A DNA stretch of 64,000 nt from NCBI RefSeq assembly GCF_007752135.1, contig NZ_CP036298.1, positions 1,302,001 to 1,366,000 on the forward strand, read 5' to 3'. Positions 1 through 64,000 of the stretch are shown piece after piece. Position 1 is the stretch's first letter. Every line of letters starts with the position of its first letter. The position numbers and the translations under genes are program-made. Origin of the DNA: Aureliella helgolandensis. GTDB taxonomy: Bacteria > Planctomycetota > Planctomycetia > Pirellulales > Pirellulaceae. The notes beneath the pieces were generated by a model that had not been told where the DNA came from, ran no database searches, and was given only the letters and a program-made list of their open reading frames with translations.

Positions 1-245
1 TAAATCGACCGCCCAGAGAATGTGTCTCCCACCAACTGCCGAAGTAAAAACTGGCCCCGCGGCTCTGTAAAGACTTGGGCATTGACGGTCTTCAACATGG
101 CGATCTGGTATCGATCCAAGTACCACGGAACGAGAATTGCATTTGCGGCTGCGAGCAATACTGCGACTACCGCAACGCTGATTAGGAACGTGCGAATTCC
201 AAATTGCAGCCTCCGTGGGCTAGGAGCATTAGAGGGCGATTGCAT
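1..245 (-). CDS. N-terminal part of a membrane-anchored planctomycetal protein (runs off window)
   Basis: The reading frame opens with ATG at 245-243 and stays open for 81 codons to the window edge. An upstream GAGGAA (minus strand) sits at good spacing. The protein starts with a short basic stretch, then one strongly hydrophobic helix at about residues 16-38 (core FLISVAVVAVLLAA), followed by a soluble part. This 'basic stretch + single N-terminal helix' layout is common in planctomycetal proteins of unknown function, some of which carry leucine-rich repeats later; the repeats themselves would lie outside the window. It lies 115 bp downstream of the PQQ-like gene on the same strand and could share its transcript. 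Function unknown. Confidence 0.6.
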   Translation of the reverse strand, partial: MQSPSNAPSPRRLQFGIRTFLISVAVVAVLLAAANAILVPWYLDRYQIAMLKTVNAQVFTEPRGQFLLRQLVGDTFSGRSI

Positions 246-360
246 GGGAGTTCCTCGTCGTGGTTTACCCTTAATGCAAGAACGCGTTCATTCAGCAGGC
301 TTACGAGACTGGTATTCGCGTCTACGCGGATTCATGACGCGGAAGGTTGTTGCCAGCGTT

Positions 361-1674
361 TTATCGATTTTCAAAGCGATAGAGATGGGTCGTGGTTCTT
401 ACGATTAGAGAATCTCCAATGACCGCCGGAGAGGCGTTGCAGCCACTGGGGAGTGTGTTTTCCGATACGAGTTGCGGAGTATCGCCGAGCGTGTACACGT
501 AGCCCTTGCCGTCATGATCAAACGCGTAGAGGTGAGTTTTCGTGGCAAGCAGTGATGCGCTGAACTTGCCTCCCAATCGCTCTTTCCAAACAATCTCGCC
601 GGTCTCCAGGTCGAGTCGCTCTAGGATGCCATCATCGGTGACGTCGAACAAGCGCCCTGCGACCAGTACCGGACTGGGCTTGGCGCCGATGCCCTTGCGT
701 TGGCTCCACTGGACATGCGTGTCGGTGACATCGCCCTGCCCATCGACTCTAACGCACAACATCTGTGCTTTGCTGAAACCACTGCTGAAGTAAATTCTCT
801 CGCCATCGAACAGCGGTCTGACGGTGGTCGAATGCTCGTCGTAGCGGACCCGCCAGAACTCTTCACCGGTGTCCGGATTGAGGGCTAGTAGAGTCTTGCT
901 GGCTGGGCTGATCAGCTGATCGACTCCTCCGACTTGGATGATGATGGGGGTTGAGTAGGCTTTGTAGAAATCTCCGTTGTCGGTGCCATAGTCGATATCT
1001 CGATCGACTTTCCAGATCGTCTGCCCTGTGTGTCGGTCGAGCGCTATGGCGTATTGAAAATCAAAGCCATCCATGTGAAAGATCAATTTGTTTTCATACA
1101 GGATCGGCGAGCTGCCTGGCCCTCGGAAGTGGTTGCAGGGTAAATCGCGTCGTTCCCATATCGTTTCCACTGTATTGCGGTCGAGACAAGCGGTGCCGTA
1201 CGATCCGAAATGGACATACACATGTTGCTCGTCCAAGATGGGAGTTGGAGAAGCGTAGGTGTTCGTCGCGTGGTGATCGGGTTGAGGGGTGTTGTTGTCG
1301 TAGAGCAGTCGATCGTGCTTGATGGCGCCGGTAGCAAAGTCGATGCATAGCACGGAAAGCTGGCTGCCATCCTCCGATGCCGTGGTTAGCCAGACCTCGC
1401 CGTCCGAGGCGACAGGCGAAGACCATCCACGGCCGTGAATGGCAGTTTTCCACACGCAATTGTCTTCCTCGGACCAGTGCGTTGGAAGTTGGGCCAACAA
1501 GGCGAGTCCGTTGGCGGAATTGCCACGGAATTCACGCCAGCTATCTGCCGACGTTAGGTCCGCAGCCTGCCCTTGGGCCTGAAGCGCCAGCAGCGACCAG
1601 GAAGCTGCAAAAGCTAATGTCACCACGGCTTGTGAGGCAGAACGAATATGGGATGGGGGCACTCTAGTGGACAT
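361..1674 (-). CDS. Secreted PQQ-binding-like beta-propeller repeat protein
   Basis: The 437-aa product resembles the BamB/PQQ-like beta-propeller family. It has several blade repeats of the type 'DxxTGxxxW': FATGAIKHD, DRHTGQTIWKVDRD, NPDTGEEFWRVRYD and DLETGEIVWKERL. A signal peptide follows the ATG at 1674 (basic stretch, then hydrophobic core VVTLAFAASWSLLALQAQGQA), so I prefer this start, or the adjacent ATG at 1677, over the ATG at 1743. The protein should be periplasmic or surface located. No catalytic PQQ dehydrogenase residues are evident, so a structural or binding role is as likely as an enzymatic one. This family is very abundant in planctomycetes and its substrate is generally unknown. 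Confidence 0.8.
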   Translation of the reverse strand: MSTRVPPSHIRSASQAVVTLAFAASWSLLALQAQGQAADLTSADSWREFRGNSANGLALLAQLPTHWSEEDNCVWKTAIHGRGWSSPVASDGEVWLTTASEDGSQLSVLCIDFATGAIKHDRLLYDNNTPQPDHHATNTYASPTPILDEQHVYVHFGSYGTACLDRNTVETIWERRDLPCNHFRGPGSSPILYENKLIFHMDGFDFQYAIALDRHTGQTIWKVDRDIDYGTDNGDFYKAYSTPIIIQVGGVDQLISPASKTLLALNPDTGEEFWRVRYDEHSTTVRPLFDGERIYFSSGFSKAQMLCVRVDGQGDVTDTHVQWSQRKGIGAKPSPVLVAGRLFDVTDDGILERLDLETGEIVWKERLGGKFSASLLATKTHLYAFDHDGKGYVYTLGDTPQLVSENTLPSGCNASPAVIGDSLIVRTTTHLYRFENR

Positions 1675-2155
1675 CATGGCATTCAGTAGGTGTTCGAGTG
1701 GAGAGCCGGAGGGGTGTTGCAGGGGCGCCAAGCGTTGCTGCACCCATTCTAAACGAAACAGGGAGAGCCATTGGCGTTGCGCGGGGCGATAATTGCGGGA
1801 AATAACACCGCTAGCCTCATCCTGGCGAGAGTTCAGTGCGGTTCATCCAGCGATTTTAAGAAAGTACTGGATCGCAGGGCAGTCTCCAGGGGCCGGTGTC
1901 CCCGACGCGGTTCGCCCCGAAACTCATCCCCGTGGGCTGGAAGCGGCAGCGGGACGTTGCCGGTTTTAGACCGCAGCCTTCATGAAAGGTTCTCGATTCC
2001 CTCGCGGATCCATTACGAATGTTACGCAAGATGTTCGGACGAATCCGACCGAATCGAGTTCGCGGGACTACGAACTTCTGGGAAGCAATTCCAATTGGCT
2101 GTCGGCTGTTGAACCGCAGCGACGGGGAAGTTGTGGATATCAGCTCCATCGCTAA
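1675..2155. other. Gap without a supported gene
   Basis: About 480 bp between two minus-strand genes. I see no RNA gene, repeat or clear terminator. A plus-strand 57-codon frame at 1982-2155 exists but has no supporting feature. The stretch probably includes the promoter of the propeller gene. Confidence 0.5.
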
Positions 2156-3820
2156 CTAATCGGCGACCCATTGTTCGGCAGTGGATTTGATTCCCTTCAA
2201 GTCCAATTTACCGCTTCCTAGGATAGGGATGGCTTCCACTTGCAGGAAGCTATCCTCACTAGGTAGGTAGAGATTGGGGAGGCCTGCGGCGCTGAGCATT
2301 CGCAGGATTTCTGATTTGGGCCGAGGCAATTCGGTGTGCAGCACGATCAGGCGTTCGCCCCGTTTGATGTCGGGCACACTGGTAACCGCCACCCGCAATG
2401 TCCCCTCTTCATCGGTTCCCACGATCTGGGCTAGAGCTTCCTCAATCTGGATGTGAGGCACCATCTCTCCGGCAATTTTGGAAAATCGGCTTAGTCGGCC
2501 GGTGATATGAATAAACCCCTCGCGATCGATGAACGCCACATCGCCGGTGCGGTACCAGCCATCGTGCATTACTTCCGCGGTTAAGTCGGGTTGGTTCAAG
2601 TAGCCTTGCATGACGTTGGGGCCACGGATTTCCAGTAAACCAGGTTGTTCGGCAGGTAGCACATGGTCATTGTCCAAATCGACCGTCCGGGCTTCGATCC
2701 GATTGCAGGCTTGGCCGACGCTTCCCTCACGCAGACCGACCGTCGGACGGTTCCCTTGACGCGACGGAGGGATGTTGACGGAAACCAATGGGCTGAGCTC
2801 GGTGGTTCCGTAACCCTCGACCGGTCGCACGCCAAACTTTTGCTCAAATTCACCGAAGAGATCGAGCGGCATTTTCTCGGCACCCACGACCACTACTTCG
2901 AGTGTTTTGAATTGTTTCGGTTCAACGCGGCGTACATAGGATCGCAAGAAGGTGGGGGTGGCCAGGAGCACGGTGGCTCCGAAGTTTTCCGCCAATTTAC
3001 CGATAGGCCGGGCTTCCAGGGGGCTGAAATGGAAAGCTGTAGCGCAGGGGAGTGTGAGCGCCGACCAGAGCGTGACGGTGTAGCCGAACGAATGGAAGAA
3101 GGGGAGAATGCCCAGCACCATATCGTCCTCATTGAGATGGATCGCTTCGTCGATCGCCAGAATGTTGCTGGTGATGTTGCCACCGGTCAGGACAACACCC
3201 TTGGGGATGCCGGTCGACCCCGAAGTGAAAATAATAGTCAGTGGGTCGCAATGGCGTTGATGCGATAAGCCCAATGCTCTGTGCAGGCCATCGGCAGAAC
3301 GAAAATTCGCATTGAGAAATGCAAAGAGTTTATCCCCGACCGAGATCTCTTCCTTAACATCTTCCAAGTAGATCAAGGGGCAGCCCAGGTCGACTCCCAC
3401 TTTCTCCATGAATTTGCGACTGGTGATGACGTGTTTTAATCCCGCCGCCGCACAGCACTGCTGCAGCACTTCTGAAGTGACCGTATAGTTCAGGTTGACC
3501 GCGACGCGGTCGGCCAGTGCCAATGCAAAATTCGCGGCAACGGCCGGTACGACCGGCGGTAGAAAGATGCCCACATGTTTTTCATCTTCGGCGAGCGCGG
3601 CTCGCACCAAATAGTTGCGCAGCGCCAGTGTGCGTACGAGTAACTCTTGACCGCTCAGTTTGACACCCGTGGAATCGGCTGTTTTTAAACGCTTGCCTCG
3701 CTGCTTCAATTGCCGCAATAAACGAAGCGTTACCACCGGCGTCGAGTGATCGAATTCAGTTTCAGTTGACGAGGGCTGCGTGGCAGCGCGGTCGATTTCA
3801 GGCACGTCGATTTCCGGCAC
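2156..3820 (-). CDS. AMP-dependent synthetase/ligase (acyl-CoA or acyl-ACP synthetase, Aas-like)
   Basis: The 554-aa protein is an ANL-superfamily acyl-activating enzyme. The phosphate-binding motif IFTSGSTGIPKGVVLTGG is near residue 197, the adenine motif EGYGTTELSPL lies mid-protein, the GWYRTGDVAFIDREGFIHITGR hinge region is split over residues about 425-446, and the catalytic lysine is in ILGSGKLDLKG near the C-terminus. The C-terminal region (FSKIAGEMVPH) resembles the synthetase half of Aas-type 2-acyl-glycerophosphoethanolamine acyltransferases, but the acyltransferase and MFS domains are absent. It probably activates a fatty acid. The start is GTG at 3820 with a weak ribosome site. 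The N-terminus repeats PEID twice (residues 2-10), and a second GTG at 3805 is an equally possible start. Confidence 0.8.
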   Translation of the reverse strand: MPEIDVPEIDRAATQPSSTETEFDHSTPVVTLRLLRQLKQRGKRLKTADSTGVKLSGQELLVRTLALRNYLVRAALAEDEKHVGIFLPPVVPAVAANFALALADRVAVNLNYTVTSEVLQQCCAAAGLKHVITSRKFMEKVGVDLGCPLIYLEDVKEEISVGDKLFAFLNANFRSADGLHRALGLSHQRHCDPLTIIFTSGSTGIPKGVVLTGGNITSNILAIDEAIHLNEDDMVLGILPFFHSFGYTVTLWSALTLPCATAFHFSPLEARPIGKLAENFGATVLLATPTFLRSYVRRVEPKQFKTLEVVVVGAEKMPLDLFGEFEQKFGVRPVEGYGTTELSPLVSVNIPPSRQGNRPTVGLREGSVGQACNRIEARTVDLDNDHVLPAEQPGLLEIRGPNVMQGYLNQPDLTAEVMHDGWYRTGDVAFIDREGFIHITGRLSRFSKIAGEMVPHIQIEEALAQIVGTDEEGTLRVAVTSVPDIKRGERLIVLHTELPRPKSEILRMLSAAGLPNLYLPSEDSFLQVEAIPILGSGKLDLKGIKSTAEQWVAD

Positions 3821-4074
3821 AAAGAGAGCTTTCTGTGGGCAGACTGTTCTGTCACGGTTCTTGGGGGGACGCCGCGTAGGAGCCAGTATCGAGCAAGGAT
3901 CCTACATGCTTTTCCATCGAACCGCACGAATTAAACCTTAAACGACTGATGCGTGTCAATTCGGGGGAGTTGGGCAGCACGAAGCCAAACGCCTGAAGAA
4001 GTGATACAATGACACGCCAAACCAGTGAATAGCGTCCACTGCCTAGCACTCCTCACAATGTCCGGAGACCGAAA

Positions 4075-5565
4075 TTGCGTAACCCGATTCCCCGCATTTT
4101 GAAATCGGTGTTGTACTTGAGTGCTAGTTGGGTGATTGTTGCTTGTGTTGCGTATGGGCAGACGCGGGATGAGGGGGCCAGGAATGAGGGGGACCCTCGC
4201 GGTGATTCGGTGCGCAAGCAACTGCCGGATGTGTTGTTCATTGCCGTCGATGATCTCAATGATTGGACCGGTCACCTAGCCGGGCACCCTCAGTCGCAGA
4301 CTCCCCATATCGATCGATTGGTGGAGCGCGGCGTGGTCTTTACCAATGCTCACTGTGTGGCTCCTGCCTGTAATCCGTCGCGAGCCGGACTCATGAGTGG
4401 CATTCGTCCCTGGGAGACTGGAATCTATCTCAATAGCGATCCGGCACAGAGCGTGATGCGTGAGACGTTGACCCTCAACCGCCACTTTCTGGCGCAGGGG
4501 TATAAAGCGTTCGGTGGCGGGAAAATCTACCATGGTACCACGAGTGAAGGTCGCGGCGACACGTGGACCGACTGGGGCGGCCGCTTCTCGACGAAGCACG
4601 GTGGTGAGCCGAATCGAAATGGGCTTTCCCGCAGTCACTTCGATTGGGGACCGCTCGATATTCCAGCCTCGGAGATGGGGGATTACCAGCTGACCGACTG
4701 GGCCATCGACAAATTGCAGCACCAGCCAGTTGACGAGCCGATGTTCTTGGCCGTGGGGTATGTCAAACCTCACTTGCCTTGGTACGTGCCGCAAGAGTAC
4801 TTCGACCGGTTTCCACTCGATGAAATTCAACTCCCCCTAACGACCGAGTCGGACTTAGACGACATTCCAGCTGCAGGGCGGAAGATGGCTGGTGCCGATG
4901 GCGATCATCGGGCCGTGGTAGCAGCTGGTGAATGGAAGAAGGGCGTGCAGGGATACCTGGCAACCATCTCATTTTTGGATGACCAAGTTGGCCGCCTGCT
5001 GGAGGGATTGGAGCACAGCCCTCGAGCTGAGAACACGATCGTGGTGTGGTGGACCGACCACGGCTGGGCTTTGGGAGAAAAGCAGCATTGGCGTAAGTTT
5101 GCATTGTGGAATGACACCACGCACACTTCCTTTGCCATTGCTGCACCTGGCGTTACTACACCTGGTACTCGCTGTGCGGCAGCCGTTGATTACTTGAGTG
5201 TCTATCCCACACTTTGCCAGTTGGCGGGCGTGCCTACGCCGGAGCATGTAAGGGGGCCCAGCCTGTTGCCGCTCCTCCGTGATCCGGCTGCAGAGTGGGA
5301 GCATGTGGCCATCTGCACCCACGGTCGTGGCAATCACGCCGCCATGGATCAACGCTATCGATTGATCCGCTACGCGGACGGCACCGAAGAGCTTTACGAC
5401 ACAACCCAAGACCCCAATGAATGGCACAATGTGGCGGGGCGGGCCGAACTGGCCGATGTCAAAGCTAGGCTTGCGCGGGCTCTGCCGGCGGCGGAAGATG
5501 AGATTAAAACGCGTCCTGCTAAAGGAAAAGGTGGCAAACGCAATGCGGCCAGCAAACAAGAGTGA
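4075..5565 (+). CDS. Secreted sulfatase, iduronate-2-sulfatase-like
   Basis: The 496-aa protein belongs to the formylglycine (type I) sulfatase family. Metal-binding DD is in FIAVDDLNDW (about residue 59), and the modification motif is APACNPSRAGLMSG with Cys99 as the residue converted to formylglycine. The DLNDW and CNPSR forms are typical of iduronate-2-sulfatase-type enzymes. A hydrophobic leader (residues 10-29) ends near AYGQ, so it is exported. The start is TTG at 4075, chosen because GGAG lies 7-8 bases upstream and no in-frame ATG precedes the leader. The C-terminus is lysine/arginine rich. The next gene overlaps by 4 bases, so the pair is probably translated together. The likely role is removal of sulfate from a marine-type polysaccharide. 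Confidence 0.88.
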   Translation: MRNPIPRILKSVLYLSASWVIVACVAYGQTRDEGARNEGDPRGDSVRKQLPDVLFIAVDDLNDWTGHLAGHPQSQTPHIDRLVERGVVFTNAHCVAPACNPSRAGLMSGIRPWETGIYLNSDPAQSVMRETLTLNRHFLAQGYKAFGGGKIYHGTTSEGRGDTWTDWGGRFSTKHGGEPNRNGLSRSHFDWGPLDIPASEMGDYQLTDWAIDKLQHQPVDEPMFLAVGYVKPHLPWYVPQEYFDRFPLDEIQLPLTTESDLDDIPAAGRKMAGADGDHRAVVAAGEWKKGVQGYLATISFLDDQVGRLLEGLEHSPRAENTIVVWWTDHGWALGEKQHWRKFALWNDTTHTSFAIAAPGVTTPGTRCAAAVDYLSVYPTLCQLAGVPTPEHVRGPSLLPLLRDPAAEWEHVAICTHGRGNHAAMDQRYRLIRYADGTEELYDTTQDPNEWHNVAGRAELADVKARLARALPAAEDEIKTRPAKGKGGKRNAASKQE

Positions 5566-6536
5566 GTGAATCTTCGTCCACTCTGGCTAAGGTCTCGAGA
5601 TTAGGGCTCGCGTGTGGAGTGTGTGCCGCCGTTCTATACACCGCAGCCAATATCTGCTTGCGGCAGGTCGTGCATGTCGATCCCGTTTGGGTCTCAGCCA
5701 TCAAAGCTATTCCAACGTTCTTGATGGTTGCTCCGCTGGTCTTTCTGCGCTACTGGCGTGGTCAGGTGTTATGGTCGACCCGCAGCGATATTCTCTGGCT
5801 CATCGTTACCGGATTTTGTGCGCAAATTTTCGGAAATGTCGCCTTTCAGTGGTCGCTTTCCATTCTTGGACTGGCAATCTCGGTGCCCATGATCCTGGGA
5901 GCGATGCTGGTGGGCGGGGCTTTGATTGGTCGCGTCGTGCTGGGAGAACCCGTTCGGCCACGCACGCTCTTGGCCGTTGTGTTGTTGATTGTCGCGGCAG
6001 TGATCCTGACCCGTGGTGCTCAGAGCTCCGTTTCCAATCAACCCGATGTCCAGGTTTGGCAGATTGTTTTGGCGGTCTGCGGAAATATGGCCGCTGGCAT
6101 CGCGTATGCATTCCTGGGCACGATGATGCGTCGCAGCATGCAGGCCGGCATGCCGATGATCTCGACGCTATTTGTGTTGAGTGTTGTTGGCACGGGGTTG
6201 CTTGGAACCTGGGCCCTATTCACCGTCGGTGTGCCAGGCATGTTGGCGACCGCGGGGGTGGATTTTGCGATTATGTTTGCCGGTGGCGCCTTCAATGCGC
6301 TAGCCTTTCTCTTGCTCGCCAAAGCCCTTCAGCAACTCCCCGTGCTGTACGTGCAACTCCTCAATGCCACGCAAGCGGGGATGGCGGCCATTGCGGGTTG
6401 GTTGATTTTTGGTGAACAACTCTCCCCCATGGTACAGCTCGGCTTGGCATTGACGGCTGCCGGGCTGATCATCGCCGGCACCCGCTCCACGCGTCCCAAG
6501 CTGATGCGGCCGGCGGCCAAACGCTTAAAACCGTAA
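5562..6536 (+). CDS. DMT-superfamily (EamA) transporter
   Basis: The 324-aa protein has about ten hydrophobic helices in two halves, the pattern of EamA/RhaT drug-metabolite transporters. Hydrophobic segments include VSAIKAIPTFLMVAPLVF, MILGAMLVGGALIG, LLAVVLLIVAAVIL and LGLALTAAGLIIAG. Helix 10 follows the usual WLIFGEQLSPMVQLGLALT pattern. It is an inner-membrane protein of unknown substrate. GTG at 5562 overlaps the sulfatase stop (GTGA), indicating translational coupling, so it might move a product linked to the sulfatase, but that is inference only. Confidence 0.85.
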   Translation: MSESSSTLAKVSRLGLACGVCAAVLYTAANICLRQVVHVDPVWVSAIKAIPTFLMVAPLVFLRYWRGQVLWSTRSDILWLIVTGFCAQIFGNVAFQWSLSILGLAISVPMILGAMLVGGALIGRVVLGEPVRPRTLLAVVLLIVAAVILTRGAQSSVSNQPDVQVWQIVLAVCGNMAAGIAYAFLGTMMRRSMQAGMPMISTLFVLSVVGTGLLGTWALFTVGVPGMLATAGVDFAIMFAGGAFNALAFLLLAKALQQLPVLYVQLLNATQAGMAAIAGWLIFGEQLSPMVQLGLALTAAGLIIAGTRSTRPKLMRPAAKRLKP

Positions 6537-6801
6537 ACTTTCGGTGGTTCCGGCAACGGTGTCTGGGAGAGGTACGTCTCCCGGCGGATGGAGTCGGTGA
6601 CTCTCCCCTGCGAGGGTGGCTTTCGTTGGCGGCCGTCGAGGCTGTTTTACTTTCTGCTATAATCGATCGCCTAGCCTGGATCACGAAATGGGGCCTAAGC
6701 TCCCCATTGGCTGGCGCTGCGAGCGATTCATCTCCCGCCCGGCGCGCGTCCATGCAGCCCTTGCACGCTGTTCCGACCTCCCCACCTGAGAAGAGACTTC
6801 G

Positions 6802-9465
6802 ATGTACCGATCTATACTCTGCAACCTGCTGATGGTGCTGTCCACGCAGTGGCTGTGCCTAGCGTCGTTTTGCTCCGCCCGACAACCGAACGTGCTGTTG
6901 GTCATGACGGATGATCAGGGGTACGGCGATCTGGGGGTGCATGGGAATTCGATGATTCAAACTCCGACCTTGGATCAGTTCGCTCGCCAGAGTTTGCGAT
7001 TGACCGATTTTCATGTGGAGCCGACGTGTGCGGAGACTCGTTCCGCCTTGATGTCGGGGCAGTTTCCCCTGCGGGTTGGAGTGTGGCACACGATCATGGG
7101 ACGCAGTATTATGCGCGCCGATGCCGTGACGATGCCCCAAGTCTTCCAGGCCTCGGGGTATCGCACGGGAATGTTCGGGAAGTGGCATTTGGGGGACAAC
7201 TACCCCTACCGCCCCCAAGACCGCGGATTTGACGTAACGCTCCATCATGGTGGCGGTGGCGTAGGACAGACACCCGATGTGTGGGGAAACGACTATTTTG
7301 ATGATGTCTATCTGGCTAGTGGGAACGCTGGACAAGCAGCCGCCGAAAATGACTCGCGGGAGGAGCGGAGTTCCGTTGCTGCATCGCGTTTAACACCGGT
7401 GCGAGGCTATTGCACCGATGTGTTCTTTCGGGCAGCTGAGGAGTTTATTCTGGACGATCGAGAGCAGCCATTCTTTTGCTATCTGGCCACCAATGCCCCG
7501 CATGGTCCCTACTATGTCGAAGAGAGCTACAAGCAGCCGTATCTGGAGCAAGGGGTGCCAGAGCCGATGGCGAGCTTCTATGGCATGATCTCCAATATTG
7601 ATGACAACTTCAAGGGACTGCTGCAGTTGCTCGAGGATCAGTCGCTGTCGCGCGACACGATTGTCGTGTTCATGACCGACAATGGTACGGCGGCAGGCTA
7701 TCGCCCCCAAGGCAAGGAAGGCGAGTGGAGTGGATTTAATGCTGGTATGCGTGGTACTAAAGGCCAGGCCTATGAAGGTGGACACCGAGTTCCTTGCTTC
7801 ATTCGCTTTCCCGACGGGCGGATGGCTGACACCGAATTTGATGGGCTAGCTGCCCATGTCGATCTGCTCCCAACCTTGGCGGGGATCGCTGGAATTGATA
7901 CCCATCCCGCCGAGCATCTCGATGGTCGAAATCTACTCGACGATGTGCATCGAACGCAGGCGTCGGAGCCACGCTCCCTGGTTGTCCAATCGCATCGCGT
8001 CGAGCGTCCGCGGTTGTGGACCAAGAGTGCGGTGTTGTTGGAGGACTGGCGATTGATTGATGGCAAGGAGCTCTATTCACTGAAGCAAGATCCAGGACAG
8101 ACGCAGGACCTTGCCGACGCGCATCCCGATAAGGTAAGGCAATTGCGAGCCGTCTATGAGGCGTGGTGGAGGGATTGTGCTCCCAATCCGGACCAGTACT
8201 CGCGGATACCAATCGGCTCTCCTGGTGTTGGACAGGTTACGCTCACGGCCCACGATTGGCATGGGCCGCAACCACCGTGGAATCAGAAGATGATCCTCAA
8301 GCAGCCTGCCACGAATGGCTATTGGGAAATTAGCGTCGATCGCCCGGGGTGGTACCAATTCTTGCTCGCCCGTCAGCCTCTCGAAGCCCCGTTGGCATTG
8401 AACGGCAATAAAGCGGTCCTGCAGATCGGCGAGTCTGTGCAGACGGTCGAGACACACCCACGGGCTGTGGTAGCACCGATCACCATGCAGCTGGAGGCTG
8501 GAGAGTTTCGGCTGTCAACCAAGCTGCTGGGGACCGAGCATGGAAGCCAGGAGGTAGGGGCGTTCGTGGTCTATGCTAATTATTTAGGGGAGCAGCGGCC
8601 CGAGTCGGCTGAATTGCCAAACTGGTTGGTACCGGGCGATCGCGTGGCCTGGCTGGGCGGGACGCTCTTCGAAAGAGCCCAGGAGACCGGGCGGCTGGAG
8701 TCGGAGTTCGCCGCCCGTGCCCCACTCTCTGGACTGACCTTCTGCAACCTCGCATGGAGCGGCGACGATGCCAGCGGTCGGGCTCGCGCGGTCTTCGGAG
8801 CGCCAGGGGATGGCAAGTCCCGACGTACCGCGGACCTTCAATTAGCCCAGCCGAGTGTGGTGGTCGTGGCCTATGGAATGAGTGAAGCGTTGGACGAGAC
8901 GATTGCGATTGCGAGTTTTCAGGAGGAGCTGCAAGCATTGGTCTTGGAGCAGAAAAGTGCTGGCCGGGAAGTGGTGTTGTGCGAAGTGCCCGAGTTGGTG
9001 GTGGATACCCCAGCTACGGCCACTGGCATCGATTGGCCGGAGGTGCAGCGCAAGTACGAGACGCGGCGCACCTCGCTGGACGAGGCCATTGGGGAGGTTG
9101 CGAAGCGTACTAGCAAGCTGACCCCCACGATCGTCGTGCGGCTACCTGAACTGCACACAAGTTGGTTTGAGCAGGCGCAGTATGTTAGTCCAGCGGGATA
9201 TCAAGCTTGGGCTAGTCAGTTTGCGCAATCCGCCGTGGGAGCGGGAGCGGAGGTTGCGGGATCGCTCATGACGCGCCTGGAGCCCCTAGCCGTTGAGGCC
9301 AATCGTCTCTTCTTTGAGATGCATCGACCACAGAACGAAACCTATCTGTACCTGTTCCGCAAGCATGAGCAGGGCAACAATGGGGTTGAGCCGCCCCAAA
9401 ACCGTCCGTTACTGGTCGACCTGCAATTGCGACTCTTGGAGGAGGCCGGGCGCCCTCAAGATTGA
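6802..9465 (+). CDS. Large secreted sulfatase with C-terminal SGNH-like domain
   Basis: The 887-aa protein starts with a signal peptide (residues 1-26) followed by a sulfatase domain to about residue 470. It has VLLVMTDDQGYGDLG and the modification motif CAETRSALMSGQ with Cys76; the usual proline at +2 is Glu, a variant seen in some sulfatases (CxxxR kept). HGPYYVEESY and FMTDNGTAAGY supply further active-site positions. Residues about 475-600 form a beta-rich middle part. From about residue 607 (VPGDRVAWLGGTLFERAQ, NLAWSGDDASGRA) the sequence follows the SGNH/GDSL-like domain common in PVC proteins, but the expected nucleophile is Thr (LGGTL), block III reads GMSE and block V lacks the Asp-His pair (QYVSPAGY). 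The C-terminal domain is therefore probably non-catalytic. A 265-bp gap separates it from the upstream transporter. Confidence 0.85.
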   Translation: MYRSILCNLLMVLSTQWLCLASFCSARQPNVLLVMTDDQGYGDLGVHGNSMIQTPTLDQFARQSLRLTDFHVEPTCAETRSALMSGQFPLRVGVWHTIMGRSIMRADAVTMPQVFQASGYRTGMFGKWHLGDNYPYRPQDRGFDVTLHHGGGGVGQTPDVWGNDYFDDVYLASGNAGQAAAENDSREERSSVAASRLTPVRGYCTDVFFRAAEEFILDDREQPFFCYLATNAPHGPYYVEESYKQPYLEQGVPEPMASFYGMISNIDDNFKGLLQLLEDQSLSRDTIVVFMTDNGTAAGYRPQGKEGEWSGFNAGMRGTKGQAYEGGHRVPCFIRFPDGRMADTEFDGLAAHVDLLPTLAGIAGIDTHPAEHLDGRNLLDDVHRTQASEPRSLVVQSHRVERPRLWTKSAVLLEDWRLIDGKELYSLKQDPGQTQDLADAHPDKVRQLRAVYEAWWRDCAPNPDQYSRIPIGSPGVGQVTLTAHDWHGPQPPWNQKMILKQPATNGYWEISVDRPGWYQFLLARQPLEAPLALNGNKAVLQIGESVQTVETHPRAVVAPITMQLEAGEFRLSTKLLGTEHGSQEVGAFVVYANYLGEQRPESAELPNWLVPGDRVAWLGGTLFERAQETGRLESEFAARAPLSGLTFCNLAWSGDDASGRARAVFGAPGDGKSRRTADLQLAQPSVVVVAYGMSEALDETIAIASFQEELQALVLEQKSAGREVVLCEVPELVVDTPATATGIDWPEVQRKYETRRTSLDEAIGEVAKRTSKLTPTIVVRLPELHTSWFEQAQYVSPAGYQAWASQFAQSAVGAGAEVAGSLMTRLEPLAVEANRLFFEMHRPQNETYLYLFRKHEQGNNGVEPPQNRPLLVDLQLRLLEEAGRPQD

Positions 9466-9800
9466 CGCGCGAGCGGGCGAGGTGAGAGGACTGGGGTGCA
9501 TCAACGAGCGTCGAAAGCGCAACCCGCCGGTGAGCCAGGACAGGTGGTAGCTGCAACTGGGGAACTGGGGACGCTACCACCCCATAAAAAACTCCAAACG
9601 CTCGAAATATCCATAGGCGGTCGCGCGGCGGGTTCCTCGATCGACAAGCAGCTAGGCTGAGGTTCGGGGGAGTGAAATCACCCGCGTGCCGAGTTGGAAA
9701 GTCTTGGCGGGTCGAGGGATTGGGGGTATGTTCTTAGGTTCGACGCCTAGGCAAGAGCCGTGCGACACCCTACCCCTCTCTTGGATTCGCTCTAGCGCCA
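9466..9800. other. Intergenic stretch with a 9-bp hairpin
   Basis: No gene seen. A perfect inverted repeat GGTGGTAGC (9543-9551) / GCTACCACC (9573-9581) with a 21-nt loop lies 77 bp after the sulfatase stop. It lacks a T-tract on the plus strand, so its role as terminator is doubtful. Confidence 0.4.
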
Positions 9801-10034
9801 ATGAATGCCAGCAATAGTACCTTCCGGCCTCGCTGTCCCACGTGTCAGATGTTGGTGGAAACCGACAACGCTCCAAAATTCCTTCCATTCTGCAGTGACC
9901 GCTGTCGTCTGATCGACTTGGGGCGTTGGCTAAATGAGGAGCATGCGGTAACTTGCGACGAGAATGACGAATCGGAAGCTGAGGTCGAACCGACCAGGAC
10001 GCCCAAGCTGCCTCCTGGCTGGCACGATGCCTAG
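9801..10034 (+). CDS. yacG: DNA gyrase inhibitor YacG, zinc-binding
   Basis: The 77-aa protein matches the YacG family in length and pattern. Four zinc-ligand cysteines occur as CPTC (residues 12-15) and CSDRC (about 31-35), followed by the family signature RLIDLGRW and an acidic tail. YacG proteins bind GyrB and inhibit gyrase in Escherichia coli; that activity is assumed here from the family. The ATG at 9801 has no strong ribosome site, but the zinc motif begins 12 residues in, as expected. It stands alone, followed by a membrane-protein gene on the same strand. Confidence 0.9.
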   Translation: MNASNSTFRPRCPTCQMLVETDNAPKFLPFCSDRCRLIDLGRWLNEEHAVTCDENDESEAEVEPTRTPKLPPGWHDA

Positions 10035-10191
10035 CAGGCGGCTTAGGGATGAGTGGTTGATCGGTTACCGGTCCTTGAGCCGGCAGCACCTGTTCCCAGT
10101 TCCATTACTAGAGACGCCTCAAGGATGCTTTGCGTTCAAGGGCCCCAACCCACCAATCGGCCGCACGACATTTACTCACTGATCTCATAAG

Positions 10192-11364
10192 ATGACCCAC
10201 AGCGTCGAAGAAACACCTTTCGAAGATCGCCACATACCTCGAGTGGAAATTAGTTGGGATCGTTCGGCTTGGTGGTGGTACCCACTGACGCGGGCAATTC
10301 ATCCTGCGATGCGCGCTTTTGCACTCGTGCTGAGCCTGGTGGCGATTCTGGTCGCTGTAGGTGGCTGGCGGTTGGGAGATTGGTTGCTCTCGCCGGCATG
10401 GCAGGCTTCGGGGCAAGCAATCGTTGCGGCACCGACGGCGTTCTCCTGGCAATTGGGCGGAGCCCTGGAGCGTTTTTTTTCTGAATTCCAGACTTTCGAG
10501 CAGTTTGGAATCCGTGAGTTGGGCTTTGTAACGTTTCAGCTTGTGTGGCAGACATTAACCTTTGCCCTGTTTGGTGGCGTGATTGCTCGACGTGGCGCAG
10601 TTGAGCTTGGCCAACGCACGGTGGCGGCTTGGGGAGAATCGGTTCGCCTCGTCTCCTCTCGCTGGGCGAGCTACCTGTGGTCGTCTGGAATGCACTTGGT
10701 GGGCATCTGTGCTTTGTTGATCCCCGTATTCCTGCTGGGGGTTGTGGCCCGGTTCGGAGCCGTGGGGGCCACCATCGGAGCCGTGGGAGTGTTGGCCTGT
10801 TTCCCGTTGGTTTTTGCGATCGGTAGAATGGTCGTCAGCGCCGTTGTTGGCTTTCCCCTGAGTGTGGTGGCAATTTCCCTGGAGCGCAAGGCCGATGCTT
10901 TCGAAGGGTTTAGTAGGTCGAATGCCTATTTCTTCCAGCGCCCTATTGAAGCGGCCATCTGCATCTTGGCGTTGTTAGCGATTGGATCTGTTGGCGGACA
11001 ACTCGTTTTCTGGTCGCTCCATGCTGGCTGGTTCTTTGTCAGTCACAGTTTTGTGTTTACAGCTGGCGGTGTCACGGACGCTTCGCGATTTGGATTGGTG
11101 CTCGGGGGGCAACTGACCGAATGGCTAGTTGCAGCGTATTGGTTCAGCTTCTTTTGGACTGGGGCCGCCGCAACCTATCTCATCCTACGGAAATCTGTGG
11201 ATCATACCGAGTTGGATGAAATGGAACTGTTGGAAAGTCCGATTGAAGAGTCGTTGCCCGCGATCCCAACTGCGGCGGAACGGACTGCGGCCAGCACAAC
11301 CACTCCTCCATCATCGACCGATCAGGACGCTACTTCTGAGTCGCCCGGTTCGGAGAGTTCGTAG
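10192..11364 (+). CDS. Multi-pass membrane protein of unknown function
   Basis: The 390-aa protein has about six to seven hydrophobic segments, for example AFALVLSLVAILVAVGGW (about residue 40), GICALLIPVFLLGVVARFG, GVLACFPLVFAIGRMVV and ICILALLAIGSVGGQLVFW. The C-terminal 60 residues are polar and rich in Glu, Thr and Ser, so probably cytoplasmic. A conserved-looking stretch (VVGFPLSVVAISLERKADAF) between helices recalls DUF4013/'membrane domain of glycerophosphoryl' type integral proteins, but I cannot assign a family. It lies between yacG and the prepilin-peptidase gene (82-bp gap downstream), all on the same strand. No function can be stated. Confidence 0.75.
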   Translation: MTHSVEETPFEDRHIPRVEISWDRSAWWWYPLTRAIHPAMRAFALVLSLVAILVAVGGWRLGDWLLSPAWQASGQAIVAAPTAFSWQLGGALERFFSEFQTFEQFGIRELGFVTFQLVWQTLTFALFGGVIARRGAVELGQRTVAAWGESVRLVSSRWASYLWSSGMHLVGICALLIPVFLLGVVARFGAVGATIGAVGVLACFPLVFAIGRMVVSAVVGFPLSVVAISLERKADAFEGFSRSNAYFFQRPIEAAICILALLAIGSVGGQLVFWSLHAGWFFVSHSFVFTAGGVTDASRFGLVLGGQLTEWLVAAYWFSFFWTGAAATYLILRKSVDHTELDEMELLESPIEESLPAIPTAAERTAASTTTPPSSTDQDATSESPGSESS

Positions 11365-11446
11365 TTGCTCAGGGGGTAGCCTGCACCTTCTAGCCCAGCC
11401 TGAAGCCTTTTTCGATCTACAAACTTTCAGAACGTAGCTGCCTCGC

Positions 11447-12682
11447 ATGCCCCGACAACGCAAACGTCGTCCCAATTGGCCCTATCGATTTGCTTGGCTG
11501 GCGATTGTTTCGTGCGTCGTGCTCTACATCGTTGGGCAGACCTTGCTTGCCGGCATGACCTATGGGCGCCGTTCGTACGGTACCGATTGGGGGCTGTGCC
11601 TAGTTACCGCCCTGCTCGATGCGACGGTTGCCGCTTGGTTCGTTGCCGTGGGAGCTTCCATTGGCAGCTTTTTGAACGTGGTTGCCTATCGTTTACCGTT
11701 GGGAAGAAACATTGGGGGGCACTCCGGGTGTCCGTATTGCAACACACCGATTGACGGGACCGACAATGTGCCCGTGCTGGCTTGGATCCAGCTGCGCGGA
11801 AGATGTCGCTGCTGTCGATTGCCAATCTCGATCCAGTATCCTCTTGTAGAACTGGCGGTTGCCCTCGTCTTTTTATGGATCTACGTGACCGAGTTCGCAA
11901 GCGGCGGGAGCAATCTGCCAGGCGGCAGTTGGGGGGCCCGCGGCAATGGATTTTTGCGGCTAACGGTCACTCCAGAAATTGCGCTGAGGCTCGGCAGCTA
12001 CTTGTTTGCCATCAGCGGGTTGATTGGGGCAGCTTTAATTGCAGTTCGCGGCAAGAGCGTTCCGTTGAAGCTCTACCTCTGGTCGTTGGTGCCTTGGGTG
12101 GTCAGTACTTTGGTGCTGCCTGCGGTGATCATTGTGAAGTGGAGAGTGTCTGGCGAATTATCTCTGACCGATGCCCGCTTGGATGCGGTGGCGAGCCTGT
12201 TGTGCGGCCTGGTGGCGGGCATAGCCCTTGCAAGGCTCGTGGCACCGATCGTCTACCCAGGTTTTGACCCACGTCTACTGGCTCAGAATGCGGTTACGCG
12301 GGGGGCTCGGCAATGGATGGGCGCGCTGGGCGTGGCAGGGGCCATCGTGGGCTGGCAGGCCGTGGTCTCGCTCGGCTGGTGCATCGTGCTTTCCGGTTGC
12401 CTGGCGAGCCTGCTGTTTCGACGTTTCCGGAACCGTGTCAGCTTGGGAGATTTAACGGTTTGGGTTTGGTTCGGCTTACTGCTGTTTCGTGCGAATTGGG
12501 CCGCGTTAATGCGCTTCGATGTCTTGCCGGCAAGCTGGCCAGAGGTGATTCGGCAAGTCTTGGGGGCGTTGGGGGTGGCCGTAGTTTGCCTGCTTTATCG
12601 AATCCTCAGTTACCGCCCCCCCCTGGAGGATGCCGGAGAATTGCTACCATCGGTGGATTCCTCTTCCCAAACAGACGAGTAG
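11447..12682 (+). CDS. Prepilin peptidase (A24) homologue, catalytic Asp uncertain
   Basis: The 411-aa inner-membrane protein carries the N-terminal domain of type IV prepilin peptidases: GASIGSFLNVVAYRLPLG near residue 70 followed by two cysteine pairs (CPYC and CRCC) and the ISIQYPLVEL segment. In PilD this domain accompanies methylation and the C-terminal helices carry two catalytic aspartates. The second aspartate may survive in SLGDLTVWVWFG (about residue 340), but the first, normally a D before an IPN-type helix, is not visible; the equivalent region reads RGKSVPLKLYLWSL. It is therefore either a very divergent or an inactive peptidase. A DUF1559 pseudopilin substrate candidate lies 5 kb downstream. 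Confidence 0.75.
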   Translation: MPRQRKRRPNWPYRFAWLAIVSCVVLYIVGQTLLAGMTYGRRSYGTDWGLCLVTALLDATVAAWFVAVGASIGSFLNVVAYRLPLGRNIGGHSGCPYCNTPIDGTDNVPVLAWIQLRGRCRCCRLPISIQYPLVELAVALVFLWIYVTEFASGGSNLPGGSWGARGNGFLRLTVTPEIALRLGSYLFAISGLIGAALIAVRGKSVPLKLYLWSLVPWVVSTLVLPAVIIVKWRVSGELSLTDARLDAVASLLCGLVAGIALARLVAPIVYPGFDPRLLAQNAVTRGARQWMGALGVAGAIVGWQAVVSLGWCIVLSGCLASLLFRRFRNRVSLGDLTVWVWFGLLLFRANWAALMRFDVLPASWPEVIRQVLGALGVAVVCLLYRILSYRPPLEDAGELLPSVDSSSQTDE

Positions 12683-12933
12683 TTGGGCGATTTTGGGGTC
12701 TGGGGGAGGTTGGGGGTGTCGAGAGACGACTATTCTCAATGGCATAAATGGCCAAGGTACGCTATACTGGAGTCCCCACCCTGAAGTCGTCGCAGTCTCC
12801 AGCGACTCGTGTCTACAGTACCTACCAACCCATCCCACCAACTAACCCAGCCCGATGTGGCCGAATAACGCGCCTGAGCCCGCTAGATTGTTAGCGTTGT
12901 TCGCCGGTGCGATATTTCTAAAGGAACCCTCGG

Positions 12934-14607
12934 ATGAGCACTGTTGCAGCCGACTTTGATCGCAATTCGCCGCGCAAAAGCCTGTTTCGTTTTGGCGCCT
13001 TGCAGCGGAATCTGAAATGGCTGGCACCCCTCGCCTGTGGACTGGGAATTGCCGGGTATGGCTGGCAAAACCAGTGGTTTGGTGGCTCGACGGCAGCCAA
13101 TAGCAGCACGTTTCTGACCTATGAGATCCAACCACGCGATCTACCCATTACCGTGATTGAACGCGGTAATCTTGAGAGCCAGACCAATCTACCGGTGTAC
13201 TGCGAAGTCGACGACGTGCGCAGCGATGGAATTAACGGGACGCCCATCGTCTGGGTCATCGCCAATGGCTCTTCGGTGAAGAAAGGCGATCTGATTTGTG
13301 AGCTCGATTCAGCGGCCATTCAGGTCGAATTGGATGACCAGATCTTGGACACTGAGGAAGCTCGTAGTACTGCCATTCAGGCAGAGGCCAATCTGAAGAA
13401 TCAAGAGATTCAGAATTCGACTGCAGAGTACAAAGCTGAGCTGGATGTGCAGCTGGCAGAGCTCGAGCTGGAGATGTATCAAGACGACTTGGCGGGGTCG
13501 CATATCCTGGCCATTGCCGCGATCAACCGTCAGGTCGAGGACCTGAACAATGAGATCCTCGCTGCCGAAATGAACAAAGAACTCCGGAAGAATGAGAAGA
13601 CCGGCATCGAGAGTTTGTTCAAGTTGGGCTATGCCGGCAAGAGTGAACTCGATCGCGTTGAACTGAGCTACTTGCAGGCCGAAGGTGACTATTCGGCAAA
13701 GCTCAACAAGCTCAGGACGCAACTCGCTTCCCTGGAGAAATTGAACACGTTTGACAAGAAGATGCAGCTGTTGGAATTGCAGGGGAAATTGGAGACAAGC
13801 CTCCAAGCTCGCAAGCAGGTCTCTGTCACCAACTCAGCCAAGCTAATTCAGATGCAGGGAGTTCTCCTTAGCCGCAACGAACAATTGAGGAAAGAGGAAG
13901 AGCGGTTGAAGCGGTATCAAGAGCAGTACGCCAAGTGCAAGATCTACGCTCCGCAAGATGGAATGGTGGCCTATGCCACACCCTCTTCTTCCCGCGATAG
14001 CGAGATTGCTGAAGGGGTTCCCGTCCGCCCCCGGCAGCATATCCTTTCCATTCCAAATTTGGAACGCATGCAGGTCAAAGCCAATATTCATGAGTCGGTT
14101 CTTGATCGAACACAAGTTGGCCAGCAAGTTGCCATCACCGTCGATGCGTTTCCAGATCGTCGCTACAGCGGAACCGTCAAATCGGTTGCAGTGCTGCCAC
14201 AACGCAGTTATTACTCCGATACGAAGACCTATGAAACCACCATCGTTATTGACGAGGATGTCTATCAGCTGAAACCGGGGATGACTGCGGTCAGCGAAAT
14301 CAAGGTGGACTATTTAAAGCAAGTGAATGCCGTGCCAGTGCAAGCCGTTGTGCAGCGTGCTGGAGTGAATTGGTTGTTTGTGCAAGAGGCCGGCCAAGTC
14401 GAACGGCGCCAAGTCACCTTGGGGGCAAGCAATGATCAATATGTGATGGTCTCTCAAGGAGTTGATTCTGGCGACCAAGTTGTCCTGAATCCAGCCAGCT
14501 TGATGGAGGGCCAAGAAGAGGATGGTGGGCTTGAATTCACTCCAGCCGATCCACAACCTCAAGAGACCCTGGTCGCTACCAGCGACGAGGTAGCAAGGGT
14601 TAACTAG
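12934..14607 (+). CDS. HlyD/MacA-type periplasmic adaptor protein
   Basis: The 557-aa protein has one N-terminal membrane helix (about residues 28-48, LAPLACGLGIAGYGW), a split lipoyl/barrel-sandwich region (VIERGNLESQ and IYAPQDGMVAYA), a long coiled coil between them (about residues 125-330, charged and Leu-rich), and a beta-barrel plus membrane-proximal region (VGQQVAITVDAFPDRRYSGTV). This is the membrane fusion protein layout of MacA/HlyD efflux systems. The start ATG follows AAGGAA at 12920. It is followed by a MacB-like permease after 176 bp, so the two likely form a tripartite-type exporter in the cell envelope. The coiled coil is long for a MacA protein. Confidence 0.87.
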   Translation: MSTVAADFDRNSPRKSLFRFGALQRNLKWLAPLACGLGIAGYGWQNQWFGGSTAANSSTFLTYEIQPRDLPITVIERGNLESQTNLPVYCEVDDVRSDGINGTPIVWVIANGSSVKKGDLICELDSAAIQVELDDQILDTEEARSTAIQAEANLKNQEIQNSTAEYKAELDVQLAELELEMYQDDLAGSHILAIAAINRQVEDLNNEILAAEMNKELRKNEKTGIESLFKLGYAGKSELDRVELSYLQAEGDYSAKLNKLRTQLASLEKLNTFDKKMQLLELQGKLETSLQARKQVSVTNSAKLIQMQGVLLSRNEQLRKEEERLKRYQEQYAKCKIYAPQDGMVAYATPSSSRDSEIAEGVPVRPRQHILSIPNLERMQVKANIHESVLDRTQVGQQVAITVDAFPDRRYSGTVKSVAVLPQRSYYSDTKTYETTIVIDEDVYQLKPGMTAVSEIKVDYLKQVNAVPVQAVVQRAGVNWLFVQEAGQVERRQVTLGASNDQYVMVSQGVDSGDQVVLNPASLMEGQEEDGGLEFTPADPQPQETLVATSDEVARVN

Positions 14608-14783
14608 TGCTGCATCGCGCCGGCATGCTTGCTTGTGCGGCGCGGGTTCTGCCTGCGGCCGCCAAGCCGTAGCAGCTTGCAGCTCGAGCGACGAGCTTCA
14701 GGTGCCTATCTTAGGGCACCCGGCGCCAGTCCCCTACCGGTTACCGAACACTCTTTTACCGCAACCTATCATTGGGGAAACAA

Positions 14784-16103
14784 GTGTGGATTGCAACTTT
14801 TAGGCTAGCTATTCGCAATCTACTCTTGCATAAACTTCGCAGCTTCTTGACCGTCCTGGGGACGATCCTAGGGGTGGCGAGTGTGATTGCCATGCTCAGC
14901 GTGGGCGAAGGCTCCAAGAAGGCTGCCGTTGATCAAATACGGCAATTGGGAGCGACCAATGTTATGGTACGCAGTGTACGGCCGGGGGCGAATGGTGATA
15001 AAAGCGGCGATACTTCTTCTAGTGGCAATGCCTCCGGAGGCCGAACAGAACTCGAGTACGGTCTCAAGCATGAAGACTTGAGAATGCTGGAGGGGCTTGC
15101 CAACTCCGACCTGCAGGCTGAGCAACTCGTCAAACAAATCGTTCCCATCTCCTTGTTGCGCAAGAATGCCCAGCATGGAACGAAGCGGATTGAGAATTCA
15201 CGCTTGCTCGGTACGACCCCGGAGTTGCTTCAGGTCAAGAATTTGAAACTGGCCCGCGGGCGTTTTTTGATTCCAGCGGATTTGCGAGACTTGGCCAATG
15301 TGGTCGTGCTTAGCGAGGGGGCTGCGCGGCGGTTGTTCACTTTTGAGGATCCGATCGGTGAGCCGGTGTTGCTCGGTGATGGAGCCTATCGCGTCGTTGG
15401 AATCCTGAAGCAACAGGCCTCTGGCAATGCTACCGCCGGTCAAGTGGGGACCGAAGATCTGAACGAGGATATGTATATTCCCATCACCTCTGCGCGCAGC
15501 CGCTTTGGGGAGCGGCAGCGGATTGTGACTGCGGGAAGCAGGAGCTACGAACGCAATGAGTTGAGTGAGATTGCCATTGCGGTAGGATCCGAGGACCATG
15601 TCCCGCAGATTGCCGAGATGGTTCGCAAACTCTTGCACACCAAGCATCGCAACGATCATGAATACGAAGTGATCGTGCCGCTTGAATTGCTGCAGCAGGC
15701 AGAGCACGAAAAGCAGATCTGGAACATCGTGTTAGGCTCCATCGCAGGTATCTCCTTGTTGGTGGGTGGAATTGGAATCATGAACATTATGTTAGCCACT
15801 GTCACCGAGCGGACTCGCGAGATAGGAATTCGCCGAGCCATTGGGGCAAAGCGTGGTGACATCATTCGCCAGTTCCTGGTGGAAACGGTGGTCCTGAGTA
15901 CGACCGGTGGTTTGATTGGAATCACGCTTGGGGTTTCCATTCCCATGGCCGTTACACACTTCGTCGGAATCCCTACGATTACGAGTACTTGGAGTATCAT
16001 TTTGGCCTTCGGTATTTCAGTTTTGACGGGAGTCGTCTTTGGTGTCTATCCCGCGCGTAAAGCGGCCCGCATGAATCCCATTGAAGCGTTGCGACATCAG
16101 TAG
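14784..16103 (+). CDS. MacB/FtsX-type ABC transporter permease
   Basis: The 439-aa protein shows an N-terminal helix ([20 protein letters not shown]), a large periplasmic part (about residues 50-310), then three C-terminal helices typical of the FtsX domain ([52 protein letters not shown]). The motif [15 protein letters not shown] is characteristic of MacB permeases. I choose GTG at 14784, preceded by GGGGAAA, over the TTG at 14772. It has no ATPase domain of its own and no ATPase gene is adjacent; the preceding gene encodes the adaptor and hisA follows. The ATPase must be encoded elsewhere. Confidence 0.87.
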
Positions 16104-16278
16104 CGGCACGGGGGTGAAGTAAGGGGGGCGAAGCAGGGGGGCTAGCACTTGAGCCGATTCCCCATCAAAATTCGAGCCTGCCCAGCGAACTCCGGCTCCG
16201 GATGCGATTGGGGAAGTGGCTGCAGAACTGATCTAAAGCCTCCGCATCGATATCGAAACCATAGAAGAAACACAGCTC

Positions 16279-17004
16279 ATGGAAATTTGGCCAGCAATCG
16301 ATCTACGTGGTGGGAAGTGCGTGCGACTCCAGCAGGGCGACTACGCGCGGGAGACTGTCTTTGGAGAGGATCCCGTTGCGATGGCTATGCAATGGAAGGC
16401 GGCAGGCACGAAGTACCTCCATCTCGTCGATCTCGATGGTGCCAAGGATGGTAGCCAGGTCAATGGTGAGGCGATCAGAAGGATCGTGGCGGAAACGGGA
16501 CTCATTTGCCAAGTTGGTGGAGGAGTGCGAAGTGAAGAGACCATTGCACGCCTGCTCGATCTTGGACTGCAGCGGGTTATCGTGGGGACCCGAGCCTTGC
16601 GGGATCCCGAATGGTTTGCCGCGATGGCCGAGAAATATCCTCGGCGATTGGTGTTGGGCATCGATGCTCGGGACGGAATGGTCGCGACCGACGGCTGGCT
16701 AGAAACCTCTTCGACCACAGCTACCTCGCTGGCTCAGAAAATTGCTGGAATGACCCAGCAAGTGGCAGCCATCGTGTATACCGATATTGCGCGCGATGGA
16801 ATGCTGTCCGGTCCGAACTTTGAGCAGCTTGCGGAGATGCAACTTGCGACCGATATTCCGATCGTTGCTTCGGGAGGGGTTACCACGCTCGAGGACATCG
16901 CCAAATTGCAAGAGCAACGAACTCCTGCAGCCATCGTGGGCCGCGCGATCTACGAGGGGCAACTCGACCTGGCCGAAGTGCTTGCGCGGTGTCCTCAGGT
17001 CTAA
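16279..17004 (+). CDS. hisA: Phosphoribosyl-formimino-AICAR ribotide isomerase (HisA)
   Basis: The 241-aa protein is a full-length HisA (TIM barrel), fourth step of histidine biosynthesis: isomerisation of ProFAR to PRFAR. Signature segments are AIDLRGGKCVRLQQGDY with the catalytic Asp near residue 8, HLVDLDGAKDG, VGGGVRSEETIARLLDLG, VYTDIARDGMLSGPN with the second catalytic Asp, and the phosphate-binding SGGVTTLEDI. The enzyme is cytoplasmic. No other his genes are adjacent, so the pathway is dispersed here. The start ATG is 175 bp after the permease gene. The identity is clear. Confidence 0.95.
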   Translation: MEIWPAIDLRGGKCVRLQQGDYARETVFGEDPVAMAMQWKAAGTKYLHLVDLDGAKDGSQVNGEAIRRIVAETGLICQVGGGVRSEETIARLLDLGLQRVIVGTRALRDPEWFAAMAEKYPRRLVLGIDARDGMVATDGWLETSSTTATSLAQKIAGMTQQVAAIVYTDIARDGMLSGPNFEQLAEMQLATDIPIVASGGVTTLEDIAKLQEQRTPAAIVGRAIYEGQLDLAEVLARCPQV

Positions 17005-17664
17005 TCGGCGACCGCCTGTTTTTGCTCTGGATTTTTCTGCAAGCGGCGCAGAGTCGCTGGCTCGCCTATCTTGGCTGGGCCCTCCGCTTGTATGCAGTTG
17101 GAAAAAACTCCCCGTTGCACGCTTGCTCGCCGTTCTGCCAACCTCTCGCCGCTCTGCCAACCTACTGAGCGGCTTTAAAAAGATTAGCAACTCGCCGCAT
17201 GGACGTCGCACGCTGATTACCGCTGCAGTTCGATTCCCAGTTCGATTCTTGGGCAAGTCGGTAAGCCCAGTTAGAGCGACGTTGGGCTGAGGCTTTTCAG
17301 AATTCTTGTCGTGCGCGCTTGGGACGCTCACTGCCATGCGATTCCGCGAGGCTCCAATTCTCGCTAGCACTCTGTCCAGGCTCTCCTTAGGTAGCCAGGG
17401 AAGCGGTCGCTGCTTGGGTTCTAAGCCCACTGATCGAACATCTCACGCTCTAGCATCCGCGAGTCTGACCAAGCTATGCCTGCCGCTTCCGTTCGCCACG
17501 ACTATTTAGCGCGGAGCCTGTGGCTTTGGTGCGAAAAGTTGCGTAAAATTCAAGATTGTGGCGTTAAAACTCTCTTTCCGCCGGAGATCTATAGTTGGGG
17601 CGAATTTGCATTGGCTCACAAGTGAAGACTTCAAACGATTTTTGATAGCGAAAAGGGAGCGATC
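17005..17664. other. 660-bp gap with a short tandem duplication
   Basis: No gene is supported; frames on the minus strand here are extensions of the antisense of hisA and have no coding signature. An 18-19-bp near-perfect tandem duplication (core CTCTGCCAACCT) lies at about 17126-17164. The last 30 bp hold the ribosome site (GGGAG) of the pseudopilin gene. Confidence 0.45.
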
Positions 17665-18723
17665 ATGGGCGTGCGAAAACGTGGATTCACCTTGGTGGAG
17701 TTATTGGTTGTCATTGCCATTATTGGCATCTTGGTTGGCTTGTTGTTGCCAGCGGTGCAGGCGGCTCGCGAAGCGGCCCGGCGTCTGCAATGTACCAACC
17801 ACCTTAAGCAGTTTGGGTTAGCGTTGCACAACTACGCAGATACCTACAAGAAGTTCCCGCATGGCTCCGGAGGGCCGGGGCACGCAACCAATCGTCTGAA
17901 TGCAATGGTGGGGCTATTGCCGTTTGTAGAGGAGAGCAACCTCTTCAATCTGATCAACTCACCGCAAACATTTGGGGCGACCGAGTTTCCCGCCGGTGGT
18001 ACGAGTCCATGGAATCAGAACTACGATCTCTGGGGATCCCAGTTTCAGGTGAAGGGGATGAATTGCCCGTCAGATGCTCCGGTGGGGGATCCACGTGGTG
18101 GTAGATGGGGAGGTGGGGCGGCAGCCACTACTAGCTATTCGTTTTGTCATGGCGACCACGTCACTGGGGTTCAGAATCAAGGCAGCTACAAGGGGCGGGG
18201 GATGTTTGGAACGCGGAGCTATGCCTCGTTTGGGCAGCTCAGCGATGGTACCAGCAACACCATGGCCATTTCGGAGCGTTGTTTTCCTAAGGGAGACCGC
18301 AGTGTGTTTGGGCATACCGTAGAGGGGTTGGTTGGCTTGGAGGATAATCCCGCGCTGTGCCTAGCGCAGATCAACCGAGCGACTCGAGAGTACCTGCCTT
18401 CGGCAAACGTTTCGGGGTATCGCACGGGTGGGACTCGCGCCTACGACGGGATGCCCATCTATACTGGGTTCAATGCGATTCTTCCACCCAATAGCCCATC
18501 CTGCTTGGTCGGCAATATCAATACGAGGGGGGTTATGACGGCCCAGAGTTGGCATACAGGTGGAGTGAATTGTGTATTCGGTGATGGCTCGGTGCGTTTC
18601 ATCAGCGAAACTATCGATGCGGGAAATGCGGGAGCTCCAGAGCAGTTGTCGGGGCCAAGTCCCTATGGCGTTTGGGGGGCTCTAGGAACGATCAACGGTG
18701 GCGAGGTGGCGAACGAGTTTTAG
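17665..18723 (+). CDS. DUF1559 protein with prepilin-type N-terminal signal
   Basis: The 352-aa protein begins with a type III (prepilin) leader: a short basic stretch then [20 protein letters not shown], where cleavage is expected before Phe and Glu5 is present. After [16 protein letters not shown] it follows the DUF1559 family, ending with the H-X9-DG box [16 protein letters not shown]. Such proteins are greatly expanded in planctomycetes and are thought to be pseudopilin-like envelope components; their true role is not known. A strong ribosome site (GGGAG) precedes the ATG. A small lipoprotein gene follows 120 bp downstream, a pairing often seen for this family. Confidence 0.92.
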
Positions 18724-18843
18724 AGCTTCCCTTGGCATCTTCGAGCTTCTTTAGGAAACAATGTTAGGGCGAATGGTCCGAATGAGTGCGTGGCACGCAT
18801 TCCGGCTTGCCGCTTGCAACTCACACTGAAAGTGACAAAGCCG

Positions 18844-19305
18844 ATGCTCCAACAGAACTGGGTGACTGTCTGCTGTTTGTTTGTACTTATGGGGTTCGTC
18901 GGGTGCTCTGGTGGGAGAAGTGAGAATCCCGATTGGCCCGAGCGAATTCCGGTCTCGGGAGTCGTTACCTATCAAGGAGATCCTGTCGAAGGTGCGGAGG
19001 TAACGTTCACCAATACTGCCGCGAGTTCCACCGGTGCTGGCAAGACAGACAGTGGTGGGCGGTTCTATCTGACGACCTACGTGGAACGCGATGGTGTCGT
19101 GCCCGGACAACAGGCGGTTGCCATTCGATGTGTCGAAGTCATCGACAACACGCCGGAAGGGACGGATCTCTCGGCCGGGGGCGTTGCGGCCACGCCAGAG
19201 GTCAAGTGGCTCGTCCCCAAAATCTATTCCAACTCCTCTAAATCGGGTTTGTCGGCGGATGTTTCCGAGGCTGGGACCAACGAATTTACCTTTGATTTGA
19301 AGTGA
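18844..19305 (+). CDS. Small lipoprotein with carboxypeptidase-regulatory-like fold
   Basis: The 153-aa protein has a lipoprotein signal peptide (hydrophobic CCLFVLMGFVGC, lipobox ending at the Cys near residue 21) and then a beta-rich domain with VSGVVTYQGDPVEGAEVTF and KTDSGGRFYLTTY. That pattern is the carboxypeptidase-regulatory-like/transthyretin-type domain found in planctomycetal lipoproteins next to DUF1559 genes. It should be anchored in a membrane facing the periplasm. I choose ATG 18844 because the signal peptide begins there; a GTG at 18790 would add 18 residues ahead of it. The ECF sigma gene begins one base after its stop, so the two are probably co-transcribed. Confidence 0.85.
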   Translation: MLQQNWVTVCCLFVLMGFVGCSGGRSENPDWPERIPVSGVVTYQGDPVEGAEVTFTNTAASSTGAGKTDSGGRFYLTTYVERDGVVPGQQAVAIRCVEVIDNTPEGTDLSAGGVAATPEVKWLVPKIYSNSSKSGLSADVSEAGTNEFTFDLK

Positions 19306-19306
19306 G

Positions 19307-19921
19307 ATGGGCATGTCAGGAACAGGTTTCTCAGAGGTACCGTTCGTAGAGACGAGTCAACTGTATGGTGTGCATGCCACTCAGGGCCCGCACCTCACAG
19401 ATGTTCGAGATCACGCAAGATTTCTGAGGCTGTACACAACGCATGAAGCAGTCGTGCGTGCTTATGTGCGTCGCCTTGTGCCCGGCCGCGTCGACGCTGA
19501 CGACGTGATGCAGGAGGTGGCGCTAGTCCTCTGGGCAAAGTTTGGCATCTTCCGAGAGAATGGTGATTTCCGCAATTGGGCGTTTGGCATCGCTCGCTTC
19601 GAGGTGCTGGCCTGGCTCCGAGATCGAAGTCGAGATCGCCTCGTTCTTGACGGAGACGTTGCCGAGCTCATTGCGGAGGAGGCACTGGAAGACCTTACCA
19701 GCCTTGACCAGCGGCGGACAGCGCTGGCCGATTGCTTGGAGAAAATGCCGCTTCCCCAAAGAAGATTGTTGCTGGAGAGTTACCAAGCGGATTGCAAGAT
19801 TCAAGAAGTTGCGGTTTCCAGCGGACGATCGGTGGCAGGTTTCTATCAGTGGTTGCACCGCATGCGTCGCACCTTACTCAATTGTGTTCAACAGCAGGTT
19901 GCGCATTTCTCATGTCATTGA
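19307..19921 (+). CDS. ECF sigma factor, Rhodopirellula/Verrucomicrobium family
   Basis: The 204-aa protein has sigma region 2 (FLRLYTTHEAVVRAYVRRLV, then DADDVMQEVALVLWAKFG) and region 4 in the C-terminal half (CLEKMPLPQRRLLLESY, VAVSSGRSVAGFYQWLHRMR). That is the pattern of the planctomycete/verrucomicrobial ECF family. It should direct RNA polymerase to a small regulon, most simply the downstream operon. An ATG at 19307 is followed by another at 19313. The stop is 10 bases inside the next gene, a FecR-domain protein, which is a plausible regulator or partner. Confidence 0.92.
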   Translation: MGMSGTGFSEVPFVETSQLYGVHATQGPHLTDVRDHARFLRLYTTHEAVVRAYVRRLVPGRVDADDVMQEVALVLWAKFGIFRENGDFRNWAFGIARFEVLAWLRDRSRDRLVLDGDVAELIAEEALEDLTSLDQRRTALADCLEKMPLPQRRLLLESYQADCKIQEVAVSSGRSVAGFYQWLHRMRRTLLNCVQQQVAHFSCH

Positions 19922-21435
19922 CACCTCCCAGCAACGTTGGATATTTAATCGATCGATATCTCGATGGTCAGATTACTGCGCAAGAGATGGACCGGCTGAA
20001 CAACGTCTTGCGGAGCAATGCGTCTGCGCGGCGAGAATTTGCCAAGCACTTGGATCTGGATTCCTCGTTGGCCGAATTTGCAGCCAGTCAGTCAGGCGAG
20101 GAGGCAGCGGTTAGAGACATTGTTGAACTCAACGCAATGGCGTTCAAGAGAACCACGATTGGCCGCATCCTGCTGTCCGCTGCTGCGGTGCTTGCACTAC
20201 TGGTAGGAAGTTGGTGGTGGTACGTCAAGTTGACCCCTTTTGCCACGGTCGCCCGCTCCGTGGCGACTCCAGGTTTGGCCGATGGGGTACAGGTTCGCCA
20301 TGAGCCGCATCAGATTAAAACAGGCATGGTTGAACTTATCACCGTCCGTGGCGCACGGTTGGTGATCGAAGCACCAGCGGAGTTCTTTTTTGAATCTTCT
20401 CAGAGACTGAATATGCGGTCGGGACGTTTGACTGCAGACGTTCCCCCGCAAGCAAAAGGCTTTACGGTGATAACACCGGCCGGAAAAGCAATCGATCTGG
20501 GGACTCGATTTGCAATCGATATTTCTAGTGAGACTCAATCCGAAGTGCATGTGTTTGAAGGGGAGGTCGTTGCGCAGTCCACGGGCAGCTCACGCAAGCA
20601 ACTCTTGACGGCCTTCACCGCAGTGCGTTTGGGAGGCGAATTAAAGTCGACAGCCTGCGATGTGCGCTACGGAGCTTTTGTAGGTGATCGGGAAATCTCC
20701 GCCATGGCCGAGGCATTCCGCTTGGGGCAGCGCGAGCGGGCGCAAGTGGCTAAGACTCTGCTACAGCAAGATCCAGCAATGCTGGCCTGGCTCGATTTTG
20801 GAGTCGGGGAAGAGGCGAGTCCTCTGCAAGTCGGCTCGCAGGTAATTGGGGCGCGGCGGGTCCAAGGAAGATTTCCTGGAACGAGTGCCATCGATTTTGT
20901 GAACTCCGAAGACTGCGTCAAGCTCGATTTGGATTCCCGCATCCCCGCTTTTACACTGATGGCTTGGGTGCGTCTCAATCAGCTCGAAGGTCGGCAGAAT
21001 TCACTGTACTCGACCGATGAGTGGGGCGAGCTTGGACAGGTTCATTGGATGATCGGTGATGTTGGAAGACTGCGTTTCGCCATCAAAGGCAGCGAGCCGA
21101 ATGCCAATGGAGATAGCAATGTTTGGCTAGAGTCCCAGCCTCGCATGGACTCTGAGCTTCAGCGTTGGGTGCATCTGGCGATTGCCTACGACTCGAATGC
21201 CGGCAAAGCCGTTCAGTATCTTAACGGCCAGGCTATTGTGGTAGCACCGATGCCTAAAAAACTCCTTGCTGCTCTGGGACCTGCTCAAGTTGGCAATTGG
21301 AAGCCCAAGGAGGGATTTAGGCATTTGCCCAGAAGGCGTCTAAGTGGTCGCTTGGATGAGTTCGCTGCCTTTGCTCGAGCGCTGAGTGCCACCGAGATTG
21401 CCGACTACTTCGAAGCCAGCACTCCCTACAAGTGA
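19912..21435 (+). CDS. FecR-domain and LamG-domain membrane protein
   Basis: The 507-aa protein starts at ATG 19912, overlapping the sigma gene by 10 bases. Residues 1-80 are a helical cytoplasmic part (LDGQITAQEMDRLNNVLRSN). One membrane helix follows (ILLSAAAVLALLVGSWWWY, about residue 90), then a FecR-like domain (IEAPAEFFFESSQRLNMRSG, FTVITPAGKAIDLGTRFAID) to about residue 260, and a LamG/concanavalin-like domain from about 330 (FTLMAWVRLNQLEGRQNSLY, WVHLAIAYDSNAGKAVQYLN). The arrangement resembles an anti-sigma or signal-sensing protein with a sugar-binding exterior. Coupling to the ECF gene supports a regulatory role, which is an inference. Confidence 0.85.
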   Translation: MSLTPPSNVGYLIDRYLDGQITAQEMDRLNNVLRSNASARREFAKHLDLDSSLAEFAASQSGEEAAVRDIVELNAMAFKRTTIGRILLSAAAVLALLVGSWWWYVKLTPFATVARSVATPGLADGVQVRHEPHQIKTGMVELITVRGARLVIEAPAEFFFESSQRLNMRSGRLTADVPPQAKGFTVITPAGKAIDLGTRFAIDISSETQSEVHVFEGEVVAQSTGSSRKQLLTAFTAVRLGGELKSTACDVRYGAFVGDREISAMAEAFRLGQRERAQVAKTLLQQDPAMLAWLDFGVGEEASPLQVGSQVIGARRVQGRFPGTSAIDFVNSEDCVKLDLDSRIPAFTLMAWVRLNQLEGRQNSLYSTDEWGELGQVHWMIGDVGRLRFAIKGSEPNANGDSNVWLESQPRMDSELQRWVHLAIAYDSNAGKAVQYLNGQAIVVAPMPKKLLAALGPAQVGNWKPKEGFRHLPRRRLSGRLDEFAAFARALSATEIADYFEASTPYK

Positions 21436-21455
21436 CCAGCACTCCCTGCAAGTGC
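21416..21455. repeat. 20-bp tandem duplication at a stop codon
   Basis: The last 20 bases of the FecR/LamG gene including TGA (CCAGCACTCCCTACAAGTGA, 21416-21435) are followed immediately by an almost identical copy (21436-21455, two differences). The duplication changes nothing in the protein because the first copy holds the stop. Confidence 0.85.
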
Positions 21456-21604
21456 TAGCTGAGACGCATCAAGCATCCCTATGTGCCAAGCTCTCGGTGC
21501 CTTGCGCATTGCGTTCCAGGTATCTAAATTCCGTAGATTTCGCGCAACTCTCCGAGCGTTGGAAGAAGCACCAACGATTGACACTCACTTTTTTGATACA
21601 CAGC

Positions 21605-24013
21605 ATGAATCTCCTTAGAGCCACACTATTTCTGTGCCTACTCGTGCCTCACGTCCTGTTGGCAGCGCCGAGTTTTGAAGATGATGTTCTTCCCTATCTA
21701 GCCGAGCATTGCCTACGTTGCCACGGGGCCGAAAAGCAGGAGTCTGAGTTCCGCATTGACACTCTTTCACGCGAGGTGGGGCTGGAGAATTCTCCTCAGT
21801 GGGCTGAGATTATCGGCCGCATTAGTTCGGGCGAAATGCCTCCACAAGAGCTGGATGAATTGCCTACCGCCGCGGAGAGCTTGGCGATTGTGGAATGGAT
21901 AGCTGCCAGGATTGAAGAGGGGGAGGCGGTGCGCATGTCGCGGCGTGGAAATGTCTCCTACAACCGCCTGACTCGCGAAGAGTACGTCAACACGGTTCGC
22001 GATCTGATCGGGGTGCATTTCGACGCAACGGATCCTGGCGGGTTTCTTGAGGACCCGGAGTGGCGTGGTTTTCAGCGGCTTGGTTCCGTGCTGACACTGT
22101 CGGCTTCCAATATTGAGAAATATCTGGCAGCAGCGGAAGTGGTTCTCGCTGAAGCATACCCTGAGAAGATTCCCGAGTTTCTTGAAGTGTCGAAACGGCC
22201 TCTGGTAGAGAGTCAGATCCCCGAGACGCACCGAGAACGACTCCGAGAGCTCCATTTGCTCGACAAAGTCCGATTTGAGATGTGGCCGGGGGATATTTTT
22301 AGGTACTCGGTGGAAGTGCCGCTGCCGGAAGCGGGGATCTACGAAATTTGTTACACGCTAAGCGGGCTCAAACCCAAGAACGGGCCTGCCCCAAGATTAT
22401 TTGTGTACGAAAAATCCTTGGACCGAGTCTTGTTTGAACAGGACATCATTGCGCCCGAAGAAGCTCCCATCGAAGTCACTTTTCGCGCTCACCTGCCCAA
22501 GGGTAGACCGAGTATCGATGTGATCAATGAAGTGCCAGGACCGTCCAACAATCCTCGATCGGGACGCCACGGAAATCGGCCGTTTATCAGTACGCAAGAT
22601 GGTCGCATGCCGTGGCAAATGAAATTGACGGACGAGCAAGGTCAACCACGCTATCCCTTTCTGATCATTGATACCATCTCGATTCGTGGGCCGATGATAA
22701 CGGAAGAGGAGCAGCGGCGGCGTGACGAGTACATGCCAGGCCAACCGACTGGGCAGGCAGGCGAGAGCATGGACGAGGTGCGCGAGTCTCTAAGCCGGAT
22801 GGCCCAACGCGCATTCCGACGTCCAGTAACGGAGCCCGAGCTGAACCGTTTTGCCGGCCTAGTTGAGGCCGAACTCATGGCCGGCGAGAAGTTCCAGGAA
22901 GCAGTCAAAGCGGGCATGATTGCGATTCTGTGTTCGAAAAGTTTTCTGTTCATTACCGAAGGGGATCAAGGGGCGTATCGGGAAAACTTGAATGACTGGG
23001 AGTTGGCCTCCCGACTGTCGTATTTACTCTGGAGCACGATGCCTGACGACGAGCTATTCACGCTCGCAGAGGAGGGCAAGTTGCGAAACAAAGCAGAGTT
23101 GCAGCGTCAGTTTCAACGCTTGCTCGCCGATCCCAAGGCTCAACGTTTTTGCGAATCTTTTCCTACGCAATGGCTTAGGCTTGGAGACGTTGGCAAGTTT
23201 TCTCCCGACAAGGAGCTGTACCCCGTCTATGACTTGTCGCTAGAGGCGAGCATGGTCGGTGAGACCATGGCCTTTTTTACCGAAGTCCTGGAGAGTGGTC
23301 TTACGCTCCGAGAGTTCCTACATTCCGACTGGTCAATGATCAATTCACGCCTAGCGCAGTTCTACGATCTGCCCGACGTCGGTAGTAGTAATTTTCAACG
23401 AGTTGCACTAGATCCTGAAAGTCGACGTGGTGGGATCTTGACACATGCATCCATTTTATCGCTCACCTCCGATGGTACGCGTCATCGTCCAGTGCATCGA
23501 GGGAAATGGGTCTCAGAAGCCATTTTCGGTAAAACCCCGCCCCCTCCGCCTGCCAATGTGGAGCCGATTGCGCCGACTCCTGTGGATTCGCCCAAAGCGA
23601 CGCTGCGAATGAAGCTGGAGGCGCATGCGAGTGCCCCGCAGTGTGCGTCCTGTCATGCCAAGATTGATCCTCTCGGACTGGCTTTCGAAAATTATGATGC
23701 CATTGGACGTTGGCGCACTGAAGAGGTCGTCACGGGCACAGGGGAGAATCCCCTGGTGGATGCGAGTGGTCGACTGGCGGATGGTCGAAGCTACCAAACC
23801 CCCGAACAGTTCAAGCAACTATTGCTGGCTGATATCGATGCGTTCAACCTCGCATTTATTGAGAAGCTTGCAACCTTTGGATTACGTCGTAGCGTGTCGT
23901 TTGAGGATCGAGAGGATCTCGAAGCCATTGCGAAGGAGAGTCGTGAGCAGGACTACCGGTTGCGCGACCTCCTCGAAGCCTTCGTGTTGTCCGATTTATT
24001 TCAGAAGCGATAG
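21605..24013 (+). CDS. DUF1592-family secreted c-type cytochrome protein
   Basis: The 802-aa protein has a signal peptide (LLRATLFLCLLVPHVLLAAP) and a cytochrome-like haem site CLRCHG at about residue 37. The planctomycetal DUF1587/1595/1592/1588/1585 domain series follows: YNRLTREEYVNTVRDLIG, WELASRLSYLLWSTMPDDEL, HRGKWVSEAIFGKTPPPPP, CASCHAKIDPLGLAFENYD with a second CxxCH, and FGLRRSVSFEDREDLEAI. I start at ATG 21605, where the signal peptide begins. The family is always secreted and is normally paired with a DUF1552 protein, as here (32 bp downstream). Role unproven; proposed to act in polymer degradation at the cell surface. Confidence 0.9.
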   Translation: MNLLRATLFLCLLVPHVLLAAPSFEDDVLPYLAEHCLRCHGAEKQESEFRIDTLSREVGLENSPQWAEIIGRISSGEMPPQELDELPTAAESLAIVEWIAARIEEGEAVRMSRRGNVSYNRLTREEYVNTVRDLIGVHFDATDPGGFLEDPEWRGFQRLGSVLTLSASNIEKYLAAAEVVLAEAYPEKIPEFLEVSKRPLVESQIPETHRERLRELHLLDKVRFEMWPGDIFRYSVEVPLPEAGIYEICYTLSGLKPKNGPAPRLFVYEKSLDRVLFEQDIIAPEEAPIEVTFRAHLPKGRPSIDVINEVPGPSNNPRSGRHGNRPFISTQDGRMPWQMKLTDEQGQPRYPFLIIDTISIRGPMITEEEQRRRDEYMPGQPTGQAGESMDEVRESLSRMAQRAFRRPVTEPELNRFAGLVEAELMAGEKFQEAVKAGMIAILCSKSFLFITEGDQGAYRENLNDWELASRLSYLLWSTMPDDELFTLAEEGKLRNKAELQRQFQRLLADPKAQRFCESFPTQWLRLGDVGKFSPDKELYPVYDLSLEASMVGETMAFFTEVLESGLTLREFLHSDWSMINSRLAQFYDLPDVGSSNFQRVALDPESRRGGILTHASILSLTSDGTRHRPVHRGKWVSEAIFGKTPPPPPANVEPIAPTPVDSPKATLRMKLEAHASAPQCASCHAKIDPLGLAFENYDAIGRWRTEEVVTGTGENPLVDASGRLADGRSYQTPEQFKQLLLADIDAFNLAFIEKLATFGLRRSVSFEDREDLEAIAKESREQDYRLRDLLEAFVLSDLFQKR

Positions 24014-24045
24014 ATTCCTAGACCTTTCAGCGAAAGACATTATTG

Positions 24046-25428
24046 ATGGCCTATTTTAACTCTGGCCGCTGGTGTATCGACCGCCGCCAAATGTTACGTG
24101 GTGTGGGCGCCTCCCTGGCGCTGCCCTGGTTGAATTGCATGACGCGCCCCGGTCTTGCCTTGGCTGGCCAGCCTGCCGCTACGAAGCCAAGGCGAAGTGT
24201 GTTCTTATATATTCCTAATGGTGTTAATACGCTGACTTGGCAGATTGCTAAATCAGGCAAGGACTATGAATTTACGAGTCCCCTCAAGTCGCTAGAGCGG
24301 CATCGCGATGTCGTAACGCCTATTAGCGGCTTGCATCACCCGATGGTGTTGGGGAAACACCACAATTGCGACAAAGTATGGCTGACCGGAGCGGACGTTC
24401 CAGGCGATGGCGGGGCGTTTCGCAACTCGGTATCTGCCGATCAGTTGATGGCAGAGCTGCAGGGACCCTTCACCCGTTTTCCCTCTTTGGAATTGGCCAT
24501 TGAGGGGCATTCTCTAGCGTGGTCACGTGACGGTATACAGATTCCTGCAGAGCGGAATACTCGCAACATCTTCAACATGTTATGCGGTGTGGAGAAGGAA
24601 AGCCCTCAGGCGATTCGCCGTCGACTCAGTCGTCGAGGCAGTATCCTCGATGTGGTCGCTGACGACGCCCAACGCGTGAACCAGAGGCTGGGGAGGGAAG
24701 ATCGTAGTAAGCTCGACGAATACCTGACGGCGGTAAGGCAGGTGGAACTTCGGACCGATCGCGCTGAATCTTGGCTCACGATCCCTAAGCCGAAAGTGAG
24801 TCCTACCGATGAACAACGCTTGACTCGTAAGCTCGACATGAGTCAGGTGCAGGAGTACTACCGCCTATTCTATGATCTGATGGTCTTGGCATTGAAGACT
24901 GATTCGACGCGAGTCATTACCTGCATGATTTGTAGCGAATCGAGCGGGGGGGCAATCCCGGATATTGGAATTTCTCAAACGCGGCATGGCTTGTCGCATC
25001 ACAATGGAGATCCGGAGCAATTGCGGCGACTGACTCAGACGGATACCTTCCTGGTCGAGCAATTCAGCTATTTCCTCGACCAACTCAAGGGGCATCAAGA
25101 GGAGGGGGATTCTTTATTGGATACGACGCAGGTACTCTGGGGCAGCGGGATGGCCTACGGGCATAGCCACGGTAATGCCAATCTACCGACGCTGCTTGCT
25201 GGTGGTCGCGCTCTGGGGTTGAAGCATGGGCAACATGTTGATTTCAATCTTCCCAAAATCGGACAGTACAATGTCGGCGATGCGAACGCGCACTATCGCA
25301 TCTGCTCCCGACCGGTCGACGAGAACGCTCGGCTAAGCAATCTTCTGCTCACGATGTTGCACCGGATGGACGTCGAGACGGAACGCTTTCAAGATAGCCT
25401 GGGCACCGTTTCCGAAGTTCTTACGTGA
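24046..25428 (+). CDS. DUF1552-family exported protein
   Basis: The 460-aa protein has an arginine-containing leader ([19 protein letters not shown]), which looks like a Tat-type signal (RRQML), then the DUF1552 body with [46 protein letters not shown] and [23 protein letters not shown]1552 proteins are related to DUF1501 proteins in the alkaline phosphatase-like group and accompany DUF1592 proteins in planctomycetes. Location would be periplasmic through Tat export. The ATG at 24046 is preferred to the adjacent TTG at 24043. It is the last gene of the plus-strand cluster that begins with the ECF sigma factor. Confidence 0.9.
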
Positions 25429-25574
25429 TAGCCGCTGCTTAGTGCAGTTGAGTTTGGCCTGTTGCAGCAGGAGAGTGAACGGATGACGTCTCCAGCCCGC
25501 GAGGCATTCAGTTCTCTTCCCGTCTGCGACTCTCTGTCGCGTTTACAGTCATCTCATTTTCACAACGAAAAAAC

Positions 25575-26783
25575 ATGCACCGTCGAATGTATTTTGCACT
25601 CACATGTTTTCTTATCTGCTGCATTTCGGCTACCAATGGTGACGAGATCGCCAGCCAAACCTTTCGTACGGACGACAACGTCGACAAGACATTGGCCTGG
25701 TATCAACTGAAACAAGGAGAGTTTCCACCACAGGGGGCTGCACATGCGATCTCAGGTGAACTCATTCGTGTGGACCACCTGGAACGTCAATTCTACTTGC
25801 GTGTGGATCGCGATGATAGCCAACAGCGTGGTATCTGGGATTTGCCCATCGACGCGACCATGTTGCCCTATGGCGCGATCTACTATCATGGTGCACCCGC
25901 CGCTCTGCAGGACATTCCACTGGGGACACATTTGCATGGACTGTTTTATCGAAAGGCTGCAGACGACAAATCGCCCCCGCCCCCCGGCCCCTATGGACGC
26001 GCTACTCCCGACGTCGATTTTAATCGTTGTTTTGAGTTGGAAGATGACTTTAGCCACAATGCTCGGCAGCAACGCTTGTGGAGGATTGACGCTGTCGATC
26101 TGGACGAAATGAGTTTAACCGCCACCTTGCACAAGCAGGGACAGGATATCGGTCTGCCTCTGCGATTTGATTTGCTCTCCCACACCCGCGTCTTCCTAGG
26201 AAATCGTATGGAAGATCTAAATGCAATGGAACCGGGAACTCTGGTCCAGCTCAATATTACGTGGGCAACTCTTTACGGCCCTGGGCGAGTCAGCGACGTC
26301 TGGCTCGATGAATCGAGTCGCCAGTTGGCTTCCCATCAACAACTTATGCGACACCACAATCACATTCGAGAACGCGGTTTGCCGGGGTGGGTAGATGCCG
26401 TTGATGATGAATCGCAAGTTGTCACGATCACCTTCTTCGGTGGTGTTGACCCCAAGCTATTTGACGAACTGACTGGCATCAACGAGGAGCCGCAGGGCTG
26501 GCCGTTCTCCGCAGGCGAGGACGACCCGAAAGCGCCGAAGGGTGGTATTGCGGTGGCCCTCGAAAGCCTAATGACGTACGACCCCGTCAATGACCGCAAA
26601 GGAGGAAATATCCTGAGTATCACCCAGGGGTGCGCCGAACCCGGTAGCAGTGGAATTCAGATCAAAGTCAAATGCGGCATGCTGCTGGAGGGGTTTCGGC
26701 CACGTAGAATCGTTCGCTTCTATCCCGCAACCTGGAAGGTCCAAGCCTTACCGCGAGAAGAGCAGTTTTTCGGACGTGAGTAG
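25575..26783 (+). CDS. Secreted planctomycetal protein of unknown function
   Basis: The 402-aa protein has a signal peptide (MYFALTCFLICCISATNGD). The body has many short beta-prone segments and two regions of similar style (HAISGELIRVDHLERQFYLR and GWVDAVDDESQVVTITFFGG), hinting at repeated small beta-barrel domains of the kind that bind metals or nucleic acid, but this is only a visual impression. No catalytic motif is recognised. It is transcribed toward the sialidase-like pair and is separated from the DUF1552 gene by 146 bp. Confidence 0.7.
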   Translation: MHRRMYFALTCFLICCISATNGDEIASQTFRTDDNVDKTLAWYQLKQGEFPPQGAAHAISGELIRVDHLERQFYLRVDRDDSQQRGIWDLPIDATMLPYGAIYYHGAPAALQDIPLGTHLHGLFYRKAADDKSPPPPGPYGRATPDVDFNRCFELEDDFSHNARQQRLWRIDAVDLDEMSLTATLHKQGQDIGLPLRFDLLSHTRVFLGNRMEDLNAMEPGTLVQLNITWATLYGPGRVSDVWLDESSRQLASHQQLMRHHNHIRERGLPGWVDAVDDESQVVTITFFGGVDPKLFDELTGINEEPQGWPFSAGEDDPKAPKGGIAVALESLMTYDPVNDRKGGNILSITQGCAEPGSSGIQIKVKCGMLLEGFRPRRIVRFYPATWKVQALPREEQFFGRE

Positions 26784-26884
26784 TGGGACGAGCGTCTTGT
26801 ACGAGGGGGACGTGGCGTTGTCAGAGTTACCCATCGCACCCTGCCCGCTCATTCTAAGTGGTGACAATGCACTCGCTGGGGAAG

Positions 26885-28093
26885 TCACTTTTTCGATTTC
26901 GCTTGTGGTCTGGAAATGAGCAATTTGAGCTTGGACTTGGGGCTTACCAACTTCTTGGCCAAGATGTCTTGTTCCGTAAACCGAGCGAGCAGGATTTCTC
27001 CGTCGGTAGCGCGATTGCGATCGTAGGAGATGTACAGGTAGCCGTCCGGCGCCTGACAGCCGTCTGGGTAGGAGATCCCTTTCCGTTCGTCGAGCACGAG
27101 ACCTCCGTTCCACGTTCGCCCGTCATCGGAAGATAGCCACGCGCTGAGTTGTACTCGTCCGGCATGGCTGCCGATAGAATCGCCATGCTTGATCAGCAAG
27201 AGTCGTCCGGAGGCGATTCGCCTCAGGTGGAAACGAGCGACGGGGTGTTTGATTGCCGATTCCGTAGGTGTCGACCACGTGCGTCCCATGTCGGTTGAGG
27301 TGGATTCCATAATCCCTTTGGTGGTGCGGGCTAGCATCCACAGCGAACCATCCTGACGCTCGACGATCATGTGTTCGTGCCAGTCCGGCTTGGGGAAATT
27401 GGCCATGCCACGTCGGGTCCAAGTTTGGCCTTGATCCTGCGAGACAAAAACATTGGCGCCACGGAGCGTGTCGAGCTCTTGGAAACAGCCCGAAAATTCA
27501 TGGAGTCCGCCCCGCTCATCGAGCGAAATGGGCAACATCCACTCTCCATTGGACAACACCGTCGGCTTGTTGAGCGTGACACCATGCCAAATGCGCAGTG
27601 GCTCTGACCAATGGGGAGCATCGGCATCGGGATTGTCGCACACCGTCGCCCAAACGCCTCCCCGTCCATCAAACATTTGCATCGATTGGTCGAAGAATAA
27701 CCATAGACGCCCCAACGGGTCGGTCCATAAGTTGCCCACTAAAATACTGCGATCCATGGGGAGTTCAGGCGAATGAGAATCCACAACTAAGCGTGGTTTG
27801 GACCACGATTCCCCGTCATCATCGCTGGTGGCTAGCACAAAGAAGGCTTTGGGACTGTCGCCGCCTGCTACCCAGCAAGCCCATAGACGCCCGTTGGGAG
27901 TACGATCGATCCCAATAGTCATGCCGTAATCGAGTTGGTCGTAGTCGTAATCTGGCAGCGGGGAAGTGTTAAGTGTGGGAGGGACCAGTGCGTGATCCGC
28001 GATTTTCTCCAATTGCGAGATGCGTTCGGATTCATCTGCTTGTGCAGCGACCGGAAGTATTGCCAGTAGGCAGGCAGCGAGTAGGTATTTCAT
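26885..28093 (-). CDS. Secreted sialidase-like (BNR/Asp-box) protein
   Basis: The 402-aa protein has a signal peptide at ATG 28093 (MKYLLAACLLAILPVAAQA), which decides the start over an upstream TTG-like extension. Four Asp-box motifs mark a six-bladed beta-propeller: SDDDGESW, SQDQGQTW, STDMGRTW and SSDDGRTW. The family includes exo-alpha-sialidases and related glycan-binding or hydrolytic propellers. Gene order places it 43 bp downstream of a second sialidase-like gene and both lie divergent to a sulfatase, so the cluster may attack sulfated, sialylated or similar acidic glycans. Exact substrate unknown; catalytic Arg triad cannot be confirmed by eye. Confidence 0.82.
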   Translation of the reverse strand: MKYLLAACLLAILPVAAQADESERISQLEKIADHALVPPTLNTSPLPDYDYDQLDYGMTIGIDRTPNGRLWACWVAGGDSPKAFFVLATSDDDGESWSKPRLVVDSHSPELPMDRSILVGNLWTDPLGRLWLFFDQSMQMFDGRGGVWATVCDNPDADAPHWSEPLRIWHGVTLNKPTVLSNGEWMLPISLDERGGLHEFSGCFQELDTLRGANVFVSQDQGQTWTRRGMANFPKPDWHEHMIVERQDGSLWMLARTTKGIMESTSTDMGRTWSTPTESAIKHPVARFHLRRIASGRLLLIKHGDSIGSHAGRVQLSAWLSSDDGRTWNGGLVLDERKGISYPDGCQAPDGYLYISYDRNRATDGEILLARFTEQDILAKKLVSPKSKLKLLISRPQAKSKK

Positions 28094-28136
28094 GGTGGAT
28101 GGTTTGATTCCAGGTGGGGGGCAAGTCGCTTGGGGA

Positions 28137-29426
28137 TTACTCTTGAATTTCAAGCGAAGCAATGGGAATGATGGCCATCTCAGCGCTATTGAGATTGGCC
28201 CGTCTTCCGCCGTTGTTGGAGTATCCGACGAACAGTTGCCCGTCGTGCTCTATCGCGCAGGGGTAAGCTAGACTGAGTTGGTCGGCCGATTCGCCGGGTT
28301 GGCCCGGGAGTTGGGAGTTGCGAATGGTGTAGACTTGGCAGAACCGATTCTCACCGGGTCGAGAGACCGCAATCGTCAGAGGTGCGCGCTTGCCACCGTT
28401 GTTCTTGGCCGTGGTACAGATCAAGTATCGCTGCCCGGTGCTCAGCACACCTGCCGCAGGCTTGGAGGTCGCCATTGGAAGGTTGCTGATTTGGGAGGGA
28501 GTCCAGGTGCGGCCAAAATCCTGACTGGTTGCTAAGAGCGCTGTGGCGGCGTCGCCATAGCGAGCAATGTTGTAGACGTGTGGGCCGTCAACCCAAATTG
28601 CACTCTCGCCCCACATGCTACTAAACTCTTTTGCGGGAGGGATCGCTACGTAGTCCCAGGCTGTGAAATCATTTCCATGGCTGATCGCTATCGCCGCATT
28701 GAATACGTGGTTGCTGGAATAGGGGCCTGCCGAAATGCCTGGCATGATCCAGTTGCCATCATCCATTCTTATCGGTTGGTTCATCGGCCAGAATCCATGT
28801 TCAATGACGATGCCATGTTGGTTCCACTCCCCCGTTTCTTCGTCGAGGGTATAGGCGCGCGTGTGGATGTCTTCCATCATGTTGTAATACGAACCGTGAA
28901 AGGCCCACAGCGTACCGTCGTGAGAATGGAAAACTCCATGGCTGACAGCTAAGTTTGGTTCGAGGCCAGCATCGATGGTGCGTAGCTCACCCCATGACCG
29001 TCCCTGGTCAGCGCTGACACGATATTGAGCTTCCTCACCGACGGTGTTCTCCGCTCCTTGGTTGTGTCCAAACGACGCATAGAGTTGCCCGTGGTGCCAA
29101 CCCAGGCCGACGCCGTGCAAGAAAGTATAGCCGTCAGCGGGTTGGTCCCATTTCTTGATGACGTGGAAATGGACGTCCTTCAACGCTGGGATCTCGGCAG
29201 CTTGCGGGAGTTGTCTCGTGTTATCCCACAGCAATACCGGCTGTGGGGCACTTGGAAGGGGGCGAGTTTCGCTCACAAGTGTGAGGTGCGGCTGAAGTTC
29301 CCCTTGCGTGGATGGAAGCATGGCTGGCTGCATTTCTTCAGCCACCCCCCGGAACGTTGCCAAGATCTGTCTGCTGCCGATAACAACAAGAATTGCCAGG
29401 AAAATCCAGCGTGCAGAGGGAGTCAA
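28137..29426 (-). CDS. Exported sialidase-like protein
   Basis: The 429-aa protein starts at TTG 29426 with a membrane or signal helix (WIFLAILVVIGSRQILA). Two Asp boxes are visible (SADQGRSW, SQDFGRTW) in a propeller-like sequence (LHGVGLGWHHGQLYASFGHN, LFVGYSNNGGRRAN). It is more divergent than its neighbour. An upstream AAGG on the minus strand is 9 bases from the TTG, a plausible ribosome site; no ATG precedes the leader. The neighbouring gene lies 43 bp downstream on the same strand, so they are probably co-transcribed, and the sulfatase gene starts 186 bp away on the opposite strand. Confidence 0.75.
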   Translation of the reverse strand: MTPSARWIFLAILVVIGSRQILATFRGVAEEMQPAMLPSTQGELQPHLTLVSETRPLPSAPQPVLLWDNTRQLPQAAEIPALKDVHFHVIKKWDQPADGYTFLHGVGLGWHHGQLYASFGHNQGAENTVGEEAQYRVSADQGRSWGELRTIDAGLEPNLAVSHGVFHSHDGTLWAFHGSYYNMMEDIHTRAYTLDEETGEWNQHGIVIEHGFWPMNQPIRMDDGNWIMPGISAGPYSSNHVFNAAIAISHGNDFTAWDYVAIPPAKEFSSMWGESAIWVDGPHVYNIARYGDAATALLATSQDFGRTWTPSQISNLPMATSKPAAGVLSTGQRYLICTTAKNNGGKRAPLTIAVSRPGENRFCQVYTIRNSQLPGQPGESADQLSLAYPCAIEHDGQLFVGYSNNGGRRANLNSAEMAIIPIASLEIQE

Positions 29427-29612
29427 GCGATTGGCCTTGATAACTAAGGGGGCGGGAGTGGGGGCAGTGTTCGGGGGGAACTGATTCTACAAACTTCTGA
29501 GAGCGGCTGTTTGCACCAACGAACCTTGTGAATTGTTATCATGGTAGTTCCATGAACTGAGAACATGGAATCTAGTCTGCGAGTTAAAATCTGTTCACCG
29601 AAGGCGTCGTCG

Positions 29613-31724
29613 ATGCGTATTGTAATTCTTTTAGCTGCCAGCTTGTTGGCAAGCAGGTTGCTCTGTTGGCAGGAGGCATGTTGGGCAGAGTCGCCGAATG
29701 TCATTTTGGTGATGTGCGACGATTTGGGGTATGGTGATCTCACGAGTTTTCGAGCTGCTTGCCCGATCCATACGCCTCATCTCGATGCGTTGGCCGAGGA
29801 CGGTATGCGATTCACTCGCTTCTACTCCGCCGCCCCCGTTTGCAGTCCTACGCGTGGAAGTTGCCTTACCGGACGCCATCCCTTTCGCTATGGGATCTAT
29901 CACGCAAACACCGGGCATCTTAAGCCTCAGGAGATCACGTTGCCTGAGTTGCTCAAAACCCACGGATACACTACTGGGCACTTCGGTAAATGGCATCTGG
30001 GGACTTTGACCACCGATATTCAGGATGCCAATCGCGGTGGCCCAAGGGGAGCAGTACACTTTTCACCGCCTTCGCAACACGGCTACGACGAGAGTTTTGT
30101 TACCGAGTCGAAGGTTCCGACCTACGATCCGATGATCAAGCCTGCCAAGGCTGGTAATAGCTGGGATGCGATGGAGCGGGGCAGCAAAGGAGGCAAGTAT
30201 GGGACGCGCTATTGGGATCACGCAGGCAACGTGGTTACTGAGAATTTGCAGGGAGATGACTCTCGTGTCGTGATGGATCGGGCCATTCCGTTTATTGAGC
30301 AGGCGGTTGCATCGGAAACGCCTTTCTTTTCTGCTATTTGGTTTCATGCACCCCACTTGCCAGTGGTGGCGAGCGAGACGCACCGTGCTCCCTACGCAGA
30401 GCATGATGTACTGACACGCAACTACTACGGTTGCATTTCAGCTCTCGATGAACAAGTGGGGCGTTTGCGTGCTAAGCTCCAGCAGTTAGGAGTGGCGGAT
30501 AACACACTCATCTGTTTTTGCAGCGACAATGGGCCTGAAGGGCAAGCGAGCAACTCGCCCGGCTCGGCGGGTGAGTTTCGAGGACGAAAACGCTCCCTGT
30601 ATGAAGGCGGGGTGCGAGTGCCTGGAATCATCGTCTGGCCAGGACATGTACCTGCGGGTACTGCCACGGACTTCCCAGCCGTTACCAGCGACTATCTACC
30701 AACCGTTCTCGATATCCTAGGCATTGAGTACCCCGCTCAGCGTCCGCTTGACGGCGAGTCGTTGGCGAGTGTGTTCAACAATCCGCAGGCCGAGCGATCG
30801 ACGGGAATCGGATTCCAATCTAGCAAGCAAATTGCTTGGCACCGTAGCGCGATGAAGTTGCTCAGCAACGATCAAGGCAGCACGTGGGAGTTGTATGATT
30901 TGACCAGCGATCCCGGTGAAACCACCGACTTGGCTCCTATGCAGCCGCAGATTGTGGCCGCACTACAGACCGAAGTGACTGCCTGGCTCGCCTCGTGCAA
31001 GGCCAGCGACTCTGAGCAGGACTATGCAGTAATTCCCAAGGTCGCTGCGCAGCAGGCCGAGTGGTACGAGAAATACAAGGGGCAAGCCAATATCCCTCAG
31101 CCCGAGGCAATGCTCCTGAACACCGAAGTGGAACCGGAGCTTCAAGAGGGGTTTACCAGCCTGCTCAAAGTACACGATCTTACCGGTTGGACCCCCAGAG
31201 GCGGAACTTGCAAGTTCGCAGTGCATGAGGGGATCATTACAGGGACGGTGGTCCCTGGCTCCAACAGTACGTATCTGTCGACCGATCGTTCCGACTACAC
31301 CGATTTCATCTTCACCTGTGACATGCGTTGGGAAGTCAGTGGCAATTCAGGTGTCATGTTTCGCGCGCAGACCAAGACGTCCAAGGGAGCTGAAGTCGTC
31401 TTCGGCCCGCAGGCCGAGATGGAGGGTACGACCGGCGATCGTGGCTGGTCAGGTGGCATCTATGGGCAAAGTTGCGGTGGGTATTTCTATCCACTTTGGC
31501 TCGAGCAACATCAGGCGGTCCGTGAGGCGTTGAACAAGGAAGGTTGGAATCGATTGACCATCAAAGCGGTCGGAAACGACGTCAAAACTTGGTTGAATGG
31601 TGTTCCTGCAGCCCATTGGGTGGACGACGGGACCTACCCCTCCGGTTTCTTTGGATTGCAAGTTCACAAGGGAGAAGCGGGAGAGATCCAGTGGAAGAAT
31701 CTGCGCGTGAAGGAACTTCGCTAA
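29613..31724 (+). CDS. Secreted sulfatase fused to DUF1080 (3-keto-glycoside hydrolase-like) domain
   Basis: The 703-aa protein starts at ATG 29613 with a signal peptide (MRIVILLAASLLASRLLCW). The sulfatase domain has ILVMCDDLGYGDLTSF and the modification motif CSPTRGSCLTGRHP with Cys77; other conserved stretches are GHFGKWHLG and FCSDNGPEGQ. From about residue 515 a DUF1080-like jelly roll follows (LLKVHDLTGWTPRGGTCKFA, TCDMRWEVSGNSGVMFRAQ, AVGNDVKTWLNGVPAAHW). DUF1080 occurs in 3-keto-disaccharide hydrolases and carbohydrate-binding modules. The gene is divergent to the two sialidase-like genes, suggesting shared use of one glycan substrate. AAGG lies 12 bases upstream of ATG. Confidence 0.9.
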   Translation: MRIVILLAASLLASRLLCWQEACWAESPNVILVMCDDLGYGDLTSFRAACPIHTPHLDALAEDGMRFTRFYSAAPVCSPTRGSCLTGRHPFRYGIYHANTGHLKPQEITLPELLKTHGYTTGHFGKWHLGTLTTDIQDANRGGPRGAVHFSPPSQHGYDESFVTESKVPTYDPMIKPAKAGNSWDAMERGSKGGKYGTRYWDHAGNVVTENLQGDDSRVVMDRAIPFIEQAVASETPFFSAIWFHAPHLPVVASETHRAPYAEHDVLTRNYYGCISALDEQVGRLRAKLQQLGVADNTLICFCSDNGPEGQASNSPGSAGEFRGRKRSLYEGGVRVPGIIVWPGHVPAGTATDFPAVTSDYLPTVLDILGIEYPAQRPLDGESLASVFNNPQAERSTGIGFQSSKQIAWHRSAMKLLSNDQGSTWELYDLTSDPGETTDLAPMQPQIVAALQTEVTAWLASCKASDSEQDYAVIPKVAAQQAEWYEKYKGQANIPQPEAMLLNTEVEPELQEGFTSLLKVHDLTGWTPRGGTCKFAVHEGIITGTVVPGSNSTYLSTDRSDYTDFIFTCDMRWEVSGNSGVMFRAQTKTSKGAEVVFGPQAEMEGTTGDRGWSGGIYGQSCGGYFYPLWLEQHQAVREALNKEGWNRLTIKAVGNDVKTWLNGVPAAHWVDDGTYPSGFFGLQVHKGEAGEIQWKNLRVKELR

Positions 31725-31811
31725 ACCCTTTCGCACTTCTGCCAGTTGGGAGCCGGCAGCTCTTCGAACGTTGGGTTCGGCGTGGCTCGCCGGCAGCGCT
31801 TGCGTCCTTCG

Positions 31812-31998
31812 CGTAGCATAGACCCCCGGTCCGTGTTTTCACGCTGTCCATGCTTTCACGATTCCTGTTTTAGCAAACCGTGTTTTCGAGATTGGGGCGA
31901 GGGGCGAAGGGATTTTACGTTTCACGGACCGAGGGCCATGCTACGCTTCACGGACCGGGGGGCCATGCTACCTTTCACGGACCGGGGCTTCATGCTAC
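31812..31998. repeat. Short tandem repeats with an inverted partner (core CACGGACCGGGG)
   Basis: Three consecutive units of about 27 bp at 31917-31998 have the pattern TTTCACGGACCGGGGGGCCATGCTAC (split here as TTTCACGGACCGGGG + GGCCATGCTAC). The stretch 31812-31835 carries the reverse complement of the same unit (CGTAGCATAGACCCCCGGTCC...). The array sits between the sulfatase and serB, convergent genes. Function unknown; one arm could form a hairpin with the other in the transcript. Confidence 0.75.
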
Positions 31999-32008
31999 TT
32001 AATGGTGG

Positions 32009-33232
32009 TTAGGGTTTGGATTCCTCGGCTACGCGCTCGCGGTCTCGAACTCCCAGCAGGTACAGAACTGCATCGAGCCCGAGGTTGGAGACGGCGTGGC
32101 CTGCTTCTTGACGGACAATGGGCTTGGCGTGGAATGCGATGCCGAGCCCAGCGCGATTAAGCATTGGCAAATCGTTGGCACCATCCCCAATCGCGATAAT
32201 CTGTCGACGGTTGATTCCTTCAGATGTTGCGATTTGTTCGAGCAAATCGGCTTTGCGCTGCCCGTTGACGATAGGTGCAAGCACCTGTCCGGTTAGCTTG
32301 CCGTCGACAATCTCCAATTCGTTGGCGTGCACATAGTTGAAACCCAATCGATCGCGGAGCATATTTCCAAAGTAGCTGAAACCGCCTGACAAGATGGCTG
32401 TGCGGTAGCCTAGTTCGCGGAGATTCAATAGCAGAGTCTCGGCGCCTTCGGTCAACTGTAGACGTTGGGCCACTCGCTGCATGGCCGACTCCGGCAGACC
32501 TTTGAGAGTCGCCACGCGTCGCCGTAGAGAGGTGTCGAAATCGAGTTCGCCGCGCATCGCCATCTCGGTAATCGCGGCAACTTCCTCGCCGCACCCAGCC
32601 TCTTTGGCCAATTCGTCAATGACTTCGGCTTGGATGAGAGTGGAGTCCATGTCGAAGGCAACGAGTCGTCGAGAGCGACGATAGGCATCGTCTTTTTGCC
32701 AGGCAATGTCGATGGCCAATTCTCTGCTCAATTCCATGTACCGCGCTTGCATTCGCGGTTTGTCATAGGGTTCGCCTCGTAACCAAAATTCGACGCACGC
32801 CCGGCGGGGCGTCTCGGGGGCTTCGATGCGCTGCGGACGTCCCGATAAACGGTGAATGACATCGATGTTGAGCCCCTCCTCAGTAATTACGCGAGTGACT
32901 GCGGCCAAGTGGGCCGCTTCGATCGAACGCGCAAGGAGCGTGAGGATGTAGCGTGGTTTGCCCTGTCGGCCAACCCATTGGTCGTAATCCGTGTCATTGA
33001 TGGATTGAATTTTGACTCGCAAATCGAGCCGATTGGCGACATCTTGGATCGGTTCAGGGAGCAAGGTCCCCTTGGAGACGCGAACCATCATCCCCAGCAA
33101 GAGGGACTGGTGGATCACCGCTTGGTTAATATCCAACACCTCGGTTCCGAGTTCGGCGAGCGTCGCTGTCAGTTCGCTGGTGAGTCCAACGCGGTCCTCA
33201 CCCGTGAAACGCAGTAGAAAAATATTGCCCAT
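32009..33232 (-). CDS. serB: Phosphoserine phosphatase (SerB) with N-terminal ACT region
   Basis: The 407-aa protein is a long SerB. The N-terminal 190 residues look like two ACT-type domains (FLLRFTGEDRVGLTSELTAT; YILTLLARSIEAAHLAAVTR). The HAD phosphatase part has the DxD motif in FDMDSTLIQAEVIDELAKEA, motif II in TAILSGGFSYFG, and motif III/IV in IAIGDGANDLPMLNRAGLG. It dephosphorylates phosphoserine to serine in the cytoplasm. I choose ATG 33232 over a TTG at 33256. The gene stands alone on this strand. Confidence 0.93.
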   Translation of the reverse strand: MGNIFLLRFTGEDRVGLTSELTATLAELGTEVLDINQAVIHQSLLLGMMVRVSKGTLLPEPIQDVANRLDLRVKIQSINDTDYDQWVGRQGKPRYILTLLARSIEAAHLAAVTRVITEEGLNIDVIHRLSGRPQRIEAPETPRRACVEFWLRGEPYDKPRMQARYMELSRELAIDIAWQKDDAYRRSRRLVAFDMDSTLIQAEVIDELAKEAGCGEEVAAITEMAMRGELDFDTSLRRRVATLKGLPESAMQRVAQRLQLTEGAETLLLNLRELGYRTAILSGGFSYFGNMLRDRLGFNYVHANELEIVDGKLTGQVLAPIVNGQRKADLLEQIATSEGINRRQIIAIGDGANDLPMLNRAGLGIAFHAKPIVRQEAGHAVSNLGLDAVLYLLGVRDRERVAEESKP

Positions 33233-33570
33233 GGATTCGGCACTCCGGTCGGCCAACGTTGATGTGAGTGGTTGCCTGGGGCAGATCCCGCAGCGGTTAG
33301 GAAGGCTGCAAGCATAGATGGTCCAGCCAATTCGATGAAGACTGTGTAACCGGTTCGCCTGTCGTTTCAGTCTATTTTAACGAAAGCATCTTGGTGAAAG
33401 AGGGGCACGAGGTTGGCCAGAGGCGAGTAAAACGTTGCGGCACGCGAAGTTACGCTTCCCTCCAGCCGTGGCAGTATCCGTTTGGGGGTAGAATGCAATT
33501 CTACTGGCTGCGGCGTTGAGGCCTGGCCGCCAAGCTATGTCCAGGATAGGCCATCATCGCGCAGGGGAAC
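33233..33570. other. Divergent intergenic stretch
   Basis: About 340 bp between serB (minus) and nnrE (plus). No RNA gene, repeat or ORF supported. It must hold promoters in both directions, but I cannot name -35/-10 boxes with confidence. Confidence 0.4.
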
Positions 33571-34308
33571 ATGATGTCAGAGCTAAGCGTGCGACCGTTG
33601 AGTGCTGCTGAGGTGCGGGGGATAGACCGGACGGCAATTGAGGAATATGGCATGACCGGCCTAGTGCTGATGGAAAACGCTGGGCGTGGTGCAGCGGAAC
33701 GTATTCATCGGCGGTTGGCTGAGGCGACTCTCCCCGAGGAAGCGAACTCCCCCGCAGCTCTCAAATCCGCGGACTCGCCGATTCTAATTCTGTGTGGCAA
33801 AGGCAACAATGCGGGGGATGGGTATGTGCTGGCGCGGCATTTGCAACTGCTGGGGCACTCCGTTGAGATCTTGCAGTTTGCCGATCCACGTCAGTTGAGC
33901 GGCGATGCTGCCGCGAATTGGTCCATCGCGACCCACGCCGAGATCCCCGCTCGCATCGTTGGTCCCGATTCTTGGGACAGGCTGCGCCACGATCTAGCGA
34001 CGGCCGCCTGTGTGGTCGATGCCTTACTGGGCACCGGTGGGAGTGGACCGCTCCGTGAACCCTACGCCACAATTGTCGGCATGGTCAATCAACTATCTGT
34101 GCTGAAAATCGCGATCGATATTCCGAGTGGGCTCGATTGTGACACCGGCGTGGCTCTCGGGAATTGCTTTGCTGCGGATCTGACTCTAACCTTCGTCGCG
34201 GAGAAGATTGGATTTCAACTCCCGAGCTCGAAGCCATGGATTGGAGAGGTTGTGGTGGTGCCGATTGGTGTTCCCGCCAAACTCTTAGCTGGGGTGATTG
34301 CCGCGTAG
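33571..34308 (+). CDS. nnrE: NAD(P)H-hydrate epimerase (YjeF N-terminal domain)
   Basis: The 245-aa protein is a single-domain YjeF_N/NnrE epimerase, which repairs R-NAD(P)HX to the S form. Typical segments are VRGIDRTAIEEYGMTGLVLM with the family ENAGR(G) motif, CGKGNNAGDGYVLARHL, DALLGTGGSGPLREPY and IDIPSGLDCDTG. The partner C-terminal dehydratase domain (NnrD) of bifunctional proteins is absent and no dehydratase gene lies nearby. An AGGGGA ribosome site precedes the ATG at 33571; the next codon is also ATG (33574). Cytoplasmic. Confidence 0.9.
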   Translation: MMSELSVRPLSAAEVRGIDRTAIEEYGMTGLVLMENAGRGAAERIHRRLAEATLPEEANSPAALKSADSPILILCGKGNNAGDGYVLARHLQLLGHSVEILQFADPRQLSGDAAANWSIATHAEIPARIVGPDSWDRLRHDLATAACVVDALLGTGGSGPLREPYATIVGMVNQLSVLKIAIDIPSGLDCDTGVALGNCFAADLTLTFVAEKIGFQLPSSKPWIGEVVVVPIGVPAKLLAGVIAA

Positions 34309-34527
34309 GCATCTCGCCGTCAAACCCGGCGAGTGAACCGAGCGAGCACGTCACCACCAGGGTTGGCTGTCACGTAGCGTGGCGTTCCCTATAATTTCAA
34401 TTTCAGCCGTCCCCGTTCATTTCTCGCATGTATCCACTTTCGCATGTGACAACGCGCCGGTTGGAGCATTCCACGGCGTACGAACCGCAAAACGCAATTG
34501 CCTTGCTGCCCATACCGAACCACATTG

Positions 34528-35124
34528 ATGAATCAACAGCCACCACCCGAAAATCCGTACGCGCCTACGAACACGTCGACTTGGGAAGCGGGCTTCGATC
34601 CACTGGCAGGGGATGATGAAGCGATTCGGCGAAAGTATTTGTCGCATGAGGCATCTGTTAAATCGATCGGCTCGCTCTACATCTTGGGCTCGATCTTTAC
34701 GGTGCTTGGCGGTGGGGCCGTAGGAATCGGTTTGGTCGCAGGGCTTGCCTCTGGGGATCTGGGAGCCTTCGAAGGGCTGCTCCTAGCGTTCGCGAGCGCC
34801 CTCTATTTCACTGTCTCAGCGGTACACCTGTTCGCCGCTTGGGGGCTCCGCAAGCTTGCGCCGTGGGGACGCATTATGGGCATTGTTCTGTCGTCGATCG
34901 GCCTGCTCGCCATTCCCGTTGGCACATTAATCTCTGCCTACTTCTTGTTCTTGCTGCTGTCGCGGAAGGGGAGATATGTTTTCACTGAGGAATACCGTTC
35001 GATCGTGGCCGCCACGCCTCATCTCAAATATCGAACTTCGATCGTGGTATGGGTATTCCTCGGCTTGCTCCTGCTGGCTTTAGTCCTGTTGGTGGTGGGA
35101 GCGCTAGCTGGAGTGAGCGTCTAG
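34528..35124 (+). CDS. Small membrane protein of unknown function
   Basis: The 198-aa protein starts at ATG 34528 with a Pro/Asn-rich polar N-terminus (QQPPPENPYAPTNTSTW), the form common in planctomycetal membrane proteins. Four hydrophobic helices follow: SLYILGSIFTVLGGGAVGIG, LLLAFASALYFTVSAVHLF, MGIVLSSIGLLAIPVGTLI and VWVFLGLLLLALVLLVVGAL. The arrangement is similar to DUF4064/TM2-like small proteins, but I do not assign a family. The last 21 bases overlap the end of the opposite-strand DUF167 gene. Confidence 0.75.
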   Translation: MNQQPPPENPYAPTNTSTWEAGFDPLAGDDEAIRRKYLSHEASVKSIGSLYILGSIFTVLGGGAVGIGLVAGLASGDLGAFEGLLLAFASALYFTVSAVHLFAAWGLRKLAPWGRIMGIVLSSIGLLAIPVGTLISAYFLFLLLSRKGRYVFTEEYRSIVAATPHLKYRTSIVVWVFLGLLLLALVLLVVGALAGVSV

Positions 35125-35400
35125 TAAATCTTGCAGGCGGTTGCGGTCGACGCCTTGGATGGCAAACCGCTTGTGGGAGTTGGTGGCACCGCTGAGTAAT
35201 TGGACGCTCGACTTCGAGACCTTCAGCTCTTTGGCAAGAAGGGTGGCGATGGCTTGGTTGGCCTTGCCGTTTTCCGGTACTTGCGTCACGGCAATTTTGA
35301 GCATCCCGGCATGCACGCCTGCGATGCCGTTGCGTCGCGCCCCGGCCTGAGCCCGCACGGAGATGACGACACCGTCCTCGTTTTCTTGGATCTCAAGCAT
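35104..35400 (-). CDS. DUF167 (YggU/UPF0235) family protein
   Basis: The 98-aa protein matches UPF0235 in length and signature (VVISVRAQAGARRNGIAGVH, VPENGKANQAIATLLAKEL, LLSGATNSHKRFAIQG). Role unknown in the family. It overlaps yggS by 8 bases on the same strand, the same order as in many bacteria (yggS-yggT-yggU), so they are co-transcribed. Its 3' end overlaps the convergent membrane-protein gene by 21 bases. Predicted cytoplasmic. Confidence 0.93.
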   Translation of the reverse strand: MLEIQENEDGVVISVRAQAGARRNGIAGVHAGMLKIAVTQVPENGKANQAIATLLAKELKVSKSSVQLLSGATNSHKRFAIQGVDRNRLQDLLDAHSS

Positions 35401-36124
35401 GATGGTAATCGATCCCTTCCCACAAGCTGGAGCCGATGCGAACTAGCGTTGCTCCCTCGGCGATTGCATCCGCAAAATCACCGCTCATGCCCATGGAGAG
35501 CTCTGTTAGGGAGATTGTGCTGGGGGCAGTTGCATTGAGCGTATCTCGCAGTTCACGGACGGCAGCAAATTCTCGTCGCGTTTGTGTCGCGGATGCTCCA
35601 TGGGTGGACATGGCCATGAGTCCCGAAAGTTGCAAGCCGGGGAGGCTGTCGGCATGCTCCAGCAGCTCTACAAGCTGCGAGCGTGGGAGCCCGGTTTTGG
35701 ATTGATCTTCGCTCACATTCACTTCAAGAAATGCGGTCAACACCGACCCCTGAGCGACGGCTGCCTCGCTCAATGCTTGTGCCAATCGCAGACTGTCGAG
35801 CGAGTGGATGCAGCGCAGCATAGGGAGAGTGCGACGGATTTTGTTGCGCTGCAGATGTCCGATCATGTGCCACTCCACTGCCGTGTGGCGCTCCTCGCAG
35901 AACTGGTATTTGTCCCACAACGACTGCGGCCGATTTTCTCCCAGTTGGTCGCAGCCAGCTTGGGTAAGCTGGTACGCGAATTCGGGTGGGACGTACTTGC
36001 TCACTCCGACGATCGTGACTTCAGATCGGTTGCGGCCAGAGGCCTCGCATGCCTCAGCCACCTGCTCCTGGACACGCAGCCAATTTTGGCGAATCACTTC
36101 CTGGGTTTGGGCGGTAGCATCCAT
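35393..36124 (-). CDS. YggS/PLPBP-type pyridoxal phosphate homeostasis protein
   Basis: The 243-aa protein has the family signature of a fold-type III PLP protein without enzymatic activity. The lysine for PLP lies in VTIVGVSKYVPPEF, with the segments GENRPQSLWDKYQF, EWHMIGHLQRNKIR, FLEVNVSEDQSKTGLP, GLMAMSTHGAS and LSMGMSGDFADAIAEGATLVRIGSSL following. The homologues regulate vitamin B6 and amino-acid pools in the cytoplasm. It starts at ATG 36124, only 8 bp after the 639-aa gene's stop, and overlaps the DUF167 gene at its end. Confidence 0.93.
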   Translation of the reverse strand: MDATAQTQEVIRQNWLRVQEQVAEACEASGRNRSEVTIVGVSKYVPPEFAYQLTQAGCDQLGENRPQSLWDKYQFCEERHTAVEWHMIGHLQRNKIRRTLPMLRCIHSLDSLRLAQALSEAAVAQGSVLTAFLEVNVSEDQSKTGLPRSQLVELLEHADSLPGLQLSGLMAMSTHGASATQTRREFAAVRELRDTLNATAPSTISLTELSMGMSGDFADAIAEGATLVRIGSSLWEGIDYHHA

Positions 36125-36132
36125 GGTGTGCC

Positions 36133-38052
36133 CTAACGCTTAGCCGGTGCTTCCACATCGACCAACGTATCGGTTTCTCCTTCTTCGGAACAGAATTTGG
36201 CGGCATAGAAATCGGACAGGGTGTGCATCCCAAGTGCTGTTCTTCGAGTGGCAGGTGCGAGGGTGCGGTAGAGCAGCCATTGCTCCTTGGCAATTTGAAC
36301 GCGATAGGCGGCAGCTTCGTCGGCGCCCACAACTCGGAGCTCTTCACCTACACTCAACCGCCGCCAGGTAAATTCCCGTTTGGCATGGGAGCCATTCAGG
36401 CTAATGAGTGTGGGCATGTACAATCTGCGTTTCCCTGAGATGGCTTGCTGAACGATCAAGTTCTCCGGTGTGGCGTCGAGGCTGCCTGTCTGCTGCTGCC
36501 GCCGCCATTCGGGGAGGAACAATGGCAGGACCATGCACTGGGCGCCCGAGTGAAGTTGGATCCTTCCCTCCGTGTTTTTCTCGCTTGGCATGAATTCGGC
36601 CCCACCCGCCAAGGGAATCTGTGCGGTGAGTGACCAGTCGCCGTCGGCATCGCCCAGTAGTGCGTCGGCAACGAGCAGCAGTTTGTCTTCTCGCAACAAC
36701 ATGAGCTGGCGCTGAATGCAAGCTTGATCCCCGAATTTTGCCTCTAGCTCAATGTAGTCGACATCCGCGTCGCTAAACCAACACAGCTCCTGCCATTCAT
36801 CGACTTGCGGCTGCAAGGCGTTGTCGAGCCTGACCTCTGCGGTCCATTCTCCCGACAAAACGGATTGTCCTTTAGGGCCCAAAACCTCCATGCAGATATT
36901 GGTATCGGAAAAATCGAATGCGACCCGGCCTCCTTTATGAACCCAATCTGCCTGCATGCAAGCGCCCGCAGCATTCTCGCTGTAGTGAGTGAAGGGCGGC
37001 AGCTTGTCTGGATCGATTTTGCTTAACACTTCACTGCGTTTCTGGTTGCCGATGCCCGATAGGGCCATGGCATACTGCATCGGTTTGGAACCGCGGGTCT
37101 GCATGGCAAGCGCATTCCAAATCGCTTTGGAACGTGGGGGATTATTGCCGGCCGCGAGCAACTGAGTACCGTCGGGCCGGGCCCAGCGTGCAGCGTGCTT
37201 GAGTAAACGCGAGAGCGCCTTTTGCTGGGGAGGAAACCATTTGCGTAAGCCAAGCTCGTTCGCCAATATGCGACTTCGTAGCACACTCGCCAGCGAGGCA
37301 CGCAAGTAGGTCGCTCCGTGCACCAGCCAGGGGGCCGCGTTGTCTAGGCTGCGTTCAAGATGTTCTGCCAAATTGTCCATCGCGGTACTTGCCTGCGCCA
37401 GGACCGTACGTTTCGAGGTGGCGGTGGCAATGCCGATGAGCAGGGGCAGTTCACACTGAAGAACCAGGTGGCACAAAACGGCTTCTTCAAGATCGGGTGT
37501 GTATTTGAGAATGCGGTCGTTGCAAGCCTGCAACCACCGCGTGAGCCATTCGTTTCCAGGCCGCTGGGCATGATCGGGAATTTGCCAAGCCAAGGCGGCG
37601 ACCGCCAGGGCGGAGTGCGCGTAGGCGTCGGCTGTATCGAGCCATTGGAAGGCAATCGTCTCCAGAGGAACGCTCATCAGTCCCACCACATTATCGGGTG
37701 TTGAGGACTGGGGCTCGGTCGGCACTGCGGACTCGCTCTCAGTGGAGAGGATGGCAGCCAGTTTACGAGCCGACATACCGCTGCGCACAAGGACTTCGGC
37801 CTGCTCTTGAATCACTGAGGAAAACAGAAAGCTGTTCTCTGCATTGCAACCACTGGGCCATTTCAATCCGGAAAGTGCATGGCCAAAAGCGGCCCCCCAA
37901 ACGTCTAGGGGTTGCGCGAGGGCCGCCTGAACTTGGGCCTTGAAGGGCGATGTGGGGCGTTTACGGCGTTTGGACTTGGTGGTGGGATCCTCGCGATCGG
38001 TCACAGTTTTTCCTTCAACATTTACTTGATAACGGGGATCGATCCAGTCCAT
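36133..38052 (-). CDS. 639-aa protein of unknown function, first in the yggS unit
   Basis: Not recognised as a defined family. There is no signal peptide; residues 1-38 are polar and basic (SKRRKRPTSPFKAQVQAALA). Residues about 90-330 are alpha-helical in character (WLDTADAYAHSALAVAALAW). Residues about 360-600 look like a beta-sandwich (GGRVAFDFSDTNICMEVLGP, QRQLMLLREDKLLLVADALL), which recalls the helical toroid plus beta-sandwich of heparinase II/III-like proteins, but I see no convincing active site. It is 8 bp upstream of yggS on the same strand and divergent to the YdjY-domain gene. Confidence 0.7.
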   Translation of the reverse strand: MDWIDPRYQVNVEGKTVTDREDPTTKSKRRKRPTSPFKAQVQAALAQPLDVWGAAFGHALSGLKWPSGCNAENSFLFSSVIQEQAEVLVRSGMSARKLAAILSTESESAVPTEPQSSTPDNVVGLMSVPLETIAFQWLDTADAYAHSALAVAALAWQIPDHAQRPGNEWLTRWLQACNDRILKYTPDLEEAVLCHLVLQCELPLLIGIATATSKRTVLAQASTAMDNLAEHLERSLDNAAPWLVHGATYLRASLASVLRSRILANELGLRKWFPPQQKALSRLLKHAARWARPDGTQLLAAGNNPPRSKAIWNALAMQTRGSKPMQYAMALSGIGNQKRSEVLSKIDPDKLPPFTHYSENAAGACMQADWVHKGGRVAFDFSDTNICMEVLGPKGQSVLSGEWTAEVRLDNALQPQVDEWQELCWFSDADVDYIELEAKFGDQACIQRQLMLLREDKLLLVADALLGDADGDWSLTAQIPLAGGAEFMPSEKNTEGRIQLHSGAQCMVLPLFLPEWRRQQQTGSLDATPENLIVQQAISGKRRLYMPTLISLNGSHAKREFTWRRLSVGEELRVVGADEAAAYRVQIAKEQWLLYRTLAPATRRTALGMHTLSDFYAAKFCSEEGETDTLVDVEAPAKR

Positions 38053-38237
38053 GGTGAAGCCTGATTTATGGATTGTGATTCGGCCAATTTGCGGCGGGCA
38101 CCACTCGGTGCCCTAAATCTGCGAATCTGATTTTCTGCTAGTATTATAGTGCGGCGCGGCACCATTTTGCTTGGATGGCTCACAATGTCAAAGACCGCAA
38201 GGTTCCTCTCTACGAATTTCACTTGGAATTTCCTCAT

Positions 38238-39296
38238 ATGAAAATCTTTCCCGTGCAGCGTATCTTAGCTTGGGGCACCCTGTCGGTACTTCCAGTCATG
38301 CTGCCAATGGAGCTTGCAGGCACCGCGGCCTGGGCACAAACCACGACGCAGACTGCGGAACAAACCACGGGACAAGTCACCGACCCTGCCGATGCCAAGG
38401 CGGCCAAGGGTGGTAACGCCAGCCTGACAGCAGAGGAGGAGGTTGAAGATGCCCCCCCTTCTCGGTGGCGCGGCGCTACCTACGATCGCCTGTTGGAGCA
38501 ACTCAACAAAACCTTTGGTGAACCAAGGGGCATGGTTCGGCTTGATCCGGAGAGTCGCGTGTGGGCCGATAAAGCCAAGCGGCGCGTCGCCGTTGATGGT
38601 TTCATTGCGCTCAAGGAGGGGCAGCTCGAAATGCTAGCCTGCATCGCGGGCACCAAGGAACACGAATCGGTGGTGGCCGTATTTAGTCAGGCCAAGTTCG
38701 TCCATGCGGGGTTGCTCGCGGTGGGCGCCCAGAAGGGCCACCCTGTGAGATGGGAGCCCACCTACGCTCCGCCCACCGGCAGCGAAGTGAAGGTCACCGC
38801 TCTATGGGTCGATTCCGCCGGTAAGAAGCATGCGATTGATGCTCGAGAGTGGGTTCGCGAGGCAGGCACGGTAGATAAAACACTCGATACCAATTTCGTA
38901 TTCGCAGGCAGCAGCCTGTGGACCGATCCCGAAACCGGAGAGCAGCTCTACCAAGCGGAGTCGGGTGACCTTATCTGTGTCGCCAATTTTTCCACGGCAA
39001 CACTCGACGTGCCGCTCAAGAGCCTCAAAAGCAATTCCCTGCTTACCTTCATTGCGTTTAGCGAACGCATTCCCGATCCAGGAACTCCCGTCCGCCTCGT
39101 GTTGGAAGTGCTGGATGCGGAGGGAGCTGACGGGGCGGAAACCAACGCGGATGCAACGAACGATACGGGCAATCCGGCCCCCGGGACTACTGACGGCGCA
39201 CAGAATTCTTCGCTTCCGGCCGCCCTGGCTGGCTACGAACGACTCTTGGAGTCTCCCGCAGAAGCCAGACAGGCCAGCCTGAAGAGTGAAAAGTGA
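38238..39296 (+). CDS. Exported YdjY-domain protein
   Basis: The 352-aa protein has a signal peptide at ATG 38238 (MKIFPVQRILAWGTLSVLP, then LAGTAAWAQ). An in-frame ATG at 38175 would add 21 residues and hide it. From residue about 110 the sequence matches the YdjY domain, with the strong segment EMLACIAGTKEHESVVAVFS followed by KFVHAGLLAVGAQKGHPVRW. The C-terminus after about residue 290 is acidic, Ala/Asn/Thr-rich and probably disordered. YdjY in enterobacteria lies with ferredoxin-like genes, but no redox gene is here; function unknown. Confidence 0.78.
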   Translation: MKIFPVQRILAWGTLSVLPVMLPMELAGTAAWAQTTTQTAEQTTGQVTDPADAKAAKGGNASLTAEEEVEDAPPSRWRGATYDRLLEQLNKTFGEPRGMVRLDPESRVWADKAKRRVAVDGFIALKEGQLEMLACIAGTKEHESVVAVFSQAKFVHAGLLAVGAQKGHPVRWEPTYAPPTGSEVKVTALWVDSAGKKHAIDAREWVREAGTVDKTLDTNFVFAGSSLWTDPETGEQLYQAESGDLICVANFSTATLDVPLKSLKSNSLLTFIAFSERIPDPGTPVRLVLEVLDAEGADGAETNADATNDTGNPAPGTTDGAQNSSLPAALAGYERLLESPAEARQASLKSEK

Positions 39297-39337
39297 CCTC
39301 CGGGGATAACGGGCTGTTGATGTATTAACCCGCCTAG

Positions 39338-40863
39338 GCTGTGAATTTTTAGCCAAGTGGTTTGCAAATTAATTTTGGGCGCTACAACTATAGCATGAAT
39401 ACTCAAAAACCATCGCAGCTTGCTCGTGTTTCCCGCCCCCATCGTATTCAAGTGGAAATGCACATGCTTTCACTTGAAGATATGCTTCCGCGCGACCATC
39501 GTGCTCGCATTGTCTGGTCGTTTGTCAAAACGTTGGACCTAGAACCTCTGTATGAAAAGATCGTTGTCACCAAGAGCACCGTTGGCCGCAATAGTATTGC
39601 GCCGGAGATACTGGTTTCACTGTGGCTTCTGGCAACCTTGGATGGCATCGGCACAGCCCGAGAACTTGGTCGCCGATGCGAGACGGACATAGCCTATCTA
39701 TGGACGCTCGGAAATGTCACGGTCAATTATCACACGTTGAGCGACTTTCGAGTGGAGAACGGAGCATTCTTGGAGAAGACGCTCGTTGACACGGTTGCCT
39801 CGTTGGTCGCCCAAGGTCTGGTGCCCCTGGAGACCATTGCCCAAGACGGAATGCGCGTTCGGGCTAGTGCAGGCAGTAGTTCGTTTCGCCGCAAGCCGAC
39901 GCTTGAGTCATTGCAGCAGCAGGCTCAGGCTCACGTAGATAGATTGAAGAAAGAATCCGAGAACGAATGCGATCGTTCCGATGGAGACGCACGTCGCCAA
40001 GCGGCAGTCGAACGAGCATCGCGTGAGCGTCAAGAGCGATTAGATGAGGCTTTGCGACAGTTTGAGGAGCTTAGTAAGCAGCGCGAGTCTCGGAGAAAAG
40101 GTGACGGCGAAAAGACTCGCGTGAGCACTACGGACCCTGACGCCCGTAATATGAAGATGGCCAATGGTGGCTTCGATCCGGCCTTCAACGTCCAGTTCGC
40201 AACCGATGCTGACTCGCGAGTAATAGTCGCTGTCGATGTTATCAACTCGGGAACTGACAGTGGCCAAATGGCACCAATGCACGAGAAAGTGTGCTCAACT
40301 TACGACAAGACACCCAAGACGCAATTGGTCGATTCCGCTTACGCAACCAAGGGCGATGTTAAGACCGTGGAGTCTAAAGGGACCGAAGTCGTCTCCACGA
40401 TCCCCCGTGGATCGGTATTGGAAAGCAAAGGCAAAGATCCTCACGCGCAGCAACCTGGCGAAAGCGACGAATACACAGCGTTTCGCGCGAGAATGGCCAA
40501 AGAGGAATACAAAGAGCTTTACAAGACGCGCCCGTCGGTTGCCGAGTTTCCCAATGCGGACTGCCGCAATCGGAACCTTCGGCAATTCAAAGTTCGAGGA
40601 CTGGTGAAGGTCAAAGCGGTAGCGCTATGGCATGCCGTGGCCTTTAACTTCACACGCATGGTAAACCTGGGGGCCTTGGCAATCTAAGCAGTTGCAAGGC
40701 AACCGCTTGGTTGAGAAATAACACAACTCGAAGAGATGAGCATGATGGACACGAGCTAACTTGCTGGCCAACAATCCGACCAGGTAAGACTTTCAGCCGC
40801 CAATTCGAAAAAATTTCGTGGTTGGAATACCAAAAGAGTCCGTTGGTGAAAAAACTTCACAGC
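39338..40863 (+). mobile_element. IS1182-like insertion sequence
   Basis: The element is 1526 bp and carries one transposase gene. Terminal inverted repeats begin GCTGTGAA on both ends (39338 onward and 40856-40863 reversed) and continue imperfectly for about 20 bp. CTAG is present on both sides (39334-39337 and 40864-40867), a 4-bp target duplication. It interrupts MITE copy A 24 bp from that element's left end. Confidence 0.85.
39395..40687 (+). CDS. Transposase, IS1182 family
   Basis: The 430-aa protein has the two-part IS1182-type transposase structure. The N-terminal domain includes MLPRDHRARIVWSFVKTL and GTARELGRRCETDIAYLWT. The catalytic DDE-type region has the first Asp in ETIAQDGMRVRASAGSS, a charged coiled insertion (about residues 180-240), the second Asp in KTPKTQLVDSAYATKGDV and the final region RNRNLRQFKVRGLVKVKAVA. 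It appears complete and could be active. ATG 39395 is used; the in-frame TTG at 39362 is less likely. A decayed relative lies at 57.2-57.7 kb on the minus strand. Confidence 0.9.
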   Translation: MNTQKPSQLARVSRPHRIQVEMHMLSLEDMLPRDHRARIVWSFVKTLDLEPLYEKIVVTKSTVGRNSIAPEILVSLWLLATLDGIGTARELGRRCETDIAYLWTLGNVTVNYHTLSDFRVENGAFLEKTLVDTVASLVAQGLVPLETIAQDGMRVRASAGSSSFRRKPTLESLQQQAQAHVDRLKKESENECDRSDGDARRQAAVERASRERQERLDEALRQFEELSKQRESRRKGDGEKTRVSTTDPDARNMKMANGGFDPAFNVQFATDADSRVIVAVDVINSGTDSGQMAPMHEKVCSTYDKTPKTQLVDSAYATKGDVKTVESKGTEVVSTIPRGSVLESKGKDPHAQQPGESDEYTAFRARMAKEEYKELYKTRPSVAEFPNADCRNRNLRQFKVRGLVKVKAVALWHAVAFNFTRMVNLGALAI

Positions 40864-40875
40864 CTAGCCGCGTCA

Positions 40876-40992
40876 CGGGCTGTTGATGTAATAGCAATTT
40901 GTATTTTAACGCGGAGGTTGCGTCCCCAACTGCCTTGTAGCGGCAACTATCTTTCCTTGCGCACGCAGCGGGTTTACTATTTCGACAGCCCG
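40876..40992 (-). mobile_element. Copy B of the ~117-bp MITE, inverted and nested in copy A
   Basis: 117 bp reading, on the minus strand, the same sequence as copies C and D. GTCA flanks both ends (40872-40875 and 40993-40996), a 4-bp target duplication. Insertion is into copy A right after its CGCGTCA segment. Contains no ORF. Confidence 0.88.
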
Positions 40993-41118
40993 GTCAGCAA
41001 GGATAGGTGGTCACCACTGCAGGGCGATTGGGGGTGCTACCTGCACGTTAAAGCTCAAGACGCTATTAAATCAACAGCCCGAGAACCTAAGGGAAATTTG
41101 CGGACGGGTAAGGGAGGC

Positions 41119-44100
41119 CTATTGAGGGACTGCTTGGGCGGGCGGCGGTAAGTCGAATAACGCCCCCTCTGAAGCTGCCTCTACGACCTCACAACCGAGC
41201 CAGCCACTCGTTTCCTCGACTCGCACTCCTAAAACGATTTCGTGCAAACCGGTGGTCAGCATGATGGGCGTTCCAGCTTGCGGAGTCGGTTCAGGTCGTG
41301 TGTCGATCCAATACGAGATGGCGGATGGAGATTCGCTGAATCGCAGGTTCACTGCTCCCGGCTTCTTGCAATCGATCGTGAATTTCAGAAATACCGTCCG
41401 AGGGACCTCGCGGTGTGGTTGAAAAACAGCCGCTTCGTGGAGTGGCAATCTGCCCTGGACCGTCGTGCTCAGCATGCCCCAAGTCAGGGAAGGATCGTCG
41501 GTCGCAGCGGTATCCCAGCTGGTACGATTCAGGCGAGAGTTCGCTTCTGGGGTCCACAGGAGGGTTTCATAATTGCGGACCCAGTTCTTGGTGTCGACCG
41601 TGTATTCCGCTTGTTTGCCCAGGCTGGAAAGGAAGGCCAGGAGGTCCGCCAACTCCGCCTCGGACAATTGATCCACCAGGCCGGCAGGCATCAACGATTT
41701 GCCGTCGCGGCTTTCCAGGATCGTGTCGGTCGGTAGCGTTCGCAGTGAGCCGTCGGCCAATTGGAGTGTCAACGCTTGGGGGGTCTTGGTTTTCTGTAGC
41801 CCGCTGACGATTTCATCGTCGTCGAGCAGGACGCTGAGCGTTTGAAAGCCCTCTTTGACCTTGGCGCTTGGGTCGATCAGGGATTCAAGCACATAGTCCG
41901 CTGACGAACTGGCGCCCAAGCTAACGAGATTGGGACCAATGGCGATACCACTCTGCCCAATCGCATGGCAATTGACACACTGCAGTTTGCCACGCCGGTA
42001 AATCTGCTCACCGTTGGCGGGATCACCTTCGCGTTGCATCAGCCCCAGCATCTCCTGGGTGAACTCGGGAGAGATTTTCCAGCCTGCGTTTTCAAGTCCG
42101 GTCGAGCGAATAATGCTCTGTTCCAGCTCGGGCGATGATTGCGAGTTGAGACGCACCGCAGCGAGCAGGTCGCGAGCGCGGTCCGGCGACCAATCCGCTT
42201 TCTGGGTTCCCGCGATGGCCTTCTTGAGTGCCGCCGCGCCTGACTTGGAATTGAGAATGGCCGTCAGCGCTTCGTCGGCTCCCGCAGGTGTCCCGTTGGA
42301 AGCAGGATCTTGCAGTAGAGCCAGCAGGGATTTGCAGGCAGCCGCGGTGTCGTAGCTGCCCAGAGCCGCAATCGCCACGCCGCGCAGCTCTATGTTGGCC
42401 GAACGATCTTCAGCTAACGCTTCCACTTGCAAGCGTCCTTCCGGGGCAGGCAGCGCAGCCAGTGCACCCGCCGTTGCTCGGGCCATCGCCACGTCTTCGG
42501 AGGCTACTGCCGTTTGCAGCCAATTGCTTAGGGTTTGCGCGGTTTGGACTACCTTCCACTGGCCCAGTACCTCGGAGAGTGCGATGCGAAACTGCCGATT
42601 GGAATCCTGCTCGACCGGCAAGTCTGCAGAGCTAGCGGGGAGCCACGCTGCCACGCCGCTGGGAACCATGTTGCGAGCCTTGGCTTGGGCACCCACAATT
42701 CTCAGGAGACGGCTACCCTCTTCGGTTCCCCTGGGGGCTGCATTGCAAATCCAGTGCGCCAGCGCTCCCAAACCTTGGGCATCACCCTTGGCAGCGATCA
42801 ACTCCACCCAACGCTCTCTAAACTCAGCGGGTTGATCGGCAATTTGCTGCACCAGCACTTTGGCTACGGAAGGACTCGTGGCAGCATCGGTCAGTGCTTG
42901 CAGGCTGCGCAGGTCGGTAACCGAAAGCTCGCCACTCTCGAAGGCCGGCAACCACTGGGACTCCGTGTCACGCAGGCCATTCCAGATGGCGAATTTCAAG
43001 TATTGATCTTGTTCTGGCCGCTGGGCAGCTTGCAAAATGCCCTGCACTGCAGCCAGCGAGGCGGAGCGATGCAAGCCACAGACCGCCTCCAACACCACTT
43101 GATCATCGGTGTCGTCGATCGCCGAGAGCAGCCAGGCTTCAGCCTCAGGAATCGAACTCTGTTGTTCGCCGATCACGCGCAGCGCTGCAGCTCGCACGCG
43201 TGGATCCTCCGCCTGCCGCAGTTCGCCGACAAGACTCGGTTCGAAACGATGTTGCGCCAGCGATAACCACATTCGCTGCAATTGACGACTTGGGTCTGCC
43301 GCTGGGGCCTCGGAGAGTTTCGCCAGTACGGAATCGACCTTGCCGGGCTCTCGCTGGGCCAGCTCTTGCCTCGCAAACTGACGCTCCCAAAGGGCGGAAC
43401 TGGTTAAACGCTCTGCCAGCTGCGATTCCGTCAAAGTGGCGTAAGCGGGGCGCTTCGTAGCGGTGTGACCCTTGGCGGTAATTCGCCAGATGCGACCATG
43501 CTCGGTATCGCGACGTGGATCTCGGAAATCGACTTCTCCATGCTGGATGATGGGATTGTACCAATCGGCAACATAGATGGCGCCATCGGGGCCCATCTTG
43601 ACATCAATGGGGCGAAAGGCGATGTGCTCGCTGCGAATCAACTCCGGCAGTTGGACGCTGCGGTAGCCAGCGCCCTGCTTTTCGATCTTAAACATGCACA
43701 CCCGGTGGCCGCGGAAGTCGTTGGTCACCAAGACGCCTTGGTAATCCTCTGGCATGGCCGAACCACTGAGGATTTCCAGACCGCAATGCTTGGGGCTGCC
43801 CGGGTTTAAACCGCTCAGCCAACGCGTTGCACCTGGGCTGGTCACGAATACAGCGCCAGGAAAGGTGTAGTTGATGCCATCGAAATAGGCGCCGTCGGTA
43901 GCGAAGGATTGACCGTAGGGGTCGATTGCATGCCCCCAAGGATTAACAAACCCCTTGCAAAAGATTTCCAATTCACTGGTGTGGGGATCGAAATTCCAAA
44001 TCCCGCCACCGTCAAGGTGCTTGATGCCGTAAGGGGTCTCCAGGTGGCTGTGGATATAGATCGACTGATTCATTGACATGCGGCCGTCGGGACGCCAGCG

Positions 44101-44667
44101 GGGAGTGTGTAGCAGGTGGTGGGTGTCCTCGGTGCCAAAGCCGCTGAGGATCGTGCGTCGCTGGTCCGCCTTGCCATCCCCGTCAGTATCCGACAAGTGA
44201 ATCAACTGGGTACTGTTGGCAACGTACACGCCGCCATCACCGGGCAGGACTCCAGTGGGGATCATTAGGTCATCTGCAAACACCGTGCGTTTGTCGGCTA
44301 CGCCGTCGCCATTGGTGTCTTCCAGCACGATCAACTCGTCGGTCGGCTCGGCACCAGGTTGCAACTGAGGATAGTGCTTACTGGCTGCAATCCACAGTCG
44401 CCCCTCTGCGTCCCAATTCATGTGGATGGGGCTGGCGATGTCTGGATCGGCCGCAAATAGGTTGACTTCGAATCCCTCCGCCACTTGCATCGCAGCCAAT
44501 TCGGCCACGGGATCCGGTTGGGGAATGTCGGTTAAATCGCGTTGGGCATGGGCAGGAGTCGTACAAACACACCAGCTGAGGCTTGCCAACAAGCACCTCC
44601 AAGAACGCTTCCAGCTCGCAGAGAGCTGATTCAGGCTGGCGCTGCGATCTCGAGAGTGGGGAATCAT
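41119..44667 (-). CDS. PVC-type propeller/HEAT/c-type cytochrome protein
   Basis: The 1182-aa protein has a signal peptide from ATG 44667 (WRCLLASLSWCVCTTPAHAQ), which I prefer to the frame opening at 44769. An N-terminal beta-propeller of the membrane-bound dehydrogenase type follows (about residues 50-390: GFEVNLFAADPDIASPIHM, GVYVANSTQLIHL, YVADWYNPIIQHGEVDFRDP). A helical HEAT-like repeat region covers about 400-880. A C-terminal cytochrome c domain has CVNCHAIGQSGIAIGPNL and the likely Met ligand in SLMPAGLVDQL. The last 130 residues add a beta-rich segment. This family is abundant in planctomycetes; the haem suggests electron transfer linked to periplasmic oxidation of carbohydrate. Confidence 0.9.
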   Translation of the reverse strand: MIPHSRDRSASLNQLSASWKRSWRCLLASLSWCVCTTPAHAQRDLTDIPQPDPVAELAAMQVAEGFEVNLFAADPDIASPIHMNWDAEGRLWIAASKHYPQLQPGAEPTDELIVLEDTNGDGVADKRTVFADDLMIPTGVLPGDGGVYVANSTQLIHLSDTDGDGKADQRRTILSGFGTEDTHHLLHTPRWRPDGRMSMNQSIYIHSHLETPYGIKHLDGGGIWNFDPHTSELEIFCKGFVNPWGHAIDPYGQSFATDGAYFDGINYTFPGAVFVTSPGATRWLSGLNPGSPKHCGLEILSGSAMPEDYQGVLVTNDFRGHRVCMFKIEKQGAGYRSVQLPELIRSEHIAFRPIDVKMGPDGAIYVADWYNPIIQHGEVDFRDPRRDTEHGRIWRITAKGHTATKRPAYATLTESQLAERLTSSALWERQFARQELAQREPGKVDSVLAKLSEAPAADPSRQLQRMWLSLAQHRFEPSLVGELRQAEDPRVRAAALRVIGEQQSSIPEAEAWLLSAIDDTDDQVVLEAVCGLHRSASLAAVQGILQAAQRPEQDQYLKFAIWNGLRDTESQWLPAFESGELSVTDLRSLQALTDAATSPSVAKVLVQQIADQPAEFRERWVELIAAKGDAQGLGALAHWICNAAPRGTEEGSRLLRIVGAQAKARNMVPSGVAAWLPASSADLPVEQDSNRQFRIALSEVLGQWKVVQTAQTLSNWLQTAVASEDVAMARATAGALAALPAPEGRLQVEALAEDRSANIELRGVAIAALGSYDTAAACKSLLALLQDPASNGTPAGADEALTAILNSKSGAAALKKAIAGTQKADWSPDRARDLLAAVRLNSQSSPELEQSIIRSTGLENAGWKISPEFTQEMLGLMQREGDPANGEQIYRRGKLQCVNCHAIGQSGIAIGPNLVSLGASSSADYVLESLIDPSAKVKEGFQTLSVLLDDDEIVSGLQKTKTPQALTLQLADGSLRTLPTDTILESRDGKSLMPAGLVDQLSEAELADLLAFLSSLGKQAEYTVDTKNWVRNYETLLWTPEANSRLNRTSWDTAATDDPSLTWGMLSTTVQGRLPLHEAAVFQPHREVPRTVFLKFTIDCKKPGAVNLRFSESPSAISYWIDTRPEPTPQAGTPIMLTTGLHEIVLGVRVEETSGWLGCEVVEAASEGALFDLPPPAQAVPQ

Positions 44668-44827
44668 GGTGGGATGGGGGTGCGGCACGAAGGCTGCTCC
44701 TTCAATCGCGAGGAGGTTGGGGGAGGGAAATGGTCGACCAACCGAAGTCGGGTTCCCTATTCTACCCAACCCTAGCCCAGTTGGGCGAAGGGCCCGTGTA
44801 AAACAAAACTATCGCCCTGCACTCTCC

Positions 44828-45011
44828 GGCTTGTCGGAATGGCAACCCGCCGCCGCGTGACGGGCTGTTGAAATAGTAACCCGCCGCGTGAGCAAGGAAA
44901 GGTAACCTCCGCTACAAGTCAATTAAGGATGCTACCTCCGCATTAAAATTCAAATTGCTATTAAATCAACAGCCCGTTTAAAGATGAAAACGCAATTAAA
45001 TCAACAGGCCG
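44828..45011 (+). mobile_element. Copy E: degenerate MITE enclosing copy C
   Basis: The 33 bp before copy C (44828-44860, from CGGCTTGTCGGAATGGCAAC, then CCGCCGCCGCGTGA) align with the left end of the MITE family. The 35 bp after it finish with CAATTAAATCAACAGGCCG (to 45011), a mutated right end. Internal sequence between is largely lost. Copy C lies at the same internal site (after CGCGTGA) as copy B in copy A. Confidence 0.7.
44861..44976 (+). mobile_element. Copy C of the ~117-bp MITE
   Basis: 116 bp with perfect ends CGGGCTGTTGA...TCAACAGCCCG. It is nearly identical to copy D at 57331 and to copy B reversed. Left flank is GTGA; the right flank is TTTA, so a target duplication is not preserved. 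No ORF. Confidence 0.88.
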
Positions 45012-45052
45012 TCTCCCTAGCTTTTCTAAAAATCCCGCGCCGGCGGGGCCAC

Positions 45053-46693
45053 CTAGTCGTCCACACTGGTTGTGCGACACGGCGTGGAAGTACCCAGGGT
45101 ATCGAACGTCAGCTCGAACCTCGCTAGATATTTGCGCAGGCGGTCCGCATCGTTCGGTTTGGCCTTTTCGAGACGGCTCACGGCAAAAAGGGTGCGGCCG
45201 GCATCGGACAGGGAATCAGACTCGCGGCAGACTCTCACGACATCCAGCAGTTGGGCCATTTCGAAGCGATCCAGAGCGGCTAACTGGATGGTGGACAGGA
45301 CGCTGCTCAGCTCAGAAGTCTGCAGGTCGGTGTCGCCGCCGTGGGGGGCGGCGGAGCCTCGCTGCCAAGCTTGCTTTAGTCGGGCGATCTCGTGCTCCAC
45401 ATCGACCACCGTAATGCGTCCTCCGTCGGCCAGCGTTGCCATGCGGGTTACGGCAGCGGTCAGATCGCGAAAGTTGCCGAGCCAACGCGCTTCGGAGCTG
45501 ACGGCGAACTGCATGAAAGTCTGCCGCGCCTCTTTGCCCATCGCCACCTTGCGACCTTCGGATGCCGCGAAACGCTCCAGTTCGTAATCGAGGTTCGGCT
45601 CGATATCCTCTCGGCGATCGATGAGCCCTGGCAGGTTAAACGTCCAGAGGTTGATGCGCGCGAGCAGATCCTCTCGGAAGGCCCCGCTGGCGACCGCCTG
45701 CTGCAAATCGCGATTGGTTCCCGCGATCAGCAGAAATTGGCTAATCGTTTCTCGGTCGGCGCCGACCGGAAGGTACTTCCGCTCCTCAATCGCTAGCAAC
45801 AACATGGCTTGCTCATCCAGACCGAGCTCACCGACTTCATCCAAAAACAGCATGCCGCCATGCGCCTCTTTGAGAAGCCCGGCGCGAGCGGTTTGAGCCC
45901 CGGTAAAAGCTCCCTTGGTGTGCCCGAATAGGGTCGACATCGCGCCATCTCCCCGCAGGGTTGCGCAGTTGACTTCGACAAGTCGACCCGCGAATTGAGC
46001 TCGTTGCCGCTTGAGTTCGTAGATTCGGCGAGCCAATTGCGTTTTGCCTGCCCCGGTCGGCCCGGTGAGCAGCACCGGAGCATTGCTTTGGATCGCGACC
46101 CGTTCGATACGATCGATAATGGTGTTGTAGTTTGCCGAACGCGTTGAAATGCCCGATTTCAGAAAGGCGCTGCCCGAATCATGCTCCACCTGAAAGCGGG
46201 CGGCAATGCGATCGTACTTGGAGAGATCCAAGTCGATCCGATTGTAGGTTCCCGGTCCCTCCCCCTTGCGCTTGGGCGGCGAAGCTTGCAGGAGTTGTCC
46301 TGGTAAGTGCCGCGATTCGCACAGCAGAAACATGCAGATCTGCTGGACATGCGTCCCAGTCGTGATATGCAGGAGCAGACGTTCTTTCTCGAGATCGCAG
46401 ACCAGCTCGGCAGCCAGATTGAATAGCGAATCGTAGGTGGATTCGAAATCCCAAGGATCCTTCAAATCCAGTAGGTGTAGCCGAACGGCTGTCTCGGGTG
46501 AGATTTGCTGGATATCCCGGCTTACCTGCTCGGCCAATCCGACGTCGCGCGGTAAATACAGCAGGTCGAATCGATCGACCAATAAGTCTTCATGCTGGCA
46601 AATCGCCACGCTGGGCCGCCACGCGTCCCAACGCCTGCCGCGCTGCCCCGCGTCGAGCCGGGAACCGAGGATGCCTAACACCACGTTCTTCAT
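45053..46693 (-). CDS. rtcR: RtcR, sigma-54-dependent activator of RNA repair genes
   Basis: The 546-aa protein has an N-terminal CARF-like sensor region (about residues 1-180, with TGTHVQQICMFLLCESRHLP) and a central AAA+ domain with the Walker A motif GPTGAGKTQLARRIYE, the sigma-54 contact loop GAFTGA, and the Walker B region GGMLFLDEVGELG. A C-terminal helical part may bind DNA. RtcR homologues activate rtcBA, found here divergent (rtcB starts 331 bp away). It starts at ATG 46693. The CARF-type sensor is thought to bind an RNA-derived ligand (RNA with 2',3'-cyclic phosphate), which is from family knowledge. Confidence 0.93.
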   Translation of the reverse strand: MKNVVLGILGSRLDAGQRGRRWDAWRPSVAICQHEDLLVDRFDLLYLPRDVGLAEQVSRDIQQISPETAVRLHLLDLKDPWDFESTYDSLFNLAAELVCDLEKERLLLHITTGTHVQQICMFLLCESRHLPGQLLQASPPKRKGEGPGTYNRIDLDLSKYDRIAARFQVEHDSGSAFLKSGISTRSANYNTIIDRIERVAIQSNAPVLLTGPTGAGKTQLARRIYELKRQRAQFAGRLVEVNCATLRGDGAMSTLFGHTKGAFTGAQTARAGLLKEAHGGMLFLDEVGELGLDEQAMLLLAIEERKYLPVGADRETISQFLLIAGTNRDLQQAVASGAFREDLLARINLWTFNLPGLIDRREDIEPNLDYELERFAASEGRKVAMGKEARQTFMQFAVSSEARWLGNFRDLTAAVTRMATLADGGRITVVDVEHEIARLKQAWQRGSAAPHGGDTDLQTSELSSVLSTIQLAALDRFEMAQLLDVVRVCRESDSLSDAGRTLFAVSRLEKAKPNDADRLRKYLARFELTFDTLGTSTPCRTTSVDD

Positions 46694-46699
46694 TGGTTT

Positions 46700-46736
46700 T
46701 ATACTCCAGTATAGGTTCTATCCTGTAGTATACAGG
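46700..46736. promoter_or_regulatory. Two palindromes with AGTATA core, candidate RtcR sites
   Basis: TATACTCCAGTATA (46700-46713) and CCTGTAGTATACAGG (46722-46736) share the hexamer AGTATA, which occurs three times here counting both strands. The centres are about 22 bp apart, or two helical turns. They lie about 108-144 bp upstream of the -24 element, in the range expected for enhancer sites of a sigma-54 activator, and also just before rtcR, so they could serve autoregulation. Confidence 0.55.
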
Positions 46737-46843
46737 GCGTGAGGTGGGCGGGAGCCGTGTGGGGGTAGGCATGGAGTTTGTTGTTTTTATAAAGTGTTTG
46801 TTGGTATAGGGTTGTGGTTTTTCGTCAAGCCTCTCAGTCTGTC

Positions 46844-46859
46844 TGGCATGCGGCGTGCT
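46844..46859 (+). promoter_or_regulatory. Sigma-54 promoter of rtcBA
   Basis: TGGCATGCGGCGTGCT has the invariant GG and GC dinucleotides with exactly 10 bases between them and matches the consensus TGGCAC-N5-TTGC at most positions. It faces rtcB. Predicted transcription start is about 46870, giving a leader of about 154 nt. The presence of RtcR next door supports the call. Confidence 0.75.
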
Positions 46860-46891
46860 ACAGACGATTCTAAAGTCCCGCATGGGGCTAG

Positions 46892-46989
46892 TGCTTTGTC
46901 ACAGCTTAATTTTAGGGTTGCCCGGGAAAAGGTGTCGGACACCTTTTCCCAATGCATGCTGGACCCTAATTCTAAGTTGGGACACAGCA
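46892..46989. mobile_element. Palindromic MITE R2a in the rtcB leader
   Basis: 98 bp, almost fully self-complementary. Ends read TGCTTTGTCACAGCTTAA and, reversed, TGCTGTGTCCCAACTTAG; the centre is AAAAGGTGTCGGACACCTTTT. Flanks CTAG (46888-46891) and CTCG (46990-46993) suggest a 4-bp target duplication with one change. Related to the elements at about 50213 and 57313. Confidence 0.8.
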
Positions 46990-47023
46990 CTCGTATTCCA
47001 GCATTCTAAAAAAGGGAGAGTTT

Positions 47024-48517
47024 ATGTCAGCGTCCGAAGCCATTATCGCAACAGGCGAAGCCACGGGGATTTTGCCGACCGGCGCATCGCGGACACCCAT
47101 CACGGTGATCGGGACTCAAGCCATTCGCGAGACCTTCGATGATCTGTGTATTCAGCAAGCGATCAACAGTCGCAATGCACCGGGAGTCACACAAGTCGTA
47201 TTGAACCCAGATGCACACTGTGGTTACGGTGCGCCCATTGGGTGCGTGATGGTCTCGCCATCGCACATCTACCCAGGGCCCGTGGGCGTCGATATCAAGT
47301 GTTCGATGAGCCTCCTGCAGTTGGATATTCCCGCTGAGGAGATTGAGGATCGTCGCGTTCGTCGAGCGTTAATCGATGCAATTTGCGAGCGCACCCCCAC
47401 GGGGGCAGGACGGGGGGCACGCCACGTTGCCAAGGGCCGTGTCGTGGACGAGCGGCTAGGTGTCGAAGCGCTGGTGTCGGGTGCGAGCTTGTCGGTCTGT
47501 CAGCAGATGGGGATTCCTCCCGAATGGGCGGAGCGCTGTGAGGATTCCGCGCACCTCGCGCATGACCATACCGCAGACTCGCTCGCGATGCGGCTCGAAG
47601 AACTTCGCTTTCGCAATGCCTTTCCGAATTTTTGCCAGAAGATCCATCAGTTGGGATCCTATGGTGGTGGAAACCACTTTGGAGAGTGCGAGGTCGTCGA
47701 GCTTCGAGATCGAGAGCCAGACACGCTTCAGGCAGCCAACGCGTTTGGTTTGCGAGATGGCCATGTCGCCTTCCTTTCCCACTGTGGTTCCCGTGGGATT
47801 GGTCATCAGTTGGCGATGGGGCAGTTCCGTGAATTGCAGTGCAAGTTCGCCGAGTGGGGGATTCCCCTGCCAGGCGGCGATCGTGAACTGGTGTATGCGC
47901 CGTTGGGTTCTCCTGAAGCCGATGCCTACATTGACGACATGTCCTTGGGAGCAAACTTTGCCACGGTCAATCATCTAATGATCAACGCCTTGGTCTTGGA
48001 GGCGTTTCAAGAAGTGCTGCCAGGCTGCACGGGAAGCTTGGTCTACTTCATCAGTCACAACATTGCTCGCAAGGAGATTGTCGATCATCGGCCGGCATGG
48101 GTTCACCGCAAGGGAGCGACGCGCGCCTTCCCAGCGGGCCATCATGCGTTGGCGGACACGCCGTTTGCGGAAACTGGGCATCCCATCCTGTTGCCCGGGA
48201 ACCCGCAAGCCGGCTCGAGTGTCATGGTTGCGACGCAAGGGGCGGAGAAGAGCTGTTACAGTGTGAATCATGGTGCCGGACGTCGACTGGGCCGCAAGCG
48301 AGCCATTCGAGAGTTGGATCAAAAAGCGGTGGACCAGTCCTTTGACGCGGCTGACATCCTGACGAACTGTCGCCAGTACCCACGAGATGAAGCCCCCGCT
48401 ACCTATAAGGATTTCGAGGAGGTGTTGCGAAGTGTGGAGAAGGCGGATCTTGCCCGAGAGGTCGCTCGGCTGCGGGCTAAATTTGTGATTAAGGATGGGA
48501 GTGCTGCGGATGATTGA
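47024..48517 (+). CDS. rtcB: RtcB, RNA ligase (2',3'-cyclic phosphate/5'-OH)
   Basis: The 497-aa protein is a full RtcB, the GTP-dependent ligase that joins RNA 2',3'-cyclic phosphate or 3'-phosphate ends to 5'-OH ends. Signature regions are PDAHCGYGAPIGCVMV, GVDIKCSMSL with the metal-binding Cys, GGGNHFGECEVVEL, LSHCGSRGIGHQLAMG and YSVNHGAGRRLGRKRAI with the guanylylated His. It is cytoplasmic and manganese dependent in characterised members. An AGGGAGAG ribosome site precedes ATG 47024. The protein is somewhat longer than the E. coli enzyme. It overlaps rtcA and is expected to be transcribed from the sigma-54 promoter. Confidence 0.96.
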   Translation: MSASEAIIATGEATGILPTGASRTPITVIGTQAIRETFDDLCIQQAINSRNAPGVTQVVLNPDAHCGYGAPIGCVMVSPSHIYPGPVGVDIKCSMSLLQLDIPAEEIEDRRVRRALIDAICERTPTGAGRGARHVAKGRVVDERLGVEALVSGASLSVCQQMGIPPEWAERCEDSAHLAHDHTADSLAMRLEELRFRNAFPNFCQKIHQLGSYGGGNHFGECEVVELRDREPDTLQAANAFGLRDGHVAFLSHCGSRGIGHQLAMGQFRELQCKFAEWGIPLPGGDRELVYAPLGSPEADAYIDDMSLGANFATVNHLMINALVLEAFQEVLPGCTGSLVYFISHNIARKEIVDHRPAWVHRKGATRAFPAGHHALADTPFAETGHPILLPGNPQAGSSVMVATQGAEKSCYSVNHGAGRRLGRKRAIRELDQKAVDQSFDAADILTNCRQYPRDEAPATYKDFEEVLRSVEKADLAREVARLRAKFVIKDGSAADD

Positions 48518-49574
48518 GCCAAGGTGTGACGAACTGTTGGAAATCGACGGTGCGACCGGCGAGGGGGGCGGGCAAATTGTCCGCACTTCGCTGGGGCTGT
48601 CGATGGTGACGGGGCGTCCTGTCCGCATTGAAAATATTCGCGCTCGCAGAAATAAGCCAGGGCTCATGCGCCAACACTTGACTGCCTTACTCGCAGCTCA
48701 AGAAATCTGCAGTGCTCGGGTCGAAGGGGCAGAGGTTGAGAGCACGACGGTCCATTTTCAACCGGGAGAGCCGCGCGGCGGGGATTACGAGTACCACGTG
48801 GGCTCTGCCGGAAGTGCCACACTGGTATTGCAAACCATCTTGCCCGCTCTGCTGACTGTCGCATCACCTAGTCGCTTGACGCTGAGTGGTGGAACGCACA
48901 ATCCGTGGGCTCCGCCCTTTGACTTTTTGGACAAGAGCTTCCTGCCCTTGGTGAGTCGTCTGGGGCCGCAGGTCTCCGCGGAATTGAAACGTTTTGGGTT
49001 CTATCCGGCCGGAGGTGGCGTCTTGGAAATCGCTATTGATCCGGCCGAGAGATTGCAGCCGTTCGACCTACTCGAGCGTGGATCGCAGACGACCCACATG
49101 GTGCAAGCCGTTGTTTCTGATCTGCCTGCGGAGATTGGGAGGCGAGAGTTGTCGATCGCGGTCCGTCGCTTGGGATGGGAGGAGCACGACGGGGAGCTGG
49201 TGCATCGAGAACAGGGAGACGGCCCTGGGAACGTGCTGATGATCCAAGCGGAGTTCGAGCAGCTCAATTGCGTCTTCACCGCCTTTGGTCGTGTGGGTGT
49301 TTCCGGTGAGCAAGTCGCTCGCGACGTCGTGAAGCAATATCGTCGTTATGAGAAGTTCGGTGCCGTGGTGGATGAGCACTTGTGCGACCAATGGATGCTG
49401 CTCTTGGGACTCGCCGTCGCTAGTTCAGGAACGTCTGCAGCCTTCTTGACGAGCCCCTTGTCGCGGCATAGCCAGACGCAACGGGAATTGATTGAGCGTT
49501 TTTTACCCGTTGAATTTCAAACGGCACCGCAAGGTGCGGCGAGCTGTGTTACTTGCCGCCGCCTCCCGGAGTAG
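48510..49574 (+). CDS. rtcA: RtcA, RNA 3'-terminal phosphate cyclase
   Basis: The 354-aa protein converts RNA 3'-phosphate into 2',3'-cyclic phosphate with ATP. Family segments are EIDGATGEGGGQIVRTSLGL, IRARRNKPGLMRQHL, AGSATLVLQTILPALL, GGTHNPWAPPFDFLD and DEHLCDQWMLLLGLA with the active-site His. I choose ATG 48510 (overlapping the rtcB stop) because GGGAG sits 8 bases before it; the ATG at 48495 is also open. It is the second gene of the rtcBA operon and should work on ends repaired with RtcB. Confidence 0.95.
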   Translation: MIEPRCDELLEIDGATGEGGGQIVRTSLGLSMVTGRPVRIENIRARRNKPGLMRQHLTALLAAQEICSARVEGAEVESTTVHFQPGEPRGGDYEYHVGSAGSATLVLQTILPALLTVASPSRLTLSGGTHNPWAPPFDFLDKSFLPLVSRLGPQVSAELKRFGFYPAGGGVLEIAIDPAERLQPFDLLERGSQTTHMVQAVVSDLPAEIGRRELSIAVRRLGWEEHDGELVHREQGDGPGNVLMIQAEFEQLNCVFTAFGRVGVSGEQVARDVVKQYRRYEKFGAVVDEHLCDQWMLLLGLAVASSGTSAAFLTSPLSRHSQTQRELIERFLPVEFQTAPQGAASCVTCRRLPE

Positions 49575-49876
49575 CCTAGCAAGTGTTGCGGATGCGAAGA
49601 ACCCATTGCAAACCCGTTCCTCTCGTTCTCTTCCGCCATTTTCTAATCTTCGATTGCCAGTGCATGGTCTCTGTTGAGCAATGTTCTTGGGAGGTGGCTG
49701 ACGCCATCCTCTCTGCCGTCAACACCTCTATTAACCAGCCTCAGGGCAACCGCTGGAGAAAGGCTATTGGGGAAGGAAGCTCGTAACACCACCCGCCATC
49801 GGTATCTGGGGGCTTAACTCTTTGCGAACGCTGCCCCAAGATGGCGTTGGTCGCTCTTCAATAAGGAGCAAAGTCG

Positions 49877-50200
49877 TTGATTCCGCCGGGGCAAGCCCGA
49901 AGCGGAGATCCAACGGCAAGGGCCGTGGTGGTGGGTAGCCACCAGTTGTTGCACCGCCCGGGCAAGCCGGACGGAAGCAAAATTGCTTGGCTCGTAGAAT
50001 TGCTTGTCACACTCAGAGACACGCGTTGATGACAGCTTCCGCTTCCACCCCTGCTTCCACCCTGCTTCCACCGGGCTTCCGCCGGGCTTCCACCGGGCTT
50101 CCGCCGGGCTTGCCCCGGATCGGAGCGCACAACTGGTAGCTACCATTATCATCAATCGGGCTCATCGGCCTCCGTCACAGGCTTGTCCCGGCGGTGCCAG
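49877..50200. repeat. Large imperfect inverted repeat (MITE- or REP-like)
   Basis: The left arm around 49877-49955 includes TCCGCCGGGGCAAGCC and GGTAGCCACCAGTTGTTGCA. The right arm around 50128-50200 includes their reverse complements with few changes (GCACAACTGGTAGCTACC and GGCTTGTCCCGGCGG). A short G+C-rich array lies between the arms. The sequence could fold into a long hairpin. Exact ends are not defined. Confidence 0.6.
50035..50118. repeat. Tandem 11-12-bp repeats (GCTTCCACCGGG type)
   Basis: About seven consecutive units alternating GCTTCCACCGGG and GCTTCCGCCGGG, with shorter forms at the left. It lies inside the inverted-repeat element. Confidence 0.8.
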
Positions 50201-50212
50201 CGATTGGATTCG

Positions 50213-50290
50213 TCCGGAAGAAGGTGTCTGTTCGGACCCCTTTTACCGAACGCTCGCTGAACCCTAATTCTTGGAGTTGACGATGCACGA
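50213..50290. mobile_element. Partial copy of palindromic MITE R2 (R2c)
   Basis: The right half CGAACGCTCGCTGAACCCTA then ATTCTTGGAGTTGACGATGCACGAG matches the right end of R2b at 57565-57602 with few changes, and an altered AAGGTGTC...GGAC core is at 50221-50237. The left end is missing or too decayed to see. Confidence 0.65.
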
Positions 50291-50331
50291 GGCCTCGTAA
50301 GGGGACTTGCCACTTGCTGGGCACTACTCCT

Positions 50332-50362
50332 CCAAGGTCCGTCTCGGGGAGACGGACCTTGG
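50332..50362. terminator. Perfect 14-bp hairpin, probable bidirectional terminator
   Basis: CCAAGGTCCGTCTC (50332-50345), loop GGG, GAGACGGACCTTGG (50349-50362). It lies between the end of rtcA and the 3' end of the opposite-strand cytochrome gene, 29 bp after that gene's stop. No T-tract follows, so termination is plausible but not certain. Confidence 0.5.
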
Positions 50363-50390
50363 TGAGGGCGGCTACCGGAGCGTTGAGGAA

Positions 50391-52916
50391 CTACTCTTGG
50401 TAGACTTCGTGGCTGGCGTTTCCACCACTGCGGAGATAGGCCAGGATGTCCGCGATCTCTTCGACCGTGAAGGTGTTTAGTAGACCTGCGGGCATCATGG
50501 ACAACGGAGACGGGCGTCGTTCGAGAATGTCGTCCACGTTGATGTCGGTGAAATCACCGGGAGCGAGCATGTTCGTGACGACTTTGATGGTGTCGCCGCT
50601 GAGGTTCGCGACGCGTCCGGTAATTACCGCATCTTCGGTTAGGAACTGCGTGGCTTGGTATTGATCGCTGATCACTTTGTTGGGCTCTACAATCGAGCTT
50701 AGCAAATCGGTCTCGTTGAAACGTCCACCGGCAGCGGTCAGGTCGGGACCTTGAATACCACCCTCTCCGGTAAAGCGGTGGCATTTGAAGCACTGCGCCG
50801 TGGCCGTCAGGCTTCTTCCCTTGGCGAAGTCCGGTTTGGTCTTCAGCTTCGCAAGTTCCGCTTGCAGTCCAGCGACCGTCCATTCCGCCACGACTTCGCG
50901 TGGAGTGAGATCTTCCAGCGGATCTCGCGGTGCTGGCATGTTGCCCGCCAAGTCGCCGAGTGCAGCGATCTGAGCTTCATCCAAATTGTCCAAGGCGGCT
51001 TGGCGAATATTGTTTAAGAAGCCACCAAACGATGCGCCACCACGAGCACTAGCCACGTCAAAGAACCATTGGAAGTAGTCCTTGCGCGTTTCGGGCGTCC
51101 AACCTTGGGAGACGTCTCGCAGGCAAAACGCGTAGTGGATTTGGTCCTCTTGCGAGCTTGCCAAATGCATCTGCTCTACGACGCGAGGGATAATATTCGG
51201 TGCATTCAGATAGCACAACGTGGCCGCCAATTCGCGATTCACCATGCCGGCCTGGGAGGGGAAGGCACCGTCGAGCTGGGCTAAGACTTCTGTTCTTTGT
51301 TCTGGCGTGGGGGCTCCAAGTCGGATCCACAATAGGTTGTGAGCTCGAATCAGTTCCAGCCGCGTCGCGATGGGCAGCGAGCCAAAGTCCAGCTTGCACA
51401 ATTTGCTTTGGAGAGCGGATTGATCTTGTGTGGATCGGACGCGCGAGAGTGCATACGCGACGTTGATCAATGCGAGGGGGTCCGTCAGCTCAAGCGCTGC
51501 TGCACGCCAGGATTCCACCGGCTGATGTTCGAGAGCGATGCGGGCGGCAAAGCGAATCGTCCGATCGCTATTGCCCAAGTTGGCGAGGGCTAAAGGAATC
51601 GCGTCGGCATCGGCATGCCCGTGGAAGGATTCCAGTTGGTGACGCAAGTTGCGGGCGGCGATAGCGGCCTCAGCGTCAACCGAAGTGCTCGGCGCGGTCG
51701 ACTCGCTACCGGTGTACTTGACTCGGTACAGTGCCGAAGCAGTGCGGCGACCACCGACGGCAAAATACAACTCGCCATCTTGAGGGCGTACTACCAAATC
51801 GGTGACTGGCATTGGAGCGGCGGTGACAAACGATTCCATCTCAGCCGTGTAGGTCGCGCCTTGCGCTTGCATGTGGACTGCGTAGATAACGCCGTAGCTC
51901 CAATCGCAAATGAAGAGAGCGTTTTGATATTTGGCGGGGAAGTTAGCACCAGTACCGAAGGCGATTCCGGTCGGTGAACCGGGGCCGATATTCAGTACGG
52001 CAGCCACGCTGTCGCCATAATACGCAGGCCATTTGCCCGTTCCATTGCGCCAGCCAAACTCAGCACCACTCTGCACGTGATTGACGCGTGTGGGGCGATA
52101 CCAGGGGGTTCCAATGTCCCATTCCATGTCGGCATCGTAGGTGAACAGCTCTCCAGCGGCGTTGAAGGCCAAGTCGTACTCGTTGCGAAATCCGGTTGCC
52201 ACCAACTCAACGTTGGACCCATCCGGATCCATGCGGCAAATCCAGCCACCGGGAGCCAGGCGGCCGGCCATGTGGCCGCGAGCGTCAGGAAGTCGGCCGA
52301 GCAGGTGGTCTTCGTACCACCGGCGAGGCACGACACTGGCTGTCGCCGATTCTGGGACATCGACTTGATTTCCACTGCAGAAGTAGATTTGCTTTCCATC
52401 GGGGGAAAGTACCAGAGCGTGAGGTCCGTGCTCTCCAGCCTTGTCGGACATGGGGACGATGTACTCCACCTTGTCGTACTGATCATCGCCGGTGGTGTCG
52501 CGCAAGCGGTAAACGCCTGGTCCGATCGCTTCTGTTCCCGCGCGCTCTTTGGAGCCAGCATTGATGTTGATGTAGAGTGAATCGAAAGCGCACAGCATAC
52601 CTTGAGCGAGGCCGATATTCACTTCCAACTGTTCGACTTGAGCCGCACCGGCATCATCCAGGGTGACGCGGTAGAGCTTCCCGTATTGATCGCTGGCAAT
52701 AATGCGTCCCTGAGGATCGACGCACATGGATACCCAAGAGCCTTGATCTGCAGCCGAGATGTCGTGGACCAATTCGACCTCGAAACCAGCTACCGTACGA
52801 AAGGTTCCTGCTGCGGTGCTGTCGGCCTGGCAGGCGGCTTGCAGGGCTAAACTTGCGATGCCAGTTAAGCAAACTATGGAAAATCTTTTGATGTAGGACA
52901 CGATATTTCTTCGCAT
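50391..52916 (-). CDS. PVC-type propeller and c-type cytochrome protein
   Basis: The 841-aa protein has a signal peptide (RFSIVCLTGIASLALQAACQA) when started at ATG 52916; an in-frame ATG at 52946 adds ten residues and is possible. An N-terminal beta-propeller (VAGFEVELVHDISAADQGSW, GFRNEYDLAFNAAGELFTYD, YYGDSVAAVLNIGPGSPTGI) is followed by a HEAT-like helical region (about residues 430-640) and a C-terminal haem domain with CFKCHRFTGEGGIQGPDLTA; SMMPAGLLNTF may provide the Met ligand. It is exported and has the same general design as the 41119-44667 gene without the final beta segment. Probably oxidises or binds a sugar outside the cytoplasm. Confidence 0.88.
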   Translation of the reverse strand: MRRNIVSYIKRFSIVCLTGIASLALQAACQADSTAAGTFRTVAGFEVELVHDISAADQGSWVSMCVDPQGRIIASDQYGKLYRVTLDDAGAAQVEQLEVNIGLAQGMLCAFDSLYININAGSKERAGTEAIGPGVYRLRDTTGDDQYDKVEYIVPMSDKAGEHGPHALVLSPDGKQIYFCSGNQVDVPESATASVVPRRWYEDHLLGRLPDARGHMAGRLAPGGWICRMDPDGSNVELVATGFRNEYDLAFNAAGELFTYDADMEWDIGTPWYRPTRVNHVQSGAEFGWRNGTGKWPAYYGDSVAAVLNIGPGSPTGIAFGTGANFPAKYQNALFICDWSYGVIYAVHMQAQGATYTAEMESFVTAAPMPVTDLVVRPQDGELYFAVGGRRTASALYRVKYTGSESTAPSTSVDAEAAIAARNLRHQLESFHGHADADAIPLALANLGNSDRTIRFAARIALEHQPVESWRAAALELTDPLALINVAYALSRVRSTQDQSALQSKLCKLDFGSLPIATRLELIRAHNLLWIRLGAPTPEQRTEVLAQLDGAFPSQAGMVNRELAATLCYLNAPNIIPRVVEQMHLASSQEDQIHYAFCLRDVSQGWTPETRKDYFQWFFDVASARGGASFGGFLNNIRQAALDNLDEAQIAALGDLAGNMPAPRDPLEDLTPREVVAEWTVAGLQAELAKLKTKPDFAKGRSLTATAQCFKCHRFTGEGGIQGPDLTAAGGRFNETDLLSSIVEPNKVISDQYQATQFLTEDAVITGRVANLSGDTIKVVTNMLAPGDFTDINVDDILERRPSPLSMMPAGLLNTFTVEEIADILAYLRSGGNASHEVYQE

Positions 52917-53221
52917 TTGGGGGGGATCCAGGAGGGAGGCGAACATGTTGTGAGAATTTTGCTACACCACTATGCAAAAAACTGGTCCGTTATGCAAGCT
53001 GTCTGCCGGATCGCGTGCCTTAAGGTTGTCGCCCCTGGTATTTAAATCCTCACCAACCTACAACGTTACCCAAGTACCAGTACGCCAAGCCAATTCGGTT
53101 TTCTATAATCGGAAAGATTTTGTTCGTTTCATCGACTGTGGCCCAGCCACGCAGTTGTAAAACGGCATAGTTGGCGGCTCGATTTAATGACGGCGACTCA
53201 ATTAACGACTTGGAGTGAACG

Positions 53222-56767
<3,546 letters not shown>

Positions 56768-57308
56768 CGATCCGCCCTGCCGATGTTTCCTGGCAGGGAA
56801 CCGCATTTTCGGGGAGTGGACGAGACGGCAAGTCTGTTCAAGCCCCGAAGCTGGGACCCGTTGAATAGTCCGCAGCGCGAAGCCGTGCTTCTAGTGCGGC
56901 CCGTGATTGCAGTGTGCCGACGCACATGATCCTGCGGGAGGCCGCAGTAGACGGTGCGGGATGTCGTTATTGCCGAGCATGCTTGCCCTAGTGCGATCAC
57001 AGGGGGCGATGGTTGGTGAAGGGCGATCACGCGAGTTTCCACCTCCGGCAGCTTGACCGCTAGAGATCCTGGTACCGTTCTCGGTTGTCAGCCACTCAAG
57101 CCTGAAGCACCGGTTGAGACTACCTGGTGGGGGAGGATGGTTGTGAACGGTTGCGAGGTCCTTTTCAGCTCTAACTCGCAGGTCGCATCGCCCTGAGTTG
57201 TGTAAGCCGAATCGACCAATTGCGTCTTCGGGGACTTGCCGTAACTGGAGCACACTCGCTCGTGCATTGGGCCACTGTCAGTTCCCGAGTTTGTAACGTC
57301 GACAGCGA

Positions 57309-57602
57309 CTAGTGCATTGTCAAAGCTTAACGGGCTGTTGAAATAGTAACCCGCCGCGTGAGCAAGGGAAGATAACCTCCGCTACAGGCCAACTAAGGAT
57401 GCTACCTCCGCATTAAAATTCAAATTGCGATTAAATCAACAGCCCGTTAATGTTCGGGTTGCCCGGAAATTCGGGTTGCCCGGAAAAAGGTGTCCGACAC
57501 CAAAATCCGGAACGGCCCTTCGGGTGCTTTGCACTTTTGGTGTCGGACACCTTTTTCCGAACGCTCGCTAAACCCTACTTCTTAGTCTTGGCAATGCACT
57601 AG
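57309..57602. mobile_element. Palindromic MITE R2b with CTAG duplication, inserted in the transposase remnant
   Basis: CTAG flanks both ends (57309-57312 and 57599-57602). Ends read TGCATTGTCAAAGCTTAA and, reversed, TGCATTGCCAAGACTAAG. Inside are AAAAAGGTGTCCGACACC and, after a spacer, GGTGTCGGACACCTTTTT, giving a long stem with a 40-nt loop. Without copy D it is about 166 bp, longer than R2a. The empty site reconstructs the transposase reading (CATGCTCCTAGTCGCTG). Confidence 0.85.
57331..57446 (+). mobile_element. Copy D of the ~117-bp MITE, nested in R2b
   Basis: 116 bp with ends CGGGCTGTTGA/TCAACAGCCCG and a perfect TTAA duplication on both sides (57327-57330, 57447-57450). Nearly identical to copy C. 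It was inserted in the left arm of R2b, so it is the most recent of the three layers. Confidence 0.92.
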
Positions 57603-57791
57603 GAGCATGCGAGTCGGCATTGGTTGCGAGCTGGACGTTGAAGACCGGATCGAAGCCACCCTTTGGCCATCTTCATCTTACGGGCGTCAGCGATCCGTCG
57701 CTCGGCGGGTTTCGACATCGACAAACTGTAGAGTTGCGAGTGTGCAGGATGTTTGCATTTTCTGAGCACCGGAGCCGCTGGTTATCTGGGC

Positions 57792-58598
57792 TTAGAATTG
57801 GTGCCCACGCTGGGGCCCACGCTCGGTTTGCGTAAGGATTTCGGGGCCCTCTTCCGTCATCAGGATGGAATGCTCAAACTGAGCGGAGAGCTGCCCATCT
57901 CGCGTGCGGACGGTCCAGCCATCCCCCTTGTCGAGCTTGGCAAATCGCGATCCAGCATTGATCATCGGTTCTACGGTAAAGCACATTCCAGGAAGCAGGC
58001 GTTGTTGCCGCGACTTTCGGTCGGGGAAGTGAGGGATGTTGGGAGGCTGGTGGAACATTTGTCCTAAGCCATGGCCCACGTATTCTCGGACCACGGTGAA
58101 CCCGCGTTGCGTGGCTTCCGCCACAATGGTGTCACCAATCTCGCTGACCATGCAGCCTGGCGTGAGTGCATCGATGGCCAAGTACAAGCAGTCGAATGCT
58201 GCCTGCGTAACGGCGCGAGCGATCGCACTCCCCTCGCCGATGATGAAGGTTTCGGATTGATCGCCGTGCCAGCCATCGACAATGCTCGTAATGTCAATGT
58301 TGATGATATCCCCATCGGCCAAGACGGTTGCGTCGGGAATACCGTGGCAGATCACGTCATTCATGCTCGTGCAGCAGCTTTTGGTAAAGCCGAGATACCC
58401 GAGTGTCGCTGGCACGTGGCCGTGATCGAGGGTGTATTGGTGGATGATTTGGTCGATTTCCGCCGTGGTGATCCCAGGTTTGACGAAGTCGCGAACGTGA
58501 TCGAGTAGCTGGGCGTTGAACCGGCCCGCCGCTCGCATCTTTTCACGTCCCTCGTAGCCGAGTAGTAATTTACGAGTCTGTTTGTCTTGTTGTAGCAT
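57792..58598 (-). CDS. map: Methionine aminopeptidase type I
   Basis: The 268-aa cytoplasmic enzyme removes the initiator Met. All five metal ligands are visible: two Asp in [20 protein letters not shown], His in [20 protein letters not shown], Glu in [14 protein letters not shown] and Glu in [18 protein letters not shown]. Substrate-pocket segment [13 protein letters not shown] is present. There is a short N-terminal extension ([19 protein letters not shown]) before the core. Starts at ATG 58598 and stands alone. Confidence 0.95.
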
Positions 58599-59126
58599 GG
58601 GAATTCGGACCGTGATCGACCAGTGAGCAGTTCTGTTGCTGTTGTTTTGAGGGGGGCGGCAACAATCTCGCTCTTGCCCCTTACCTGACTTAGTATAGCC
58701 CGCGACGGCAAAGCTGTGAAAGTCAAAAATGTGTAGCGATGGCTGCGGCTAGCCCTTGCAGCGAGGCCTTGCTTGGATTTTGCGGCGGACGCTAGGAGGC
58801 TGAGCAAGGCTCAAATCGGTATCTCCGTGGTTCGGTCGCTGGGGGCCGTCTCCAGGCCTTCTGCCGGCTCGTGGTGGCTGGCATGGAGCCTCTTTGGTGG
58901 GCAGAACGTCTTCGTTCTCGCGCCATGGCCCCCCCTCCATCCCACGCGGGCCTGGCAGGCAGGCATCAGTACTGCATCGACACTCTCCCTGGGAATAGTT
59001 CAGCATCCATGTTCGCCATCAGCCAACTTCCCAACGCTTGGTGAATGGTATTGAATGGAGAGGGCCCGGAGCGCGTGGGTTCGTCAGGGGGATAGTGACT
59101 AGGGTTTATAAGGGAGGTAGGGGCGG
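58599..59126. other. Divergent intergenic stretch, nothing recognised
   Basis: 528 bp between map (minus) and the DUF188 gene (plus). Frames present lack coding features and I see no RNA gene. It should contain promoters for both genes. Confidence 0.4.
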
Positions 59127-59588
59127 ATGGTAAAGATTTGGATCGACGCGGATGCGGCTCCACGCGACGTCAAAGAAATTATATTTCGCGCAGCCCGACG
59201 TCTGAAGGTCGATACGATTTTGGTCGCCAATCAGCCATTGGGGCTTCCTCCCAATGCCTCGATGGTGTCGAGCGTGACGGTCTCGGAAGGGGCAAATGAG
59301 GCGGATAAGTACATTGTCGAGCATGCGGAGGTGGGGGATATCGTCATTACGGCGGATATTCCCTTGGCTGCCCTGCTCGTCGAGAAATCGGTCGATGCGA
59401 TCGACCCGCGCGGTGAGAAGTACACGGCGGACAATATTCGAACCCGGCTTTCCGTACGGGATTTTATGGATGACATGCGCGGGGCGGGAGCGGTGACTGG
59501 GGGGAGTCGTCCCTATGACGAAAAGGACAAAAAGGCGTTTGCGGCGACGTTCGATTCGACCCTAACCCGCGCATTGCGCAAGCATTAA
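59127..59588 (+). CDS. YaiI/YqxD family DUF188 protein
   Basis: The 153-aa protein is a typical UPF0178 (DUF188) member: [20 protein letters not shown] at the start, then [47 protein letters not shown] and [20 protein letters not shown]. The fold is PIN/NYN-like with acidic residues ([15 protein letters not shown]) suggestive of nuclease activity, but function is not established. The AGGGAGG ribosome site precedes ATG 59127. Cytoplasmic. Confidence 0.93.
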
Positions 59589-60308
59589 CACGTTTAAACG
59601 CCTAATTTGCCGCATTCTCCGCAATTCCCCTTGGCTTGCAGCGTCTTAAAGGGTACTCTTCTGTGGTCCCCTAGTTTTCCTTCAACAGTTGAAGAGATTT
59701 TGGGGATGCACTGGCTGGAAAGAAGCGAGTAACGCGGATTCATTGATTTGGAATAGCGTTTTCCGGCCGAACGGGTTTTTCTGCTAGAGTTGGATTCTCT
59801 CTCAGTCCCGCCGAACCACCGTCTTGGCTTGCGAGCTAGGCTATTGAGTTTTAAGTCAGCAGTTGTGTGAACTGCTTTGGAATAAGACTCGCGTCGTGGT
59901 GGACGCACAGAACTTTGTGACTTTCTTGTTTGTCCAGAGTTTACGGCGAACCGGTATTGGTTAATTCCGGATGGTGACGCGTAGTGGCCCGAGTTAAGTG
60001 GTCGCTGTTTTCGCGCCCTTCTGTGTTTTACTTGACCGGAGAGAGTTTGAGGAAGCCTTTCGCCAGCTCGACATTGATTCGTCAGAGCACTGTCTTCCCA
60101 CAGCGTCGGGCCGTATGGCACTAGTCTTGCGACTCCCCGGACGTGTGACAACCTAATGGAAACCCTATCGAGCTCCTCCCGTACGATACTGCCTTAAATT
60201 TGAGGCGGGTCGCTCGCACTGGAACCGTCACCCGCGTGTGGCTAACTGCCCTGCCCTACTTCGCGGCGTCGCTATGCGGCCTGTCGAAAGGCATCGCTCC
60301 AGGTAGAG
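59589..60308. other. 720-bp region upstream of the DEAD-box helicase gene
   Basis: No gene supported. A long leader before an RNA helicase gene is common for cold-induced mRNAs, but I cannot identify the transcription start or a defined structure. Confidence 0.4.
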
Positions 60309-61817
60309 TTGAGCCGAAACACGAACACAGGAAACATCTTGAAGACCTTTGAAGAACTAGATTTGATCGCTCCGTTGCAACGCGCCTTGGCGGAGGAAAA
60401 GTACACGACACCCACGCCTATTCAGGCTCAGACGATCCCACCCGCCGTTGAGGGGCGCGACGTCCTAGGATGTGCGCAGACCGGTACGGGGAAGACGGCA
60501 GCTTTTGCTCTGCCGATCCTGAATCAGCTTGGGGAGCGGCACCGCAAGGCTCGCCCCAATTGCCCAATCGTGCTTGTGTTGGCTCCTACACGGGAGTTGG
60601 CGATTCAGATTGGCGAGAGTTTTGAGACCTATGGACGGCATTTGCGTTTGCGGCATGTGCTGGTCTATGGCGGCGTGAGTCAAGGCAATCAGGTGCGTTC
60701 GCTGAATCGCGGAGCGCACGTGCTGGTGGCCACTCCAGGCCGGCTGGTTGATTTGATGAGCCAAGGGCATATTGAGCTGAGTCAGCTTGAGGTGTTCGTG
60801 CTCGACGAAGCGGATCGCATGCTGGATATGGGCTTTTTGCCCGACTTGAAACGCATTATTAATAAGCTGCCGGACGAGCGCCAGTCGCTCTTCTTTTCGG
60901 CCACGCTGCCCCCCAAGATTCGTGAGCTCTCGCAAAGCCTGTTGAGTAATCCAGTTACGGTCAACGTGACTCCTAAGTCGACAAGCGTCGAACGGATTGA
61001 GCAACGCGTGTTCTTTGTTGAGCGAAACGGCAAGCTCCCGCTCTTGCGTGAGACCCTGCAGGGTCCGGATGTGGATCGTGCAATCGTCTTTACGCGAACC
61101 AAACGCGGCGCGAATATGCTGTCCGAAAAGCTCTGTAGGAGTGGTATTCGCGCGGTGGCAATTCATGGGAATAAATCGCAGAGTGCCCGCACACGTGCTC
61201 TAGATGGCTTTCGCCGCAAGGACGTGAGTGTCCTCGTCGCAACCGATGTCGCAGCTCGCGGGATTGATATTGATGGGGTCTCGCATGTGGTAAATTACGA
61301 CATGCCAGTGGAGCCGGAAAGCTATGTTCACCGAATCGGTCGTACTGGCCGGGCTGGGGCGGATGGGATTGCTCTGTCCTTTTGCTCGTCGAGTGAACGC
61401 GAGGAATTACGAGCGATTGAGCAGTTGATTGGTAAGAGGGTACCGCTGGCCGCAAATCAGCCGGAGCGTACTGAGGAGCCTGTGGAATCGCGGGCTGACT
61501 CGAGGGGGGGCGGCGGAGCTCGCCGATCTTCGCGAGGAGCGAGCCGGAATGGAGAGCGTGCCTCAAGCGGTCATGCTCCCGCAGCGAACTCGGCTCGGAG
61601 ATCGCGATCTGGTCGGCGGCCAGCTAGTGACAGTCGTCCGCCGCAACGCGAGTCATCGGCTCAGCCGCGTAGTCGTGATGCATCCCGCGTGGTCGCTCCC
61701 GCCGTGGCTGTGGTGTCGCAGGGGGAGAGTGGGCAAGGTTCGAGTGAGGCAAGGCCGCGCCGCAAGGGGTTACAGCGTAAGGTAGTGCGTCGCGCCCGCG
61801 CTCTGCGAACGAGTTAA
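60309..61817 (+). CDS. DEAD-box RNA helicase, RhlE-like
   Basis: The 502-aa protein has all DEAD-box motifs: PTPIQAQTIPPAVEGRD (Q motif), AQTGTGKTAAFALPIL (I), APTRELAIQIG (Ia), ATPGRLVDLM, VLDEADRMLDMGF (II), FFSATLPPKI (III), VFTRTKRGANML, VATDVAARGIDIDGVSHVVN and HRIGRTGRAG (VI). Residues after about 380 form a basic Arg/Ser/Gly-rich tail for RNA binding. Two TTG starts are possible: 60309 and 60339, the second preceded by AGGAAA and giving the common KTFEELDL opening. It unwinds RNA in the cytoplasm and is a likely cold or ribosome-assembly factor. Confidence 0.93.
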   Translation: MSRNTNTGNILKTFEELDLIAPLQRALAEEKYTTPTPIQAQTIPPAVEGRDVLGCAQTGTGKTAAFALPILNQLGERHRKARPNCPIVLVLAPTRELAIQIGESFETYGRHLRLRHVLVYGGVSQGNQVRSLNRGAHVLVATPGRLVDLMSQGHIELSQLEVFVLDEADRMLDMGFLPDLKRIINKLPDERQSLFFSATLPPKIRELSQSLLSNPVTVNVTPKSTSVERIEQRVFFVERNGKLPLLRETLQGPDVDRAIVFTRTKRGANMLSEKLCRSGIRAVAIHGNKSQSARTRALDGFRRKDVSVLVATDVAARGIDIDGVSHVVNYDMPVEPESYVHRIGRTGRAGADGIALSFCSSSEREELRAIEQLIGKRVPLAANQPERTEEPVESRADSRGGGGARRSSRGASRNGERASSGHAPAANSARRSRSGRRPASDSRPPQRESSAQPRSRDASRVVAPAVAVVSQGESGQGSSEARPRRKGLQRKVVRRARALRTS

Positions 61818-61971
61818 TATGCTGGCGTTGGCCTGCCAGGGTGGGTATGTTGGTTGCTGCAGGCGACGGCATTGCTGCCCGTGCATCCCAGCGAACTGCA
61901 CTGGACTATTGGAGTGAGTGCGGTTTCGGAGAGACTTTTAAGCTGCATTACACGAATTCAAGAAGCTTCCT

Positions 61972-62148
61972 ATCGCTAAAAATCAAAACACATTCGCAAA
62001 GCGTCAGAGGGAAATGGACAAGAAGTTCAAGGCTCTGGAGAAGCAGAGGCGGAAGACTGAACGCAAGAATTCACCACCTATAGTCGAACCTAGTCCTCTG
62101 GAAGAAGATTCAGAAACTATGGACGACCCGCATGCAGAGCCCACCTAA
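61972..62148 (+). CDS. Small basic protein upstream of the cold-shock gene; start uncertain
   Basis: The frame reads AKNQNTFAKRQREMDKKFKA followed by LEKQRRKTERKNSPP and an acidic end (DPHAEPT), 58 residues if it begins at ATC 61972, or 44 if at ATG 62014 (preceded by GAGGGAA). The basic AKNQNTFAKRQRE-type opening resembles small proteins I remember from other bacteria that start with Met-Ala-Lys-Asn-Gln; here the codon at the Met position is ATC. Upstream in-frame TAA at 61939 leaves no ATG, GTG or TTG before it. The cold-shock gene starts 134 bp later on the same strand. Confidence 0.5.
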   Translation: MAKNQNTFAKRQREMDKKFKALEKQRRKTERKNSPPIVEPSPLEEDSETMDDPHAEPT

Positions 62149-62281
62149 ACCTGTTACAACAGTAGGGCTCGCACAACAAAGCACGGAGAATTTCTCCGCA
62201 AGATTCTGGTTGCAACCGAAAGTGTGTGAACGTTTCACACACCAGGGTCGCATCCCTATTTTTAGAGAGTTTGGACAAGAG

Positions 62282-62485
62282 ATGGCAGAAGGCACAATTA
62301 AGCGTCTTACCGACAAGGGCTTCGGTTTCATTGCAAACGAAACCGGTAACGACATGTTCTTCCATAGTTCCGCATTAGACGGCGTGCGCTATGATGACCT
62401 GCGTGAAGGCCAACGCGTTACTTATGACGTCGGGCGTGGACCGAAGGGCCCATGCGCCGAGAACGTACGCGTTCTTGACGAGTAA
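62282..62485 (+). CDS. Cold-shock domain protein (CspA family)
   Basis: The 67-aa protein is a single cold-shock domain: AEGTIKRLTDKGFGFIANET with RNP1 motif KGFGFI, and DMFFHSSALDG with RNP2 (MFFHSS). It binds single-stranded RNA or DNA in the cytoplasm. An upstream in-frame ATG at 62132 would add 50 residues of no family character, so ATG 62282 is used. The 5' leader is long (at least 134 nt after the small basic ORF), fitting cold-shock mRNAs. A Rho-independent terminator lies about 140 bp downstream. Confidence 0.93.
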   Translation: MAEGTIKRLTDKGFGFIANETGNDMFFHSSALDGVRYDDLREGQRVTYDVGRGPKGPCAENVRVLDE

Positions 62486-62623
62486 ATCGCTTGACGGGAA
62501 TTCCAGTGGGTTCCTGCAGTCATTTGCGTGATTGCGGGAGTTGTTGGGGTTCTCAAGAGAGCGTGCAGTACCCCGACAGTGGCTCGTTAATTGCGAATCA
62601 CTGGCTGCACTAAAGAAACGATG

Positions 62624-62659
62624 CACCGAGAGTCTGATTTAGGCGCTCGGTGTTTTTTT
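62624..62659 (+). terminator. Rho-independent terminator after the cold-shock gene
   Basis: CACCGAG (62624-62630) pairs with CTCGGTG (62646-62652) and is followed by seven T. The stem is 7 bp with a 15-nt loop. Confidence 0.75.
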
Positions 62660-62718
62660 ATGCGCCTGCGGTATTCGTTCGTCAGTGGTGGTTGGCGATG
62701 CCTTGGCCGGCCCGTTGG

Positions 62719-63260
62719 TATCGCGAAAGGTGCCACCCATCTTTCACGCAATTCTTTTTGCCAGCGTTGGCTGTTTGGTCTCGGTATGGTATCGCGAAAG
62801 GTGCCACCCATCTTTCACGCTATTCTTTTTGCTAGCGTTGGCTGTTTGGTCTCGGTATGGATGGTACCTGGCGGCGGTGCTCCTCCTGCTCTACCGCGAA
62901 AGGTGCCATCCATCTTTTGCGCAATTCTTTTGCCAGTATTGGCTGTTCGGTCGAAATGTGGGTGGTACCTAATGGAGTCGATCGGGCGGTTGGGTTGCTA
63001 GCGTTGTCGAGGGGGAGTTGGGAGGTGGATGGTAAAGTTGTGATATGTTCGCGATCGTGGTCGTTGGGCGGTGCTTGGCAGCGTTGGGGCGGATGCGGGG
63101 AGGCGCGGCGGGAAGGTGTTGGCGGGAAGGTGTCGGCAGGGAGATGTTGGCAGGAAGATGTTGGCAGGAAGATGTTGGCAGGGCGCGAAAGGTGCCATCC
63201 ATCTTTCGCGCAATTCTTTTGCCAGTATTGGCTGTTCGGTCGAAAAGTGGGTGGTACCTA
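62719..63260. repeat. Family of ~71-80-bp repeats (GCGAAAGGTGCCACCCATCT), four copies
   Basis: Copies start at about 62719, 62790, 62892 and 63182. The first two are a direct 71-bp tandem (unit TATCGCGAAAGGTGCCACCC then ATCTTTCACGC...GGTCTCGGTATGG). Copies 3 and 4 end with GGGTGGTACCT, the inverse of AGGTGCCACCC at their start, so each can form a stem. The group lies 200-800 bp after the cold-shock gene in a 1.1-kb gene-free stretch. Frames through it have no gene character. Confidence 0.85.
63110..63182. repeat. 15-bp tandem repeat (GAAGATGTTGGCAGG)
   Basis: Five consecutive copies of GAAGATGTTGGCAGG with drift (the first reads GGAAGGTGTTGGCGG). It abuts the fourth copy of the larger repeat. 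Confidence 0.85.
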
Positions 63261-63595
63261 TTGGCGTTGCTCGTGCTCGGGGCGAGTGAGGGGTGTTTCG
63301 CTGGGGCGATCGCGGTTGGGGTTGCTTTGGGGTGGCCCGTTGGGGTGGTGTTGGTGCGAGCGTGGAGCAATTTCTGATTTGGGAAAACTTGGTTCGCGAA
63401 CCTCACTTGGAGTGAAAAGCTCGTTTAAAGTGGCGAGAGAAGTGCTCGCAGACCGACAATGCTGGTCTCAAACGGTTCGCAACTCGCAAAATCATCGCCA
63501 AGGGGTTAAATTCGCCTTGCGGTGGTTTTACGCGTCGATAAACTAGGCCCTTCCTGAAAATTAGCGAGCTCTTCAATCGAGAGCGAGTCTTTTGG

Positions 63596-63668
63596 GCCAA
63601 CGTAGCTCAGTTGGTAGAGCTGCTGATTTGTAATCAGCCGGTCGGGGGTTCGAGTCCCTCCGTTGGCT
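63596..63668 (+). tRNA. tRNA-Thr (anticodon TGT)
   Basis: 73 nt with acceptor GCCAACG/CGTTGGC, D-loop AGCTCAGTTGGTAGAGC, anticodon loop TTTGTAA (anticodon TGT) on a GCTGA/TCAGC stem, and T-loop GGTTCGAGTCC. Discriminator T; CCA is not encoded. Confidence 0.95.
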
Positions 63669-63766
63669 CCTGGTTCGTCTGCGGTGGTCCTTTGGGACTT
63701 CGGTGGATGATCGAGGGGTGTCTAGGCCTTTGAGGCTTAGGGGCGAACTGATTTTAGGGAAGTACC

Positions 63767-63847
63767 GGGAGGTTGCCCGAGTGGTTAAAGGGGACGGACT
63801 GTAAATCCGTTACTTCGGTTACGCAGGTTCGAATCCTGCACCTCCCA
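63767..63847 (+). tRNA. tRNA-Tyr (anticodon GTA)
   Basis: 81 nt class II tRNA: acceptor GGGAGGT/ACCTCCC, anticodon loop CTGTAAA (anticodon GTA), long variable arm GTTACTTCGGTTAC and T-loop GGTTCGAATCC. Discriminator A. It is 98 bp after tRNA-Thr; the usual bacterial neighbour tRNA-Gly would be beyond the window. Confidence 0.95.
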
Positions 63848-64000
63848 TTGGCGAACCAACGCCAAGCTGGCAAACTGTAGGAATTGTTGTTGACCTAGCA
63901 CTCGACGAGTTCGAGCGACTGTCCCTGGCTCCCAGAGAGTTGGGGGAGGCGTTCCGACCGAGAGTTGGGTGAGCAATCACCGTCTCGCCGATGAGTGCAA
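63848..64000. other. End of window, no gene seen
   Basis: After the tRNA, TTGGCG/CGCCAA (63848-63865) forms a small hairpin. Nothing else is recognised in the last 150 bp. Confidence 0.4.

Follow-up and report, generated by a model that had tools for sequence, protein, structure and literature searches.

RtcR-controlled RNA repair operons of the rtcBA and rsr-yrlBA-rtcBA types have a divergent rtcR gene, a sigma-54 type promoter and rtcB followed by rtcA, and RtcR is expected to bind upstream of the promoter. The locus described here, from Aureliella helgolandensis, has the same layout; it differs in that its leader appears to be lengthened by a mobile element and in that inspection by eye showed no rsr in the interval from promoter to rtcB and no Y RNA passed the Rfam threshold in the window (the whole 64,000-nucleotide stretch of DNA that was analysed). 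The element resembles the miniature inverted-repeat elements (MITEs) of the IS630/Tc1-mariner group in its CTAG edges, its length of 98 bp, its lack of a transposase and the match of its ends to those of IS630-type insertion sequences (ISs) from the same bacterial family. Unlike them, it lies in a genome with no detected IS630-type transposase, and its middle is a REP-like palindrome, not a piece of such an IS. The Correia/NEMIS elements of Neisseria are likewise short mobile palindromes that adjoin genes and become part of mRNAs; they are not known to be related to the element at rtcB. For transcripts that carry them, RNase III processing is reported in the available part of PMC10969869 and proposed in that of PMC2229807. 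A further parallel is ISRm22, an IS4-family element of Sinorhizobium meliloti that is found inserted in a repeated palindrome (the available part of PMC1525189 gives nine copies in its text and tabulates 10 of 10); an IS4-family element also occupies a repeated palindrome here, in 11 of 12 copies, but the palindrome is a different one and in many cases has an IS630-like shell around it. None of the layers is new in kind, these being an IS630-type MITE, a REP-like palindrome and a palindrome-targeting IS4 element. No description of this nesting, or of core exchange within one shell, was found in the open-licence literature, including the available parts of PMC3733652 and PMC1525189, and none was found there that treats Pirellulaceae, insertion sequences and palindromic repeats together.

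The features of the locus are as follows (window coordinates):

45053–46693, minus strand: rtcR, divergent from rtcB; sigma-54 activator of the RNA repair operon
46844–46859, plus strand: sigma-54 (-24/-12) type promoter TGGCATGCGGCGTGCT, facing rtcB, GG-N10-GC by sequence
46888–46891, no strand: CTAG, left edge of the element; putative TA or CTAG target duplication
46892–46989, plus strand: 98-bp composite MITE, an IS630-like shell (about 30 bp per end) around a palindromic core
46924–46950, no strand: core palindrome GGGAAAAGGTGTC-G-GACACCTTTTCCC, which holds the 11-bp IS4-family target GTGTCGGACAC
46990–46993, no strand: CTCG, right edge of the element, equal to CTAG with one change
47024–48517, plus strand: rtcB (Pfam RtcB, 5.2e-102)
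48495–49574, plus strand: rtcA (Pfam RTC, 7.4e-76; RTC_insert, 1.2e-09)
57309–57602, plus strand: second, larger family member, 294 bp with CTAG edges and two core palindromes

The rtcR product matched Pfam RtcR (7.6e-73) and Sigma54_activat (1.8e-47) in a profile search and scored 769 bits against NCBIfam NF038308, for which the cut-off is 650. With RtcR, RtcB, RtcA and a predicted sigma-54 promoter between rtcR and rtcB all present, the locus has the make-up of an RtcR-controlled rtcBA operon. Inspection of the window's open reading frames by eye showed no rsr gene between the promoter and rtcB. A search of the window with Rfam brought up no Y RNA family above threshold; at the gathering threshold it returned two tRNAs alone, both far from the rtcBA locus.

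The initial annotation had placed a palindromic MITE in the rtcBA leader, downstream of a sigma-54 promoter, and its structural description largely holds. The GG-N10-GC promoter facing rtcB is confirmed (GG at 46845–46846, GC at 46857–46858) and has counterparts in 19 other rtcR-rtcB loci; the sequence likewise bears out the limits of the element, its CTAG and CTCG bounds and its place between the promoter and the rtcB ATG. Its assignment as a MITE is supported by a dispersed repeat family that includes a 96% copy in the same genome, and the 98-bp length, the terminal inverted repeats, the dispersed relatives and the absence of a transposase are those of a MITE. From the promoter we infer a transcription start near 46870, so that the mRNA would have some 18 nt ahead of the element and 30 nt between it and the rtcB ATG; a small second hairpin (46874–46889) precedes the element. 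The description of the element as almost fully self-complementary was somewhat strong: its minimum-energy fold (−46.4 kcal/mol for the element alone) has 37 pairs, that is, 74 of 98 bases, and 54 of 98 positions are identical to its own reverse complement when compared without gaps, the pairing being perfect only in the core, where two 13-nt arms are separated by 1 nt. The leader (46870–47060) has a predicted folding energy of −67.7 kcal/mol (z = −4.14), and a single shuffle in 200 did as well; this fold and the repeat nature of the element go beyond what chance would give.

A search of 241 family genomes showed RtcR in 30, one of these being the window's own locus; three of the others (L089, L102 and L106) had no usable leader, and the remaining 26 RtcR-linked leaders were compared, with start codons picked by hand (that of L097 is wrongly placed). 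In 19 of the 26, rtcB adjoins rtcR with a GG-N10-GC promoter between them (16 recognized by signature words; L079, L082 and L088 by eye). The distance from the promoter start to the hand-chosen rtcB start codon is 59–139 bp in these 19 loci, and at most 67 bp in 13 of them. In the window it is 180 bp, falling to 78 bp on removal of the element with one 4-bp flank. The lowest fold z score among the 26 other leaders is −2.21 (L094), against −4.04 for the window under the same script, and no conserved structured leader was found among them. In the first 400 nt of the 26 other upstream regions, no match to the shell end has fewer than 7 mismatches in 22, compared with 0 and 5 for the two ends in the window (in L092 and L108 the promoter lies beyond the 400 nt scanned, but these have short leaders of 38 and 36 nt). 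Since the other rtcB leaders are usually shorter and not notably structured, the window's leader appears to have been lengthened by insertion. The sole same-genus rtcR locus besides that of the window (G001) stops at a contig end and offers no empty site. A scan of genome contigs for RtcR gave 20 loci, none near enough for an empty-site comparison (the best, from Adhaeretor mobilis, at 62% identity); promoter-to-ORF distances at these 20 are left out, as automatic picks that are often wrong.

At ten loci (L097, L103, L104, L105, L108, L153–L155, L159 and L160) the neighbour of RtcR is not rtcB but an Rsr/Ro60-like gene, and a sigma-54 type promoter separates the two; a TROVE domain was found in the Rsr/Ro60-like gene of L103, and those of the other loci were recognized by eye from their N-terminal sequence.

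The element belongs to a dispersed family. Its own genome (8.44 Mb, one contig) contains 91 matches to it, a figure that includes the element itself, halves and reverse-strand matches; among them is one near full-length copy (96% over 104 bp). Of the 16 short copies besides the rtcB element with both ends seen, 14 are 156–174 bp long, one is 106 bp and one is 294 bp with edges. The ends of the related copies in this genome nearly all begin with CTAG, and a few differ, like the CTCG at rtcB; because CTAG is palindromic, a target duplication and a terminal repeat look the same at the element edges. Elsewhere in the window, solo or degenerate ends like the right end of the element occur near 50291 and 26875, both on the minus strand. 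Across the family, with at most three candidates scored per genome, matches to the element at E ≤ 0.001 occur in 53 of 241 genomes. Among the matches listed, the element ends are matched in at least 45 of the 241 genomes, its own included, and internal sequence alone in eight (G027, G158, G179, G181, G219, G234, G242 and G246); the first 29 nt are matched at 100% in two genomes of one other genus.

Ends of this kind also occur on a 1234-bp IS (L191/L203) from the same bacterial family, whose transposase ORF scores 127 bits against NCBIfam IS630 (cut-off 100) and whose ends differ from the shell motif by 3 mismatches in 44; at E ≤ 1e-20, 32 of the 241 family genomes hold a match to this transposase. 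Taking a 28-nt shell motif from the element's own left end, the two ends of the element show 0 and 7 mismatches. Paired ends (at most 13 mismatches in 44) were found at 10 of 30 fetched IS630-type loci and in none of 150 mononucleotide shuffles, and in a second control of 30 rtcB loci the one match was the window's own locus, which carries the element; on these counts the shell is read as IS630-derived. Neither the L191 transposase query nor PF13358 gave any match in the element's own genome (G000), the latter giving matches in 3 of 14 in a control. A parent transposase in the same genome is usual for such MITEs, though not strictly needed. The element is therefore probably an orphan in this genome, its putative parent being known from other genera.

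A short pair of such ends was present at 18 of 29 loci from other genomes, and when these 18 and the rtcB element are sorted roughly, by the 11-mers that their middles share, 11 groups result. Across L174–L202, a single IS630-like shell encloses many different palindromic cores, which vary among genera.

The core leads a life of its own. The palindrome GGTGTCGGACACC (GGTGTCNGACACC) has 60 sites per strand in the element's own genome against one for a reversed control pattern, each site being counted on both strands, as befits a palindrome, and longer elements holding two. At 11 of 15 further core loci, no 14-nt shell end lies within 4 mismatches on either side, and the core is therefore an independent repeat; as a short repeated palindrome that is also found alone, it is REP-like. 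A Y1_Tnp (RAYT-like) gene is found about 330 bp away from one core copy (L241/L137, G000:C1:5957227-5957239 and 5957567-5957905), which does no more than suggest a REP/RAYT pair with this gene as candidate mobiliser of the core.

The third layer is an IS4-family element, present in the same genome in 12 copies (L141–L152) of 1523–1529 bp. Eleven have an open transposase 99–100% identical to the query and one has three stops; the same search also listed another piece of the copy with stops, along with a 38% homologue and a short match at 56%. Given the near-identity of the 11 open transposases, the element has probably been active recently. It has its own ends, GAATGGCACTTAATCGGC, and lies within the core palindrome in 11 of 12 copies, the twelfth being beside a degenerate one. 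GTGTCSGACAC flanks it on both sides in 10 of 12 copies, identically so in nine; in L145 one base is changed on one side of the IS, and L144, the twelfth copy, is bordered by an altered palindrome on just one side. L149 (G000:C1:6763616-6764989 plus flanks) is an IS copy with the core region at either end, as if duplicated or recombined. The element at rtcB carries an intact GTGTCGGACAC; given where 11 of the 12 copies sit, the rtcB leader holds a potential landing site for the IS4-family element.

We consider it most probable (roughly 0.8) that a non-autonomous mobile element inserted in the rtcBA leader and has been tolerated there, and that it is not a dedicated control device of the RNA repair enzymes. 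The element would have entered a CTAG in a short rtcBA leader, its ends resembling those of IS630-family ISs of the same bacterial family and its middle a genome-wide REP-like palindrome. The promoter and all sequence upstream of it are untouched. The insertion would have left both this promoter and the downstream ribosome-binding site intact, and it may have been tolerated because neither was disturbed. With a start near 46870, the rtcBA mRNA would carry the hairpin, and any effect on expression would be a generic 5′-hairpin one, either slower decay from the 5′ end or RNase III processing of the kind described for Correia elements. Such an insertion explains the hairpin without a new regulatory RNA, and offers a natural experiment in how much a strong leader hairpin matters in an RNA-repair operon.

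The initial annotation had proposed that the hairpin may regulate the operon or serve RtcB and RtcA as a substrate for cleavage, repair and feedback; both roles are unsupported, and a tolerated insertion fits best. Established here are the position and repeat nature of the element, the ends it shares with its relatives and its absence from the other RtcR-linked leaders compared. That the hairpin now works in rtcBA control, as a 5′ stabiliser or an RNase III target that sets the mRNA level on induction, seems improbable. It is long, stable and close to the inferred 5′ end, and RNase III cleavage of Correia-bearing transcripts provides the precedent cited above; the single close sibling stands 28 nt before the ATG of another gene, whose 460-aa product has HAD-hydrolase and META domains, and is oriented like the rtcB element, for which the gap is 30 nt. 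Such placement shortly before a start codon might reflect selection for position (n = 2), and is the one observation that would favour a function in the leader, although two cases do not make a pattern. Against such control, the element is absent from the other leaders, none of which folds unusually well, and the ribosome-binding site is predicted to be as accessible with the hairpin as without it (mean predicted unpaired probability from −16 to the ATG of 0.61 and 0.64, respectively). We think it unlikely that the core is a weak intrinsic terminator by which the element attenuates rtcBA transcription. An A-tract, stem and T-tract are laid out as in a two-way terminator, and nine of 19 short elements in the same genome lie between convergent genes (by crude ORF calls), but a terminator scan did not flag the core, its T-run is of four and is followed by CCC, and the surrounding stem pairs the T-tract.

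Far less credible is a feedback sensor in which RtcB and RtcA cut and reseal the leader hairpin, for which nothing was found beyond the function of the two genes, and against which stands the nature of the element as a dispersed mobile repeat without conservation at rtcB. The feedback idea also faces a chemical problem, in that the enzyme most expected to cut a long hairpin, RNase III, produces 5′-phosphate and 3′-OH ends, which RtcB does not join. The element was at first read as a miniature form of the 1.5-kb IS4-family IS, since several matches have that IS enclosed by the same outer ends; the junctions show instead that this IS, with ends of its own, is inserted in the core palindrome, and we reject that reading. 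More speculative than the tolerated insertion, and doubtful as a whole, is the proposal of a modular family in which one IS630-like shell, spread over many genera, carries interchangeable palindromic cores, with the core serving here as an IS4 landing pad, such that rtcBA could be switched by the arrival or loss of a 1.5-kb IS. If it is true, an insertion target lies inside the leader of a stress operon.

The genome holds a three-layer stack of mobile DNA, with an IS630-like shell, a REP-like core and a core-targeting IS4-family element, and the occurrence of one shell with many palindromic cores may interest students of REP and MITE origins. At four places in the same genome (G000:C1:503536, 2585986, 3005039 and 8045401), the CTAG edge of a copy appears, by crude ORF calls, to supply the TAG stop of a neighbouring ORF.
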